NCBI GenBank assembly: GCA_016185705.1
Contig: JACPMZ010000006.1
Coordinates: 1 to 47,014 of the forward strand
Reading direction: 5' to 3'
Length of the DNA: 47,014 bases
DNA from: Candidatus Woesearchaeota archaeon
GTDB lineage: Archaea > Nanobdellota > Nanobdellia > Woesearchaeales > UBA10216
Shown: positions 1 through 47,014 of the stretch, in pieces
Layout: the number at the start of each line of letters is the position of its first letter
Numbering within the stretch: the first letter of the stretch is position 1
Program-made: the position numbers and the translations under genes
Notes under the pieces: generated by a model
The model's database searches: none
What the model saw: the letters and a program-made list of their open reading frames with translations, nothing else
Told to the model about the DNA's origin: nothing

Positions 1-1
1 C

Positions 2-307
2 AACGGCTGGAACGAATTGAACACTGCCGTTTCCTCATCAGACGGGCAGTATTTCCATTACACAGCTGATTCGCCGGGATTAAGCATTTACGCCATAGCT
101 GCCCGGAAGCTCGCTGAGCCCGCAGAATTTAATCTTACGGCTGACAAGCCGCAGGAATTGAATGAGACAGGCAAAACTGGAGTGAAGCCCTCAGAAGATG
201 CTGAAACTCCATTGAAGCTTATTTATCGGGTTATCGGAATAACCGCTCTTGCAGCTGTAATAATGCTGATTGCTGCGCTTTTCTTATTCAGGAAAAGGCA
301 GCGGTGA
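2..307 (+). CDS. C-terminal end of a PGF-pre-PGF type surface protein (partial)
   Basis: The gene starts before the window; the reading frame is open from base 2. The visible 101 residues hold the end of a PGF-pre-PGF-like domain (W-x-EL, then the SPGLSIYAIA pattern within the first 36 residues). A polar linker, one membrane segment near the C-terminus and a short basic tail (RKRQR) follow. This is the usual membrane-anchored end of archaeal cell-surface proteins. The next gene, 499-2940, ends with the same motif (SPGLSTFAIA plus a membrane anchor), so the two are probably tandem paralogues of the cell envelope. The ligand or structural role cannot be told from this fragment. Confidence 0.75.
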   Translation, partial: NGWNELNTAVSSSDGQYFHYTADSPGLSIYAIAARKLAEPAEFNLTADKPQELNETGKTGVKPSEDAETPLKLIYRVIGITALAAVIMLIAALFLFRKRQR

Positions 308-321
308 AGCGCTCAGGCCGA

Positions 322-440
322 GTTGAAAATCTGGCATTTCGCTTTCATGCTTTGCCTCAACCGCTTGCTTTTCATCCCCCTAAATATTAAGGGGGAGATG
401 AAAAGCAAGCGGATTTGTGGTTGGAGGTGAGATTTTCAAC
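322..440. repeat. 119-bp fold-back element with 11-bp terminal inverted repeats
   Basis: The ends are perfect inverted repeats (GTTGAAAATCT at 322-332, AGATTTTCAAC at 430-440). The centre is a 20-bp hairpin, 361-380 pairing with 391-412, interrupted only by a 2-base bulge. The hairpin tip is CCCCC-TAAATATTAA-GGGGG. The flanks (tcaggccga before, acagccgaa after) resemble an imperfect target duplication. The layout of short terminal repeats, spacer, and long hairpin with a C-run/G-run tip matches the 143-bp elements at 3563, 16556 and 30796, but the terminal sequence differs. Confidence 0.6.
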
Positions 441-463
441 ACAGCCGAAAGCCCTCAGAAACA

Positions 464-474
464 TTTATATATTG
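464..474 (+). promoter_or_regulatory. TATA box of the surface-protein gene at 499
   Basis: TTTATATATTG centred about 30 bases upstream of ATG 499 fits an archaeal TATA box for a leaderless or near-leaderless transcript. It lies just outside the fold-back element at 322-440. Confidence 0.55.
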
Positions 475-498
475 ATATTTCAATTTTGATGAGTGATT

Positions 499-2940
499 AT
501 GAAAAAAGGTGCAGTCTTATTTCTGCTGTGCGCTCTCCTATTTGCCGCTATACTCCTCAGCCTGGCAGTGGCTGATGTCTACGAGCTTCATTTGCCTGCC
601 AACAGCACAAACACTTCAGCGTCTGTGATTAATTTTACGGTCAACGTAACCTTTACCGGTCAGAATGGCGCTTCCTGGCAGAATGTTTCCGTTTGGCTGA
701 GCGATGACGGCATTCTTAGGAGGAACACCACCAACTCCACTGCTGTTGCCAACGGCACACTCACCAATTTTTCAGTTTCGGGCTTTAATGAAGGAACATA
801 CAACTGGACAGTTTCCATAGGGGTTGACGACGCGGATTACTTCAATGAATCTAATTACACTATCTTTGTTGACTTGACCCCTCCCAACGTCAGCCTGCTT
901 CTTCCTGCGGCCGGAAACTACACGGGCAGCTTGATTTTTAACGCTTCAGTGAACGACACGTTCCTGGATGTCGTGAACGTTACATACGGCTACGTCCGCC
1001 CCGGCTACGCTGACGCCTGGACTACAGGCACTACCGAATTTTTCCCCTGGAACACCACGCTTGACACCACCACCATAGATGACGGCCCATGGAACATTTC
1101 GGTAAATGCAACAGATGCTGCAGGCAACTCAAACGTTACCTATAACATAACTGAAATTATTGTTGACAATTCTGCTCCCAATGCGAGCTTTGTTGCGCCT
1201 GTCAACAATACCAATCTCTCAATTGACATTCTAATAAATGCAACCGTTAATGATACCGGCACCGGCGTTCTCTATGTGTCGTTTGGCTACCAGAACCGTA
1301 CTTCGCAAATCACGTGGGTGGTTGCAAATAACAGCGTTGAGGGTTTCTGGAATTTCACCATTAACAGCTCGGATTTGGTGGATGGCATCTACAACCTGAG
1401 CATCAATGCTACCGATTACGTCAACAACAGCTTGGTTGCATATAACATTTCCTTTTTCACGCTGGATACCATCCCTCCCGGAGAAGCGCCAATACTTGTT
1501 GCAGCCAACGTTTCAGACTCTGACAACGACGGCAACATTGAAATCAACTGGACAGACGTTGATGATGAGTCCGCTGAAACTTACATCGTGTACAGGCATT
1601 CTGCAGAGATAACCGAGTACAACGGCAGTTTGGCAAACATTACTGTTAACCGCGTTGAGAAAGGCGTCCAGTACTTTGAGGACAACACTACTACTGCAGA
1701 TAATTCAACCGCTTACTGGTACGCTGTCGCTGCTGTTGACGCGGCAGGCAACCTTAACACTTCAGGCGGCGCTATAAATCTGTCTGCCTCCCGGAACTCC
1801 ACTGCCAATGACAGCACCATGCCTAATTCTCCTACCAATCTGAACTGGAGCAGCATCTCAAGCAGCGGCTCAGTGACTCTGCACTGGCTCAGCGTAACAA
1901 CTGATGTTAAGGGCGAGCCGGATGCCCGCGGCTTGCAGTACAAGGTTTACAGGAGCGACGGCAATGAGGTGATTAACACGTCTAATGGCACTACCATTAC
2001 AGGCACAGGCGCGGAAACCCTTGCAGATACTGTTTCTACAAACTCCAGCACATTCACTGTATCAGAAAATGGCACTTACATTTTCATAGTAACCGCGATT
2101 GACGATAACAGCAATGAGAACAAGAGCTATGACACTTCCCTTGCTGCGCCCAATTTAATCAACGTTACAGTTTCAATCACCGGAAGCGGCAGCTCAGGCA
2201 ATGGTAATACCGGCAGCGGCAACGGTGGCGGCAGTAGCGGAGGCGACAATAAAGAAGATGCTGATGCAGCTGTTTCCCAGACAAAGCTTTGGACTGAAAT
2301 CAAGGCAGGCGCAGCATCTGAATTCAAGATTACCAAGTCTGAAATCGGCATCCGCGGCATTAAGTTTACTGTTACTGAGGACGTTGCCAATGCTGAGATA
2401 ACTGTAACCAAGCTGGCATCCAAGCCATCCACTGTTACCGCAGATTATTCAGGAACTGTTTACCAGTACCTCACTGTAGCAAAGACCAACCTGAAAGACA
2501 CTGCTGTGTCAGGGGTTACTGTCGAGTTCAGGATTGCGAGGAGCTGGCTGACTTCAAACAATGCATTGGCCTCAGGCATTGTGCTGCTTCGCTACGAAAC
2601 AGATAAGTGGACAGAGCTCGTTAGTTCAGAAACAGACCTTGACGCATCCTATATTTATTACGAAGCGTCTTCTCCCGGGCTTTCAACATTTGCTATAGCC
2701 CTGCGTCCGGGCTTTAATTCAGGTTCTGATGATTTTGTCAACACCGGCAGCGGGGATTCACCCCAGGGCAGCGGAAACGAGACAGGCATCGTGGACCTTC
2801 CTGTTGTTCCAAAGCAGAAGGCGCTGCTTTACACTGCTGTCGTCATTATAATAGTAGCCCTGCTCGCTGCAGGGGTTGGATTTTTCTATTACAGGAAGAC
2901 TAAGGCAAACATCAGCATGGATAAAGAAGAGGAGCTATAG
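499..2940 (+). CDS. Membrane-anchored PGF-pre-PGF surface protein with Ig/fibronectin-like repeats
   Basis: A secreted, membrane-anchored protein of 813 residues. An N-terminal signal segment (MKKGAVLFLLCALLFAAILL) is followed by three or so Ig-like repeats of about 100 residues. Each repeat ends in an NATD-x-N / VDxTPP type hinge and is very rich in Asn-x-Ser/Thr sequons. Next come two fibronectin-III-like domains (YRSDG, YKVYRSDGN), a Gly/Ser linker near residues 560-590, and a PGF-pre-PGF-like domain ending in SPGLSTFAIA. One C-terminal membrane helix with an acidic tail closes the protein. I chose ATG 499 over GTG 493 from the TATA spacing. It is probably S-layer-associated or an adhesin, heavily N-glycosylated. 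It meets the phosphoesterase gene tail to tail with a 6-bp overlap. Confidence 0.8.
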   Translation: MKKGAVLFLLCALLFAAILLSLAVADVYELHLPANSTNTSASVINFTVNVTFTGQNGASWQNVSVWLSDDGILRRNTTNSTAVANGTLTNFSVSGFNEGTYNWTVSIGVDDADYFNESNYTIFVDLTPPNVSLLLPAAGNYTGSLIFNASVNDTFLDVVNVTYGYVRPGYADAWTTGTTEFFPWNTTLDTTTIDDGPWNISVNATDAAGNSNVTYNITEIIVDNSAPNASFVAPVNNTNLSIDILINATVNDTGTGVLYVSFGYQNRTSQITWVVANNSVEGFWNFTINSSDLVDGIYNLSINATDYVNNSLVAYNISFFTLDTIPPGEAPILVAANVSDSDNDGNIEINWTDVDDESAETYIVYRHSAEITEYNGSLANITVNRVEKGVQYFEDNTTTADNSTAYWYAVAAVDAAGNLNTSGGAINLSASRNSTANDSTMPNSPTNLNWSSISSSGSVTLHWLSVTTDVKGEPDARGLQYKVYRSDGNEVINTSNGTTITGTGAETLADTVSTNSSTFTVSENGTYIFIVTAIDDNSNENKSYDTSLAAPNLINVTVSITGSGSSGNGNTGSGNGGGSSGGDNKEDADAAVSQTKLWTEIKAGAASEFKITKSEIGIRGIKFTVTEDVANAEITVTKLASKPSTVTADYSGTVYQYLTVAKTNLKDTAVSGVTVEFRIARSWLTSNNALASGIVLLRYETDKWTELVSSETDLDASYIYYEASSPGLSTFAIALRPGFNSGSDDFVNTGSGDSPQGSGNETGIVDLPVVPKQKALLYTAVVIIIVALLAAGVGFFYYRKTKANISMDKEEEL

Positions 2941-3516
2941 CTCTATTATTGCCCCCTTTGGCCCTGGGTTGATGACTCTGGTTCTTCCAATCCGGTCTTC
3001 CATGCCCTGAGTTTCGTGCAGGTGCCCGCATGCTGCCAGCAGCGGCCTGTGCTTTGCTATGAACTTCCTGTAGCTTTTGTTGCCGTGGTGGTCCCATATG
3101 AAGTCCACTTCTGTGCCGTGGGCTGGCTGGTGCGTCACCAGAATTATCCTGTCAGCTTTGCTGAATTTCAGCTTGGATGCAAAGCTGTCAAAGTCCCTGC
3201 TTTCGCTGCTGAATCCTTCGCCGCCATGCCCGACAAAAACATGTCCATTAATCTGCTCCACTCTCTTGTGGATAAACGAAATGTTCTTCAGGCCTTTTGC
3301 TGTCCTGGCAACATTTTTGGCATTCTCGTGGTTGCCGTGGACAAGCAGCACCTTTTTGCCGAAGGAATTGAGCTTCCCCAGCACAGTTGCCATTTTGTTC
3401 TCAAAGAACGTGAAATCTCCGGCGCACACCACGATGTCAGCTTTCCTTGCCTTCTTCCTGAGCGCTTCAACAGCTTTCATGTCGCCGTGCACGTCTGAAA
3501 ATACCAGCAGTTTCAT
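2935..3516 (-). CDS. Metallophosphoesterase of the YfcE/MJ0936 type
   Basis: A calcineurin-like phosphoesterase of 193 residues. All metal-binding motifs are visible: SDVHGD (residues 7-12), GD (32-33), HGNHEN (60-65), a TH pair in VTHQPAH, and GHLHE near the C-terminus. The size and motif order match the compact archaeal YfcE/MJ0936 group, which hydrolyses phosphodiesters in vitro; the physiological substrate is generally unknown. A TATA-like ATTTAAATACAG lies about 27 bases upstream of the start, implying a leaderless message. It is convergent with the surface-protein gene. Confidence 0.9.
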   Translation of the reverse strand: MKLLVFSDVHGDMKAVEALRKKARKADIVVCAGDFTFFENKMATVLGKLNSFGKKVLLVHGNHENAKNVARTAKGLKNISFIHKRVEQINGHVFVGHGGEGFSSESRDFDSFASKLKFSKADRIILVTHQPAHGTEVDFIWDHHGNKSYRKFIAKHRPLLAACGHLHETQGMEDRIGRTRVINPGPKGAIIEL

Positions 3517-3562
3517 ACCTCGCTCTATGCACTGTGTCTGTATTTAAATTTTTGCGGTTTGT

Positions 3563-3705
3563 GGTAATGTCAAGTTGTGTGTCCTGCAATCCTGAGCTTG
3601 CCGATGCCTGCTTGGCTGATTTTTTTCTCCCCCCTTATTTTTTAAGGGAGGGAGAAAAAAATCAGAGCAGTGTGCGACAGTTTTGCCACTTAACTTGACA
3701 TTACC
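3563..3705. mobile_element. MITE-like element, copy 1 (143 bp)
   Basis: Perfect 14-bp terminal inverted repeats (GGTAATGTCAAGTT at 3563-3576, AACTTGACATTACC at 3692-3705) enclose a central hairpin. The hairpin arms are GATTTTTTTCTCC and its complement, with a CCCTTATTTTTTAAGGG-like tip. Near-identical copies occur at 16556-16698 and 30796-30939. It encodes no protein, so it must depend on a transposase elsewhere. No clean target duplication is visible here, because the right flank starts the tandem duplication at 3706. Confidence 0.8.
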
Positions 3706-3950
3706 CGGCATTACAGCATTCTTTAAATAGGGTTGTATCTTACATGCCCTATGCGGCTTTTTCAGTTCGGAGTGGTCAGGGGCTTTTTGGTCAGCCACCG
3801 CAAATATGTGCTTGCGGCAGCCATTGACACGGCATTACAGCATTCTTTAAATAGAGCCGTATCTTACAGGGCTTATGCGGCTTTTTCAGTTCGGAGTGGT
3901 CAGGGGCTTTTTGGTCAGCCACCGCAAATATGTGCTTGCGGCAGCCATTG
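3706..3950 (+). repeat. 124-bp tandem duplication of promoter and gene start
   Basis: 3706-3826 is repeated almost exactly at 3830-3950, a period of 124 bp. The unit holds a TATA box (TTTAAATAG at 3722 and 3846), the start codon (ATG 3751 and 3875) and the first ~25 codons of the hydrolase gene. The two copies differ only in a few bases around the start site (agggttg/agagccg, atgccct/agggctt). Because 124 is not a multiple of three, initiation at the first ATG leaves the hydrolase frame, so only the second copy makes the full protein. The first unit begins exactly at the end of the MITE-like element. Confidence 0.85.
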
Positions 3951-6298
3951 TTGCTGCCTTGATTCTTTTGCTGGCTTCAGGCACCAAGCTTTTCCTGTTC
4001 CTTAATTTTTTTGCTGGCAACGACATAGTTGTCAGGCTTGAGGCTGAGAAAACGCATTTTGAGCTTGTCCGCGGCACTGGGCAGAACGTTACTTTCACAA
4101 GTTCTGTTACTACCAATCCTTTTTGCGCTGCCCGCTGCGTTTCTGAGTTTGCTGACCTTAGCGGGAACATTTCGCTGGAAGAGGACTCGTTTTATCTTAA
4201 AGCCGGCTTTCCGCTTGTAAAGTCGTATTCCTTGAAAGCTGCTCCTTACGGCAGCGGTCAGAAGCTTTACCGCTTCAGCATGGAGTGCCGCAGCGTCAGC
4301 ACAGCGCTTTGCCATACTGACGGCGAGCCGACTCGCAGGGCTATATTGGTCACTGCCGATTATGATTTGGGCAGCGTTGAAAAATCACTTAAGGAATATC
4401 TGCAACCAGCCCTGAATGATATGGCGCAGCGCGTAGCTGCCATTAAGATGCTGCGTGGTGCGCTCTCCAATGCTTCTGCATCTTTGGGCAGGACTGTTGT
4501 GGCTGAAGATTTTGATGCCGGCCTGAGCAGCGTTGATGCCGCAGCAATTGACAGGCAATTGCTTCAGCTGCATCAGCTTTGGCAGGAGCAGGATTATGCT
4601 GCCCTGGCTCAGGGCGCAGAGGAGCTTGATATTGTGCTGAATGCTGCCGAGGAATCTCTCGCAGCAGCTAATAGCAGCATGCAGCGTTCAATATATGCAT
4701 ATAACGGCTTGCTGGACAATTTGTCTTTTTCAAGGCAGCAGCTTTTGGAGCTTGAGGGCATTCCTGCTGCTGCGCTTTACGCAGGGCAGGTTAATGCCAC
4801 AATTTCTGCGTTCAATGATGCTGTAGTTCTTTTTGGCAGCAGGAACGGCATGGAATTCAAGAAGGCTGCGGTTGACAGCGCTTCCAGGCGCGTTTCCTCG
4901 CTTTTGTCTGAAATCAGGGCTGCTTCTCTGCTGGAATCAGTGAACAGGTCAGTTTCAGCAGCAGTTTCTTACGAATACCTGTGCAGCTTTGGCTTTTGCG
5001 CGCCGAATAAGCCGGTTATTAACCTTTCAGCGCAGCAGTTTGATTATGCAGAGTCGTGCACGGCTGCAGGCACGCTGCATGAATTTTATTTTGATGCCAA
5101 CAGCTCCATGGCGCAGGCATTTTCAGCTGAGCAGTATCCTGTATCTGAGGAGTTCTGGTCTGATGTGGGCATGCACGCAGACGCTCTTTTGCATAACATT
5201 TCGCAGCAGGCGATGTCCGGGATTCCGAACATGTCAGATGATGCGCGCAGGGTTTTGGAGGGCTACGGCAGCGGTGAAGTCAGCAGCTATCCGGAATTTA
5301 ATCTTACGCCTGCGCTTGTTGCTGCTTTGTCCGAAAAATTGCCTGGCAGGTGCAGTGATGCGCAATTGGTGTTTAATGCAGTAAGCGCTGTTCTGTTTGT
5401 GAAGCTGCAGCTGGACATGCAGCAAGCCGCGCCTAATGTTTCGTTTGATGAGCAGCCGCTAATGTGCTGCGTCTGGGGCAGCTGCAGCGCGTGCTGCGTT
5501 TCTGCTGAATGCCTTGGAAGCGATTCAGATGCCCCGGTGGTCTTTCTTCACGGCCACGCCCTGAACAAGGATGTTTCTGCTGAGTACAGTCTTGACGCGT
5601 TCAACAGGATTCAGCAGCGGCTTGAGGCTGACGGCTACCTTAATGCGGGCGTGATTACTTTGTACACAGAGCAGGATTCGCCTTCTGGCGTTTGGGGAAT
5701 GTCTGGCGTTCCTCTCAGCATCAGGGCAAGCTACTACCTTGACCTGTTTGAGCAGCCTGAGAATTATGTGGTTATTCAGGCCAAGAGCGAGAGCATTGAC
5801 ACTTATGCTGTGCGCCTGAAGGAGATTGTTGACCGCGTCAAGTACAGGACCGGGCGGCCTAAAGTGACAATTATTGCGCACAGCATGGGCAGTTTGGTTG
5901 CGAGGCGCTACGTGCAGCTTTTCGGTCCGGACAGCGTTCGCAGTCTGATACTGATTGGCTCTCCAAACAGCGGCATTGCAGGCAGCATAGCGGATTTCTG
6001 CCCTGTGGCAGGCGAGCGCCTTGAGTGCCGCGACATGAGCGCTGGCAGTTTGTTCCTGAACAAGCTGAACCGCAGCCCTCCTTCAGTGCAGGTTCATAAC
6101 ATAGTGGGGACAGGGTGCAGCATGGGCCAGGGTGCAGGCGATGGCTTTGTGCTTGAGAGCAGCGCAGTTATGGAGGGCGCTCTTAATTATCCTGTTAACG
6201 GCACCTGCACGAGGTTTGCGCCGTTGCACACCGAGATGCTTGACATTGATAAGTATCCGGAAGTTTATGATATCATAATTGAAGCTCTGCGCAGCTAA
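3875..6298 (+). CDS. Membrane-anchored extracytoplasmic alpha/beta hydrolase (lipase/PGAP1-like)
   Basis: A protein of 807 residues with one N-terminal membrane helix (about residues 20-45), so most of it lies outside the cell. Residues 50-540 form a long helical/beta region I cannot assign, ending in a cysteine cluster (CCVWGSCSACC, about 528-540). The C-terminal 260 residues are an alpha/beta hydrolase: an oxyanion-strand HGHA near 559, the nucleophile elbow AHSMG with Ser670, and a likely catalytic His785. The elbow context resembles lipases and PGAP1-like esterases. ATG 3875 is chosen because the homologous TATA lies 27 bases upstream. An upstream partial copy of this start is at 3751. 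Confidence 0.75.
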   Translation: MRLFQFGVVRGFLVSHRKYVLAAAIVAALILLLASGTKLFLFLNFFAGNDIVVRLEAEKTHFELVRGTGQNVTFTSSVTTNPFCAARCVSEFADLSGNISLEEDSFYLKAGFPLVKSYSLKAAPYGSGQKLYRFSMECRSVSTALCHTDGEPTRRAILVTADYDLGSVEKSLKEYLQPALNDMAQRVAAIKMLRGALSNASASLGRTVVAEDFDAGLSSVDAAAIDRQLLQLHQLWQEQDYAALAQGAEELDIVLNAAEESLAAANSSMQRSIYAYNGLLDNLSFSRQQLLELEGIPAAALYAGQVNATISAFNDAVVLFGSRNGMEFKKAAVDSASRRVSSLLSEIRAASLLESVNRSVSAAVSYEYLCSFGFCAPNKPVINLSAQQFDYAESCTAAGTLHEFYFDANSSMAQAFSAEQYPVSEEFWSDVGMHADALLHNISQQAMSGIPNMSDDARRVLEGYGSGEVSSYPEFNLTPALVAALSEKLPGRCSDAQLVFNAVSAVLFVKLQLDMQQAAPNVSFDEQPLMCCVWGSCSACCVSAECLGSDSDAPVVFLHGHALNKDVSAEYSLDAFNRIQQRLEADGYLNAGVITLYTEQDSPSGVWGMSGVPLSIRASYYLDLFEQPENYVVIQAKSESIDTYAVRLKEIVDRVKYRTGRPKVTIIAHSMGSLVARRYVQLFGPDSVRSLILIGSPNSGIAGSIADFCPVAGERLECRDMSAGSLFLNKLNRSPPSVQVHNIVGTGCSMGQGAGDGFVLESSAVMEGALNYPVNGTCTRFAPLHTEMLDIDKYPEVYDIIIEALRS

Positions 6299-7491
6299 AT
6301 GTCGTAGTAATCCTCCAGCGCAATCCTGTCCACTTCTTCAGCGTCTCTCGCTGCAAACATCCTTCCTTTTCCTATTTCAACTATTTGTTTGGCAATTTCC
6401 TCTCCTTCCTTCCTGAGATTTATGCCTATTATTGAAATTGTTATTTTTTTGTCAGCTGCTGTGGCTGCTGCTTCCAGTGTTTCCTGCTCAGGAGTTTCGC
6501 CTGATGTCGGCATCGCATCAGTTATGATTAGCAGGTGCTTTGTTGCGTCTTCTTTGGGAAACAGGTTTATGGCTTCCCTGATTGTGGCTGCAATGTTGGT
6601 TTTTTCTTTGGCAATTGCGCTTGTTATTTCCTGAAGCAGATTTTTGAAATCCGTTGTTGGAGCGATTTTTGTCTTGATTTCCTTGCCAAACACAATGAGT
6701 CCGCATTTGTCCCTGCCTTCAATTGCTTTGTATGCCAATGCGATGCCTGCTTTCTTGCACTGTATCAGCTTATGCCCCTTCATGCTTCCCGAAGCGTCAA
6801 GCGCGTAGATTATGTTTCTTCTGCCTTTGCTTGTTCGCTCAAACGCAATCAGGTCTTCTTTTGCTATTGCGTAATGCTTTCTTTTCACAGCCAGCTTCAC
6901 TGTTTTTTTTATAGCCAAATCGTGATATCTGTCCTTCCTGAACGGCTTTACTTCATCCCTTAATCCGTAGCTGTAGCTTTTCTTGTCCTCCCTTTCGCCC
7001 AGCAGGCCGCGCGCAGCAAGCTTGTCAAGCTCTTCGGTGTAGAGAATTATTTTTGACAGCTTCAGCGCCTTTGGAGTAAGCGTTCCTTCCTTGTCAATCA
7101 GCTCGTCCTGCTTGAGCTGCTGCAGTTTGTCCTTTATCCTTTGCCTCAGCTCCTGCCTGAACTCGCCTATGTGCAGGTTTCTTTCAATCTGGCTCTCGTC
7201 GTAGCCGGTTATTTCTTTCAGGAATGACGGGCCGTAAATCCTCCTGGCGTTTTTGTAGTTTGTTGCGAGCCTGTCAAAAAGCAGGTCAGGAGTGAATGCA
7301 GATATTCCCGCATTCAGGGCTGCAGTAATGAGTTTTCCGTCGCTTATTGCGCTTTCATCGCTTTCAAGAACAGACCTCATCAGCCGTTTTTCTTCCGGGT
7401 CTGATGAAAGCTTTCCGGATAGCTCGTCAATCGGCGTTAAGTCATGCAGCTTTCTACCCGTATTCACCGCTTGCTGCGCCGAATCGTTCAT
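6295..7491 (-). CDS. VWA-domain protein, partner of the MoxR-type ATPase
   Basis: A 398-residue protein. The C-terminal third is a von Willebrand A domain with a complete MIDAS motif: DASGS at residues 232-236, a downstream Thr in EKTNIAA, and TDAMP. The N-terminal 220 residues are helical and charged. The start overlaps the end of the upstream ATPase gene by 38 bases, so the two are translationally coupled. MoxR/VWA or BchI/BchD-like pairs use ATP hydrolysis to remodel or metallate a client protein. The client here is unknown and no chlorophyll genes are nearby. The stop overlaps the convergent hydrolase gene by 4 bases. Confidence 0.85.
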   Translation of the reverse strand: MNDSAQQAVNTGRKLHDLTPIDELSGKLSSDPEEKRLMRSVLESDESAISDGKLITAALNAGISAFTPDLLFDRLATNYKNARRIYGPSFLKEITGYDESQIERNLHIGEFRQELRQRIKDKLQQLKQDELIDKEGTLTPKALKLSKIILYTEELDKLAARGLLGEREDKKSYSYGLRDEVKPFRKDRYHDLAIKKTVKLAVKRKHYAIAKEDLIAFERTSKGRRNIIYALDASGSMKGHKLIQCKKAGIALAYKAIEGRDKCGLIVFGKEIKTKIAPTTDFKNLLQEITSAIAKEKTNIAATIREAINLFPKEDATKHLLIITDAMPTSGETPEQETLEAAATAADKKITISIIGINLRKEGEEIAKQIVEIGKGRMFAARDAEEVDRIALEDYYDI

Positions 7492-8449
7492 TTATCTGCT
7501 CTTCAAGAAATTCCTTTGCTGTTTCCGTGTATTTTGCAGACGGCTTTAGCTCAATGCGGTGCGCCAGAACAGAGATGAGGGCGTCTTTTACATCCTGCAA
7601 TTCAGCTTTGTTTCTTCCGTCAAGCAGCGCATTCGCCTGCGCCCGTTCGTAAAGCCCTATGCTTGCCCTTACGCTGGGCAGTTTTTCCAGCTTGCTGTTG
7701 CTGCGCAGCTCCCTCACAAACCCGACCATGCTCGTCAGCAATTCGCCTGGAAATTCAATTTTGCTCTTTCCTTTTTCAGCTACTATCTGCGATTCCAGTT
7801 CCAGTGTTTCCGGGTATGTCATGTAAACCAGATCGCACCTGTCCAGAAATACCTCAGACAAATTTTCAGTAGTGGAATCGTGCGGATTAAGCGTTCCGAT
7901 GAAGATGAAGTCTGCGTCAAAGTCCATGCTGTAGCTGCCTATGGTTGCTTTTTTCTCTTCCAGCACCTGCAGCAGGGCATTTTGCAGCTTGGCAGGGCAC
8001 CTGTTGACTTCATCAAAGAAGAGTATGCCGTTGTTCGCCCTGAAAATCTTGCCGGGGCTGAACGCTTCAACGCTTGCAGGGCCGAACTTAAGCGCCTTTA
8101 TCGGGTCTATGTCTCCAAGCAAATCCTCTGACGTGAGGTCAGGGCTGCCCTGAACGCGGACAAACCTTTCCCTGCCGCTGATTTTTTTCCTGCCGGCTTT
8201 TTTTCCTGTTTTGCATCCGGGGCATATTGCTTTCCCGCTGCAGTTATAGCCGCAGTCGTTCACTTCAATGGCGGGCAGCAGCTCTGCAACATTTTTTGCC
8301 AGTGTTGTTTTGCCAATCCCCGGCCTTCCAACGATTATTACGTGCCTGCCCATGAGCAGCGCAGACTTCAGCTGCTGCTTCGCATTGCCCTGCCCGAGTA
8401 TGTCAGTAAAATTTTTCTGCAATAGCGTTTGCTGTAGCTGCTGCTCCAT
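7454..8449 (-). CDS. MoxR/magnesium-chelatase-like AAA+ ATPase
   Basis: A 331-residue AAA+ protein: Walker A GRPGIGKTT (residues 41-49), Walker B GILFFDE (141-147), a sensor-1 region TLNPHD, and an arginine-finger region near DRCD. An inserted four-cysteine cluster (Cys66, 70, 76, 79) between Walker A and B probably binds zinc. It is first in a two-gene operon with the VWA protein. Together they resemble the I/D subunits of a chelatase-like remodelling machine. A TATA-like CTTTTTAAATTG about 27 bases upstream supports the chosen start. Confidence 0.88.
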   Translation of the reverse strand: MEQQLQQTLLQKNFTDILGQGNAKQQLKSALLMGRHVIIVGRPGIGKTTLAKNVAELLPAIEVNDCGYNCSGKAICPGCKTGKKAGRKKISGRERFVRVQGSPDLTSEDLLGDIDPIKALKFGPASVEAFSPGKIFRANNGILFFDEVNRCPAKLQNALLQVLEEKKATIGSYSMDFDADFIFIGTLNPHDSTTENLSEVFLDRCDLVYMTYPETLELESQIVAEKGKSKIEFPGELLTSMVGFVRELRSNSKLEKLPSVRASIGLYERAQANALLDGRNKAELQDVKDALISVLAHRIELKPSAKYTETAKEFLEEQINERFGAASGEYG

Positions 8450-8781
8450 GCTAATCCTGCTGTTGTAAACAATTTAAAAAGCTACCTGCCACCGAATTTC
8501 ATTTTGCCTTGTTTTTGCATTTTTTCAAAAGCCGTAGCGTAATTCTTGCCAGTTTAAAAAATTTTATAATAAACTGGCGTTATTGACAAGTTGCCCGTGC
8601 CATTATGGCGGCAGCGGTCACAGTAATAGCTGCTACTGCTGCCACGATTAAACAACTACGCTCCTTCAAAACAGCAAGGCGCATTACCCGGCATTGCCTG
8701 TTTGTGTTAAGTCAACATTATCGAATGAGTTGACGCTTAATGCCAAAAGCTTTATATATTAATACGTATTTTATACGTAGT
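8450..8781. other. 332-bp intergenic region between divergent operons
   Basis: No convincing gene is present. It holds the MoxR promoter at its left end. At 8604-8642 is an imperfect GC-rich palindrome built from GGCGGCAGCGGT and CTACTGCTGCC, resembling the GCAGCAG-rich fold-backs at 13657 and 16428. Further right are scattered TTGACA/TGTCAA-like words that may be a decayed end of the 143-bp element. The right end carries the TATA box (CTTTATATATTAA, 8749-8761) of the gene at 8782. Confidence 0.5.
8763..8779 (+). promoter_or_regulatory. Palindromic operator candidate TACGTAT-TTT-ATACGTA
   Basis: A perfect inverted repeat with 7-bp arms and a 3-bp spacer sits exactly between the TATA box (8749-8761) and ATG 8782. 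A bound protein there would block transcription. The downstream product begins with an AbrB-like DNA-binding segment and could be its own regulator. Similar TAC...GTA palindromes lie in the same position at 20221 and 35501. Confidence 0.5.
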
Positions 8782-9558
8782 ATGATGGCGAGGTTTCAGA
8801 AAACGGTTTCCAAGGGAAGCAGGTTCAACCAGATTTACGTTCCTAAAGACATGGAAGGCCTGATTGAGGCAGGCGACATGGTTGAGGTCAGGCTGGTCAA
8901 GAAGCATGCGCAGCTGCATTACCCAGCAGGGCTGGAAAGGCTGTCCGAGTTCAAGGAAAAGCTGATTGGAGACGTGTTTTCATTCCTGTCCGGAATTGAC
9001 AGAGTTGAACGCATATTTGTGGTTGGCTCTTTCCTGACTGAAAAGGTAAGCTACAACGACATTGACTTGGTCCTGATAGTATCTGGGAAAAGTGACGGCT
9101 TTGAAGAATCAGTGCACAGCAGGCTTACCGACAAGTTTAATCTGAAGTTTCACATAATCGCCATTGAAAAGGAAAGGTTTGAGCGCTTACTGAAAATATG
9201 CCCCTTAACCAAGTCAATGTTCAGCAGTTTCGTATGCAACAGGCCAATTGAACTGCCTGATGAAAGGCTGGTTGACAGGAAGCACATAAGGTTCCTGCTG
9301 ATGATGCCGCAGGACTTGCTGCATGTGAGGCTTGGCAGCAGGGTTTTCTTTGACAATTTAAGAAGGGTTGTGACTATTGAAAGGTTTTTAAGAAATGAAA
9401 GCCTGAACTCAGCTTCCATAAACAGGGAAGTTAAAAAACTGGTAAAAGGAAGTCTGTATGACAAATTAAGGGCTAGCGAGGAAATAGAGGAAAACTCGGT
9501 GGCGTTTTTAAGAAAGCTTATAAGAGCAAAGCTGGCTTCCATAGAGGGTTTGATTTAG
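8782..9558 (+). CDS. AbrB-like domain fused to a nucleotidyltransferase
   Basis: A 258-residue protein. Residues 8-40 resemble a SpoVT/AbrB DNA-binding fold (KGSRFNQIYVPK, then GDMVEVRL). Residues 65-130 carry a Pol-beta-type nucleotidyltransferase signature: GSF at 82-84 and NDID at 92-95 for metal binding. The last third is helical and basic. I chose ATG 8782, not the in-frame ATG 8740, because the latter lies upstream of the TATA box. The gene is followed after one base by a small helical protein, suggesting an operon reminiscent of MNT-type nucleotidyltransferase modules. Function is inferred from motifs only. Confidence 0.7.
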   Translation: MMARFQKTVSKGSRFNQIYVPKDMEGLIEAGDMVEVRLVKKHAQLHYPAGLERLSEFKEKLIGDVFSFLSGIDRVERIFVVGSFLTEKVSYNDIDLVLIVSGKSDGFEESVHSRLTDKFNLKFHIIAIEKERFERLLKICPLTKSMFSSFVCNRPIELPDERLVDRKHIRFLLMMPQDLLHVRLGSRVFFDNLRRVVTIERFLRNESLNSASINREVKKLVKGSLYDKLRASEEIEENSVAFLRKLIRAKLASIEGLI

Positions 9559-9559
9559 G

Positions 9560-9874
9560 ATGGGAAAAAACAGGGACGTGCAGGAGCTTACCAACCTGAT
9601 GTCAAGGGCCCTGAGGCACAAAATAGGCTCCATCGTAAACAAGGACGAATTCTACTCTGGCAAATACGCAAAGGATGCTGAGAACATAATGAAAGAAGCT
9701 GAAAAGGTAATGCTGAGGCACAACTGGAACAAAGATGATAAAGCTGAAATAAAAGAGCTGCTAAAAGTTAAGCTGGGAAAAGAGCTTAAAGAAAAGGATT
9801 TTCTGGACAACAAAAAGTTTGACATAATGGAAGCGGAAATGGGCAAGGCCTTAAGCAGGCTTGGCCTTAACTGA
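9560..9874 (+). CDS. Small helical protein of unknown function, paired with the nucleotidyltransferase
   Basis: A 104-residue, strongly charged (Lys/Glu-rich), probably all-helical protein with no motif I recognise. Its ATG lies directly after the stop of the nucleotidyltransferase gene, so the two are surely co-transcribed and probably functionally linked. By analogy with nucleotidyltransferase toxin/antitoxin pairs it could be the partner or target protein. There is no signature such as RxxxxH (HEPN) that would establish this. Confidence 0.65.
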   Translation: MGKNRDVQELTNLMSRALRHKIGSIVNKDEFYSGKYAKDAENIMKEAEKVMLRHNWNKDDKAEIKELLKVKLGKELKEKDFLDNKKFDIMEAEMGKALSRLGLN

Positions 9875-9998
9875 TTGAACCTGCCTGCTTCAGTGGGTAG
9901 TTAGCATTCAGCGTTTCTGAGATTTCACGCATAATAATAAGGGATGGAGAGTGAAAAAGTGAGCAGAATTTGAGCTGGCGGGACGAATCTGATACTTA

Positions 9999-10018
9999 TT
10001 ACTTGACTTTACATTACC
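9999..10018 (+). repeat. Solo right-end-like remnant of the 143-bp element
   Basis: TTACTTGACTTTACATTACC resembles the right end of the MITE-like family (CTTAACTTGACATTACC) with a small insertion. The preceding 100 bases contain only a weak TTTCAC...GTGAAA fold-back and no clear left end, so this is at best a decayed copy. It lies directly upstream of the PEBP gene's TATA box. Confidence 0.35.
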
Positions 10019-10053
10019 GAAAATATTAAAAAGTCATGTGCTTAATTGCCTGT

Positions 10054-10599
10054 ATGAGGCCGCTGCTTTTGTGCTTTATGCTGCTGGTTTCAGCCTGCGC
10101 AGCTGAAAATGTTGAGAAGGATGCTGAACCCCCTGTGGAAGTATCCGGAAACGAGGTGACTGCTATGAAATTATCAAGCCCGGCTTTTGATGACAGCGCA
10201 GTGATTCCTGCCAGGTTTACGTGCGAGGGCGAGGATGTCAGTCCTGAGCTGAGGATAGAGGATGTTCCTGCTGATGCAAAAAGTCTTGTGCTGATTGTGG
10301 ATGACCCTGACGCTCCTCCGAAGGTTTGGGAGCACTGGACTGTCATCAACATTCCTGCTGATACTGCTGTTATTTCTGAAAACTCTGTTGTCGGCACTCA
10401 GCTTATGAACGATTTTCAGCGTGTTGACTGGGGCGGCCCCTGCCCTCCGCCGGGAAAGGTGCATCATTACAATTTTAAGCTCTATGCTTTGGACACTGTT
10501 CTCGAGCTTGATTCCTCTGCCACCAAGCAGGACGTCGAGAGGGCAATGGAAGGCCGCATAATTGAAGAAACAGTTTTAATCGGAACGTATGAGAGGTAA
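10054..10599 (+). CDS. PEBP/YbhB-family lipoprotein
   Basis: A phosphatidylethanolamine-binding-protein family member with an N-terminal lipobox (LLVSAC, Cys15), so lipid-anchored outside the cell. The YbhB/YbcL core is visible: SPELRIEDVPADAKSLVLI, DDPDAP, WEHWTVINIP, the GGPCPPPG ligand-loop motif and HHYNFKLYAL. ATG 10054 is preferred over ATG 10036 because the TATA-like ATATTAAAAA is 27 bases upstream of it. The bacterial and archaeal role is poorly defined; family members bind small anionic ligands. It is convergent with the RNase H-like gene, overlapping by 24 bases. Confidence 0.85.
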   Translation: MRPLLLCFMLLVSACAAENVEKDAEPPVEVSGNEVTAMKLSSPAFDDSAVIPARFTCEGEDVSPELRIEDVPADAKSLVLIVDDPDAPPKVWEHWTVINIPADTAVISENSVVGTQLMNDFQRVDWGGPCPPPGKVHHYNFKLYALDTVLELDSSATKQDVERAMEGRIIEETVLIGTYER

Positions 10600-11085
10600 T
10601 CTTTCCTCAATCATGTCAACGGCTTTCTTTATGCTTATTTTCCTGCTTATTACAATGCTTTTGACCTCATCTGAATAGTCTGTTTTTCCTTCTCTGAGAA
10701 GCGTTTTGTCTATTCTTTTCAGCAGCGCTTCGTACTGCTTGTAGGCAACGTATGCTGCTGCGAGCGCGTCTTTCTGGTGGGAATTTTCTGTTTGAAATCC
10801 TTTGGCTATTGCATTTTTTTCTGCTTCCGGAAGGTCGTAGGAAGGCACCGCTTTTTTTGCCCCTGTCTTGGCAGCATATTTGCTGACCAGCTCAGGGCAC
10901 TTTCGTCTGTCTGTTCCCACAATTAACGGAGTGCCGTGTTTTGTGGTTTCTTTTATCATCTGGCTTAGATTGAGTTTTTTTGATGACTTTACTTTTATGG
11001 CTTCGCCATCAATGCTGAGCAGTGCGTACGCTGACGTAGTTCCAGGGTCTATTCCGACAATGAGCTGTTTTCTAGAGCCAGTCAT
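10576..11085 (-). CDS. RNase H-fold (DUF460-like) putative nuclease
   Basis: A 169-residue protein starting with the RNase H/RuvC-type strand GIDPGTTSAYALLS (first catalytic Asp in GIDPG). A second acidic strand VGTDRRKCPE and a terminal acidic motif HQKDALAAAYVAYK complete the usual catalytic set. This is the core of the archaeal DUF460 family, predicted RNase H-like nucleases, here without the longer C-terminal extension seen in some members. The start overlaps the end of the CorA gene by 14 bases, so the two form an operon. Confidence 0.75.
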   Translation of the reverse strand: MTGSRKQLIVGIDPGTTSAYALLSIDGEAIKVKSSKKLNLSQMIKETTKHGTPLIVGTDRRKCPELVSKYAAKTGAKKAVPSYDLPEAEKNAIAKGFQTENSHQKDALAAAYVAYKQYEALLKRIDKTLLREGKTDYSDEVKSIVISRKISIKKAVDMIEERLPLIRSD

Positions 11086-12049
11086 TTTTTATGAAGCTTG
11101 CCAGTGTTACTCCGGTAACTGTTATCATTGCTGCCATGATCAGGTAAAAGCCGTATTGGTGCTCTGCCAGGGGGAGATGCGCAAAGTTCATGCCATATAT
11201 GCTCGCAACCAGCGTTGGGATAAGCAGCAGCGCTGCGTAGGACGTGATTTTTTTAATGACGACATTCAGCTCATTGGCAGTGATTGCAGACAAATTGGAT
11301 ACTGAAGTTGCGTAAACAGTCAGCACGTCAGTTACCATGTCTTTCTGTGCTGATGACAGGTCTATCTGGTGCAGGAATGTTTCATGGAGGTCAACCAGCA
11401 TCCCGGCGCTTTCCGGGTCCATCTCTATCTTGGCAACTCCTATCCTTATCAGGGATATTACTCTTGTGGTGGCCCAGAACTGCCTGCTTAACCTGAACAG
11501 CTGGCTTTTTAGGGCAAGTATGTCCTCTACCTTTATTCTCGAATCGCCCCTTACCCTTGATGCCCTGGATTCAATGTCCTTTATTCGCTTCTCAAGCGTT
11601 CCCAGCACGTCATAATTCTCATCCACGTCCTCCTTCAGGAAGTTGTACAATAGGTGGCCTACGCTCCTGACCTGAACCTTCTCAAAGCTTTCAGCTATGT
11701 CATCCACTATTTCGTTATAAAAGTCAGATGGCGCGGAAACAGCAACAATCATTGCCCTGTTCGTCATAATGAAAAGCAGGTTTGAATAAGCTATTGCGTT
11801 CTTGTTCACGTGCGGAGTTCGCATGACAAACTGGAATGGCTTGGCAATGTATCTTCTGCTGTGCGTTTCCTTTGAAAATGTGCGCAGGGGCTCGCCTTCA
11901 ATTTTGAAGTCCTTGATTATCCTTTTTATCTCGGCTTCATTCGGCTGGGTGAGGAATATGAAAAGCTTCTCATCCTTCCTGGGCAGGTGAAAATCCAGGC
12001 TGCTCCCTGTATTCACCTTTCCATTCCTGAATAGAAGGTATTTTATCAT
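11072..12049 (-). CDS. corA: CorA-type magnesium/divalent cation transporter
   Basis: A 325-residue CorA protein: an N-terminal cytoplasmic alpha/beta domain, a long helical stalk with many charged residues, and two C-terminal membrane helices. The invariant YGMNF loop is present (GMN at residues 286-288). The short basic tail KNDWL is typical. An in-frame codon lies much further upstream (12241), but only ATG 12049 begins the conserved sequence and lies downstream of a TATA-like CTTTAAATATT. The protein forms a pentameric channel for Mg2+ in the cytoplasmic membrane. Confidence 0.92.
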   Translation of the reverse strand: MIKYLLFRNGKVNTGSSLDFHLPRKDEKLFIFLTQPNEAEIKRIIKDFKIEGEPLRTFSKETHSRRYIAKPFQFVMRTPHVNKNAIAYSNLLFIMTNRAMIVAVSAPSDFYNEIVDDIAESFEKVQVRSVGHLLYNFLKEDVDENYDVLGTLEKRIKDIESRASRVRGDSRIKVEDILALKSQLFRLSRQFWATTRVISLIRIGVAKIEMDPESAGMLVDLHETFLHQIDLSSAQKDMVTDVLTVYATSVSNLSAITANELNVVIKKITSYAALLLIPTLVASIYGMNFAHLPLAEHQYGFYLIMAAMITVTGVTLASFIKNDWL

Positions 12050-12118
12050 GCGCTGCCCGCCTGTTTTATGTGCATAATTATGCCCTTTTGCAATATTTAA
12101 AGGTTGCTTTTTTGGGGT

Positions 12119-12174
12119 GTTGGTAAAAGAGGGACTGGTAAATGACGACTGGTAAAAAACGACTGGGCGGGAGT
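12119..12174 (+). repeat. Four 14-bp tandem repeats (GACTGGTAAAnnnn)
   Basis: GACTGG recurs at 12133, 12147 and 12161 with a 14-bp period, preceded by a variant GTTGGTAAAAGAGG at 12119. Close by are two copies of CTGTCGCAG (12182 and 12197). The array sits between the corA promoter and the small membrane-protein gene at 12225. It could be an iteron-like binding site or replication slippage; nothing else in the sequence decides this. Confidence 0.6.
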
Positions 12175-12224
12175 AAGGGTTCTGTCGCAGTATCGCCTGT
12201 CGCAGAACGGCTGACACATAAAAG

Positions 12225-12443
12225 ATGATTAATATGAGCAAAAAACAACCAGTTTGGAAGTGGCGTTATCTATTTTTGGGGATTTTCACTTCTTGGCTGT
12301 TCATTGATTTGCTTGCTTTAGCAGTAACAAACAGGTTTGATATGTTTAGAACTACCATAACCTTTTTGGGGTGGTTATCTGTTCTGATTTATTGTTACGT
12401 CTATGCAGTTGTTCCTATTGTTCTTAAAAAGAGTGTTGGTTAA
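12225..12443 (+). CDS. Small two-helix membrane protein, unknown
   Basis: A 72-residue hydrophobic protein with two predicted membrane helices (about residues 15-36 and 42-66) and a basic start (MSKKQPVWKWR). I do not recognise the family. Base composition is more AT-rich than the core genes, like the convergent operon at 12375-13449, which it overlaps by 69 bases. No TATA box sits at the usual distance. Initiation could be at ATG 12225 or 12234. Confidence 0.5.
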   Translation: MINMSKKQPVWKWRYLFLGIFTSWLFIDLLALAVTNRFDMFRTTITFLGWLSVLIYCYVYAVVPIVLKKSVG

Positions 12444-12890
12444 ACTTTCTGTTTCTATACAAAATTCGTGTCTGGACTTTGAGGTTTCCCCTATCCTCAA
12501 ATCAAACTGAACTTTTCTAAACGCACCTTGTGGAGGAATTATGTAATTATCACAACTTTCACCATCCTTTGCTTCCAAAAGTTTACAATCATAATCAACA
12601 AAATCGGGAGCTTCAAAAGTCGTTTTTACTGAATTTCCCAAAACGTATGAATTTCTTATGCTGACTATTAATCCCCCATCATTTGTATAGTTGCTTTCAT
12701 CATAATAGCTATCCCTAAAGGTTTGCTTAAAATCCGTATGGGAATAGCTTGACAACCACAAAAAACCAGAATTTTGAATAAAGAAAAGTTGGGGCGAAAA
12801 GATTAACCCTATCACCAACCCTATTGCGAGTGTGGTGAACGGGTTCTTAATGAAATTCCACAATTTAGAAAGTTTTTTCCCCATTGTCAT
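12375..12890 (-). CDS. Membrane-anchored extracellular protein, unknown
   Basis: 171 residues: a short cytoplasmic basic start, one membrane helix (about residues 18-40), then an exported domain rich in Asn, Asp and Tyr with four or five cysteines (CKLLE, SCDNY, EFCIE, NNC) that could form disulfides. No known family is recognised. Its ATG overlaps the stop of the lipoprotein gene (ATGA), so it is the third gene of a tightly coupled zinc-ribbon/lipoprotein/membrane-protein operon. The AT-rich codon use sets the operon apart from the housekeeping genes. Confidence 0.7.
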   Translation of the reverse strand: MTMGKKLSKLWNFIKNPFTTLAIGLVIGLIFSPQLFFIQNSGFLWLSSYSHTDFKQTFRDSYYDESNYTNDGGLIVSIRNSYVLGNSVKTTFEAPDFVDYDCKLLEAKDGESCDNYIIPPQGAFRKVQFDLRIGETSKSRHEFCIETESLTNTLFKNNRNNCIDVTINQNR

Positions 12891-13303
12891 GAACCAGAAA
12901 TTGTGAGTTGCACATTAAGCACTGATTTAATATCTCCCCCTTTATCTTGAAGCGTTGCAGATATTTGCAGAGGTGTGTTCACGCATTTTTCTTCGTCATT
13001 ACGATTTTGCAGATAGTATTCAAAATCTTTAGTTATGGCAATCCTATATTGTTGTGGAGTTACTTCAACATCTTGTTCATCAGGGTAACCTCTTAAACAT
13101 TCTTTGTCATAAACATATTTAATCTGCCCAGTGAATGTATTTTGAGTTGGATTTACCAAGAAAAATTTCATTGTGAAAGGTTCTTGTTTTGACGTTATGA
13201 AATCCGTTGTTTTTCCTTCGGCTGAAAGGTGGGGCTGTTGAGTTTGACAGCCGACTATGAATATTACAAAAATCAAAAGCAGCAAGGATATCGTTTTTCT
13301 CAT
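12887..13303 (-). CDS. Lipoprotein of unknown function
   Basis: 138 residues beginning with a signal peptide and lipobox (VIFIVGC, Cys19). The exported part looks like a small beta-sandwich (FTMKFFLVNPTQNTF, TGQIKYVYDKEC, LNVQLTIS), as in proteins that bind an envelope partner. The start is fixed by a clear GGAGG Shine-Dalgarno sequence 7 bases upstream of ATG 13303, inside the end of the zinc-ribbon gene. It is the second gene of the operon; the next gene encodes another exported protein, so the two may interact. Confidence 0.7.
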   Translation of the reverse strand: MRKTISLLLLIFVIFIVGCQTQQPHLSAEGKTTDFITSKQEPFTMKFFLVNPTQNTFTGQIKYVYDKECLRGYPDEQDVEVTPQQYRIAITKDFEYYLQNRNDEEKCVNTPLQISATLQDKGGDIKSVLNVQLTISGS

Positions 13304-13449
13304 TTTTTCCCTCCTTTCTTTCTTGGTTTGTCCCAGTATGCACTTTTGCATTTCGGGCAGATTACGGGGTATTCTTTGTTGCGGGGTATCCATTCGTGCG
13401 TGCATCTTTCGCATTTGTAGCCGTCAAACGTGATTTTTACCTTTGCCAT
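13300..13449 (-). CDS. Small zinc-ribbon protein (49 aa)
   Basis: A 49-residue protein with two zinc knuckles, CERC at residues 13-16 and CPKC at 31-34, then SAYWDKPRKK and a basic tail. The pattern (C-x2-C, W-x-PR, P-x2-CPKCKS-x-YWD) is a common archaeal rubredoxin-like/zinc-ribbon small protein, probably nucleic-acid or protein binding. TATA GTTTAAATAG (13471-13480) is about 27 bases upstream, so the message is leaderless. It heads the operon with the lipoprotein and membrane protein, and its stop overlaps the next start (ATGA). A palindrome lies directly upstream of the TATA box. Confidence 0.75.
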   Translation of the reverse strand: MAKVKITFDGYKCERCTHEWIPRNKEYPVICPKCKSAYWDKPRKKGGKK

Positions 13450-13481
13450 ACAGAGCCGTAAGCGTTACTTCTATTTAAACT

Positions 13482-13497
13482 TTACCTTTTAAGGTAA
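13482..13497. promoter_or_regulatory. Palindrome TTACCTT-TT-AAGGTAA upstream of the zinc-ribbon operon
   Basis: A perfect inverted repeat with 7-bp arms adjoins the BRE/TATA of the zinc-ribbon operon. The overlapping word GTAATACCTGAAGGcGTAAG (from 13494) recurs as GTTATACCTGAATAGGTAAG at 13550, next to the divergent promoter. One regulator may therefore control both directions. Confidence 0.45.
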
Positions 13498-13553
13498 TAC
13501 CTGAAGGCGTAAGAAAGCGAACATTTATATATAAGCTTTACTTACTAAAGTTA

Positions 13554-13567
13554 TACCTGAATAGGTA
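13554..13567. promoter_or_regulatory. Palindrome TACCT-GAAT-AGGTA in the divergent promoter
   Basis: An inverted repeat with 5-bp arms lies at the expected transcription start downstream of TATA TTTATATATAAG (13522-13533), ahead of the truncated gene at 13582. It is related in sequence to the site at 13482-13513. Confidence 0.45.
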
Positions 13568-13581
13568 AGGAGTTGGTAGAA

Positions 13582-13728
13582 ATGGAGAACGAAAAGTATG
13601 CAATAAGAAAAGCGATAAGCCAGCCGACACTTACCAGCCACAGATTAACCAACACCCTTTTTTGGCTTTTGGCAGCAGCGCCGTTACAGCTGTTACCGCT
13701 GCTGCGAAACAGCATCTGCTGGATTTAG
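13582..13728 (+). pseudogene. Truncated gene start (48 codons) read into a fold-back element
   Basis: A good start context is present: a TATA box at 13522, an AAGGAG Shine-Dalgarno at 13567 with a 9-base spacer, and ATG 13582. The first ~25 codons (MENEKYAIRKAISQPTL...) look like a real protein start. The frame then enters the fold-back element at 13657 and stops at TAG 13726. I infer a gene truncated by insertion or deletion, leaving its promoter and operator. The original product is not recognisable. It could instead be a functional 48-residue peptide. Confidence 0.4.
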
Positions 13729-13749
13729 CAGCACCCGAAAACCAACAAG
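13657..13749. repeat. Fold-back element with GCAGCAGC arms
   Basis: The outer ends are imperfect inverted repeats (CCTTTTTTGGCTTTTGG versus the complement of CCCGAAAACCAACAAGG). The core pairs GCAGCAGCG with CGCTGCTGC around GTTACAGCTGTTAC. It resembles the GC-rich palindromes at 8604 and 16428. The right flank CCGAAAAC-CAACAA also recurs at 16529, suggesting a second decayed element family. Confidence 0.45.
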
Positions 13750-13793
13750 GCCAATGCAAAACACTTAAAAACACCCTGCTTTTAGTTTTTTTC

Positions 13794-14477
13794 ATGGAAG
13801 CTGTGGTAAAGGATGTTGTGAGGGAAACGCCTACGGTGGTTATTGTAAAGCTGAGCTTTAACGGCAACCCCTTTTCCTTTAAGCCGGGCCAGTTTCTGCA
13901 GGTTGTTCTGGAAAAGGATGGCAAGATGATTCGCAAGCCGTACTCTATCTCCTCAAGCCCCGGCACAAACGGCAGCGTTGAGTTCTGCGTCAAGGTTGTT
14001 CCTGACGGTTTCGCTTCCAATTATCTCGCGAATCTGAAGCCTGGGCAGAAGCTTGGGATTCTTGGCCCTTTCGGCCACTTTGTTTTGCAGGAAAAGATTG
14101 CCAATGACTTGGTCTTTATGGCTGCCGGCACTGGCATTTCCGCAATCAAGCCCCTGGCAGAGGAGGCATTGCAGCGTGCATCAGAAAATGTCTGGCTGTT
14201 CTTTGGTGTGCGCTCGGAGCAGGAAATTATTTACAGGCAGCTGTTTGAGGCGCTTGCTTCTAAGCATCTTAATTTTCATTTTGTTCCTGTTTTGAGCAAA
14301 TCTGGCAATTCAGAATACGAACATGGCCGCGTGCAGGATGCGTTCAAAAAGCTTATAGCTCCGGGCAGTCAGGATGTTTACATCTGCGGCTTGCACGTCA
14401 TGGTTGATGAAGTCAGGGCTTTGTGCAAGGAGCTCGGCTTTCCCAATGAAAAAATCCATTATGAGAAGTATATTTAG
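13794..14477 (+). CDS. FAD/NAD(P)-binding oxidoreductase of the ferredoxin-NADP reductase family
   Basis: 227 residues. The FAD-binding beta-barrel shows the RKPYSISS flavin motif (residues 43-50). The pyridine-nucleotide half begins with GILGPFGHF, then AAGTGISAIKPL for pyrophosphate binding, FFGVRSEQEIIY, and the terminal YICGLHVMV and EKIHYEKYI. There is no iron-sulfur cluster or fused ferredoxin domain, so it is a stand-alone reductase whose electron partner is encoded elsewhere. ATG 13794 starts the conserved barrel and has TATA-like CTTAAAAACAC 27 bases upstream; longer in-frame starts lie inside the fold-back element. RtcA follows after 3 bases. Confidence 0.88.
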   Translation: MEAVVKDVVRETPTVVIVKLSFNGNPFSFKPGQFLQVVLEKDGKMIRKPYSISSSPGTNGSVEFCVKVVPDGFASNYLANLKPGQKLGILGPFGHFVLQEKIANDLVFMAAGTGISAIKPLAEEALQRASENVWLFFGVRSEQEIIYRQLFEALASKHLNFHFVPVLSKSGNSEYEHGRVQDAFKKLIAPGSQDVYICGLHVMVDEVRALCKELGFPNEKIHYEKYI

Positions 14478-14480
14478 ACA

Positions 14481-15581
14481 ATGATAAGCATTGACGGCTC
14501 TTATCTTGAAGGCGGCGGCCAAATCCTGCGAACAGCCCTGGGGCTTTCAGCTGTAACTATGCAGCCCTTTGAAATAATTAACATCAGAAAGAACAGGCCT
14601 AAGCCGGGCCTCAGAAACCAGCATTTGAGCTGTGTAAAAGCGGTTGCTGAGCTGTGTAATGCCCGTTACGAGGGCGCTGAAGTTTCGTCCACCGCAATCA
14701 AATTTTATCCCGGCGATATAAAAGCGAGAACATTATCCGTTGATATCGGAAGCGCTGGTTCAATTACATTGCTGCTGCAGTCTCTGCTGCTGCCTGTAAT
14801 CTTTGGCGGTAAGAAATTCAGAATCAGGGCAGTTGGCGGCACTGACGTTCCGTTTTCCCCGCCTGCTGATTATTTTGCCAATGTTTTGCTGCCGCATTTA
14901 AGAAAATTTTGCCATGATATTGAATACAAAATTGAAAAAAGGGGCTTTGTTCATGAAGGCGGCGGCAAAGCCGAACTAATCGTTAAACCTAAGTTTCCGT
15001 TGAGCAGCTACGGCAGTTTCACTGAGCTTGTTGCTGCAGTCAGAAGCGATGCTGCTGCTAAAATTTCCCTGACAAGTCAGGGAAAGCTGCTGCAGGTCCG
15101 CGGCTCTTCAGTTGCTTCTGTTGATTTGCAAAAATCTGAGGTTGCTGAAAGGCAGGCAAAAGCTGCAAAGAGCAGTTTGATTGATTTGAATGTTCCAGTA
15201 AATATCAGCAGCAGTTATTCTAAGACCTCTTCAATCGGCTCTGTGATTTCTTTGTGGGCTGTTTTTTCAGAGCAGGATGATGTTTCGCAGGTTAACCCTG
15301 TTATACTCGGCAGCAGCCAGCTTGGCGAGCGGGGCAGACCTGCTGATGATGTGGGAAAGCAGGCTGCACTGCAGCTGCAGAAAGAAATCGGTTCAGGGGC
15401 AGCGGTTGACATGCATCTGTCTGACCAGCTGCTTCCGTTCCTTGCCCTAACCGCAGGGCAGCTTAAGGCTTCTGAAATAACGCCGCACTGCCTTACCAAC
15501 ATTTATGCAATAGAAAAATTCCTGGGCAAATGCTTTGAGGTTGATAAAATCAGCAACATTATATCTGTTAAACCAGCATAG
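14481..15581 (+). CDS. rtcA: RNA 3'-terminal phosphate cyclase
   Basis: 366 residues, full length for RtcA. The N-terminal EGGGQILRTALGLS motif binds nucleotide. The RPKPGLRNQHL region, DIGSAGSITLLLQ and GGTDVPFSPP motifs are all present. The adenylated catalytic histidine is His312 in MHLSDQLLPF. The enzyme converts RNA 3'-phosphate to 2',3'-cyclic phosphate with ATP. It is co-transcribed with the upstream reductase (3-base gap). Its end overlaps the convergent DUF5752-like gene by 14 bases. Confidence 0.95.
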   Translation: MISIDGSYLEGGGQILRTALGLSAVTMQPFEIINIRKNRPKPGLRNQHLSCVKAVAELCNARYEGAEVSSTAIKFYPGDIKARTLSVDIGSAGSITLLLQSLLLPVIFGGKKFRIRAVGGTDVPFSPPADYFANVLLPHLRKFCHDIEYKIEKRGFVHEGGGKAELIVKPKFPLSSYGSFTELVAAVRSDAAAKISLTSQGKLLQVRGSSVASVDLQKSEVAERQAKAAKSSLIDLNVPVNISSSYSKTSSIGSVISLWAVFSEQDDVSQVNPVILGSSQLGERGRPADDVGKQAALQLQKEIGSGAAVDMHLSDQLLPFLALTAGQLKASEITPHCLTNIYAIEKFLGKCFEVDKISNIISVKPA

Positions 15582-16341
15582 CCATTTTTAAGTCAGTTTC
15601 CAGTTCCATAACGTCGTACTTTATTTTTTTGCTTTCCCTTCCTGAGCTTGTTTTCAGCTCTTTCAGAAGTCTTCGCGCTTCTTCCATTTCATGCATGTCA
15701 ATGGCTTTCCTTGCCTGCTCTATAAGCCGCGTTATTTTTTCCTCGCCTGTGAATTGCGGCAGTTCAAGTTTGGGTTCTGTGTACCTTTGGCCGAGCAGCG
15801 CAGGCTTTGGCATCGTTTCCCTCTTCGGAGCAGCTATTTTCTCAATTGCCTCCGCTATCTCGACTTCAGCCCCTTTGCCCTGGCTCAGTTTCTCGCTGAT
15901 TTTCCTGTCTTTCCCGAGAATTTTTATGAAGCTCGTCTTGGAGGGCGCGGCTGACAGCTTTTCTGCCAGTTTCCTGTCCCCGACTACGTCGCGAACCCAT
16001 TCTGCAATGTCATTGTTCTCGCGATGCTGCATGAACACCCGGCCGTTCATTGTCCTTAACGACTTGGCAAGCTCTTCTAAGCTGCGGACGATTCTTCCGT
16101 CATTCAGCCACAGTGCTAATTCATGTTCCACTTTTTTGGAATGCCCTGTTTCTGTATGCCCCAAATCAATTTCCCTGAGAAATATTGGCTCTGGCTCAGG
16201 CGGTTCAGGCATTGGCGCAGCAGGCCTTTTGGCCTTGAAAAATCTGGAGAACCCTTTTTTCTTTTGCTCTGTCTGGGGTATGTGAAGCGCAGGGCTGATA
16301 GTCTTGTTTTCCCTTAGCTTGTGCCTTTTAGAAAGCTGCAT
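15568..16341 (-). CDS. DUF5752-like protein
   Basis: 257 residues with a basic N-terminus, a Pro/Glu-rich linker (PMPEPPEPEPIF) and a central module around residues 75-130. In that module LNDGRIVRSLEELAKSLRTM is followed by FMQHRENNDIAEWVRDVVGD and LAEKL. This is the pattern of the archaeal DUF5752 family, of unknown function. The C-terminal 60 residues form a charged helical hairpin (TPR-like). A GGGGTGG Shine-Dalgarno-like stretch precedes ATG 16341, and a TATA CCTATAAATAC lies about 40 bases upstream. Confidence 0.6.
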   Translation of the reverse strand: MQLSKRHKLRENKTISPALHIPQTEQKKKGFSRFFKAKRPAAPMPEPPEPEPIFLREIDLGHTETGHSKKVEHELALWLNDGRIVRSLEELAKSLRTMNGRVFMQHRENNDIAEWVRDVVGDRKLAEKLSAAPSKTSFIKILGKDRKISEKLSQGKGAEVEIAEAIEKIAAPKRETMPKPALLGQRYTEPKLELPQFTGEEKITRLIEQARKAIDMHEMEEARRLLKELKTSSGRESKKIKYDVMELETDLKMAMLV

Positions 16342-16427
16342 CCTGCCACCCCTTTTGGCTTGCTGCAGTTATGCTAGTATTTATAGGTTTGGGTTGTATT
16401 CAATCTGCTGCTGGTTTTTTGAAAGCA

Positions 16428-16493
16428 GCAGTAGCAGTGGTAGCAGCGCAGATGCAGCAGCCTTCGCAGCAGTCGTAGCCGCTGCTGCTACTG
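16428..16493. repeat. GC-rich imperfect palindrome (GCAGTAGCAG / CTGCTACTGC)
   Basis: Perfect 10-bp outer arms (16428-16437 with 16484-16493) continue inward as an imperfect stem built of GCAGCAG and GTAGC words. Together with the MITE copy at 16556 it fills the 351-bp gap between the DUF5752-like gene and the zinc-ribbon gene, in which I see no other gene. Confidence 0.5.
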
Positions 16494-16555
16494 CGTATTG
16501 TCGTTTGCTTAAATTATTTAGTAACAGCCGAAAACCCAACAACGCGGAATCCCCA

Positions 16556-16698
16556 GGTAATGTCAAGTTGTGTGTCCTGCAATCCTGAGCTTGCCGATGC
16601 CTGCTTGGCTGATTTTTTTCTCCCCCCTTATTTTTTAAGGGGGGGAGAAAAAAATCAGAGCAGTGTGCGACAGTTTTGCCACTTAACTTGAAATGAAT
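16556..16698. mobile_element. MITE-like element, copy 2, abutting a start codon
   Basis: The left end GGTAATGTCAAGTT (16556-16569) is intact and the body is nearly identical to copy 1, including the C-run/G-run hairpin. The right end begins AACTTG (16685-16690) but then reads AAATGAAT instead of ACATTACC. The zinc-ribbon start ATG 16693 lies inside the altered right terminal repeat. No target duplication is visible. Confidence 0.8.
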
Positions 16699-16830
16699 GT
16701 TTCCAATACGAGCGTAGCAAGATTTCCGTGTCCTGCCTGCGGCAAGTCAGAGATTGCCAGATGCGCTGACTGCAGGGCTAATGCTGCTGTTTATGAGTGC
16801 AAGGACTGCGGTTTCAGGGGTCCTAACTGA
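16693..16830 (+). CDS. HVO_2753-type four-knuckle small zinc-finger protein
   Basis: A 45-residue protein with four cysteine pairs: CPAC, CADC, CKDC and a lone Cys pattern ending in CGFRGPN. It is the archaeal small zinc-finger (HVO_2753-like) protein usually encoded just before EF-1 beta. Here its TGA overlaps the EF-1 beta ATG by one base, so they are translationally coupled. The role is not settled; the haloarchaeal homologue affects swarming and biofilm formation, and RNA binding is often proposed. The start codon lies in the decayed right end of a MITE-like element, and there is no TATA box at the normal distance. Confidence 0.8.
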   Translation: MNVSNTSVARFPCPACGKSEIARCADCRANAAVYECKDCGFRGPN

Positions 16831-17105
16831 TGGCAACGGTTATAGTTTCGTTAAAAATCATGCCCGATTCTCCTGAGACAGATCTTGGTGCCATAGCAGA
16901 AGCTGCTTCGGAAAAAATCTCGGGCTTTGGCGGCACAGTTGGCAGGACTGATACTGAACCGGTCGCGTTCGGAATAAAATCCATAAATATAATGTTCTCA
17001 ATGCCTGAAGAGAAGGGCAGCACTGAGGATTTGGAGAACGAGATTTCAGAGATTGATGGTGTCAGCTCTGTGCAGGTTACTGACGTGAGAAGGGCTGTTG
17101 GTTAG
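16830..17105 (+). CDS. Translation elongation factor 1 beta (aEF-1B)
   Basis: 91 residues, the normal archaeal length. It begins ATVIVSLKIMPDSPETDL, has the EPVAFGIKSINIMFSMPE core, and ends in EISEIDGVSSVQVTDVRRAVG. It is the guanine-nucleotide exchange factor that recycles EF-1 alpha-GDP. It follows the small zinc-finger gene with overlapping stop and start, an arrangement conserved in archaea. It overlaps the convergent gene at 17102 by 4 bases. Confidence 0.95.
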   Translation: MATVIVSLKIMPDSPETDLGAIAEAASEKISGFGGTVGRTDTEPVAFGIKSINIMFSMPEEKGSTEDLENEISEIDGVSSVQVTDVRRAVG

Positions 17106-17890
17106 GACTCTTTGAACATCAGTTCGTTCAGTTTCATTAATTCATCGCCTGTTATTGTTCCTGACGAGTATTTTTCTGTGAGTTCCTGCGCTTGCTTGAT
17201 ATCCGCCTGCCTTCTCAGGCTTTGATACACCTCAGCGAGGTCGTTGTAGTGGCTGAGCTGCGCTTTGTGTTCCAGCTGGGCAAATGCTTTTCGGGCATTC
17301 GCATACAGCATGCTTGCTTCATCGTATTCTTCCTCATTGATGTGTTTTTTTGCTTTTTTCAGCATTGCCCCGATATTTGGCTGCGAAAATTTGTCATAGC
17401 CTGCCCTGACTGTGATTGCAGCTGCTAAAAATGCCAGCAGGGCAAAGGGCAGATAGTTGACAGTTGTGCGGAAAGTTCCAGCCAAATCACCAATTCCGGC
17501 AACTAAGCCTGTTGCTGGCAGCCCTGTGCTGCCTGTGCCTGCTGTAAAGGAGGAGCTCTGCTGCTCGCACACCTTGTCTGTGCAGGCCCTGATTCTGTAA
17601 AAATATGTTTTTCCGGGTGTCAGGCCATGCAGTTCCTTCCTGAATTCCTTTGCCGCTGAGAAAGCAGTTTGTTCGCCATTGATTTCCAGTGTTGACATTG
17701 CTTTCCGGTTGGTTGACCACTGCAGTTCAGCTGTGGTTTCAGTTGTGTGCGCTTTGCCCGGCTGGAGGTTTATTGCGTCAGCTGCCGCCAGGCCGGTGAC
17801 AAATCCTGTGCTTAGCCCGTTTGAAATGATGAATGTGGCAAGAAAAGCAGTTACTGTTGCTATCAAAATGGCTATGTGCCCTGGCTTCAT
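17102..17890 (-). CDS. Membrane protein with exported fibronectin-III-like domain and helical cytoplasmic tail
   Basis: 262 residues. An N-terminal signal/anchor helix precedes one fibronectin-III/purple-phosphatase-like domain (ETTAELQWSTNRKAMSTLEI ... GLTPGKTYFYRIRACT, about residues 48-118). A second membrane helix (about 145-165) is followed by a cytoplasmic helical region of TPR-like hairpins (INEEEYDEASMLYANARKAF). The family is unknown, but such two-sided proteins are common in DPANN envelopes. The start is the first ATG of the frame. Confidence 0.65.
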   Translation of the reverse strand: MKPGHIAILIATVTAFLATFIISNGLSTGFVTGLAAADAINLQPGKAHTTETTAELQWSTNRKAMSTLEINGEQTAFSAAKEFRKELHGLTPGKTYFYRIRACTDKVCEQQSSSFTAGTGSTGLPATGLVAGIGDLAGTFRTTVNYLPFALLAFLAAAITVRAGYDKFSQPNIGAMLKKAKKHINEEEYDEASMLYANARKAFAQLEHKAQLSHYNDLAEVYQSLRRQADIKQAQELTEKYSSGTITGDELMKLNELMFKES

Positions 17891-17914
17891 GCATTACCCC
17901 CCTTTACTGGAAAT

Positions 17915-18067
17915 TTAGGATTTATTCTTATAAATCTTTCTGTTTGCTTTCATGCCCGGCAAGCCCATGGCTTTGTCCGCTCTTCCCTGCCAGTCCCGCC
18001 TGCTTATTCCTCCTCCGAGTGCAATTATCGCGTCAAACACTGCGCCTCTGCTGCCAAACTGCTTCAA
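17915..18067 (-). CDS. Putative 50-residue basic protein (TTG start)
   Basis: An open frame with host-like codon choice reads LKQFGSRGAVFDAIIALGGG, then ISRRDWQGRADKAMGLPGM and a basic end KIYKNKS. A TATA-like GAATATTAAAT (18089-18099) lies about 26 bases before TTG 18067, matching the leaderless spacing of its neighbours. No family is recognised. Support is codon texture plus promoter spacing only; GTG 18037 is another possible start. Confidence 0.35.
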   Translation of the reverse strand: MKQFGSRGAVFDAIIALGGGISRRDWQGRADKAMGLPGMKANRKIYKNKS

Positions 18068-18130
18068 CGCAACTAAGCAATCCCCGATTTAATATTCAAG
18101 CCCCCGACTTTCCAGCGAAAAAGCTAAAAC

Positions 18131-18140
18131 TTTATATATC
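18131..18140 (+). promoter_or_regulatory. TATA box of the eIF5A gene
   Basis: TTTATATATC lies about 27 bases before ATG 18161, a strong example of the leaderless promoter layout used across this window. Confidence 0.6.
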
Positions 18141-18160
18141 AATCAACTCAGATTTTTGTC

Positions 18161-18559
18161 ATGACTACAAGGAGCGTGGGTGCGAATACGCTTAAGGAAG
18201 GTTCTTTTCTCGTGATGGAAGGCGCTGCCTGTCGCGTTACAAATATTCAAATTTCGCGGCCTGGCAAGCATGGTCATGCAAAGATGCGGATTGAAGGAAT
18301 GGGCATTATTGATGATAAGAAGCGCATTGTTGTTATGCCCGGGCATGATTCTGTTGACGTGCCTGTTATTGAGAAAAGGACTGCCCAGGTGCTTTCGGTG
18401 CAGGGCAGCTCGGCAAATGTTATGGACATTGAGACATATGAGACTTTTGACCTTAAGATTCCTGAGGACATGAAGGCAGACTGCCAGCCCGGCACAAACG
18501 TGCTCTACTGGCAGGTTCTTAACGACAAGGTTATGAAGCAGGTTAAGGCTGCAGAGTAA
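18161..18559 (+). CDS. Translation initiation factor 5A (aIF5A)
   Basis: 132 residues, full length. The N-terminal SH3-like domain carries the hypusination loop RPGKHGHAK (residues 33-41) with the modifiable Lys36. The C-terminal OB-fold includes MDIETYETFDLKIPE. The factor stimulates peptide-bond formation at stalling sequences and termination. Deoxyhypusine synthase is not in this window. It has its own strong TATA box and stands alone between the small gene at 17915 and L40e. Confidence 0.97.
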   Translation: MTTRSVGANTLKEGSFLVMEGAACRVTNIQISRPGKHGHAKMRIEGMGIIDDKKRIVVMPGHDSVDVPVIEKRTAQVLSVQGSSANVMDIETYETFDLKIPEDMKADCQPGTNVLYWQVLNDKVMKQVKAAE

Positions 18560-18698
18560 AACGGCGCTGCACTTGCCAGCTATCTTTAATGGCTGTTAAG
18601 CAAAATTAACATGGGCTTTTTTTTTTGCATAATTGTTGCAAATTTATCAGGGCAATTTTCAGTAAACTTTTTAAACCTGCGCCCAGCACCATGAAGCC

Positions 18699-18860
18699 AT
18701 GGTTAAGTTTCCTGAGTCTGAGGCAAGGTTTTTCAGGAGCACTTTTGTCTGCAGAAGGTGCAAGGCAAAGATAAGGGTTCCTACCTTGAAGGTTATTCAG
18801 GGAAAGGTGAGGTGCAGGAAGTGCAAAGGCACGGCTCTGCGCCCTGTCAGGAGAAAGTAG
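18699..18860 (+). CDS. Ribosomal protein L40e
   Basis: 53 residues starting VKFPESEARFF, with the zinc site formed by CRRC (18-21) and CRKC (39-42) and a basic end LRPVRRK. This matches archaeal eL40, a small zinc-binding protein of the large subunit. ATG 18699 has a TATA-like CTTTTTAAACC 27 bases upstream, so the message is leaderless. Confidence 0.93.
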   Translation: MVKFPESEARFFRSTFVCRRCKAKIRVPTLKVIQGKVRCRKCKGTALRPVRRK

Positions 18861-18909
18861 CTGTTCTAAAAGCAAAATAATTTAAGCAGGGTGTGTTGTG
18901 TAATTAGCC

Positions 18910-20109
18910 ATGCCTCTTGAACTGCTTGACTTCATGCTGAGGAACAAACTGGTCATTCTGTTTTATTCAGCTCTTGCGCTGTTCGTTTACCGCAACCGCG
19001 GCCGCTTTCAGTTCCACATGAAGCTTATTGCCCTTTATAAGGCAAAGTGGGGCATTGGCTTGATGGATAAGCTTGCCTCCTCGATGAGGGGCGTTGTAAA
19101 ATCTTTTGGCTACCTTAGCATTTTCGTAGGCTTTGCCGGGATGCTTGCCGTTGTGCTGGGACTGTTTTATTTTGTGTATGTCCTGTTCACGACTCCAAAC
19201 GCCCCTGCTGCCATTGCTCCTGTTATTCCTGGCGTGCAGATTCCTGGTGTGCCGTTTCGTATTCCGCTGGTCGAGGGCGTTATCGCAATATTCATTGTTG
19301 CCGTAATCCATGAGTTCTGCCACGGAGTCGTTGCAAGAGCGCATAATGTCAAGGTAAAGAATACCGGCGTCGGCATTCTCGGCCCGATACTGTTTGCGTT
19401 CGTTGAGCCTGATGAGGCTGACCTTAAGCAAAGGTCTGCGGCAGTCAATTTTTCAATTTTTGCTGCCGGGCCTGTTTCAAATCTTGTTGTTTTTCTGTTG
19501 CTGATGCTGGCGCTTTCATTTGCCGTTCCGCCTGTTGTTGATTCTGTTTATCCGCCGCAGGGAATTGTTTTTACGTCTGTTGATGAAGGTTCTCCGGCTG
19601 AGGCAGCTGGCCTGCAGACTGGTGCTGTGTACAACAGGGTGAACGGGCAGACTGTTTCCACTGTTCTTGACTTTATCAGGCATTTTGAGGGCGTAAAGCC
19701 GGGAGATGAAGTGCGCATAGGCAATGATGGCGGAAGCATTGCAGTTCAGACTGTTCCGCATGCTGACGATGCATCAAAACCTTGGCTTGGCGTGCAGATT
19801 CAGGAAGTCAGGCAGAATTCAGATTCAGCGTCTTTTGCTGCGGTTTCCTGGCTGATCAATCTGCTGGCTCTTGTTTCTTTCCTGAGTTTGGGCATTGGGC
19901 TTGGCAACCTTATACCAGTCGGCCCTATTGACGGCGGCAGAATGCTGCAGAAGCTCCTCCACAAGTTCAGGGGCGAAGCAAGCGGCAACAAAGACCTTGT
20001 CCGGATAAGCATGCTGTTTCTGTTTATTATCCTGCTTCTCCTTACTCCAATATTCAGGGAAACCCTGAAGGCGTTGTTTGGCTTTATTACCGGTGTTTTC
20101 GGGTTCTGA
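18910..20109 (+). CDS. Site-2-protease-type membrane metalloprotease (M50) with PDZ domain
   Basis: 399 residues with several membrane helices. The zinc motif HEFCH (residues 134-138) lies in a membrane helix, and the partner motif NLIPVGPIDGGRM lies near residues 335-347. Between them is a PDZ domain (about 215-300) with SVDEGSPAEAAGLQTG. This is the archaeal RseP/S2P-like architecture that cleaves membrane-anchored substrates within the bilayer. No cognate anti-sigma-like substrate is nearby. It follows L40e after 50 bases. Confidence 0.93.
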   Translation: MPLELLDFMLRNKLVILFYSALALFVYRNRGRFQFHMKLIALYKAKWGIGLMDKLASSMRGVVKSFGYLSIFVGFAGMLAVVLGLFYFVYVLFTTPNAPAAIAPVIPGVQIPGVPFRIPLVEGVIAIFIVAVIHEFCHGVVARAHNVKVKNTGVGILGPILFAFVEPDEADLKQRSAAVNFSIFAAGPVSNLVVFLLLMLALSFAVPPVVDSVYPPQGIVFTSVDEGSPAEAAGLQTGAVYNRVNGQTVSTVLDFIRHFEGVKPGDEVRIGNDGGSIAVQTVPHADDASKPWLGVQIQEVRQNSDSASFAAVSWLINLLALVSFLSLGIGLGNLIPVGPIDGGRMLQKLLHKFRGEASGNKDLVRISMLFLFIILLLLTPIFRETLKALFGFITGVFGF

Positions 20110-20220
20110 GCGCTGAACAGCCGATTATTAAGCAGGGAGAAAAAGCAGCGCGGCAAGGGGTTTGCGTTGATGGCGATAATTCGCCAGCTCGTTAAAACCG
20201 ATAATTTTATATACTATTTA

Positions 20221-20236
20221 TACACACTAGTATGTA
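20221..20236 (+). promoter_or_regulatory. Operator candidate TACACAC-TA-GTATGTA of the Doc/RHH module
   Basis: A near-perfect palindrome (6 of 7 base pairs per arm) lies between TATA TTTATATACT (20207-20216) and the ATG at 20236. This is the place expected for autoregulation by the ribbon-helix-helix partner. Confidence 0.5.
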
Positions 20237-20592
20237 TGAATCTGTTGGTTAAGGAAATTGCGAACGATTTGATTAAAATAAACAGGCAGTTCGCGAGTGG
20301 TGTAGTCGTTAACCCCGGCAGCATGGATTTTGCCATAAGCGCGGTTTTTAATAGCGGCGACTGGCTTGAGCAGATGGCTTTTGTTGTTCGCTCTCTGCTT
20401 TGCGACCACGTTTTTGAGGATGGCAACAAGAGAACCGCGGCTGTGTATGTGATGTCTGTGCTGGATGATTTCAAATATAAATATGATCCGTTCAGGATTG
20501 ATCAGCTGGTGTTACGTATAGCGAAGGATAACATTAAAGATGTTCAAAATATTAGGAGGATGATGGAAAATGCAGCGACCAAGAATTTTTAG
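20236..20592 (+). CDS. Doc/Fic-type toxin
   Basis: 118 residues. The Fic/Doc signature HVFEDGNKRTAA is at residues 58-69, with the catalytic His58 and the NKR anion-binding triplet of the Doc subgroup, whose known member phosphorylates EF-Tu. It also has the helical N-terminal flank expected of Doc. ATG 20236 is chosen 27 bases after a TATA box; the longer in-frame start lies upstream of that box. The next gene overlaps by 23 bases and encodes a ribbon-helix-helix protein, so the pair is a toxin/antitoxin candidate, with the toxin first. Confidence 0.8.
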   Translation: MNLLVKEIANDLIKINRQFASGVVVNPGSMDFAISAVFNSGDWLEQMAFVVRSLLCDHVFEDGNKRTAAVYVMSVLDDFKYKYDPFRIDQLVLRIAKDNIKDVQNIRRMMENAATKNF

Positions 20593-20821
20593 CAAAAGAG
20601 TGTTCAGGAGGGCTCAGCAGCTTCCGCGAATAATGCCTGAACCATTTCTTGCATTGGAGGAGTACGACCGCACCCGCAGACTGAGAAGGTGGGGCAACAA
20701 GGTGAGGGTTAACTTTACTCTTGACCCGGCCATTTTCAAGGCATTCCGAAAGTATTGCGACAGAGAGGGCTGCAAGATGAGCACTCTGGTGGAGCGTCTC
20801 ATGAGGAAGGCAATTAAGTAG
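20570..20821 (+). CDS. Ribbon-helix-helix protein, likely Doc antitoxin/repressor
   Basis: 83 residues. The C-terminal half fits a CopG-type ribbon-helix-helix: a strand NKVRVNFTLDPAIF followed by two helices FRKYCDREG and MSTLVERLMRKAIK. The N-terminal 40 residues are basic and proline-containing and may neutralise the toxin. A GGAGG motif lies 12 bases upstream within the toxin gene. Classical Doc partners are Phd-type, so an RHH partner encoded second is unusual. Function is inferred from fold and overlap. Confidence 0.65.
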   Translation: MQRPRIFSKRVFRRAQQLPRIMPEPFLALEEYDRTRRLRRWGNKVRVNFTLDPAIFKAFRKYCDREGCKMSTLVERLMRKAIK

Positions 20822-20862
20822 GCATCCATAAATTTATAAAACATCTGCCATTGGCATTCTTT

Positions 20863-21558
20863 ATGATATCCGTTGTTTTGGTTGAGCCGCAGTCGCCAGG
20901 CAACATTGGGAGCGTTGCCCGCGCAATGCAGAATTTCGGCTGCAAAAATCTGGTTATTGTAAATCCGAAATGCGATTATTTGGCGAATGAAGCGCTGTGG
21001 AGGGCTAAGCATGCCTTGAATGTTCTGAAAAAAGCTGTTGTTGTGAAAAGTTTTCAGCAGTTGAAAAAATTTGACACGCTGATTGCTGCCACTGCTGCTG
21101 TGGGCGCTTCTTCAAATGTTGCCAGGATTCCTTTGACTCCTGAGCAGCTGTCAGAGAAATACCGCGAGCTCAGCAGTTCCAATGCTGCTCTGGTTTTCGG
21201 CAGGGATTCTACCGGGCTTACCAATTCTGAGATTCTGAAGTGCGATTTTATAATTTCCATCCCGGCAAGCGCAAAATACCGGTCGCTTAACCTTTCCCAT
21301 GCTGTTGCTGTTGTGCTGTATGAGCTGTTCAAGCGCTCGAGGCAGAAAAAGATTGCCAGCCGTTTCACGCCTGCATCCAGAAATGAAAAGGATATTATAA
21401 TGAAGCATGTTGAGGCAATGCTTGGAAGCATGCGTTTTCATTTCAGCTCCCAGCGGATTACTCAAAGAAAGATTTGGCGTCGCTTGATAGGAAAGGCCAT
21501 GCTTTCAAGGAGGGAGGCCTTCGCTGTTATCGGCTTTTTGAAAAAGGCGCAGAAATGA
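20863..21558 (+). CDS. SpoU/TrmJ-family RNA 2'-O-methyltransferase
   Basis: 231 residues. All three SPOUT motifs are visible: PQSPGNIGSVARAMQNFG (motif 1), LVFGRDSTGLTNSEI (motif 2) and IPASAKYRSLNLSHAVAVVL (motif 3, knot region). The C-terminal 70 residues form a helical dimer extension, as in TrmJ, which methylates position 32 of tRNA. ATG 20863 starts the first strand (MISVVLVEPQ) and has a TATA AATTTATAAAAC 27 bases upstream. Its stop overlaps the HAD gene start (ATGA). Confidence 0.88.
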   Translation: MISVVLVEPQSPGNIGSVARAMQNFGCKNLVIVNPKCDYLANEALWRAKHALNVLKKAVVVKSFQQLKKFDTLIAATAAVGASSNVARIPLTPEQLSEKYRELSSSNAALVFGRDSTGLTNSEILKCDFIISIPASAKYRSLNLSHAVAVVLYELFKRSRQKKIASRFTPASRNEKDIIMKHVEAMLGSMRFHFSSQRITQRKIWRRLIGKAMLSRREAFAVIGFLKKAQK

Positions 21559-22229
21559 TTAAGAACATTGTTTTTGACTGGAGCGGCACTTTGAGCGATG
21601 ACTTTGAGATGGTTTTTCATACTGTGAGGGCAATGTTCCACGACATTGGGGTTGCTCCTGTTAATTTCCCGCATTTTCAGGAGGTTGTTGACATTCCCTA
21701 CGATGCCTACATAAAGAAGCTGTTCGGCGATTCGCCGCAAACGATGGCAAAGTTTGCTGACCGCGGCCTCAACAGGGATTTGTTTGAGAGGCATTTCAGG
21801 TCTCTTGGCTACCCGGAACCTATCAGGGGAGTTGGAAGCGCTTTGCAGCTGCTGCATGAGGATGGATATAATTTGCTTGTCTTCAGCGCCCACCATCAGC
21901 GCTTTATTGAGGAGGAAAACGCCAGATTTTTCAGCGGCAAAAATTTTTTCTCCCGTATTTTTGGCAGTGCCGGCAATAAGCTTGAGTCAGTCTCTCAGCT
22001 GGTAACGCAGGCAGGCATACTGCCTTCAGAAACTGTTATGGTCGGCGACACAGCGCATGACGTCCTTGCTGCCAGAAAGGCCGGCATGGCTGCTGTTGCT
22101 GTGCTTTCCGGCTACCACATTCGTGAGCAGCTTACTGATGCGAAGCCCGACTTTTTGCTGCGGTCTGTGTGCGAGCTGCCTGCGCTTTTGCGAAGTATTC
22201 CTTCACAGCAGGGTTTCCTGCGGGCTTAG
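21555..22229 (+). CDS. HAD-superfamily hydrolase (phosphoglycolate-phosphatase-like)
   Basis: 224 residues. HAD motif I FDWSGTLSDD (residues 7-16) has a Trp and a Ser between the usual DxD positions. Motif II is LLVFSAHH, and motifs III/IV are KL...MVGDTAHDVLAARKAG. A helical C1 cap sits between motifs I and II. It is a small-molecule phosphatase of the Gph type; the substrate cannot be told. The first Asp is Asp8, and motif I reads DWSGT rather than DxDGT, so the second acidic residue is replaced by Ser, which is unusual and might alter activity. Its end overlaps the convergent regulator gene by about 98 bases. Confidence 0.8.
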   Translation: MIKNIVFDWSGTLSDDFEMVFHTVRAMFHDIGVAPVNFPHFQEVVDIPYDAYIKKLFGDSPQTMAKFADRGLNRDLFERHFRSLGYPEPIRGVGSALQLLHEDGYNLLVFSAHHQRFIEEENARFFSGKNFFSRIFGSAGNKLESVSQLVTQAGILPSETVMVGDTAHDVLAARKAGMAAVAVLSGYHIREQLTDAKPDFLLRSVCELPALLRSIPSQQGFLRA

Positions 22230-22491
22230 CATTCTCGCCTAATGCATAGTACACGCGCTCCACTTCTGCCCCCCAGCTGTATTGCCCCTTCTCTTTCCTT
22301 ATCTGCGCTACCCTGAATTCCCGCGTTTCAAGCCCTTTTTTCAGATTATAATAGATGGCCCTCATGGTTACTTTCGGGAATATTTCCTTGTAAATGGCAT
22401 ATGCTGCATAGCCGTGCAGCTCCCTGGCTATGTGCAGTATTTCCACGATGTTCTGCCTTACACGGCTTCCTGAAGGCCTTCCTCTTGCCAT
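22132..22491 (-). CDS. Winged-helix DNA-binding protein
   Basis: 119 residues. The N-terminal 60 residues form a winged helix: RQNIVEILHIARELHG, YAAYAIYKEIF, VTMRAIYYNLKKGLETREF. A wing with basic residues follows. It starts with an AT-hook-like RGRPSG. The C-terminus is Ala/Lys-rich and overlaps the end of the HAD gene on the other strand. A TATA-like ATATTTATAGTG is about 27 bases upstream. It is probably a local transcription regulator with unknown targets. Confidence 0.65.
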   Translation of the reverse strand: MARGRPSGSRVRQNIVEILHIARELHGYAAYAIYKEIFPKVTMRAIYYNLKKGLETREFRVAQIRKEKGQYSWGAEVERVYYALGENAKPAGNPAVKEYFAKAQAARTQTAAKSRASHQ

Positions 22492-22641
22492 GCTGGTTAA
22501 GATTTTTCATCACTATAAATATTTTGCTATATTGAAAACAATTATTTTATGCTTTCTTGGGGTGCATTTCAAGAAAACCTTTATATAGTACTTAGCTAAT
22601 TTTTGCTCTATAAATCAAAAACACTCTTTGAGGTGGGATAA

Positions 22642-22788
22642 ATGGCACAAGGAAGATGCATGAAATGCAAGAAGCAGGTTGACATTAAGGACGCGAAGGA
22701 AGTTACCATGAAGAATAAAATGAAGGCCATGAAGGGCGTGTGCGGCAAATGCGGCACCAAGGTTTTCAGGATAATCGGAAAGGCGTAA
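22642..22788 (+). CDS. DUF5679-like small zinc-ribbon protein
   Basis: 48 residues with two CxxC knuckles (CMKC at 6-9, CGKC at 34-37) and a middle rich in Met and Lys, ending GTKVFRIIGKA. This is the DUF5679 pattern common in DPANN genomes; its function is unknown and nucleic-acid binding is likely. Unlike most neighbours it has a leader of roughly 30-40 bases: TATA CTTTATATAG at 22579 and a GAGGTG Shine-Dalgarno just before the ATG. Confidence 0.75.
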   Translation: MAQGRCMKCKKQVDIKDAKEVTMKNKMKAMKGVCGKCGTKVFRIIGKA

Positions 22789-22874
22789 GCCTTTCCATTT
22801 TTTTGTCAGGAGCTCGGCGCACTGCGTAAAGCAGGGATAGGGAGCGCCTGATAGCTGAGGAAGGGGTGATTTGA

Positions 22875-23447
22875 TTGAAGCTTCTCATATTTGCGCTGCC
22901 GCTGATTGTTTTTGTTTATGGCTGCTCTGCATCGCCAGCAGGCAGCGCAGGCAGCCCTGCACTTCAGGAGGAAGTTCCTGCTGCTGAACCGGCTGTTTCA
23001 GGAAAGGCAGCTTCCCAGCAATTGTGGCTTACTGCTGAGCTGAAAGACGTGGCGACTGGCGAAAAGTTTTCTATTGCAGGTTTTGACAAGCCGGTGTTGA
23101 TTGAGAACTTTGCTGTGTGGTGTCCGGTCTGTTTGCGCCAGCAGCTTGAAACCCGGAAGCTTCACAGCTTGGTGGGCGATTCTGTAGTTTCAGTATCTAT
23201 AGACACCGATCCTAACGAAGATGCTGCAAAGGTTCGCAGCCACATTGAGAGTAACGGATTTGATTGGTATTACGCTGTCTCGCCTGTTGATGTTACCAAT
23301 TCGCTTATTGACACTTTCGGCATAGATTTCACTCAGGTGCCTCTTGCTCCCATGGCTCTTTACTGCAACGGCCAGCATCACGAGCTGCGCAGGGGCGTGA
23401 AGTCTGCTGAGGAGCTTAAGGAGTCAATAGAAACATTGTGTGCCTAA
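22875..23447 (+). CDS. Thioredoxin-fold lipoprotein
   Basis: 190 residues with a lipobox (VFVYGC, Cys17) and an Ala/Pro-rich linker, then a thioredoxin/TlpA-like domain. The active site is WCPVC (Cys83, Cys86). A second landmark is the cis-proline region TQVPLAPMALY. It is tethered outside the cell and should handle disulfides there. The next gene is a CcdA-type electron carrier 1 base downstream, so the pair very probably forms a reducing path from cytoplasm to exterior. Confidence 0.85.
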   Translation: MKLLIFALPLIVFVYGCSASPAGSAGSPALQEEVPAAEPAVSGKAASQQLWLTAELKDVATGEKFSIAGFDKPVLIENFAVWCPVCLRQQLETRKLHSLVGDSVVSVSIDTDPNEDAAKVRSHIESNGFDWYYAVSPVDVTNSLIDTFGIDFTQVPLAPMALYCNGQHHELRRGVKSAEELKESIETLCA

Positions 23448-23448
23448 A

Positions 23449-24210
23449 ATGGCTGTGTTTTCAGATGTTGCAGCGTCTTTCATTCTTGGATTATTTACTC
23501 CGCTGGCTGCTGCCTGCGTTCTGCCGCTGTATCCGGGATTTTTATCGTACATTTCAAGCCAGTTATCTGGCAAGACCGACAGCAGGAAAACTTTTGCCCT
23601 GATAGGCGTTACTGTAACCGCAGGTGTTGTCCTTTTCATGCTGCTTGTTGGCTTAATCTTTACGCTTATCTTGCAAAAATCCCTCACTTCAGTAATCCAG
23701 ATTGTATCCCCGATTGCCTTCGCCATTTTGCTTGTAGTAAGCGTTTTGCTGATAATTGATTTTGATTTTTCAAAAATAATTCCCAAGGCAAAAACCCCAT
23801 TCCTGAAGAACCCGCTTCTAAGCGCTTTTTCTTTCGGATTCTTCTTCGGAGCTGTCGTTATTCCCTGCAACCCTGCTTTCATAATAGCATTGCTCACGCG
23901 CGCAACAGTGTCAGTATCCGGCTTTTTCAGCGGCATGCTCAGCTTTCTGGCTTTCGGCGCGGGCATCGGGGCTCCGCTGCTGCTGTTTTCGCTTGTTTCA
24001 GCAGCGAAAAGCTCAACAGTTATCGCTTTCCTCACAGCCCAGAGGCGCAAGATTAATCTGGCAGCAGGAATCTTTATGCTGTTAGTATCATTATACTACC
24101 TCATAGTTGTTTTCGGCGTCCTCGGCAGCAGCCCCCTGATTCAATATATCAGCAAGCCATTAAGTTTTCTTTTCAGCTGGGTTGGGCTGTTTGTGCCTAA
24201 TGTTGGGTGA
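23449..24210 (+). CDS. CcdA/DsbD-type transmembrane thiol electron carrier
   Basis: 253 residues with about six membrane helices. The two redox cysteines lie in the symmetrical motifs AACVLPLYPGF (Cys23) and VVIPCNPAF (Cys140), as in CcdA. It passes electrons from cytoplasmic thioredoxin to an outside thioredoxin-like protein, here most likely the lipoprotein encoded just upstream. ATG 23449 follows the upstream stop directly; an in-frame GTG at 23440 is also possible. Confidence 0.88.
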   Translation: MAVFSDVAASFILGLFTPLAAACVLPLYPGFLSYISSQLSGKTDSRKTFALIGVTVTAGVVLFMLLVGLIFTLILQKSLTSVIQIVSPIAFAILLVVSVLLIIDFDFSKIIPKAKTPFLKNPLLSAFSFGFFFGAVVIPCNPAFIIALLTRATVSVSGFFSGMLSFLAFGAGIGAPLLLFSLVSAAKSSTVIAFLTAQRRKINLAAGIFMLLVSLYYLIVVFGVLGSSPLIQYISKPLSFLFSWVGLFVPNVG

Positions 24211-24275
24211 TTGGCAATCCCTGTTCTGTGAAGAACTTTTCATGGTGTGTCTCTTGCAATTTCGCCCTGTTAAAC

Positions 24276-24416
24276 TGTTATGTGCAGTTTCCAATGGCTT
24301 CTTAGCCAAGTCTCTCTGCGCCTGATTTCGCCCTCCCTTAACTTCGCGGGAGGGGGAAATCAGGCGCGTGAGCAGGTCAGGGTTGGTTGCCATTGGAAAG
24401 TTTACTTTACATAACC
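24276..24416. mobile_element. Diverged MITE-like element (141 bp)
   Basis: The ends GTTATGTGCAG...TTTCCAATGGC (from 24277) and GCCATTGGAAAG...CATAACC (to 24416) are inverted repeats, and the right end resembles that of the 143-bp family (CTTGACATTACC versus CTTTACATAACC). The centre is a 20-bp hairpin (24318-24337 with 24348-24367, one mismatch) with a CCCTCCC/GGGAGGGGG tip. The length and plan equal the other copies but the sequence is old and diverged. No target duplication is visible. The element ends just before the TATA box of the DUF3179 gene. Confidence 0.6.
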
Positions 24417-24452
24417 ATTAATTTTAAATAAGATAACATCTTGGCACTAATA

Positions 24453-25451
24453 ATGAAATACTTACTGCTGCTATTCTCGCTGTTTGCGGCAGCGTGCACC
24501 ACTGCTGATGATATAGTTGGGACATCACAGGAATCGCCGCCTGCTATTGGCAGCGAAGAAGATGATGCAGTGAACGTTGCATCCGCAACTGAAATCAAAA
24601 CCCTTCCTGACGGCACAAAATATTTGATTCATCCAGACAAGTTGCGCGGCGGCGGCCCGCCTAAGGACGGAATTCCTTCGATTGACAGCCCAAAATTTGT
24701 TTCGGTAGCTGAAGCTGGTAAGTGGCTTGATGACGATGAATTGGGTGCAGCCATTATTCATAAAAATGTTAAGCGCTTTTACCCTTTCCAGATTCTTGTT
24801 TGGCACGAGATTGTTAACGATGTTGTTGCAGGCGAGCCTGTTCTTATTACTTACTGCCCGCTTTGCGGCTCAGTGATTGGGTACGAAGGCAAAATTGACG
24901 GCAGCCCTGTTGAGTTTGGCACTTCAGGCAAGCTTTACAACTCAAACCTTGTAATGTATGACCGCAAAACTGATTCTTACTGGACGCAGATTGAAGGCAG
25001 AGCCATCATCGGCCCATTGGCAGGAAAAGAGCTTAAATTGTTCCCTGTGGATGTAGTTACATGGGCAGAATGGAAAGCTGCTAATCCTGGCTCAGAAATC
25101 CTCAGCCGTGAAACAGGCCATGTGCGCGCATACGGCATTGACCCGTACGGCGACTATTATGCATCTGACCAGACAATTTTCCCTGTTGACCGGCAGGATG
25201 AGCGTTTGCATCCAAAAGCTGTAATATTCGGAATTGAAGTGAATGGCGCGGCTAAAGCTTACACCGAAGATGCTGTTAAGCGTAAAGTGGATTTTGAAGA
25301 TGCTGTTAACGGCGTCCCTGTAAGAGTTACAAGAAACGAGTCAGGCATCGTTACCTTCATGAACATAAACACCAAGGAGCGCATTCCTCACGAAAGAGAA
25401 TTCTGGTTTGCCTGGTTTGCGTTCCATCCTGATACTGAGCTGTTTAATTAG
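24453..25451 (+). CDS. DUF3179-domain lipoprotein
   Basis: 332 residues. There is a lipobox at the start (LFAAAC, Cys15). The DUF3179 core includes VLITYCPLCGS, LYNSNLVMYDR, DSYWTQIEGRAIIGP and HPKAVIFGIEVNG. The family is extracytoplasmic and of unknown function; the TYCPLCGS Cys pair may bind metal or be redox-active. ATG 24453 has TATA TTTTAAATAAG 27 bases upstream; a TTG at 24441 is less likely. It stands close to the thioredoxin/CcdA pair, which could keep its cysteines reduced. Confidence 0.85.
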   Translation: MKYLLLLFSLFAAACTTADDIVGTSQESPPAIGSEEDDAVNVASATEIKTLPDGTKYLIHPDKLRGGGPPKDGIPSIDSPKFVSVAEAGKWLDDDELGAAIIHKNVKRFYPFQILVWHEIVNDVVAGEPVLITYCPLCGSVIGYEGKIDGSPVEFGTSGKLYNSNLVMYDRKTDSYWTQIEGRAIIGPLAGKELKLFPVDVVTWAEWKAANPGSEILSRETGHVRAYGIDPYGDYYASDQTIFPVDRQDERLHPKAVIFGIEVNGAAKAYTEDAVKRKVDFEDAVNGVPVRVTRNESGIVTFMNINTKERIPHEREFWFAWFAFHPDTELFN

Positions 25452-25475
25452 GGCTGTGAATGTTTTCTTTTTATA

Positions 25476-25570
25476 CCCACTGGACACCGGAAACTTTGCG
25501 CATTTGGCTTTCAGGCCCTAAAACCATGAAAAATGGTGGTTTCAGACATTTTGGGAAACCCCACTGGACA
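25476..25570. repeat. 11-bp direct repeat CCCACTGGACA flanking a small fold-back
   Basis: CCCACTGGACA occurs at 25476-25486 and 25560-25570. The 73 bases between contain a small stem ACCAT-gaaaa-ATGGT. It may be an insertion footprint with a target duplication, but the interior lacks clear terminal repeats. Confidence 0.4.
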
Positions 25571-25613
25571 TGCCACGATAAGGTATTTAAATGATTGTTC
25601 CTAAGCTTTCTGC

Positions 25614-25814
25614 ATGAGAATAAATTTTGATAATTTGGGGTGGATAAGCAAAGTTTCGCAAAAAAGATCTACTTTTAGTGTTTCAATAAACAAGTTAGTT
25701 GCTACCGGCTGTTGTTTGGAAAAAGGCCAAAAACTTTATTGTTATTTGGTGAAGGATGACAAAAATCGTCCTGCAGTAATAACCTACTTGGATGGCAAAA
25801 AGAGAACTGGATAA
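25614..25814 (+). CDS. Small AbrB-like protein (66 aa), unknown
   Basis: 66 residues, beta-rich: GWISKVSQKRSTFSVSINK, LVATGCCLEKGQKLYCYLV, RPAVITYLDGKKR. The pattern resembles a swapped-hairpin AbrB/SpoVT unit (the 'S..I.K..V..G...KG..L.' cadence), so DNA binding is plausible but unproven. TATA GGTATTTAAATG lies about 27 bases before ATG 25614. The gene is more AT-rich than the housekeeping genes and sits beside the Bro-N gene, suggesting an accessory pair. Confidence 0.55.
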   Translation: MRINFDNLGWISKVSQKRSTFSVSINKLVATGCCLEKGQKLYCYLVKDDKNRPAVITYLDGKKRTG

Positions 25815-25883
25815 TGGTCATTCTTAAGGAATTGACTTTACGTTTTACGAAAATTTATAAATATTGAGTATTTGTAAAAGAAA

Positions 25884-26738
25884 ATGAAAGCAAGCCAAGA
25901 TAAAGCATTGGTTGTATTCCGGGGAAAGCAAATTAGGAGAACCTGGCATAAAGATGAATGGTGGTTTTCTTTGTTTGACATAGTTGTTGCTCTAACTGAG
26001 AGCTCAGATTCCAAGCAGTATGTTAAGAAAATGCGCCAAAGGGATCCCATTTTGAGTGCCAACTGGGGTACATTTTGTACCCTCCTTGAACTTGTTGCCC
26101 CGGATGGAAAAAGTAGGAAAGCTAACTGTGTAAATACAAGAGGAGCATTCAGGCTTATACAATCAATTCCTTCAAAAAAAGCTGAACCATTCAAGCAGTG
26201 GCTTGCTCAGATTGGTCATGAGCGTATCCAGGAAGTTGAAAACCCGGAACTTGCCCAGGACAGGGCCAAGAAATACTATGAACTGAAAGGTTATCCCAAG
26301 GACTGGATTGATAAAAGAATAAGAGGAATTGCCATCAGGCAAGAGTTGACTGATGAATGGAAACAGAGGGGTGTAGACGAGAACACAGAATTTGCCATTT
26401 TAACTAATGAAATCAGCCAAGCAACCTTCGGAGTGCCTATTAAGCGACATAAGCAGATAAAGCAGCTTGACCCCAAATTTAAGAATCAAAACTTAAGAGA
26501 TCATATGACTGACTTGGAGCTTATCTTTTCTATGCTCGGTGAAAGACTGACTACAGAGGCAACAAGAAAAAAGGATGCACAAGGTTTTGTAGAAAATAAA
26601 GAAGCAGCAAGGGAAGGCGGTGGAGTGGCCGGAAGAGCTAAAAAAGACGCTGAAGCAAGCCTCGGGATTAAAGTAGTTTCAAAAGAAAACTATTTAGATT
26701 TACATACAAAAAATAAAAAATTAGTTAAGAAGTTGTAA
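25884..26738 (+). CDS. Bro-N/DinD-like protein
   Basis: 284 residues. The N-terminal 110 residues match a Bro-N domain (IRRTWHKDEWWFSLFDIVVAL, YVKKMRQRD, NTRGAFRLIQSIPSKKAEPFKQWLA). The C-terminal half (AIRQELTDEWKQRGV, HKQIKQL, LTTEATRKKDAQGF) is that of the DNA-damage-inducible protein D group. Such proteins come from viruses and mobile elements; the biochemical role is unclear. TATA AATTTATAAATATT is 27 bases upstream. Its AT-rich composition and poly-A tracts suggest horizontal acquisition. Confidence 0.75.
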   Translation: MKASQDKALVVFRGKQIRRTWHKDEWWFSLFDIVVALTESSDSKQYVKKMRQRDPILSANWGTFCTLLELVAPDGKSRKANCVNTRGAFRLIQSIPSKKAEPFKQWLAQIGHERIQEVENPELAQDRAKKYYELKGYPKDWIDKRIRGIAIRQELTDEWKQRGVDENTEFAILTNEISQATFGVPIKRHKQIKQLDPKFKNQNLRDHMTDLELIFSMLGERLTTEATRKKDAQGFVENKEAAREGGGVAGRAKKDAEASLGIKVVSKENYLDLHTKNKKLVKKL

Positions 26739-26842
26739 CAAAAGAAGTTTGCTTATAGCAAATTGCAAAAATAAAAGAACATGCAATTTGCTGTTTAGTG
26801 AAGCGCACAAAATGTTTGTAAACTAATGCGCTTTACTATTAG

Positions 26843-29602
26843 TTATTTAACTGCATCATTTGACCTGAGTTTAAGCTTTTTTTTTGCATGCCCATTTCTC
26901 TTTCTGTGGATGATGATGGCAGCCGTCAGTATCGCCAGTGCCGCCAGCCAGCTTATTTTGGCCATGTTGCTTTCCTGTTTTCCAAACTCTACGCTTATTG
27001 CTATGCTTTCGCTCAGCTCAATGTTCCCGCCTGCGCCCTGTATGTTCAGCCAGCCGTCATAAGTCCTTGGCTGCTCGCCAGCTATCAGCAGCCCCTGGAC
27101 TGCGGCGTCAGTTTCCCTTGTTTTTGCGATTGTGAAGTTGCTTGTTTTTGCTGCTTCAAGCATTTCAATTCTGGTTGGCTTTACCTGCACATACCTGCCG
27201 GCATCCCCTGCTGCAGCTATTTCAAGAGCGTCAATTGTGCAGTTCCCGGTATTTTTTACTTCTGCCGGAACAGTGTCTGCTCCTTTAAGCGTTGTTTTGG
27301 GCAGCGTTATTTCAATGTCGTACACGCATGCCTCCTCCTGCTTTTCTGGCTGCGTTCTTTCCTCAGTTATCCCCTCTTGCACCTCTTTTTTCGCCTCCTG
27401 CGCCTCTGTTTTCAGCTCTTCAGCAATAATCCGGGTGTAGCTTTTTTGGCTTCCGCCGTATCCTCCGCTGCCGCCTGTGGTGTGCGCAGGCGCTGGTTGA
27501 GCCGTTTTTTCCTGCCCGAATATGCCGTAGGTGCTGTAATGCTCTATCGCTGCTTCCGCATAGTTTTCTTCTGCATTTACGCTTGTTTCCAGTTCTGTCC
27601 ACGCCTTGCTGGTTTCGTTGTAGTAGTGGATTTTGATTGACTCCTCTGCAATGTTTGCCTTGCTTAGCTCTTCGTTGCTGTAGTAAATCCTGAGTGTGGT
27701 GTTTGTTATGTTCCGGCTAAGCCCTTCATCAGCCACTATGTCAACATACCTGCCTATTTCACGTGCAGTTTTGGTGGTGTTTCTGAAGTCATCGGTGTAT
27801 GATGCCACTGATATCTGCCCTTCAGCCTGTTTTCCCAGTATGTTCAGCAGCACTGTTGTTTTATTGGCAGAGTCTGCTGTGTTTATGCTGTAAGGAGAGT
27901 TTTCACTTAATATTATGCTTTCAACCAGCGCTTCTTTCGTGATTATGGCGGCGAGCGCAGCACCTTTTCTTATGGCCGCATTCCCCCCGGCGTCTTCAGC
28001 TGAAATGTCTATTGCGTATATGCCTTTTTCGATGGCAGAGGTATTGACTGCTGCGCTGAACAGGCCGCTGTTTTCCTTTAAGCTTATGGTTGCTGCTGTT
28101 CCTTTTTCATTTCTGAATGCTGCTGTGGCTGTGATGCTGCTGTCGCGGCTTATGTTTGCAGTTATCTTTATTTCTTCCCCCGGATTTACCGCATTTGGTT
28201 CTGCAAAGGCATAATTTACTGCGAGGGGCTGTTCATAGGAGCAGGTTTCGGTTGTTCCGTTGTCTGCCGGCAGGCCGTCATTTGTTCCGCAGCTGTTTGC
28301 ATCAGCATAATATTTTGTTTTTGTGCCATTCGCTTCGCATTCAGTATATTCAGGAGCCCAGTCTTCCGTGCAGCTGGCGTAAGTGTAGTTTATTCTTATC
28401 TCCTGAAGCGCTGGCGTGTGCGTTTTATTGGAGCTCATTGCTGCCTTTGCCCTTATTTTTTGGCTGCTGCCCGCAAGGTTGCCGATTCCCTGCCATGTTG
28501 CTCCGGAGTCAGTTGAATAATAGTAGCTTATGTTTTGTCCGTTCAGGATTTCTGATGCTGTTATGCTTCCCCATTCGGCTGTTTTTGAAACTGTCAGGTC
28601 GTCAGTTTCTATTTCCGCAGAGCCGGGGTATTCTTCATTCTCAAAGGTGAGTGTAACGCTGGTAAGCGTTGGTGTTATCCTGTTGTCAGCTGTTTCCAGC
28701 AGCGCTTCGTACTGGGCGGTGCCGTCGCTTATCTGCCCTTCAAAGCTCCCCGGCTCTGTATATTGGCTGCTCCATTCAGCGTTTCCAAGCCCTTCTGGTG
28801 CAGCAGATTCCCGTATTCTTATCTTGACGCTTGTCCCGCCTGGCGTATCTGCATCCCAGTCAATGCTTTTCATTTTTCCGGAAAAATTATGCGGCTCAGA
28901 CGCATATGCCGTGCTGCTTTCGTAAACTGTGGCATTTACAAGAACAACGTACATTGCTTTTGATTTGTTGCTTGCTTCCAGCAGCACCTGTCCATCAAAA
29001 TCTTTGTAGTAAATGTTGAAAGGCGTTCCTTTGGCAGATGTTATGATTCCTGCTCCCCAGTAAGTCCACTGGCTGAGCCACGAAGGCGCAGTGTCCCTGT
29101 TGTCATGGCCTGCAAATACGGTGACGCTTCTGTCTGGCTCAAAGCTTACGTTTATGTCCTTGTTCCTGTCGCTGTTCTCTGTCTTAATCCACGCCAATCC
29201 TTTAAGGGCTGGGGGTATTTCCTCAATTTTTTCATTCCCTGCAATATAGTATTTGTCGCCTTCCTGCAGCATCGCTTTCTCATAGTCTGCCGGGGCAATG
29301 CCTGCTATTGGTAAGCTGTCCAGGCCTGTCCTGCCGAGTGTGAGCGCAGCCGAGTCTGTCCACGCCGTTGTGGTTTTTTGCAGTTTGAGCCTGGCTTCGC
29401 CGTCAGCCACTTCCACTGAATCGCTGTTGTATGCGTAGTCGTTTTCGTAGTCAAAGCTCCATGCATGTTCCTGCTGCTCATAGACTGCGTAGCCGGTCAG
29501 CCCAGGCCCTGCGAATTTAAGCATTGAAATTACCAGCGCGAATACCAGCCCTATTGCCAGCATCTTTGCTTCCTTTTGAGTCAGGGGTGTGATGCGGCTC
29601 AT
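26843..29602 (-). CDS. Giant membrane-anchored surface protein (919 aa)
   Basis: 919 residues. It has an N-terminal signal/membrane segment (IGLVFALVISMLKFAGPG), several beta domains (Ig-like, one with DSGATWQGIGNL), and a cysteine-bearing module around YADANSCGTNDGLPAD. A PGF-pre-PGF-like domain ends in YAEAAIEHYSTYGIFG. Then come a Gly/Ser stretch, a charged linker (KEEVQEG region) and a second beta domain. A C-terminal membrane helix with a basic tail (HRKRNGHAKKK) completes it. It is a probable S-layer or adhesion protein, related in plan to the proteins at 2-307 and 499-2940. Its ATG overlaps the stop of the small HTH gene, so that regulator is co-transcribed. Confidence 0.75.
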   Translation of the reverse strand: MSRITPLTQKEAKMLAIGLVFALVISMLKFAGPGLTGYAVYEQQEHAWSFDYENDYAYNSDSVEVADGEARLKLQKTTTAWTDSAALTLGRTGLDSLPIAGIAPADYEKAMLQEGDKYYIAGNEKIEEIPPALKGLAWIKTENSDRNKDINVSFEPDRSVTVFAGHDNRDTAPSWLSQWTYWGAGIITSAKGTPFNIYYKDFDGQVLLEASNKSKAMYVVLVNATVYESSTAYASEPHNFSGKMKSIDWDADTPGGTSVKIRIRESAAPEGLGNAEWSSQYTEPGSFEGQISDGTAQYEALLETADNRITPTLTSVTLTFENEEYPGSAEIETDDLTVSKTAEWGSITASEILNGQNISYYYSTDSGATWQGIGNLAGSSQKIRAKAAMSSNKTHTPALQEIRINYTYASCTEDWAPEYTECEANGTKTKYYADANSCGTNDGLPADNGTTETCSYEQPLAVNYAFAEPNAVNPGEEIKITANISRDSSITATAAFRNEKGTAATISLKENSGLFSAAVNTSAIEKGIYAIDISAEDAGGNAAIRKGAALAAIITKEALVESIILSENSPYSINTADSANKTTVLLNILGKQAEGQISVASYTDDFRNTTKTAREIGRYVDIVADEGLSRNITNTTLRIYYSNEELSKANIAEESIKIHYYNETSKAWTELETSVNAEENYAEAAIEHYSTYGIFGQEKTAQPAPAHTTGGSGGYGGSQKSYTRIIAEELKTEAQEAKKEVQEGITEERTQPEKQEEACVYDIEITLPKTTLKGADTVPAEVKNTGNCTIDALEIAAAGDAGRYVQVKPTRIEMLEAAKTSNFTIAKTRETDAAVQGLLIAGEQPRTYDGWLNIQGAGGNIELSESIAISVEFGKQESNMAKISWLAALAILTAAIIIHRKRNGHAKKKLKLRSNDAVK

Positions 29603-29814
29603 CTTTTAATCTCCCAGACATTCAGGTTGCTTATCCTGTAGCCGTGAATCCTGCCTGCTATCTGCAGCCTTAAGCAATGCCCTTGTACAGAATGCCACGC
29701 CCTGCCTGTTTTTAATGCGATGCCGCGGGTGGAGACCGGCTGCGCCGCAGTTTGCAGAACTCTGAGTATGTCCGCCTCTATTTTTTTGCCTAACCTGGAC
29801 TTGCCGGTGGTCAC
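29599..29814 (-). CDS. Small winged-helix/HTH protein upstream of the giant surface protein
   Basis: 71 residues: a basic start, then a helix-turn-helix (IEADILRVLQTAAQPVSTRG, IALKTGRAWHSVQGHCLRLQ, AGRIHGYRISNLNVWEI). The size and layout fit a stand-alone winged helix. It starts with GTG 29814, 26 bases after TATA TTTATATACAAA, so leaderless. It is translationally coupled (ATGA) to the surface-protein gene and is probably its regulator. The AATATT palindromes at 29850-29897 would be a logical target. Confidence 0.6.
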   Translation of the reverse strand: MTTGKSRLGKKIEADILRVLQTAAQPVSTRGIALKTGRAWHSVQGHCLRLQIAGRIHGYRISNLNVWEIKR

Positions 29815-29849
29815 CGGGCTGTATTGGCGGCTTTTTGTATATAAATTTT

Positions 29850-29897
29850 GCGAATATTCATATTAACTTTCCTACTAATATTAATACCAATATTCGC
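29850..29897. promoter_or_regulatory. GCGAATATT...AATATTCGC inverted repeat between divergent promoters
   Basis: A perfect 9-bp inverted repeat (29850-29858, 29889-29897) with a third AATATT word in the middle lies upstream of the TATA of the HTH gene (reverse) and of nucS (forward TATA near 29918). It is a candidate operator or pair of sites for the adjacent HTH protein. Confidence 0.4.
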
Positions 29898-29947
29898 ATT
29901 TAGATGTAAGCGCAAAAATTATATTATTCGCCATTATTCAAAAGTAT

Positions 29948-30679
29948 ATGGAGGTTGACCTGCCCGCTTTTAACTCGGCTTTAAGCAGCGGCAAATCAGT
30001 GATTCTAAGCTGCAACTGCTCGGTTTATTACTCTGGCAGGGCTGAGAGTTTTCTTGCAGGCGGCGACCGCATCATAATAATCAAGTCAGACAGCACTCTC
30101 CTTATCCACCAGCCGCATGGCAGCACTCCGGTTAATTACATGAAGGAGGGCTCTTCCCACACTCTTTTGAAGGATGCCAGTAAGCTTATTTTGAGCAGCA
30201 GTAATTTGCAGCAAAAAGAATACCTCAGGATTAATATCAGCAAAATCCATTCCCTACAGGTGCTTGACTTGGCAGACAGCCAGAAGATTCAGCTGACCGG
30301 CTCTGAAAAAGACATGGCAGACATGATTTACAATAATCCTGCGCTTATTGGCAGCGATTTTAAGCCGCTGTCAAGGGAGGAGCATACCAGGTATGGCTTC
30401 ATAGACGTTTTTGGCTATGACAAAAGCAATACCCTGGTGGTTGTTGAGTGCAAGCGCTACACCGCAGACCTTAAGGCAGTTGACCAGCTTCAGCGCTATG
30501 TTAAAAAAATAAGGCAGCTAAAAGGGTTGCAGAAGGTAAGGGGCATAATCGCAGCCCCGAAAATCAGTCCAAACGCTTTGCAGCTGCTGCACGACCACGG
30601 CTTTGAGTTCCGCTCAGTCAGCCCGCCAAAGTATCTGGAAAAGTTTGACAGGCAGCAGCAGAAGCTGGACGGGTTTTGA
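29948..30679 (+). CDS. nucS: NucS/EndoMS-type endonuclease
   Basis: 243 residues. The N-terminal beta domain begins with VILSCNCSVYYSGRAES. The C-terminal RecB-like nuclease domain has the catalytic set GFIDVFG (Asp153), VVVECKR (Glu167, Lys169), then QLQRYV. NucS/EndoMS cuts both strands at mismatches or flaps and works with PCNA. The last residues QQKLDGF resemble a minimal PCNA-binding box. The stop codon directly precedes a remnant of a MITE-like right end. Leaderless, with an AAATTATATTATTC TATA region. Confidence 0.92.
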   Translation: MEVDLPAFNSALSSGKSVILSCNCSVYYSGRAESFLAGGDRIIIIKSDSTLLIHQPHGSTPVNYMKEGSSHTLLKDASKLILSSSNLQQKEYLRINISKIHSLQVLDLADSQKIQLTGSEKDMADMIYNNPALIGSDFKPLSREEHTRYGFIDVFGYDKSNTLVVVECKRYTADLKAVDQLQRYVKKIRQLKGLQKVRGIIAAPKISPNALQLLHDHGFEFRSVSPPKYLEKFDRQQQKLDGF

Positions 30680-30708
30680 CAAATTTTGGCACTTAACTTG
30701 GCTTTACC
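30677..30708 (+). repeat. Solo right end of the 143-bp element, at the nucS stop codon
   Basis: TGACAAATTTTGGCACTTAA followed by CTTGGCTTTACC matches the last ~30 bases of the element (GCGACAGTTTTGCCACTTAA, CTTGACATTACC). No left end remains. The remnant starts within the nucS stop codon, so an old insertion may have set the present 3' end of nucS. Confidence 0.55.
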
Positions 30709-30713
30709 CGCGC

Positions 30714-30786
30714 CAGTATCTCCGAAACTGCCTTAGTTCCATCCACTGCGCAGCACGAACCGCCACGGATGCAATCGGAGATACTG
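30714..30786. repeat. 73-bp fold-back with perfect 12-bp ends
   Basis: CAGTATCTCCGA (30714-30725) and TCGGAGATACTG (30775-30786) are perfect inverted repeats. Inside is an imperfect stem TCCATCCACTGCG / CGCCACGGATGCA. It lies between the solo end and the full MITE copy 3, so this intergenic space is a nest of small elements. Confidence 0.6.
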
Positions 30787-30795
30787 TACGCAGCA

Positions 30796-30939
30796 GGTAA
30801 TGTCAAGTTGTGTGTCCTGCAATCCTGAGCTTTCCGATGCCTGCTTGGCTGATTTTTTTTCTCCCCCCTTATTTTTTAAGGGGGGGAGAAAAAAATCAGA
30901 GCAGTGTGCGACAGTTTTGCCACTTAACTTGACTTCACC
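30796..30939. mobile_element. MITE-like element, copy 3, with 9-bp target duplication
   Basis: GGTAATGTCAAGTT (30796-30809) and AACTTGACTTCACC (30926-30939) bound a body nearly identical to copies 1 and 2. The flanks are TACGCAGCA at 30787-30795 and again at 30940-30948: a perfect 9-bp direct repeat. This is direct evidence that the element transposed as a unit. It encodes no protein. Confidence 0.9.
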
Positions 30940-30995
30940 TACGCAGCACAAATTTTTTATATACAAACACATCATAACCGTTTTTGGGTGATTGG

Positions 30996-31415
30996 ATGCT
31001 GGCTATGATTAAGAATTACAGGGAGCACGGATACGTTGTATTCAGGGTTTTGGTTGGCTTGCTTTTCCTGCAGCACGGCCTGCAGAAGGTTTTTGGCATG
31101 TTTGGCGGCGTAGGCGGCAGCTCATTGGTTGACGGTTCGCTTCCGCTGTTCAGCTTGATGGCTTTGGCAGGCATTATTGAGCTGGTTGCCGGTGTGGCGC
31201 TTGCTTTGGGCTTGTTTGTCAGGCCTGTTGCTTTGATAGCAGGCGTTGAGATGCTTGTCGCTTACTTTAAGGCGCATATGCCCGCTGCCCTTTTCCCGAT
31301 TCAGAACGGCGGTGAAGCAGCATTGCTTTATTTCGCAGCATTTCTGGTTATATTCATGTTCGGCGCAAGGAAGTGGGGGCTGGAAAAACTGCTGCTGAAG
31401 AAGGAAATGTTTTGA
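30996..31415 (+). CDS. DoxX-family membrane protein
   Basis: 139 residues with four membrane helices. The DoxX pattern is visible: YVVFRVLVGLLFLQHGLQKV, then GIIELVAGVALALGLFVRPVAL and AYFKAHMPAALFPIQNGGEAAL. Family members are membrane-embedded quinone or thiol redox components. ATG 30996 is preferred to the in-frame TTG 30984 because GGTGAT, 4 bases upstream, pairs with the 16S tail. TATA TTTATATAC is at 30954-30962. Confidence 0.88.
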   Translation: MLAMIKNYREHGYVVFRVLVGLLFLQHGLQKVFGMFGGVGGSSLVDGSLPLFSLMALAGIIELVAGVALALGLFVRPVALIAGVEMLVAYFKAHMPAALFPIQNGGEAALLYFAAFLVIFMFGARKWGLEKLLLKKEMF

Positions 31416-31496
31416 CGGGCTTTTCAAGGCCGCCTTCTTTCAGTTTCTCCGCGATTGGACTTTTTCGCGCTTTATTTTCTCACCGTATTGCTGTAC

Positions 31497-31542
31497 GCTG
31501 CTTTTTTCCTACCCTTAAATTTAAGGGGAGGAAAAAAGCAGC
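31497..31542. repeat. 22-bp-arm hairpin with CCCTTAA/TTAAGGGG tip
   Basis: 31497-31518 pairs with 31521-31542 at 21 of 22 positions (GCTGCTTTTTTCCTACCCTTAA with its complement). The tip matches the hairpins of the MITE-like elements, but only a weak CTTTTTC/GAAAAAG pair can be seen as outer ends, so membership is uncertain. Confidence 0.6.
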
Positions 31543-31551
31543 GGGTATTTT

Positions 31552-31686
31552 GTGAAAAAGGAAATGGGGCTGGTTGGCGATAATTATATTTTTAGGATGC
31601 CCAGTGATCTGGCGCAGGGCATAAGAAACCGCGAAGTGACAGTTACGCCTCTTGAAGCAGGGGAAGTGCTGCTTAGATGGCAATAA
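31552..31686 (+). CDS. Putative 44-residue protein downstream of a hairpin
   Basis: An open frame from GTG 31552 (or ATG 31564) to TAA 31686 reads MGLVGDNYIFRMPSDLAQG and ends REVTVTPLEAGEVLLRWQ. Codon choice is host-like and the sequence looks protein-like, but I know no family and see no TATA box at the usual distance. It may be a fragment of a longer gene cut by the hairpin element. Confidence 0.35.
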   Translation: MKKEMGLVGDNYIFRMPSDLAQGIRNREVTVTPLEAGEVLLRWQ

Positions 31687-31730
31687 GTAATATCTAAACT
31701 TTTTTATATCCGCTTTCGCATGTTCAATTT

Positions 31731-32891
31731 ATGAAATCAATTGTTGTAGTAGGCGCCGGCTTTGCTGGCGCTTATGCTGCCCGAGGCATTCTTAGGCGTT
31801 TGCCCGCAGATTACCAGCTGGTTCTCATTAATCCCTCTCCGGATTTTGTGTTTAAGCCGTTGATTCATGAGCTTGCAACCGGTGTTTTTGGAAAATCTGT
31901 TGTTACAGAACCCATTGGGAGCTTTCTCCGCCATAAAAGGTTTCAGTTTGTCCAGGCCGCTGCCACGAAAATTGATTTGCAGAAGCAGTCTGTATCTGTT
32001 GGCAGGAGAAGCGTTGGATACGATTACCTTGTATTGGCTTCCGGTTCCGGCACTAATTTTTTTGGCGTTCCCGGAGCTGAAAAATTCTGCTGTAAGCTGG
32101 AATCAGTAAAGGATGCTGCGCTGATTAAGTCAGCCCTGCTGTCCTTAAGGCAGAATTCCCGGATTGTCATTATCGGAGGCGGGCCAACAGGCATTGAGCT
32201 TTCTGCTGAAGTGGCTGTGTTCGCTTCGCAGCTGAAAAAGAATGCGTCAGTAACAGTTATTGACATCTCTCCCAGGCTTTTGCCGCAGGTCAGCGGCAGG
32301 TTCCGCGCTAAGGTTCAAAAATATCTGCTTAAGCACAGCATAAGCTTTCTTCCCGGCAGCGGCGCAGCCAAAATCAGCAAAAATTCGGTAACAACCGGCA
32401 AAGGCAGTAAATTGCATGCTGATTTGATTATCTGGGCTGCCGGCATCAAGCCAAATTTAATTGCAGCTTCTCAGCGCATTCATCAGGTTGAAGGGTATTT
32501 TGCAGTTGACAAGTATCTCCGCCTGAAAAATTGCAGAAACGTTTTTGCTGCCGGAGACTGCGCTTTCGTGGTTAATCCGGACGGCAAGCCGGTTCCTGCT
32601 TTGGCCCAGTCAGCTGTTGCAGAGGGCAGCGCTGTCGCCAAAAATGTTTTGGCAGATATTAACAATAAGCCGCTGCATGAATTTGTGTTCCATAGCAAGG
32701 GCTTTATCCTGACGCTGGGCAGGGGATACGCTGTTGCCGACATTAAGGGCTTTGTTTTTGCTGGCTTTTTCGCGTGGTGGCTTAACCGCTTGGCGTATCT
32801 GACGGCTATGATGACCTTCCCCCACAGATTTTATGTCCTGATGAAGTGGAAGATCGGCTTTTTCCGGAGGAGGAATGCAAAAAAAATTTGA
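31731..32891 (+). CDS. Type II NADH dehydrogenase-like FAD oxidoreductase
   Basis: 386 residues. The FAD-binding VVVGAGFAGAYAARG motif (residues 4-18) and second nucleotide-binding IIGGGPTGIELSAEVA (about 146-161) are clear. The NVFAAGDCAFV motif (about 266-276) and a C-terminal amphipathic/hydrophobic stretch for membrane contact (FFAWWLNRLAYLTAMM) are also present. It fits NDH-2, which passes electrons from NADH to quinone without pumping. DoxX nearby could be a related membrane redox partner. TATA CTTTTTTATATC is 27 bases upstream. The stop is followed immediately by the convergent nurA stop. Confidence 0.85.
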   Translation: MKSIVVVGAGFAGAYAARGILRRLPADYQLVLINPSPDFVFKPLIHELATGVFGKSVVTEPIGSFLRHKRFQFVQAAATKIDLQKQSVSVGRRSVGYDYLVLASGSGTNFFGVPGAEKFCCKLESVKDAALIKSALLSLRQNSRIVIIGGGPTGIELSAEVAVFASQLKKNASVTVIDISPRLLPQVSGRFRAKVQKYLLKHSISFLPGSGAAKISKNSVTTGKGSKLHADLIIWAAGIKPNLIAASQRIHQVEGYFAVDKYLRLKNCRNVFAAGDCAFVVNPDGKPVPALAQSAVAEGSAVAKNVLADINNKPLHEFVFHSKGFILTLGRGYAVADIKGFVFAGFFAWWLNRLAYLTAMMTFPHRFYVLMKWKIGFFRRRNAKKI

Positions 32892-33845
32892 TTACATGCT
32901 GTCCAGTATCTCATGCGCATTCACCGCCGCCAGACTTTTTCTAAGTTCGCTCCACTTATTTCCTGCTGCCGCAAACAGCTTGGCTTTCATGTAGTCAGCT
33001 TCTTTCCCGCTTATCCTTGCAAGTTTGTCAGCCAGTATTAATCCGTAGGGGTAGCCGGGAAATGTCAGTTCCCGGGCATTTTCCTTTAATTCCGCTGCTG
33101 CTTCAGCTATTTGTTCTTTTTGATTATTGTAAACTTCAGTCCTGAAAACGTGGCTGCTTTTTTCGTGCAGCTTCACAAAAAGCATCTCTGCCCTGTGGAA
33201 GTCAGTCGCTATTTCCGCTACCGGGTAATAATACCATGCGCCGTTGCTGCGTTTTGCGTTTATCATGGCAGCATATGAGCTGCCTTTCTCTGTAACCAGA
33301 GTGGTGGTTTTTGCCAGCGCTGCCACTGTTATGTGCTTTGCCGCTGCAATGCTGAATAATTCGTCCAAATGGAGCTTTTCCATTTCATTTTCAGCTTCCA
33401 GCGTCCCGTCAAGCACGATAGTTCCTTCATTCAGCATTTCAGTTGCAAACCTTATTTCGCTTGATTTCCTTATGCTTTCGCATAAGCTGGCCACGTCTTT
33501 TCCGTGCACTTCCTCTATTCCGCTGCCAAAAATTCTGGCTGCAGCCCCTTTTTCATTGGAAGCTGCCAATACGTAGAATTCCCTTTTCCTGCTGGTAACG
33601 AGCTTGTTGTTTTTCATTACAACTGCCGCGTTTCTCATCAGCTGCAGGCTCAGTCCGGGCGCGCTTACAAGCTCAGCGTTTCCGCCGTCAACGAATGTCA
33701 GCATTTGCCCCCTGCCTTTTCCAATGTCCTTGTAATTATTTTCAGAGAACTTGACTGGCTTGTAGCGCCTGTTGCTGAATACTGGCTCGCTGCCTTCCGC
33801 TTTTTGCAGTCTGTTTCTGATTTCATCTATTATTTGCTGCAGCAT
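32892..33845 (-). CDS. nurA: NurA-domain 5'-3' nuclease
   Basis: 317 residues. The first catalytic strand is FVDGGNAEL (Asp53). The second motif VLDGTLE and the C-terminal FPGYPYGLILADKLARIS region follow the NurA pattern. NurA works with the HerA helicase to resect DNA ends; herA is not adjacent, unlike many archaeal genomes. A TATA-like AATTATAAG at 33868-33876 sits 27 bases upstream of ATG 33845, overlapping the divergent promoter of the next gene. Confidence 0.85.
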   Translation of the reverse strand: MLQQIIDEIRNRLQKAEGSEPVFSNRRYKPVKFSENNYKDIGKGRGQMLTFVDGGNAELVSAPGLSLQLMRNAAVVMKNNKLVTSRKREFYVLAASNEKGAAARIFGSGIEEVHGKDVASLCESIRKSSEIRFATEMLNEGTIVLDGTLEAENEMEKLHLDELFSIAAAKHITVAALAKTTTLVTEKGSSYAAMINAKRSNGAWYYYPVAEIATDFHRAEMLFVKLHEKSSHVFRTEVYNNQKEQIAEAAAELKENARELTFPGYPYGLILADKLARISGKEADYMKAKLFAAAGNKWSELRKSLAAVNAHEILDSM

Positions 33846-33883
33846 AAAAAAAGCTTATATAGCAGTTGCTTATAATTTTTGTT

Positions 33884-34516
33884 ATGGATTCTGTCAAGAT
33901 GCTGCTGGCTGCTTTGTTTGTGCTGGTAATCTTTCTGGGCAACTTTGTTTACCTCTTCAACAACCATGGCTTTCACGAGTCTCAATTTGAGCAGCTGGGA
34001 GTAAATCAAACGCTTGCGCTTAACGTTGTTGCTTTTGTTGCCGGGAAATCAGCGTTAAGCGAAGGATTTAATGAGAGGGAAAGTTCTCATTTGGCAGACG
34101 TGGCTAAACTTTTTTTCAGGATTAAGATTGTTTATTATTCAGTTTTAGCTGCTGCAGCTGCTGTTCTTATCTGCCTGTTGTTCACCCGCAGATTTAACCC
34201 GGCAGTTCCGGCATCTGTAACGATGGCAGGCGCAATTTCGCTGCTGCTGTTGCTGATTTTATTTTTATTGTCAATTAATTTCCAAATCTTTTTCAGCGCC
34301 ATACATAAACCTTTTTTTGCTGCAGACACCTGGCTTTTTCCCTCGGATTCGCTGTTAATCAAAGCGTTCCCGCAGCAGTATTTCCAGAACTTCATGTTTA
34401 AGCTGCTCAGACTGATTTTTATCAACTCGGCATTATTCTTCGGCATTGGGCTGTTTGTTGGAAAAAAATTTAAGCAGCAGCCCCTGGTAAAGGGCAATGA
34501 TGCCGAAAAACTGTAA
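33884..34516 (+). CDS. DUF1461 (TIGR01906-like) integral membrane protein
   Basis: 210 residues with four membrane helices and a long second exterior loop. The family landmark is present near residues 140-175: HKPFFAADTWLFPSDSLLIK, then FPQQYF. An N-terminal NHGFHESQF follows helix 1, also typical. Function is unknown. ATG 33884 is preferred over the upstream in-frame codon because TATA GCTTATATAG lies 27 bases before it. It overlaps the YkgJ-like gene by 20 bases. Confidence 0.78.
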   Translation: MDSVKMLLAALFVLVIFLGNFVYLFNNHGFHESQFEQLGVNQTLALNVVAFVAGKSALSEGFNERESSHLADVAKLFFRIKIVYYSVLAAAAAVLICLLFTRRFNPAVPASVTMAGAISLLLLLILFLLSINFQIFFSAIHKPFFAADTWLFPSDSLLIKAFPQQYFQNFMFKLLRLIFINSALFFGIGLFVGKKFKQQPLVKGNDAEKL

Positions 34517-34880
34517 TTTCTGCGGCCTGTGCTGCACATTGGCTGTTAAAGTTACTGAGGCAGAAGTCAGGAACATTGAGCAGCTCGGCCACAGCCGCGA
34601 AGACTTCACTGAGAAGGATGCAGGCGGCAACACAATTTTAAAGCGTCCCGGCGGCTGGTGCTGTTTCTTTGAGCGCAAAAACGGCGTTGGCGTATGCAAA
34701 ATATATGAAAAACGCCCGGCGCCCTGCAAGGACTTTCCGGGCAAGCCGCTGTGCGATTTGAGGGATAATGTTGTATTCCGTCTTTCCAAAAACATGCACC
34801 CGAATGTTAAGCTTCTGTGGGAAAAAGCGCCTAAGAAATCAGATCCTTTGCCGAAGGAAGAGCCTGAGTTTCCGCTCTAA
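34497..34880 (+). CDS. YkgJ-family cysteine-cluster protein
   Basis: 127 residues. The conserved cysteines appear in order: CNFCGLCC at the start, WCCFFE with a following C in GVCKIYEKRPAPCKDFPG, then CDLRD. This matches the YkgJ (UPF0153) family of predicted zinc- or iron-sulfur-binding proteins of unknown function. It overlaps the DUF1461 gene and meets vapC tail to tail with a 4-base overlap. Confidence 0.85.
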   Translation: MMPKNCNFCGLCCTLAVKVTEAEVRNIEQLGHSREDFTEKDAGGNTILKRPGGWCCFFERKNGVGVCKIYEKRPAPCKDFPGKPLCDLRDNVVFRLSKNMHPNVKLLWEKAPKKSDPLPKEEPEFPL

Positions 34881-35260
34881 TACGTTTCAATCTTTATGTT
34901 AGGAATCCGGTTAAAGTGTTTTACATTGCGTGTTGTTATAGTGGAAATGCCTTTACTTAACGAAATTCCTGCCGTCAGACAATCAGCATCTGGAATTTTC
35001 ACTCCTTTTTTAATTAGATTTGCTGAAATCTCAGCTGATCTTACAATCCCTCCTTCGTCTAGCTCTAGCATCCGTATTCCTTCAAGCACGTCGAACGCCC
35101 TTTCCGACGCCTTTGATGGGTTGTCGTCAAGAAAAAATCCTCTTACAATTTCGAACACATTAATTTGTGTCGTAACTACGTTTTCTTTCTCGACTATTTT
35201 CTTTGTTTCTTCAGAACCATCCAAAAAATCTATTAAAAATGTGGTATCAACTACTTTCAT
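34877..35260 (-). CDS. VapC-like PIN-domain ribonuclease toxin
   Basis: 127 residues. The PIN-domain acidic residues are present: VVDTTFLIDFL (Asp5), NVFEIVRG (Glu), the central KKGVKIPDADCLTAGI (Asp pair) and the final TITTRNVKHFNRI. It is a Mg2+-dependent RNase, usually cutting tRNA or rRNA. ATG 35260 is chosen because PIN domains start at this strand; it overlaps the antitoxin gene by 14 bases. Together they form a VapBC module. Confidence 0.88.
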   Translation of the reverse strand: MKVVDTTFLIDFLDGSEETKKIVEKENVVTTQINVFEIVRGFFLDDNPSKASERAFDVLEGIRMLELDEGGIVRSAEISANLIKKGVKIPDADCLTAGISLSKGISTITTRNVKHFNRIPNIKIETY

Positions 35261-35495
35261 GTCTTTTAAGCCTCTCATCAAGAAGTTCAATGTTCATTTT
35301 TCTTATTCTTTCCAAGTCATTTCTCATCTTAGCGGCTTCTTTGTTTGATAATATCCCGAACAAATCCATCAAGGTTTTCCTGTTTTTTCTTGCAAATACT
35401 CTCTTTATCTCTTGGGAAAAGCTTTCGTCCCTGAATTTACTGGCTGCCAGTATGTTGTACGCGTCCTCGGTAATTGTAAGAGTTTTCGTAGCCAT
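35247..35495 (-). CDS. VapB-like antitoxin (DUF217 type)
   Basis: 82 residues. An N-terminal DNA-binding strand-helix region (ATKTLTITEDAYNILAASK) and SFSQEIKRVF give the DUF217/VapB pattern of archaea. The C-terminal charged helix would wrap the toxin. ATG 35495 is placed 27 bases after TATA TTTTATATAC. The palindrome TACACGTA-4-TACGTGTA lies at the transcription start, as expected for autorepression by the VapBC complex. Confidence 0.8.
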   Translation of the reverse strand: MATKTLTITEDAYNILAASKFRDESFSQEIKRVFARKNRKTLMDLFGILSNKEAAKMRNDLERIRKMNIELLDERLKRHESS

Positions 35496-35500
35496 GCGTT

Positions 35501-35520
35501 TACACGTAAACATACGTGTA
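35501..35520 (-). promoter_or_regulatory. VapBC operator TACACGTA-AACA-TACGTGTA
   Basis: Perfect 8-bp arms with a 4-bp spacer sit between the TATA box and the vapB start. It is the strongest palindrome of the three TAC...GTA sites in this window. Confidence 0.65.
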
Positions 35521-35667
35521 TATAAAACTTTTGGTTTCCTGAATATTGACCGTTGCATCAAAAACAGTTCCAAAAAGCAAAAATCCAACCAGATAATTTA
35601 TCTTCAATATTGAAGTAAACTGGTTTCTTGACAACTGCTAATAGCGAAATTAATGCTTCGGAAATAA

Positions 35668-36930
35668 TTAGAAGAACTCCCCCAGCCCTTTCTGCTGCTT
35701 CACTTTGATTTCCTCCTTTTTTTCTTCAGCAACTTTTCCCAGAGCAGGCTCACCGTAAACGCCGTCATACCCGGGCTTTACTTCTATCTTTCCTTCTCTG
35801 TTGGCAATTATCGCAGCAGCTAATTTTTCATCAGCAACTTTTGCCAGTTCCTCTTCGCTTGCATTAAGCAAAGCATTAAATTCATTCCCGAACTTTTCAA
35901 GAATTGGGTTGTAAGCAGCCCAGTTTTTTTTGCTGTACAGTGTTCCCCCATTCAGCGCAACGATTAACTCTGACAGCGGCATTAATCTTTTGAACGGGAT
36001 TGCTCCTGCTGGCGTGAATCCTTCTTTTCTGTCTGCGAGCTGCTCAACCCTGTTCAGCACTCCGATTGTCATTTCGCGCCTGCACGCCGGACAGATTTTG
36101 TTCACTTTTCCTGATTCGGCAGGGCTCATTGAAACTTTGCAGTTTCTGTGCCCGTCAAAATGGTATTTTCCGTATCCGGGGTCAACTTCAATTGTTTCAG
36201 TAAATCCTTTTCTTTCCCTTATCGCAGCTAAGATGTTCTTGTAGCTTAGTTCCTTCATTTCAAAGACGTTTGCTTCCCTTCCCATTCTCCACGGCCAGAA
36301 GCTGTGCAAGTCGGAGTTTGAAGTGAGCGTAATGTTGTCCAGCTCACTTATGCGCCAGTTCATTTCGGGGTCTGAGCTCATGCCTGTTTCAATTGAATGG
36401 ATGAGCTTCACCTTTTCCTGAAAGCATTCTTTCAGGGAGTCAAAGCCTGATTCTGAGCCGAATATCCCGAACCATGGTGTCCAGGCATGGGCCGGGATTA
36501 CTTCTATTTCGCTGCTGAGCGCATGCATTTTTTCCACTAATTCAATGCTGCTGAAGCCAAATATGGGCCTTCCGTCATAGTCAACCCTGCCTTTGCTCAG
36601 GAGAAACTCGTTTATTTGCTTAACAACTTCCAGACTCGGCGCATATAAAAGGTAGTGAATCCGCCTTCCTTTTCCGCCCTGTGTATAGACCAGGGCAATT
36701 TCTGTCTGCAGCACGAAGGGAAAGCTGTTTTTGCTTTTGAGGATTCCTGTTCCGTCCTCGCTCAGGTTTGCCTTTATCTCCTCAATCCATTTCGGGTGCG
36801 TGAAGTCGCCTGTTCCAAGAAGGTTAACGCCTTTTATCCTTGCGTATTTTTCCAGGTTTTCCAGGTCAAGGGCTTTGCTTGTGGCCCTTGCGTATTTGCT
36901 GTGAATGTGCAAATCGGCTATTATTCTCAT
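35668..36930 (-). CDS. endoQ: Endonuclease Q (PHP-domain DNA repair nuclease)
   Basis: 420 residues. The PHP domain opens with IIADLHIHSKYA (Asp6, His8, His10), then GTGDFTHPKW, VIPAHAWTPWFGIFG and SNSDLHSF, all metal ligands of EndoQ. A zinc-ribbon-like CPACRR and helical C-terminal region follow. The last eight residues QKGLGEFF form a textbook PCNA-interacting box. EndoQ nicks 5' of uracil, hypoxanthine and other damaged bases. A TATA-like CAAATAAAAAG precedes the start at about 27 bases. Confidence 0.93.
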   Translation of the reverse strand: MRIIADLHIHSKYARATSKALDLENLEKYARIKGVNLLGTGDFTHPKWIEEIKANLSEDGTGILKSKNSFPFVLQTEIALVYTQGGKGRRIHYLLYAPSLEVVKQINEFLLSKGRVDYDGRPIFGFSSIELVEKMHALSSEIEVIPAHAWTPWFGIFGSESGFDSLKECFQEKVKLIHSIETGMSSDPEMNWRISELDNITLTSNSDLHSFWPWRMGREANVFEMKELSYKNILAAIRERKGFTETIEVDPGYGKYHFDGHRNCKVSMSPAESGKVNKICPACRREMTIGVLNRVEQLADRKEGFTPAGAIPFKRLMPLSELIVALNGGTLYSKKNWAAYNPILEKFGNEFNALLNASEEELAKVADEKLAAAIIANREGKIEVKPGYDGVYGEPALGKVAEEKKEEIKVKQQKGLGEFF

Positions 36931-37010
36931 TCATCATCAAAAAATATGGCTCTTTTTATTTGTTGTTATCTGTAAAAACTTTTATTCAGAAAAACAATAT
37001 CTAATGTCTG

Positions 37011-38471
37011 CTAGTATCTTCCCCTGCGATTCCACCGTCTTGGCGGGTGGTGTCTGGGGCCGCTTGGTCTGTGCGGGTTGCCTCCGCTGCGTTCGTTGCT
37101 TCTCCATGGTTCGCTGCTCCGCTGCGCTCCATTGCCCCGCCATTCTTCCTTGCTTTTCCATGTTTCGTTGCTTCTTCCCGTCCTGTTGTTTTGCCATGGT
37201 TGGCTGCCTCTTTGCGCTCCATTGCCTCGCCATTCTTCCTTGCTTCTCCATGTTTCGTTGCTTCTTCCTGTGCTGTTGTTTTGCCATGGTTGGCTGCTCC
37301 GCTGCGCTCCATTGCCTCGCCATCTGCTGCCTGTTCCGTCAGCCCGTATTGCGATTATCCTCTTCAGATACGGCTTCTCCAGCTTCTCAATTTTAAAATC
37401 AGTGTATTCGCGCAGTATTCGCGAAAAGTTGTCGTGGTCATAGTCGCTGAGAATGTTTATTGCCTTTCCTTCGTCCCCTGCCCTTGCTGTTCTTCCTATT
37501 CTGTGGATGTAGTCCTTGGGCACTTTGGGAATCTCGTAATTGTATACGTGCGAGACGTTGTTGATGTGCAGGCCCCTCGCAGCCAGGTCGGTGCATACAA
37601 GCACGCTGGCTTTGCCTTCATTAAACAGCTGGATTGTGTGCGTCCGCTTGTTTTGCGATAATGCGCCGTGGATTGCGATTGCATCCAGTTTGTTTGTCCG
37701 CAGATTTTTTACTACAAACTCGGCTGTGCGTCTTGTGTTGCAGAACACCATGACCAGCTTCCGCTGCTCATTCTGGAGCAGGTGTGCCAGTAATGAAAGC
37801 TTCATGTTTTTTGCCACGTCGTAGTACACTTGCCGCAGCTTGCTTGGGTCCACCATTTTTTCCGCATTTACTTTAACAGGGTTCTTCAGGTATTTCTGTG
37901 CAAGCCCCTGTATTTCATGGGGTATGGTGGCTGAGAAGAACATTGTCTGCCTGTTGGATGGGCATGCCCGTATGATTTTTTCAACGTCATCTATGAATCC
38001 CATGTCAAGCATCCTGTCTGCCTCGTCCAGGACAAGCATTCTTACGTTCAGCAGGTTGGCTGTTTTTCTTTCAAGGTGGTCCAGCAGCCTGCCTGGAGTT
38101 GCGACAATGACATGCGCTCTCTCCAAGTCCCGAATCTGCGGTTCTATGGAAACGCCGCCGTAAACAGAGGCAATCCTTAAGTTCCTGCCTCGCGACAGCT
38201 TCCACAAAACTTCTTTTACCTGCTGCGCAAGCTCCCGTGTTGGCGTAAGTATCAGTGCCTGCAGCTTTCCTTCCGGCTGCGCAGCCTGGATTATTCCGCA
38301 GCCGAACGCGAGTGTTTTTCCGGAGCCGGTTGCCGATTCTCCTATGACGTCCTTCCCTTCAAGTATGGCTGGGATTGATTTCTCCTGAATTTCCGTAGGG
38401 GTTGAAATTCCCATTCCCCTGACTGCCTCCAGTATTTCTTTGCTTAACCTGTAATTCTCAAATTCGTTCAT
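37011..38471 (-). CDS. DEAD-box RNA helicase with repeated Arg/Asn/Trp-rich tail
   Basis: 486 residues. All DEAD-box motifs are present: Q motif, I (SATGSGKT), Ia (PTRELAQQ), Ib (TPGRLLDHL), II (VLDEADRML), III (FSAT), IV-V (VCTDLAARGLHI) and VI (HRIGRTARAG). After the core comes a ~110-residue basic tail with 30-residue repeats (WRGNGAQRSSQPWQNN...), ending in Arg/Pro-rich sequence, probably RNA-binding and disordered. ATG 38471 has a GGAGG Shine-Dalgarno and a leader of nearly 100 bases after TATA CATTTATATAC at 38571. That leader is unusual here and recalls cold-inducible helicase messages. Confidence 0.9.
   Translation of the reverse strand: MNEFENYRLSKEILEAVRGMGISTPTEIQEKSIPAILEGKDVIGESATGSGKTLAFGCGIIQAAQPEGKLQALILTPTRELAQQVKEVLWKLSRGRNLRIASVYGGVSIEPQIRDLERAHVIVATPGRLLDHLERKTANLLNVRMLVLDEADRMLDMGFIDDVEKIIRACPSNRQTMFFSATIPHEIQGLAQKYLKNPVKVNAEKMVDPSKLRQVYYDVAKNMKLSLLAHLLQNEQRKLVMVFCNTRRTAEFVVKNLRTNKLDAIAIHGALSQNKRTHTIQLFNEGKASVLVCTDLAARGLHINNVSHVYNYEIPKVPKDYIHRIGRTARAGDEGKAINILSDYDHDNFSRILREYTDFKIEKLEKPYLKRIIAIRADGTGSRWRGNGAQRSSQPWQNNSTGRSNETWRSKEEWRGNGAQRGSQPWQNNRTGRSNETWKSKEEWRGNGAQRSSEPWRSNERSGGNPHRPSGPRHHPPRRWNRRGRY
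37090..37325 (-). repeat. 90-bp tandem repeat within the helicase gene tail
   Basis: Two full 90-bp units and a partial third encode near-identical 30-residue blocks. The units differ at a few bases only, so the repeat expanded recently and in frame. Two other frames also stay open across it, a by-product of the repetition. Confidence 0.8.
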
Positions 38472-38630
38472 TCTATTCCTCCGCACTGCTTTAGAAAAAG
38501 CAAAATGTCCAGATTTCTGAGCAAGTGCTTTCTCGTACTAACTATGCTGTTGATTTGCTGCTAAACCCCTGTATATAAATGTTTCGGTTTTATACTACTG
38601 CGGGGTGGTTCAAAAAAAACATTGCCTGGC

Positions 38631-38665
38631 TTAACCATCCGGCCTCCATTTTGCTGCACATGTTT
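38631..38665 (-). other. Remnant of an SDR gene 3' end
   Basis: Read on the minus strand, 38632-38655 gives AKWRPDG followed by a stop. The intact SDR gene ends AKWKPDG at 39278-39300. The DNA (CCATCCGGCCTCCATTTTGC versus CCATCCGGCTTCCACTTCGC) matches at 17 of 20 bases, with most changes at third codon positions. The toxin-like pair lies between the two copies. Confidence 0.5.
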
Positions 38666-38767
38666 ATTCTGTTGACAATCAATCCACCCTATATTTGTCA
38701 AAATTGTCTTGGACTTTGAACAAAAGCACAAAATACAGGGTTATTCAAAGTTTTCTGTTGTTTCTTT

Positions 38768-38998
38768 TTAAGAAGTCAACTGCATTTTTACAGGCAAAGA
38801 AAGCTTTACGTCTTTGAGTCCTTTAGTCCTTTTTCTGAATCCGTGAACAGCTATTCCTGTTACCTTGTTCGTTGCCTTGTCTATCCTTTCAAATATTCCA
38901 TCTCCTAAGTTTTTGAAGTAGCCATCAGTGTATTTGCCGCTGCTTATTTCCAGGAAATCGCCTTCCTCGTCATAATAAATGTTTAGTTCGTTGCTCAT
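38768..38998 (-). CDS. DUF2283-domain protein
   Basis: 76 residues with the DUF2283 signature: IYYDEEGDFLEISSG, then FERIDKATNKVTGIAVHGF. The family is small and of unknown function, frequently encoded beside toxin-like nucleases, where it may act as antitoxin. The start overlaps the stop of the upstream nuclease-like gene (ATGA), consistent with a two-gene module. Confidence 0.82.
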   Translation of the reverse strand: MSNELNIYYDEEGDFLEISSGKYTDGYFKNLGDGIFERIDKATNKVTGIAVHGFRKRTKGLKDVKLSLPVKMQLTS

Positions 38999-39285
38999 TT
39001 TATCTTATCCGTGTAAAGACAGGTTACGATGTATCCTCTGCCATTTAAATACTTAACGGATACGAATAAGTATTCTTTCCTTTTCTTATCGAATTTGTAA
39101 TAATAGTGTATGTCCAAGTCGTGGCTGGCGCGAGTGATTTTATCAGGCTTCAGCAGAGTGTCTTTTATCTGCTCAAGTTTATCACCCATCTCAGGGTGTT
39201 TAAGAATGTGGTCGAACCGTTCGCGGGTTAGGTATATGGTTCTCCCTGATTTATCCTCAGACTCAATAATTATTGCTTCATCCAT
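38995..39285 (-). CDS. Barnase/EndoU/ColicinE5-D/RelE-like (PBECR-type) putative RNase toxin
   Basis: 96 residues. TIYLTRERFDHILKHPEM is followed by KDTLLKPDKI, DIHYYYKFDKKRKEYLFVSVKYL and a final strand YIVTCLYTDKIK. This is the pattern of the phage-type BECR fold nucleases (PBECR4-like). It overlaps the SDR gene end by 8 bases and the DUF2283 gene start by 4. I infer a toxin/antitoxin-like pair; the catalytic residues (probably His/Arg/Tyr) cannot be fixed by eye. Confidence 0.6.
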   Translation of the reverse strand: MDEAIIIESEDKSGRTIYLTRERFDHILKHPEMGDKLEQIKDTLLKPDKITRASHDLDIHYYYKFDKKRKEYLFVSVKYLNGRGYIVTCLYTDKIK

Positions 39286-39967
39286 CCGGCTTCCACTTCG
39301 CCACCGTCACATTTTTCCCGTTGCGGCTGCTTCGGATTAGCAGCATCACTGCATTCGCTGCTTCACTCAGCTCAGTATGCCTGGCATGTTTCGGCTTGGC
39401 GACGCTTGTCCTCAGTATGCCCGGGCTGACCATATTAACAGTGATTCCTTTCGGAGCAGCTCTGGCAAGCGATTTTGTCAGCAGCCAGACTCCTGTCTTC
39501 CCGATGTAATAGGGCGTTGTCATTTCCGGAGCCATTAATTCAGTGCATCCTACACTGCCGATATTGATTATTCTTCCATATCCTTTCTTCTTCATAACCT
39601 GAATTACTTCTTTGCTGCAGAGAAACGCTGTTACAATGTTATTCTGTATCACGGCTTCCAATTCTTTTTTGCTTGTTTTCAGCAGCGGCTTGTATAAAAA
39701 ATCGCCGATGTTATTCACTAAAACGTCTATCCTTCCGCATTTTTTTTTGGCGGCAGCCACTAATCTTTTCACATTCTTTTCTTTTGTCAAATCCCCTTTA
39801 AAACTGATGCAGTTATTGTTGATTTTCCTTAGCTCTTTCAGCGTTTTTGCCGCTTCTTTTCTGCTTCTGTAATAGTTAATAGCTACTGCATATCCGCTGT
39901 CAGCAAGCGTCAGAGCTATTTCCTTTCCCAGCCCTCGGGCTGCTCCAGTGACGATTGCGCTATTCAT
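39278..39967 (-). CDS. Short-chain dehydrogenase/reductase (SDR)
   Basis: 229 residues. The cofactor motif TGAARGLGKE (residues 7-16), NNIG (about 81-84), a catalytic Ser in NIGSVGC and YYIGK (YxxxK) follow the classical SDR plan, as does SPGILRT after the active site. The Arg/Lys pattern after strand 2 (YYRSRKE) favours NADPH. The substrate is unknown; FabG-like reductases are the nearest type. ATG 39967 has a GAGG Shine-Dalgarno and overlaps the upstream lipoprotein gene by 8 bases. The 3' end also exists as a diverged remnant at 38631. Confidence 0.88.
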   Translation of the reverse strand: MNSAIVTGAARGLGKEIALTLADSGYAVAINYYRSRKEAAKTLKELRKINNNCISFKGDLTKEKNVKRLVAAAKKKCGRIDVLVNNIGDFLYKPLLKTSKKELEAVIQNNIVTAFLCSKEVIQVMKKKGYGRIINIGSVGCTELMAPEMTTPYYIGKTGVWLLTKSLARAAPKGITVNMVSPGILRTSVAKPKHARHTELSEAANAVMLLIRSSRNGKNVTVAKWKPDG

Positions 39968-41495
39968 GGATTTCCTCATTCCACTTCCTCCATGCGTCTT
40001 CTGCTGGCTTTCCGCGTATGCTCCAGTCGGGCAGCATTGGCATGTCCCAGTGCCAGTAGCCAAAGTTAAACAATCCGGCTACCCACTCCCTTTCTGCTGC
40101 TGCCTGCCAGTATGCATTTACTGTTCTTGCCTGGTCTTCGGCGGAGTAAGAGTGGTATTCCCATACATCCTCTCCGCCTGACTCTCCCGGAATTCTTCCT
40201 TTTTGGTAGTGCGACGGCCCTTTCCATGCCTGCTTGATGGAGAACGGTGCTATTCTTACTATCACGGGTTTGTCGTATTCTTCAAGGAATGGTTTCATTA
40301 AGTCTATGTTGCGCCCTGCGCCCTGCTTCAGCTCAGCATCAGTCGGGTTGTCTTTTGGTGTTAGCTCTCCTTCTCCAAGGAAAAGGAAAATGTCAGCGTT
40401 GGCAGCCCACGGTATTTCATGCGCCTGCGGTATTGTTTGCGTTGCTGCGTCGGTTTGGTAAAGGAAAGGCGATATCGGTACTATTATGTCTCCGCTGTAA
40501 ACTTTTTTAACGTTATGCAGCATTTCTGTTACGCGGGCTTCATCAGCTCCAAACGTGTCAAACAAAAACATTTCTGCCCCTGTTTCCTCTGCAATCTGCG
40601 CGTGGTGCACCAGAAACCTGTTTACTTCGGAGATGTAAGCATCCAACCAAACGTCCGTCCGATCCTCCCGGTTAATGCTTGTGCAGCATATCTGCGGCTC
40701 AAGCGAGACGCGCAGCCCGGCATCTTTGAAAGCTTTTATGTGTCTCCGCAGCTCTGCGTCGCTTGGATAGTTTGGCCCTTCTCCAACTCCAAGCTCAAGC
40801 GCGTTTCCCAGCTTGGGCGGATCTTCTTCATACCACTGCCAGGGAGGATAAACTGCAACCCAGTTGTAGCCCTGGGAAACAATGTGCTCGGCAGTTGTGT
40901 TGTAGAATTTTTCAAAGCCGGGTATGTATAGGTCCTGTATTCCTGCGCCGGACCTGAATTCCATTCCGCTTGCGCGCTGCCTGAAATTACTGCTTGGCTC
41001 TATGCTGCTTTTCCTGATTACTTCCCCTTCCGGGAACCACCTCCATCTTTCCACTGCGTCTTTTTGCACTTTTCCGGGCTCAAGTGCCACGCGCCTTTTT
41101 GCGTTCCTGTATTCAAACTCATTGCCTGGTTCGCTGTCTTCCGGTCTTAATGGAAGGTACTCTGAGGTTATGTCTCCCCACGCGTTTCTGCTGTAGATGT
41201 ATTCAAACTCTCCTTTCGCCAGGTCAGCAGCCAGTGATGCCGTGTAAGTATGTTCTCCGGTTTTCTCCATGGGAATTTCTATGGCATCCAGCGCCTGCTC
41301 CTCTTCGTTCCATGCGCCATACAGAATGTTAATGGCGTCGCCTTCCGGCGTGTTTTTCGGAACAGTCACTTCAAAAATCGCAGCTGTTTGCAGTTCTTTG
41401 GGTTCTTCCTGCACAGGCTCAGCTGCGTTGCCAGTCTGACTCGCGCTGCAGCCGTAAACTGCGGCAAGAAGCAGCATGAAAACAGCAATTCTCAT
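39960..41495 (-). CDS. Lipid-anchored glycoside-hydrolase-like protein with CBM20-like domain
   Basis: 511 residues. Signal peptide and lipobox (AAVYGC, Cys16) precede a CBM20-like starch-binding beta domain (FEVTVPKNTPEGDAINILYG, about residues 40-115). A TIM-barrel region similar to GH113/GTA-type glycosidases follows: GYNWVAVYPPWQW, LRVSLEPQICC, AEMFLFDTFGADEA, ADIFLFLGEGE, VAGLFNFGYWHWD. It ends with SIRGKPAEDAW, a common barrel terminus. Acidic catalytic residues are likely in FDTFG and EGE. It probably trims extracellular glycans. It is the first gene of an operon with the SDR and the toxin-like pair. TATA TTTATATATTTTATTG is 27 bases upstream. Confidence 0.75.
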   Translation of the reverse strand: MRIAVFMLLLAAVYGCSASQTGNAAEPVQEEPKELQTAAIFEVTVPKNTPEGDAINILYGAWNEEEQALDAIEIPMEKTGEHTYTASLAADLAKGEFEYIYSRNAWGDITSEYLPLRPEDSEPGNEFEYRNAKRRVALEPGKVQKDAVERWRWFPEGEVIRKSSIEPSSNFRQRASGMEFRSGAGIQDLYIPGFEKFYNTTAEHIVSQGYNWVAVYPPWQWYEEDPPKLGNALELGVGEGPNYPSDAELRRHIKAFKDAGLRVSLEPQICCTSINREDRTDVWLDAYISEVNRFLVHHAQIAEETGAEMFLFDTFGADEARVTEMLHNVKKVYSGDIIVPISPFLYQTDAATQTIPQAHEIPWAANADIFLFLGEGELTPKDNPTDAELKQGAGRNIDLMKPFLEEYDKPVIVRIAPFSIKQAWKGPSHYQKGRIPGESGGEDVWEYHSYSAEDQARTVNAYWQAAAEREWVAGLFNFGYWHWDMPMLPDWSIRGKPAEDAWRKWNEEIHE

Positions 41496-41510
41496 GCAGC
41501 TTCACACAAC

Positions 41511-41527
41511 AATAAAATATATAAAGG
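41511..41527. promoter_or_regulatory. Shared bidirectional TATA region
   Basis: AATAAAATATATAAAGG serves the gene starting at 41495 (minus strand, ~27 bases away) and the one starting at 41552 (plus strand, ~30-35 bases away). Only 56 bases separate the two start codons, so the two pre-initiation complexes should exclude each other. Confidence 0.5.
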
Positions 41528-41551
41528 TGCCGTTTTGCTGGTTGTTAAGTG

Positions 41552-42250
41552 ATGAAAAAGTTTTCAGCTTCCACTAAAATATTCTTTGCTGTTCTGTTTG
41601 CAGCATTAGTCTTCATTAGCGCCAAAGTTAACGTTGCGCAATTAGTGGGCAGGGAAAACCAGTTCTTTACTTTGTTCCAAATGTTCGGGCCCATAGCTGG
41701 AGGAATTCTTGGCAGCACGTTTGGCGCAATAATTGTTTTATCTGCTGCTGCTGCTAATTTTTTGATTAACCTGGTTCAGGGCAACAGCAGCTTTGAATTA
41801 GTGACACTTCTGCGTTTGCTTCCCATGGTTTTCGCAGCTTACTACTTCGGCGCAAAGAAAAAGCATGTCTCAATAGCCGTTCCGTTAATCGCTATCTCCT
41901 TGTTTGTCCTGCACCCTGTTGGCAGGGAAGTGTGGTATTTTTCTTTGTTCTGGACAATTCCAATTATCGCCAAGTTTTTTCAAAACAGACTATTCGTCAG
42001 AAGCTTGGGCGCTACCTTCACCGCCCATTCAGTCGGCGGCGCAATATGGGTGTGGGCTGTGCCGATGACGCCTGAGATGTGGATTGCGTTAATCCCTGCG
42101 GTAATCATTGAGCGCCTGCTGTTCGCTTCCGGGATTGCTCTTTCATTTGTAGCTGCAAACACACTGCTTGCTAAAGTAGAGTCAAAAGTGCCGTTTGTTG
42201 CCGTAGATAAGCGGTATGTGTTCTCAAGAAATCTGTGGAAGCTGTTCTAA
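41552..42250 (+). CDS. Multi-helix membrane protein, possible ECF-type substrate-binding subunit
   Basis: 232 residues with six or so membrane helices. The pattern FQMFGPIAGGILGSTFGAII, AANFLINLVQGN, LLPMVFAAYYFGAKKKH and the GAIWVWAVPMTPEMW loop resemble S-components of ECF transporters and related small integral membrane proteins in archaea. The ATP-binding subunits are not encoded nearby. ATG 41552 is preferred over GTG 41549. Assignment is tentative. Confidence 0.55.
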   Translation: MKKFSASTKIFFAVLFAALVFISAKVNVAQLVGRENQFFTLFQMFGPIAGGILGSTFGAIIVLSAAAANFLINLVQGNSSFELVTLLRLLPMVFAAYYFGAKKKHVSIAVPLIAISLFVLHPVGREVWYFSLFWTIPIIAKFFQNRLFVRSLGATFTAHSVGGAIWVWAVPMTPEMWIALIPAVIIERLLFASGIALSFVAANTLLAKVESKVPFVAVDKRYVFSRNLWKLF

Positions 42251-42346
42251 TGGTCTCATCAGAACTGCCATTATCTATTAATGCAGGAAGTTGGTTTCTC
42301 CACCCAACTCACTCCCCTCCGGCCGTGACTTCATTAAATTCCGGTG

Positions 42347-43567
42347 TTACTCGGGTATGTCATGCCAAAGCCCCCGCGCCTCTCCGATAACAAAAATGCT
42401 TCCTGTGACCATAATTGTGCTGCCTTCTGCTTCCTTCAGCGCTTTCCTGACAGCTTCCTTTACGTCTTCAATTGCCTCTGCGCTCTTATTGTGCTTTTTT
42501 GCCTCTTTCCTTAGCAGCTCGCAGTCGCTGCCGCGGTGCTTCGCCTTCGTTACAAGCACTTTCTTCGCCAAAGGCGCCAGTATTTGTATCATTTTTGCAG
42601 TGTCTTTGTCGCTTGAAATCCCTATTACCAGAACTATCCCGTTCTTTTGGCTTTTTATGTAGTCGGCAACAGTCAGTGCTCCTGAAGGGTTGTGCGCTGC
42701 ATCCAGGATTACTCTTGGCTTTTCCTGCATGACTTCCAGCCGTCCGGGCCATTTGGTCTTTTCTATTCCATTCCTGATATCGCTGCTGCTGATTTTAATT
42801 CCGGCTTTGCCAAGATTTGTAATGGCAGCAGCTGCTACTGCTGCATTTCTTTTCTGATGCTCTCCAAGCAGCGAAATCCTGCCTTCGTAATCTTTTTCAA
42901 CTACTGTTGCTTTTGCATTCCTGCTGCCGCAGATTTTCAGGAGCTGCTGCTGTATCTGCGCATCCTTCTCCCCTATTACCGCTGCGCTTCCTTCTTTTAT
43001 GATTCCTGCCTTCTCGGCAGCTATTTTTTCCTTTGTATCGCCAAGGTATTGTGTGTGTTCAAGCTCAATATTCGTTATGACTGCAACCAGCGGCTTCACT
43101 ATGTTGGTTGCATCCAGTCTGCCGCCCATTCCTGTCTCAATAACTGCAAAGTCGCAATTTCTTTTCTTAAAATGCAAAAATGCCATGGCAGTGGTAAACT
43201 CAAAATATGTTGCTTGCATGCCAGCAGCTTTCATTTTGTCTGCTGCTGCTTTTACTTCATCAAAAACTTCCACAACTTCATTCTCGCTTATCCATTCGCC
43301 GTTAACCTGCATCCTTTCACGAAAGCTTTGCAGGTGCGGCGAAGTGTACATCCCGGCTTTATAGCCGGCTTCTTTCAAAATAAAGCTGCACATCGCAACC
43401 ACGCTCCCTTTTCCGTTTGTTCCTGCCACATGAATTGTCTTATATTCGTCCTGCGGATTCCCGAGAATTTCGCATAATCTGCTGATGTTCTCAAGCCCCA
43501 GCTTTATGCCGAAAAGCTCAAGCTTGTCAAGGTATTTTAGGACTTCATTGTAGTTTGTCAGTGCCAT
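42347..43567 (-). CDS. folC: Folylpolyglutamate/dihydrofolate synthase (FolC, Mur-ligase family)
   Basis: 406 residues. The ATP-binding GTNGKGS loop is at residues 49-55, preceded by TIHVAG. TSPHLQSFRERMQVNGEWIS, ETGMGGRLDATN and ITNIELEHTQYLGDT are classic FolC motifs, and DAAHNPSGA marks the C-terminal domain. The enzyme adds glutamate to folates (or related pterins such as tetrahydromethanopterin precursors in archaea). The start overlaps the 3' end of the recombinase pseudogene by 10 bases, so both once formed an operon. The 96-bp gap on its 3' side holds nothing I recognise. Confidence 0.92.
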   Translation of the reverse strand: MALTNYNEVLKYLDKLELFGIKLGLENISRLCEILGNPQDEYKTIHVAGTNGKGSVVAMCSFILKEAGYKAGMYTSPHLQSFRERMQVNGEWISENEVVEVFDEVKAAADKMKAAGMQATYFEFTTAMAFLHFKKRNCDFAVIETGMGGRLDATNIVKPLVAVITNIELEHTQYLGDTKEKIAAEKAGIIKEGSAAVIGEKDAQIQQQLLKICGSRNAKATVVEKDYEGRISLLGEHQKRNAAVAAAAITNLGKAGIKISSSDIRNGIEKTKWPGRLEVMQEKPRVILDAAHNPSGALTVADYIKSQKNGIVLVIGISSDKDTAKMIQILAPLAKKVLVTKAKHRGSDCELLRKEAKKHNKSAEAIEDVKEAVRKALKEAEGSTIMVTGSIFVIGEARGLWHDIPE

Positions 43568-44117
43568 AAGTCATCTACCGGACTTGCTATCCTGGCTATG
43601 GTGCTTGTTGCCACATGCGTGTAAATTTGGGTTGTTTGCAGCTTCGCATGCCCGAGCAGTTGCTGTATATGCCTTATATCCTGCCGAAATCAAAGCTTTC
43701 TGTCCTTAAATCAACCAGTTCGGACACTCTCAAACCCCTTCCGTAAAGACACTTGAGCACCAGCCTGTGTTTTGCATTGTTGGCAGCGCCTATTATCCGC
43801 CTGACTTCCTCTTTTGAAAGCACTACATGAAGGTTTTGCTCTCTTTTAGGCCTTGCAACTCCCTCAATCTCCTTTCCAACAGCATTCACAAAAAAGAATT
43901 TTAGCGCGCTTATTGCCAAGTTAGCAGTTACGTTTGTATAATGTTTAGCGTTTATGAGGTAGGAGATATACTGCTTTACGTCATCAGAATTTGCATCTTG
44001 CGGATGTTTTGCAGAATACCCCAGAAAGTCGTTTACAAAATGCCTGTAAGACTTTTTCGTCTTGCTGCTGAAGCCCCTTGCATCAAGCTCCAGCCCAAAC
44101 CTCTCAAGTACGTCCAT
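43558..44117 (-). pseudogene. Tyrosine recombinase (XerA/IntI-like), internally deleted
   Basis: The N-terminal SAM-like domain (SSKTKKSYRHFVNDFLGYSA ... LAISALKFFF) and the first catalytic segment LYGRGLRVSELVDL (catalytic Arg) are intact up to SFDFGR. The frame then jumps at about 43673 and continues out of phase with DIRHIQQLLGHAKLQTTQIY and THV (catalytic His and Tyr), stopping at 43558. Compared with family length, about 90 codons holding the catalytic Lys and the HxLR box are missing. It is leaderless from ATG 44117 with TATA TTTTTATACT. It points away from the cassette array, as intI does in integrons, but the missing part is the one that separates IntI from XerA. Confidence 0.8.
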
Positions 44118-44170
44118 CTGAAACCAAACAACCAAATAGTATAAAAACTTATCTATATAGGTAGTTCAAC
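44118..44170. other. Recombinase promoter and first recombination core site (attI position)
   Basis: Between the recombinase start and the first cassette lie the recombinase TATA and, at 44164-44170, the core-like box GTTCAAC followed by GCAAT. The same GTTCAACGCAAT word ends the first attC-like site (44846-44857). By position this is where an attI site would be. Confidence 0.5.
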
Positions 44171-44259
44171 GCAATTTGAGAACCTGCTTAATACCGCCCC
44201 CACCCAGACTGAAGCGCGCTTGCAAAACTATTAAAAACTACAAAAATACCAGTAATTTT

Positions 44260-44652
44260 ATGGACAGAGTTTTGGAATTAGACATCGCAGAAATATACTG
44301 GAATCTTACATCACTAAAAGATGCAGTAATCCGCACCTTAAAAGAAAGAGATTTATATAACCGTAACAATTTCTATAGAGGTTTTAATAAGGGTTTTGTC
44401 GAGCAGGTTTTAGCGTTAGGAAGCGAGAATCTTAGTGATTGGGGAGTATATGCTCTTCCTGAGTCTCATTTATCCATTGATCCTGATCCGAGATGGATTA
44501 ATCCTCTTAGCTATGCTAGAGCATCAGGAGCTCTTGCAGTTTATAATGGAGATATGTTAAGATTGGGCTCTACTTGTATTGATTGGTATGAATTTGTTGA
44601 TCAGACGAAAAGATCTGAATCAATATCTACTATTTTTTCATTAAAATGGTAA
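44260..44652 (+). CDS. Cassette 1 protein, unknown (130 aa)
   Basis: 130 residues, soluble, mixed alpha/beta by eye: MDRVLELDIAEIYWNLTSLK, IRTLKERDLYNRNNFYRGF, LGSENLSDWGVYALPES, then NPLSYARASGALAVYNGDML. No family is recognised. ATG 44260 is preceded at about 27 bases by ATTAAAAAC, an acceptable TATA region inside the cassette, so it can probably be expressed on its own. Its codon choice is AT-rich and unlike the chromosomal genes. Confidence 0.7.
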   Translation: MDRVLELDIAEIYWNLTSLKDAVIRTLKERDLYNRNNFYRGFNKGFVEQVLALGSENLSDWGVYALPESHLSIDPDPRWINPLSYARASGALAVYNGDMLRLGSTCIDWYEFVDQTKRSESISTIFSLKW

Positions 44653-44693
44653 AACGATATATCGCACGCTTCCATCCCCCACCCTAAAATAGT

Positions 44694-44852
44694 GCAGGTT
44701 CTCAAACTTTTTCGCTATCGCTCAAACCACGCCTTGCAGGCTCTCACTTCGCTCGGGGCGTATAACAGCGATTTAGAGGAAACCTCGTTGCACTTCGGTT
44801 TCCAAAATTTTGCTCCGCTACGCAAAACTTCGTATAGTCGCATATGTTCAAC
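44694..44852. repeat. attC-like site of cassette 1 (R'' 44760-44766, R' 44846-44852)
   Basis: R'' is GTATAAC and R' is GTTCAAC. Next to the boxes, GCGATTTA (left) pairs imperfectly with TATAGTCGC (right). The variable middle has its own perfect stem GGAAACC/GGTTTCC. Upstream of R'' lie a GC-rich stretch ending CACTTCGCTCGGGGC and GCAGGTTCTCAAA (44694-44706). The latter is the exact complement of TTTGAGAACCTGC at the cassette's 5' end (44175-44187). Confidence 0.7.
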
Positions 44853-44915
44853 GCAATCGTGGGCTTCGGGGCTCAACGAAAGTTTATTAAACTTCAATAA
44901 AGAAAAGTTAATATT

Positions 44916-45413
44916 ATGGATGATTTTAATATCTGGGGAACGCCAAGTAAAAAGAAAAAGAAAAAACAAGATAATATTTTCGGCGGCGGTTTTGATTTAA
45001 GTCTAGGTCCAAAAAGAGGAAGAACTAAGAATCCTTTAGACTTTGGTGTTGGACTTGGTCCTTCCAGACAAAAAGAAACTGAACGTGATACTCGCAGAGC
45101 TTTTTCTCAAACTCAAAGAAATGAAATATGGGACCGACAAAAAGGCAAATGTGCAGGTTCGCATTGTGGTCATAAACCATTACTACGAAGCGCTACACAT
45201 TACGACCATATTATTCCTTGGGAAAAAGGTGGTAAAACTGTTGTTAGTAATGGACAGGCACTTTGTCCTACATGCCATTCTGTGAAATCTAATAAAGATA
45301 GATTAAAAAATGTGGATAAAAAAAGAAATAATAAGAATAATGATAATTTTTTTGGTGGTAATCTATTTGGACCACCGCCGAAACGTTCTAAAAATAATCC
45401 ATTTGGTTTATAA
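44916..45413 (+). CDS. Cassette 2: HNH endonuclease
   Basis: 165 residues. A Lys-rich start and Gly-rich linker precede an HNH domain (residues ~80-130): RNEIWDRQKGKCAGSHC, HYDHIIPWEKGGKTVVSNGQ, ALCPTCHSVKSNKD. The four cysteines form the zinc site, and His in YDHI plus downstream Asn and His are catalytic. The tail FFGGNLFGPPPKRSKNNPFGL recalls short-peptide motifs seen at the start (NIFGGGFDLSLGP). HNH proteins are frequent cargo of mobile arrays, with defensive or homing roles. The target cannot be told. Confidence 0.88.
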   Translation: MDDFNIWGTPSKKKKKKQDNIFGGGFDLSLGPKRGRTKNPLDFGVGLGPSRQKETERDTRRAFSQTQRNEIWDRQKGKCAGSHCGHKPLLRSATHYDHIIPWEKGGKTVVSNGQALCPTCHSVKSNKDRLKNVDKKRNNKNNDNFFGGNLFGPPPKRSKNNPFGL

Positions 45414-45417
45414 TAAA

Positions 45418-45577
45418 GCCCCTTCGCCCACGACTTCTTCGTCGGGCTTCGCCCTCCTCGACCACGTTGCACTCTCACTTCGTTCGGGGCGTTGAACAGG
45501 CATTTTACGGTTCGGCTCTTGCAGAACCTCACCCAAATTTCCCTGCGGGAAACTTCGTAAAATGCCATACGTTATAC
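45418..45577. repeat. attC-like site of cassette 2 (R'' 45491-45497, R' 45571-45577)
   Basis: R'' GTTGAAC and R' GTTATAC bracket perfect 11-bp inner arms GGCATTTTACG (45499-45509) and CGTAAAATGCC (45556-45566), an 87-bp site. Upstream, GCCCCTTCGCCCACGA (45418-45433) pairs with TCGTGGGCTTCGGGGC at the cassette's 5' end (44857-44872), apart from 3 central bases. Confidence 0.75.
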
Positions 45578-45581
45578 GCAA

Positions 45582-45650
45582 TTCAAAAAATATTTTTCTT
45601 GAAGTAAAATGAAGATAGTCTTTCAAAACATGGATAAATTTGATTTTTTC
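45582..45650. repeat. Left arm of a long inverted repeat in cassette 3
   Basis: TTCAAAAAATATTTTTC (45582-45598) and ATAAATTTGATTTTTTC (45634-45650) are exact complements of 46797-46813 and 46749-46765. The two arms, 69 and 65 bp, thus form an imperfect inverted repeat flanking the gene, outside the attC-like site. Confidence 0.7.
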
Positions 45651-45736
45651 TTTATTATAGAGGGGGATAATAATGTGTTTTCTCCACTCCGTTCCGAAAA
45701 CGAATTATTTATAAATTTCAATCTTTTAAGGATACT

Positions 45737-46705
45737 ATGAGCAAAAAATTTACTTTTATACACCCGATCTTCGTCCCGGGACGTCGTGTGTTCTCCCTTG
45801 TTGTGTTGACCTACTTAGGATGGTTGGTTTTCATTAATGCACTCATGTTTCTGCCGGCATTGGGATTGCTACCCGACAATGCATTATCTGCTATGGGACA
45901 CTTTGGAAAATTCCTTAGTACTGGAGATACGCACGATCTTATTCACGAACTAGTATTCGCTCTCATTGTGGGAACAGCCGCAATAGGACTTCTTAGCCAG
46001 CTTTGGAAGCCAAAAGAAAAATTTGCAGGTCAGTTGGTAGCACTGATTGTGTGGGGGGCAATGATTTTGACCGCCGCTTTCACAAACAATTGGGTTCCGC
46101 AACCACTCTTTATTATTTTTGGCGGATTGACGATCTTAGCAACTGTTTTCCACCCCGCCAGACGCGATCTCTTAAATTGGTTTAGTGTCGCGACATTGAA
46201 CAAGACATTACTCACACTGGTTATTGCAGCGGCGATACCACTGCTTGCGTTTACGTTTACGAATATTGGATTGCAGACCGCCGACGGAGGAAACTCTGGA
46301 TTTTTTGAACATAATCCACCTACGTTCCATGGTGGTGATTCGGCGGCTAATCAAGAACCATCACAGAATCAACCATTAGACTCTATAAATGAAGTAGACA
46401 CAGACAATGAGGCTGACCACGATCAGAAACATATCGCCCTTGGTCACTATCGCAACATTGCCGTCCTCGCTTTACTCATCATATTGGTAGGAATTTTGGC
46501 GAGCTTCAAACCCGGCGATTGGCGACTCGCTGCATGGGTCGCTGGTTTCCTTCCAATTTTGTTTGGACTCGCATCGATTATACTGCCGAATGCTGAATCA
46601 AGCCTCGGTGTAATTTGGAGTCTTGTTGCAATTGTTTGGGGTGTTGTATTCGTTGCAGTAGCTGAACTAACCAAAAATGCGCATACCAAACATAAAGAAA
46701 GTTGA
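45737..46705 (+). CDS. Cassette 3: multi-helix membrane protein, unknown
   Basis: 322 residues with about eight membrane helices. A first block of helices (VFSLVVLTYLGWLVFINALM, ELVFALIVGTAAIGLL, LVALIVWGAMILTAAF) is followed by a hydrophilic His/Asn/Asp-rich loop (about residues 190-235, HNPPTFHGGDSAANQ). A second block of three helices follows. No family is recognised; the His-rich loop might bind metal. A clear TATA ATTTATAAATTTC lies 27 bases before ATG 45737, so the cassette carries its own archaeal-type promoter. This argues that it was made or adapted in an archaeon. Confidence 0.75.
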   Translation: MSKKFTFIHPIFVPGRRVFSLVVLTYLGWLVFINALMFLPALGLLPDNALSAMGHFGKFLSTGDTHDLIHELVFALIVGTAAIGLLSQLWKPKEKFAGQLVALIVWGAMILTAAFTNNWVPQPLFIIFGGLTILATVFHPARRDLLNWFSVATLNKTLLTLVIAAAIPLLAFTFTNIGLQTADGGNSGFFEHNPPTFHGGDSAANQEPSQNQPLDSINEVDTDNEADHDQKHIALGHYRNIAVLALLIILVGILASFKPGDWRLAAWVAGFLPILFGLASIILPNAESSLGVIWSLVAIVWGVVFVAVAELTKNAHTKHKES

Positions 46706-46748
46706 AAAATGAAATTCACCCCTAACCCCTCTTTCATTTTTCAAAACG

Positions 46749-46813
46749 GAAAAAATCAAATTTATGATTAATGAGGAAAGCCTGATAATTGAGAACGAAA
46801 AATATTTTTTGAA
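46749..46813. repeat. Right arm of the long inverted repeat in cassette 3
   Basis: Contains GAAAAAATCAAATTTAT and GAAAAATATTTTTTGAA, complementary to the left arm at 45582-45650. It precedes the GC-rich stretch and the R'' box of the third attC-like site. Confidence 0.7.
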
Positions 46814-46869
46814 CTCACTCCGCTACGCTTCGTGCCCCGCTGCGCTCTCCTCCTTTCAGTCGTCGGGGC

Positions 46870-47001
46870 GTATAACAGGCATTAACAGGAAACCTCGTTG
46901 CACTTCGCTTTCCCAAATTTTTTGCTAGCTCTGTGTGAGGGATGCCCACACGAGGGCAAACTTTCGAGGGAAAAAACTTCGCTAAATTCTATAAGTTAAG
47001 T
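46870..47001. repeat. attC-like site of cassette 3 (R'' 46870-46876, R' 46995-47001)
   Basis: R'' GTATAAC and R' GTTAAGT; the latter fits the GTTRRRY consensus exactly. The middle contains GGAAACCTCGTTGCACTTCG, shared with the first site (44778-44797), and a stem GTGTG-agggatgcc-CACAC. At 132 bp it lies within the known size range of attC sites. The 13 bases after R' would begin a fourth cassette. Confidence 0.65.
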
Positions 47002-47014
47002 TCAATAATTTTTA

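Follow-up and report, generated by a model that had tools for sequence, protein, structure and literature searches.

Organization of the locus

The window, meaning the whole stretch of 47,014 nt analysed here from a Candidatus Woesearchaeota archaeon, closes with a broken integrase gene, an attI-like site and three cassettes, each ending in an attC-like site. The integrase gene (43558-44135) encodes a tyrosine recombinase that has lost its middle ~90 codons and carries a frameshift. Its Xer-like N-terminal part (43674..44135, minus strand), broken by this internal deletion and frameshift, runs divergently from the array; across the part that both have, it shows 59% identity to a relative's intact protein of 273 aa (G108). 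A C-terminal remnant recognized by comparison with that same relative (43558..43683, minus strand) lies in a different frame and ends in QDIRHIQQLLGHAKLQTTQIYTHVATSTIARIASPVDDLWH and a stop codon. The stretch around the I2 position has been lost through the deletion, and against NF040815, the archaeal XerA profile, the broken gene reaches 107 bits only. Immediately upstream of it lies the attI-like site (44138..44172, plus strand), with the left arm CTTATCTATATAGGTA and the core GTTCAACGC (44164-44172, plus strand), whose motif and place are the same in relatives. This core (GTTCAACGCAAT at 44164) was absent from the initial annotation, in which the first cassette was therefore overlooked.

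The three cassettes and their attC-like sites all lie on the plus strand; the bit scores given here are those of the covariance model R1, described below. Cassette 1 (44165..44846) contains an ORF (44260-44652) without a family match above the cut-off and ends in site 1 (44758..44854, 60.3 bits), whose R arms and L arms are both mismatched (R'' GTATAAC at 44760-44766, R' GTTCAAC at 44846-44852). Cassette 2 (44847..45571) encodes an HNH-domain protein (44916-45413) and ends in site 2 (45489..45579, 75.1 bits), which has an 11-bp L stem without a bulge (R'' GTTGAAC at 45491-45497, R' GTTATAC at 45571-45577). Cassette 3 (45572..46995) encodes a 322-aa membrane protein (45737-46705) and ends in the weak site 3 (46868..47003, 32.8 bits), whose L arms pair poorly (R'' GTATAAC at 46870-46876, R' GTTAAGT at 46995-47001). 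Site 3 adjoins the end of the contig at 47014, so the array could not be traced further in place.

The poorly pairing L arms of site 1 suggest that it is a hybrid, its R'' and L'' apparently from one attC type and its L' and R' from another; homologous exchange or deletion between two attCs could, by inference, be the source of such a site. Elsewhere in the host genome there is a lone weak attC-like site (L184/G000:C2:1145-1277, 30.9 bits) flanked by unrelated genes. Further matches to the core motif in that genome (C4, C14) lie in or beside ordinary genes and were set aside as chance.

Pairing of the R boxes by cassette

The initial annotation held that R'' and R' fail to pair perfectly within a site and that perfect complementarity is found instead across the cassette, as would be expected if cassettes had entered as circles cut after the G of R'. 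The boxes indeed lie where it placed them: two of the seven R bases are mismatched within each of sites 1 and 2, and complementarity across cassettes 2 and 3 is perfect, extending over 9 bp (GTT + 6) and not merely 7 (GCGTTGAAC/GTTCAACGC and GCGTATAAC/GTTATACGC). Cassette 1 violates the rule, its start (TTCAACGC) matching its end (the R'' GCGTATAAC) at four of six variable bases. As two matches among the window's three starts and three ends are also reached by two-thirds of random pairings, the window by itself is no evidence for the rule, and statistics confined to the window were discarded. When the bottom-strand fold of each attC was compared between the circular and the array-context form, as the initial annotation had proposed, the circular form was the more stable for cassette 2 (-25.9 versus -20.0) and cassette 3 (-17.6 versus -13.9); the fold of site 1 (-15.6) is identical in the two forms.

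A pattern built from the three window sites matched 75 loci in the genome collection, mostly from Patescibacteria and DPANN archaea and also from other phyla, together with one viral contig. These loci come chiefly from metagenome-assembled genomes, and some host assignments may be wrong. Many bacterial and archaeal sites are near-identical to one another over ~90 bases. When 29 sites were aligned, an 11-bp L stem enclosing two hairpins emerged, with compensatory changes in 19 of 23 pairs, and from these sites, cut from AAC to GTT so that the variable R bases were excluded, we built the covariance model R1. The model recovered all three window sites at the scores given above and 163 sites across 75 sources, with up to ~7 in one locus (L092, L124). 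It found no site in a class 1 integron and none in the stretches around two true IntI genes (L175, L176), and no relevant Rfam family exists for the sites. At least one R1 site occurred in 109 of 338 genomes of the host's Woesearchaeota order. A single strict site pattern was also run across this order and served as a lead only, most genomes having matched the reversed control equally. A plasmid search using the integrase region gave no match.

Since R1 never sees the variable bases, testing the cassette rule on its sites is not circular. We compared the six bases after GTT with the six before the next AAC in 89 distinct cassettes lying between consecutive sites (an earlier run had covered 69). 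Pairing across the cassette was perfect at all six variable positions in 43 of them, compared with a mean of 4.5 and a maximum of 13 in 5000 shuffles, and pairing with a site's own R' was perfect in 4 of 77. Where the two pairings differ (n = 73), that across the cassette was better in 58 cases, tied in 7 and worse in 8, and the matching box has a sharp edge, the match being 0.79 for position 6 and 0.10 for position 7. A second, archaeal set of 20 stretches, drawn from genomes in the host's order, was fetched later and stood outside model training; it gave 25 perfect cassettes out of 38 (shuffled mean 1.6, maximum 7) and one perfect own-site pairing out of 38. The comparison with further cassettes that the initial annotation called for, run here on related arrays, thus shows the rule being obeyed. 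The same holds for folding, the circular attC being favoured in 60 of 73 informative cassettes (mean difference -3.2 kcal/mol) and, in the second set, in 32 of 36 (-3.8 kcal/mol). Circular cassettes and a cut within GTT are supported by these data, while a cut precisely after the G cannot be separated by sequence from the other points in GTT.

Cassettes of plasmid R388 obey the same rule, and the ACID database states that a cassette's own attC is that of its circular form (PMC2674596). The cassette rule is textbook integron biology and is not itself new; it confirms that the elements are integron cassettes. The novelty resides in the integrase and the sites, neither of which was examined in the initial annotation.

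Two of the window cassettes have counterparts elsewhere. Cassette 2 has a homologue in Candidatus Altarchaeum (L131) that covers the whole unit, both borders included, at 75.6% over 746 aligned nt (cassette positions 1-725). Cassette 3 has a frame, consisting of its first ~145 nt (45572-45716) and last ~180 nt (46702-46877) with inverted repeats, that recurs in 18 other cassettes with mostly unrelated genes, from bacteria, archaea and one viral contig (carriers include L061, L070, L078, L079, L084, L093, L104, L107, L119, L139, L151 and L156). The left arm of the repeat (45582..45650, plus strand) is partnered by the right arm (46749..46813, plus strand), and circularization would place one arm on either side of the attC. 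We rejected a transposon as the source of these repeats; they lie inside the cassette borders, the 18 cassettes sharing them differ for the most part in their genes, and no transposase is encoded in the window copy. Nor could they be used as evidence of pairing: the inverted-repeat ends are present in 19 of 19 cassettes, yet own pairs are no better than cross pairs, and the ends therefore reflect shared ancestry. The shared frame may show how new cassettes are assembled.

Integrases and sites of the related arrays

Where an integrase gene and R1 sites occur on the same piece of DNA, the gene is divergent with the sites on its 5' side in 21 of 23 cases, and again in 16 of 16 in a second set, whose members were chosen by visual inspection; what counted was an integrase and a site on one contig, irrespective of orientation. 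Both exceptions (L162 and L163, one of them from a Spirochaetales genome) have an integrase of a different subgroup on the same strand as the nearby attC and possibly represent an inverted-integrase type. The catalytic residues R-K-H-R-H-Y are retained in all 37 divergent integrases. The I2 domain around patch III, a criterion for IntI, is present in none of these 37 relatives; the I2 region measures 10-15 residues in every one of them, versus 43 in IntI1 and two other IntIs. Consistent with this, the intact G108 protein aligns with archaeal XerA over its full length, and its alignment with IntI4 breaks exactly at the I2 region. Three intact relatives did not reach the cut-off of the integron-integrase profile TIGR02249 (216, 213 and 218 bits versus 265; true IntIs score 507 and 397) and passed that of NF040815 (238, 222 and 231 bits versus 220), a profile that NCBI titles 'site-specific tyrosine recombinase/integron integrase'. 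Whole-genome searches found an IntI above the TIGR02249 cut-off in only two of 49 genomes carrying sites.

In a tree, 26 of 27 other archaeal recombinases formed a separate clade together with this genome's own XerA, and the array integrases fell mostly outside it. They do not constitute one clade themselves (12 changes), leaving a single-clade origin unsupported; repeated recruitment or exchange would be compatible with this, though the picture is untidy.

Close upstream of the integrase, 12 of 21 loci, and 8 of 16 in the second set, have a GTT whose following bases are exactly complementary to R'' of the first site; shuffling gives means of 2.0 and 0.5 and maxima of 6 and 4, respectively. 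The left arm of attI, TATAAAAACCA or TTTAATAGGT ahead of GTT, is TA-rich, and several loci show a likeness between it and the attC L' arm. Of the attC-like sites, 125 of 160 have L arms that form at least 9 of the 11 possible pairs with no bulge, 86 of these perfectly, and allowing a bulge adds at least two pairs in only 11 of the 160. Both attC sites of R388, by contrast, require an L-stem bulge. The extrahelical base in the L stem of a classical attC is thus a criterion not fulfilled here, with the caveat that pairing of the L stem was one of the grounds for picking R1 training sites, so that bulge-free ones are favoured. As I2 is the part of the enzyme that accommodates extrahelical bases (PMC4792948), the joint absence of both is coherent.

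With its integrase deleted in the middle, the window array is probably inactive in cis; and with XerA the sole other related recombinase found in the host genome, the array in this genome is probably frozen. A related integrase from another genus of the same family (G008:C41, L046 9340-9831) has a different internal deletion. Inactivation has thus happened at least twice, unless both deletions, in the window and in G008, are assembly errors. Beside the closest intact integrase (G108:C16, L045 6900-7420) a transposase remnant occupies the expected array position; no R1 site lies in the 20 kb taken there, and R1 sites occur on other contigs of G108.

A probable integron without I2

We consider it highly probable, judging from the sequence, that this region is the start of an integron, with a broken integrase gene, a divergent attI and three cassettes, belonging to a variant, I2-less and mostly bulge-free system. 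Several integron criteria are fulfilled: three attC-like sites in tandem on the plus strand separate the cassettes, the integrase gene is divergent with attI between it and the array (even if the window copy is broken), and the R boxes are complementary once a cassette is circularized (in the window, for cassettes 2 and 3 and not for 1). The classical consensus R' GTTRRRY and R'' RYYYAAC is not fulfilled, in that the window boxes GTTCAAC, GTTATAC, GTATAAC and GTTGAAC deviate from it while keeping GTT and AAC. Cassette-wise pairing, the covarying L stem, the position of attI, the orientation of the integrase, its catalytic residues and the absence of I2 are established by sequence, whereas folding as a single strand inside the cell, the precise point of cleavage, the strand used, catalysis by the adjacent Xer-like integrase and the excision and insertion of cassettes are only inferred. 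Weighing against this explanation, cassette 1 breaks the rule and the array integrases are not one clade.

Under the mechanism we propose, each cassette would once have been circular, its attC folded from a single strand by two stems, one of 9 bp between R'' and R' (GTT + 6) and one of 11 bp between L'' and L'. The integrase would exchange strands inside GTT of attI and GTT of the folded attC. A cassette entering in this way would have at its left end the six bases that follow GTT, and its R'' would lie beside the R' of its neighbour; complementarity would therefore follow the cassette and not the site. The folded strand (~9 + 11 bp) may be read by the Xer-like enzyme much as a double-stranded Xer core site is, and so be joined to attI, the remainder of the insertion presumably being completed by replication as in other integrons.

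Could the arrays instead be moved in trans by a classical, I2-containing IntI, the neighbouring Xer-like genes being unrelated housekeeping or mobile recombinases? The archaeal integrons described so far do have an IntI with its specific domain (PMC9668308), integrase-less arrays (CALIN) are common, and the boxes follow the same cassette rule as those of R388. We nevertheless think this very unlikely, given that a true IntI is present in only two of the 49 site-bearing genomes and no such site lies in the IntI stretches L175 and L176, that the Xer-like genes are divergent and adjacent in 37 of 39 cases, that attI-like sites fitting the first cassette accompany them, and that 26 of 27 other archaeal recombinases and the host XerA fall in a separate clade. 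Somewhat more room must be left, though the chance remains small, for Xer-type recombination of double strands at half-sites (attI ~ attC L'-R'), with the hairpin serving some other end such as transcription termination. The integrases are after all Xer-like and lack a single-strand domain, and the left arms of attI and L' are alike in several loci (TTCGTATAT-like before GTT); but recombination of this kind leaves unexplained both the covariation of L'' with L' and why R'' tracks its own cassette's start over six variable bases.

That the repeats are mere terminators or dispersed palindromes and the box pattern chance is barely credible. The window's two matches out of three are not significant and no Rfam family applies, but hundreds of homologous array sites are known whose cassette-wise pairing is far beyond shuffles and which hold a fixed position relative to the integrase.

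Our preferred reading, an integron lacking I2, has much in common with IntI integrons, both class 1 and chromosomal: a divergent integrase, an attI, tandem same-strand cassettes, an R''-L''-L'-R' attC, R boxes that pair by cassette and a GTT core. It differs from them in an integrase that lacks I2 and fails the integron-integrase profile, in L stems mostly without an extrahelical base, in a conserved two-hairpin head and in an R box of 9 bp of free sequence (GTT + 6) in place of GTTRRRY. Archaeal XerA/Xer (PDB 4a8e; NF040815) shares full-length continuous alignment, the lack of an I2 insertion and the same catalytic residues; the integrases here, in contrast, adjoin attI and cassette arrays, and most fall outside the XerA clade that holds the host XerA. 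A precedent for the proposed chemistry is CTXphi, where an I2-less Xer enzyme (XerCD) acts on single-stranded DNA folded to imitate a duplex, without extrahelical bases (PMC4792948), although CTXphi has neither an integrase of its own nor a cassette array. The archaeal integrons of Ghaly et al. 2022 (PMC9668308) likewise occur in archaeal hosts, including Nanoarchaeota, with attC common across domains and many arrays without a recognized IntI. Their IntIs were found through the IntI-specific domain, a filter that the integrases here would fail; at best, the arrays beside them would be classed as CALIN.

Integron search tools define integrons by the I2 domain. I2 has been treated as necessary for cassette capture and as exclusive to integron integrases (PMC7790495, PMC4792948), and deletion of I2 is cited in PMC7790495 as inactivating IntI1; a working I2-less integron integrase is therefore unexpected. 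The open-licence literature yielded no account of I2-less integrases serving integrons in these groups, and one elsewhere is not excluded. We judge this to be a new integron variant, common in a Woesearchaeota order (109/338 genomes) and in Patescibacteria. With less assurance, we incline to the view that it represents a large unrecognized branch of I2-less integrons in DPANN archaea, Patescibacteria and other bacteria, run by a plain Xer-like recombinase on bulge-free hairpins that mimic double-stranded Xer sites. Such a branch may be the state from which IntI integrons arose, or may reflect repeated independent recruitments of Xer enzymes, and it would also carry the shared cassette frame, with the same ends and different genes, across archaea and bacteria.

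A shared frame with changing genes bears on how new cassettes are made, itself an open question. If I2-less Xer-like integrases do run these arrays, then integrons have been undercounted in archaea and Patescibacteria, the arrays would constitute a concrete vehicle for gene exchange between archaea and bacteria, and the origin of integrons from Xer enzymes would become testable on living intermediates.
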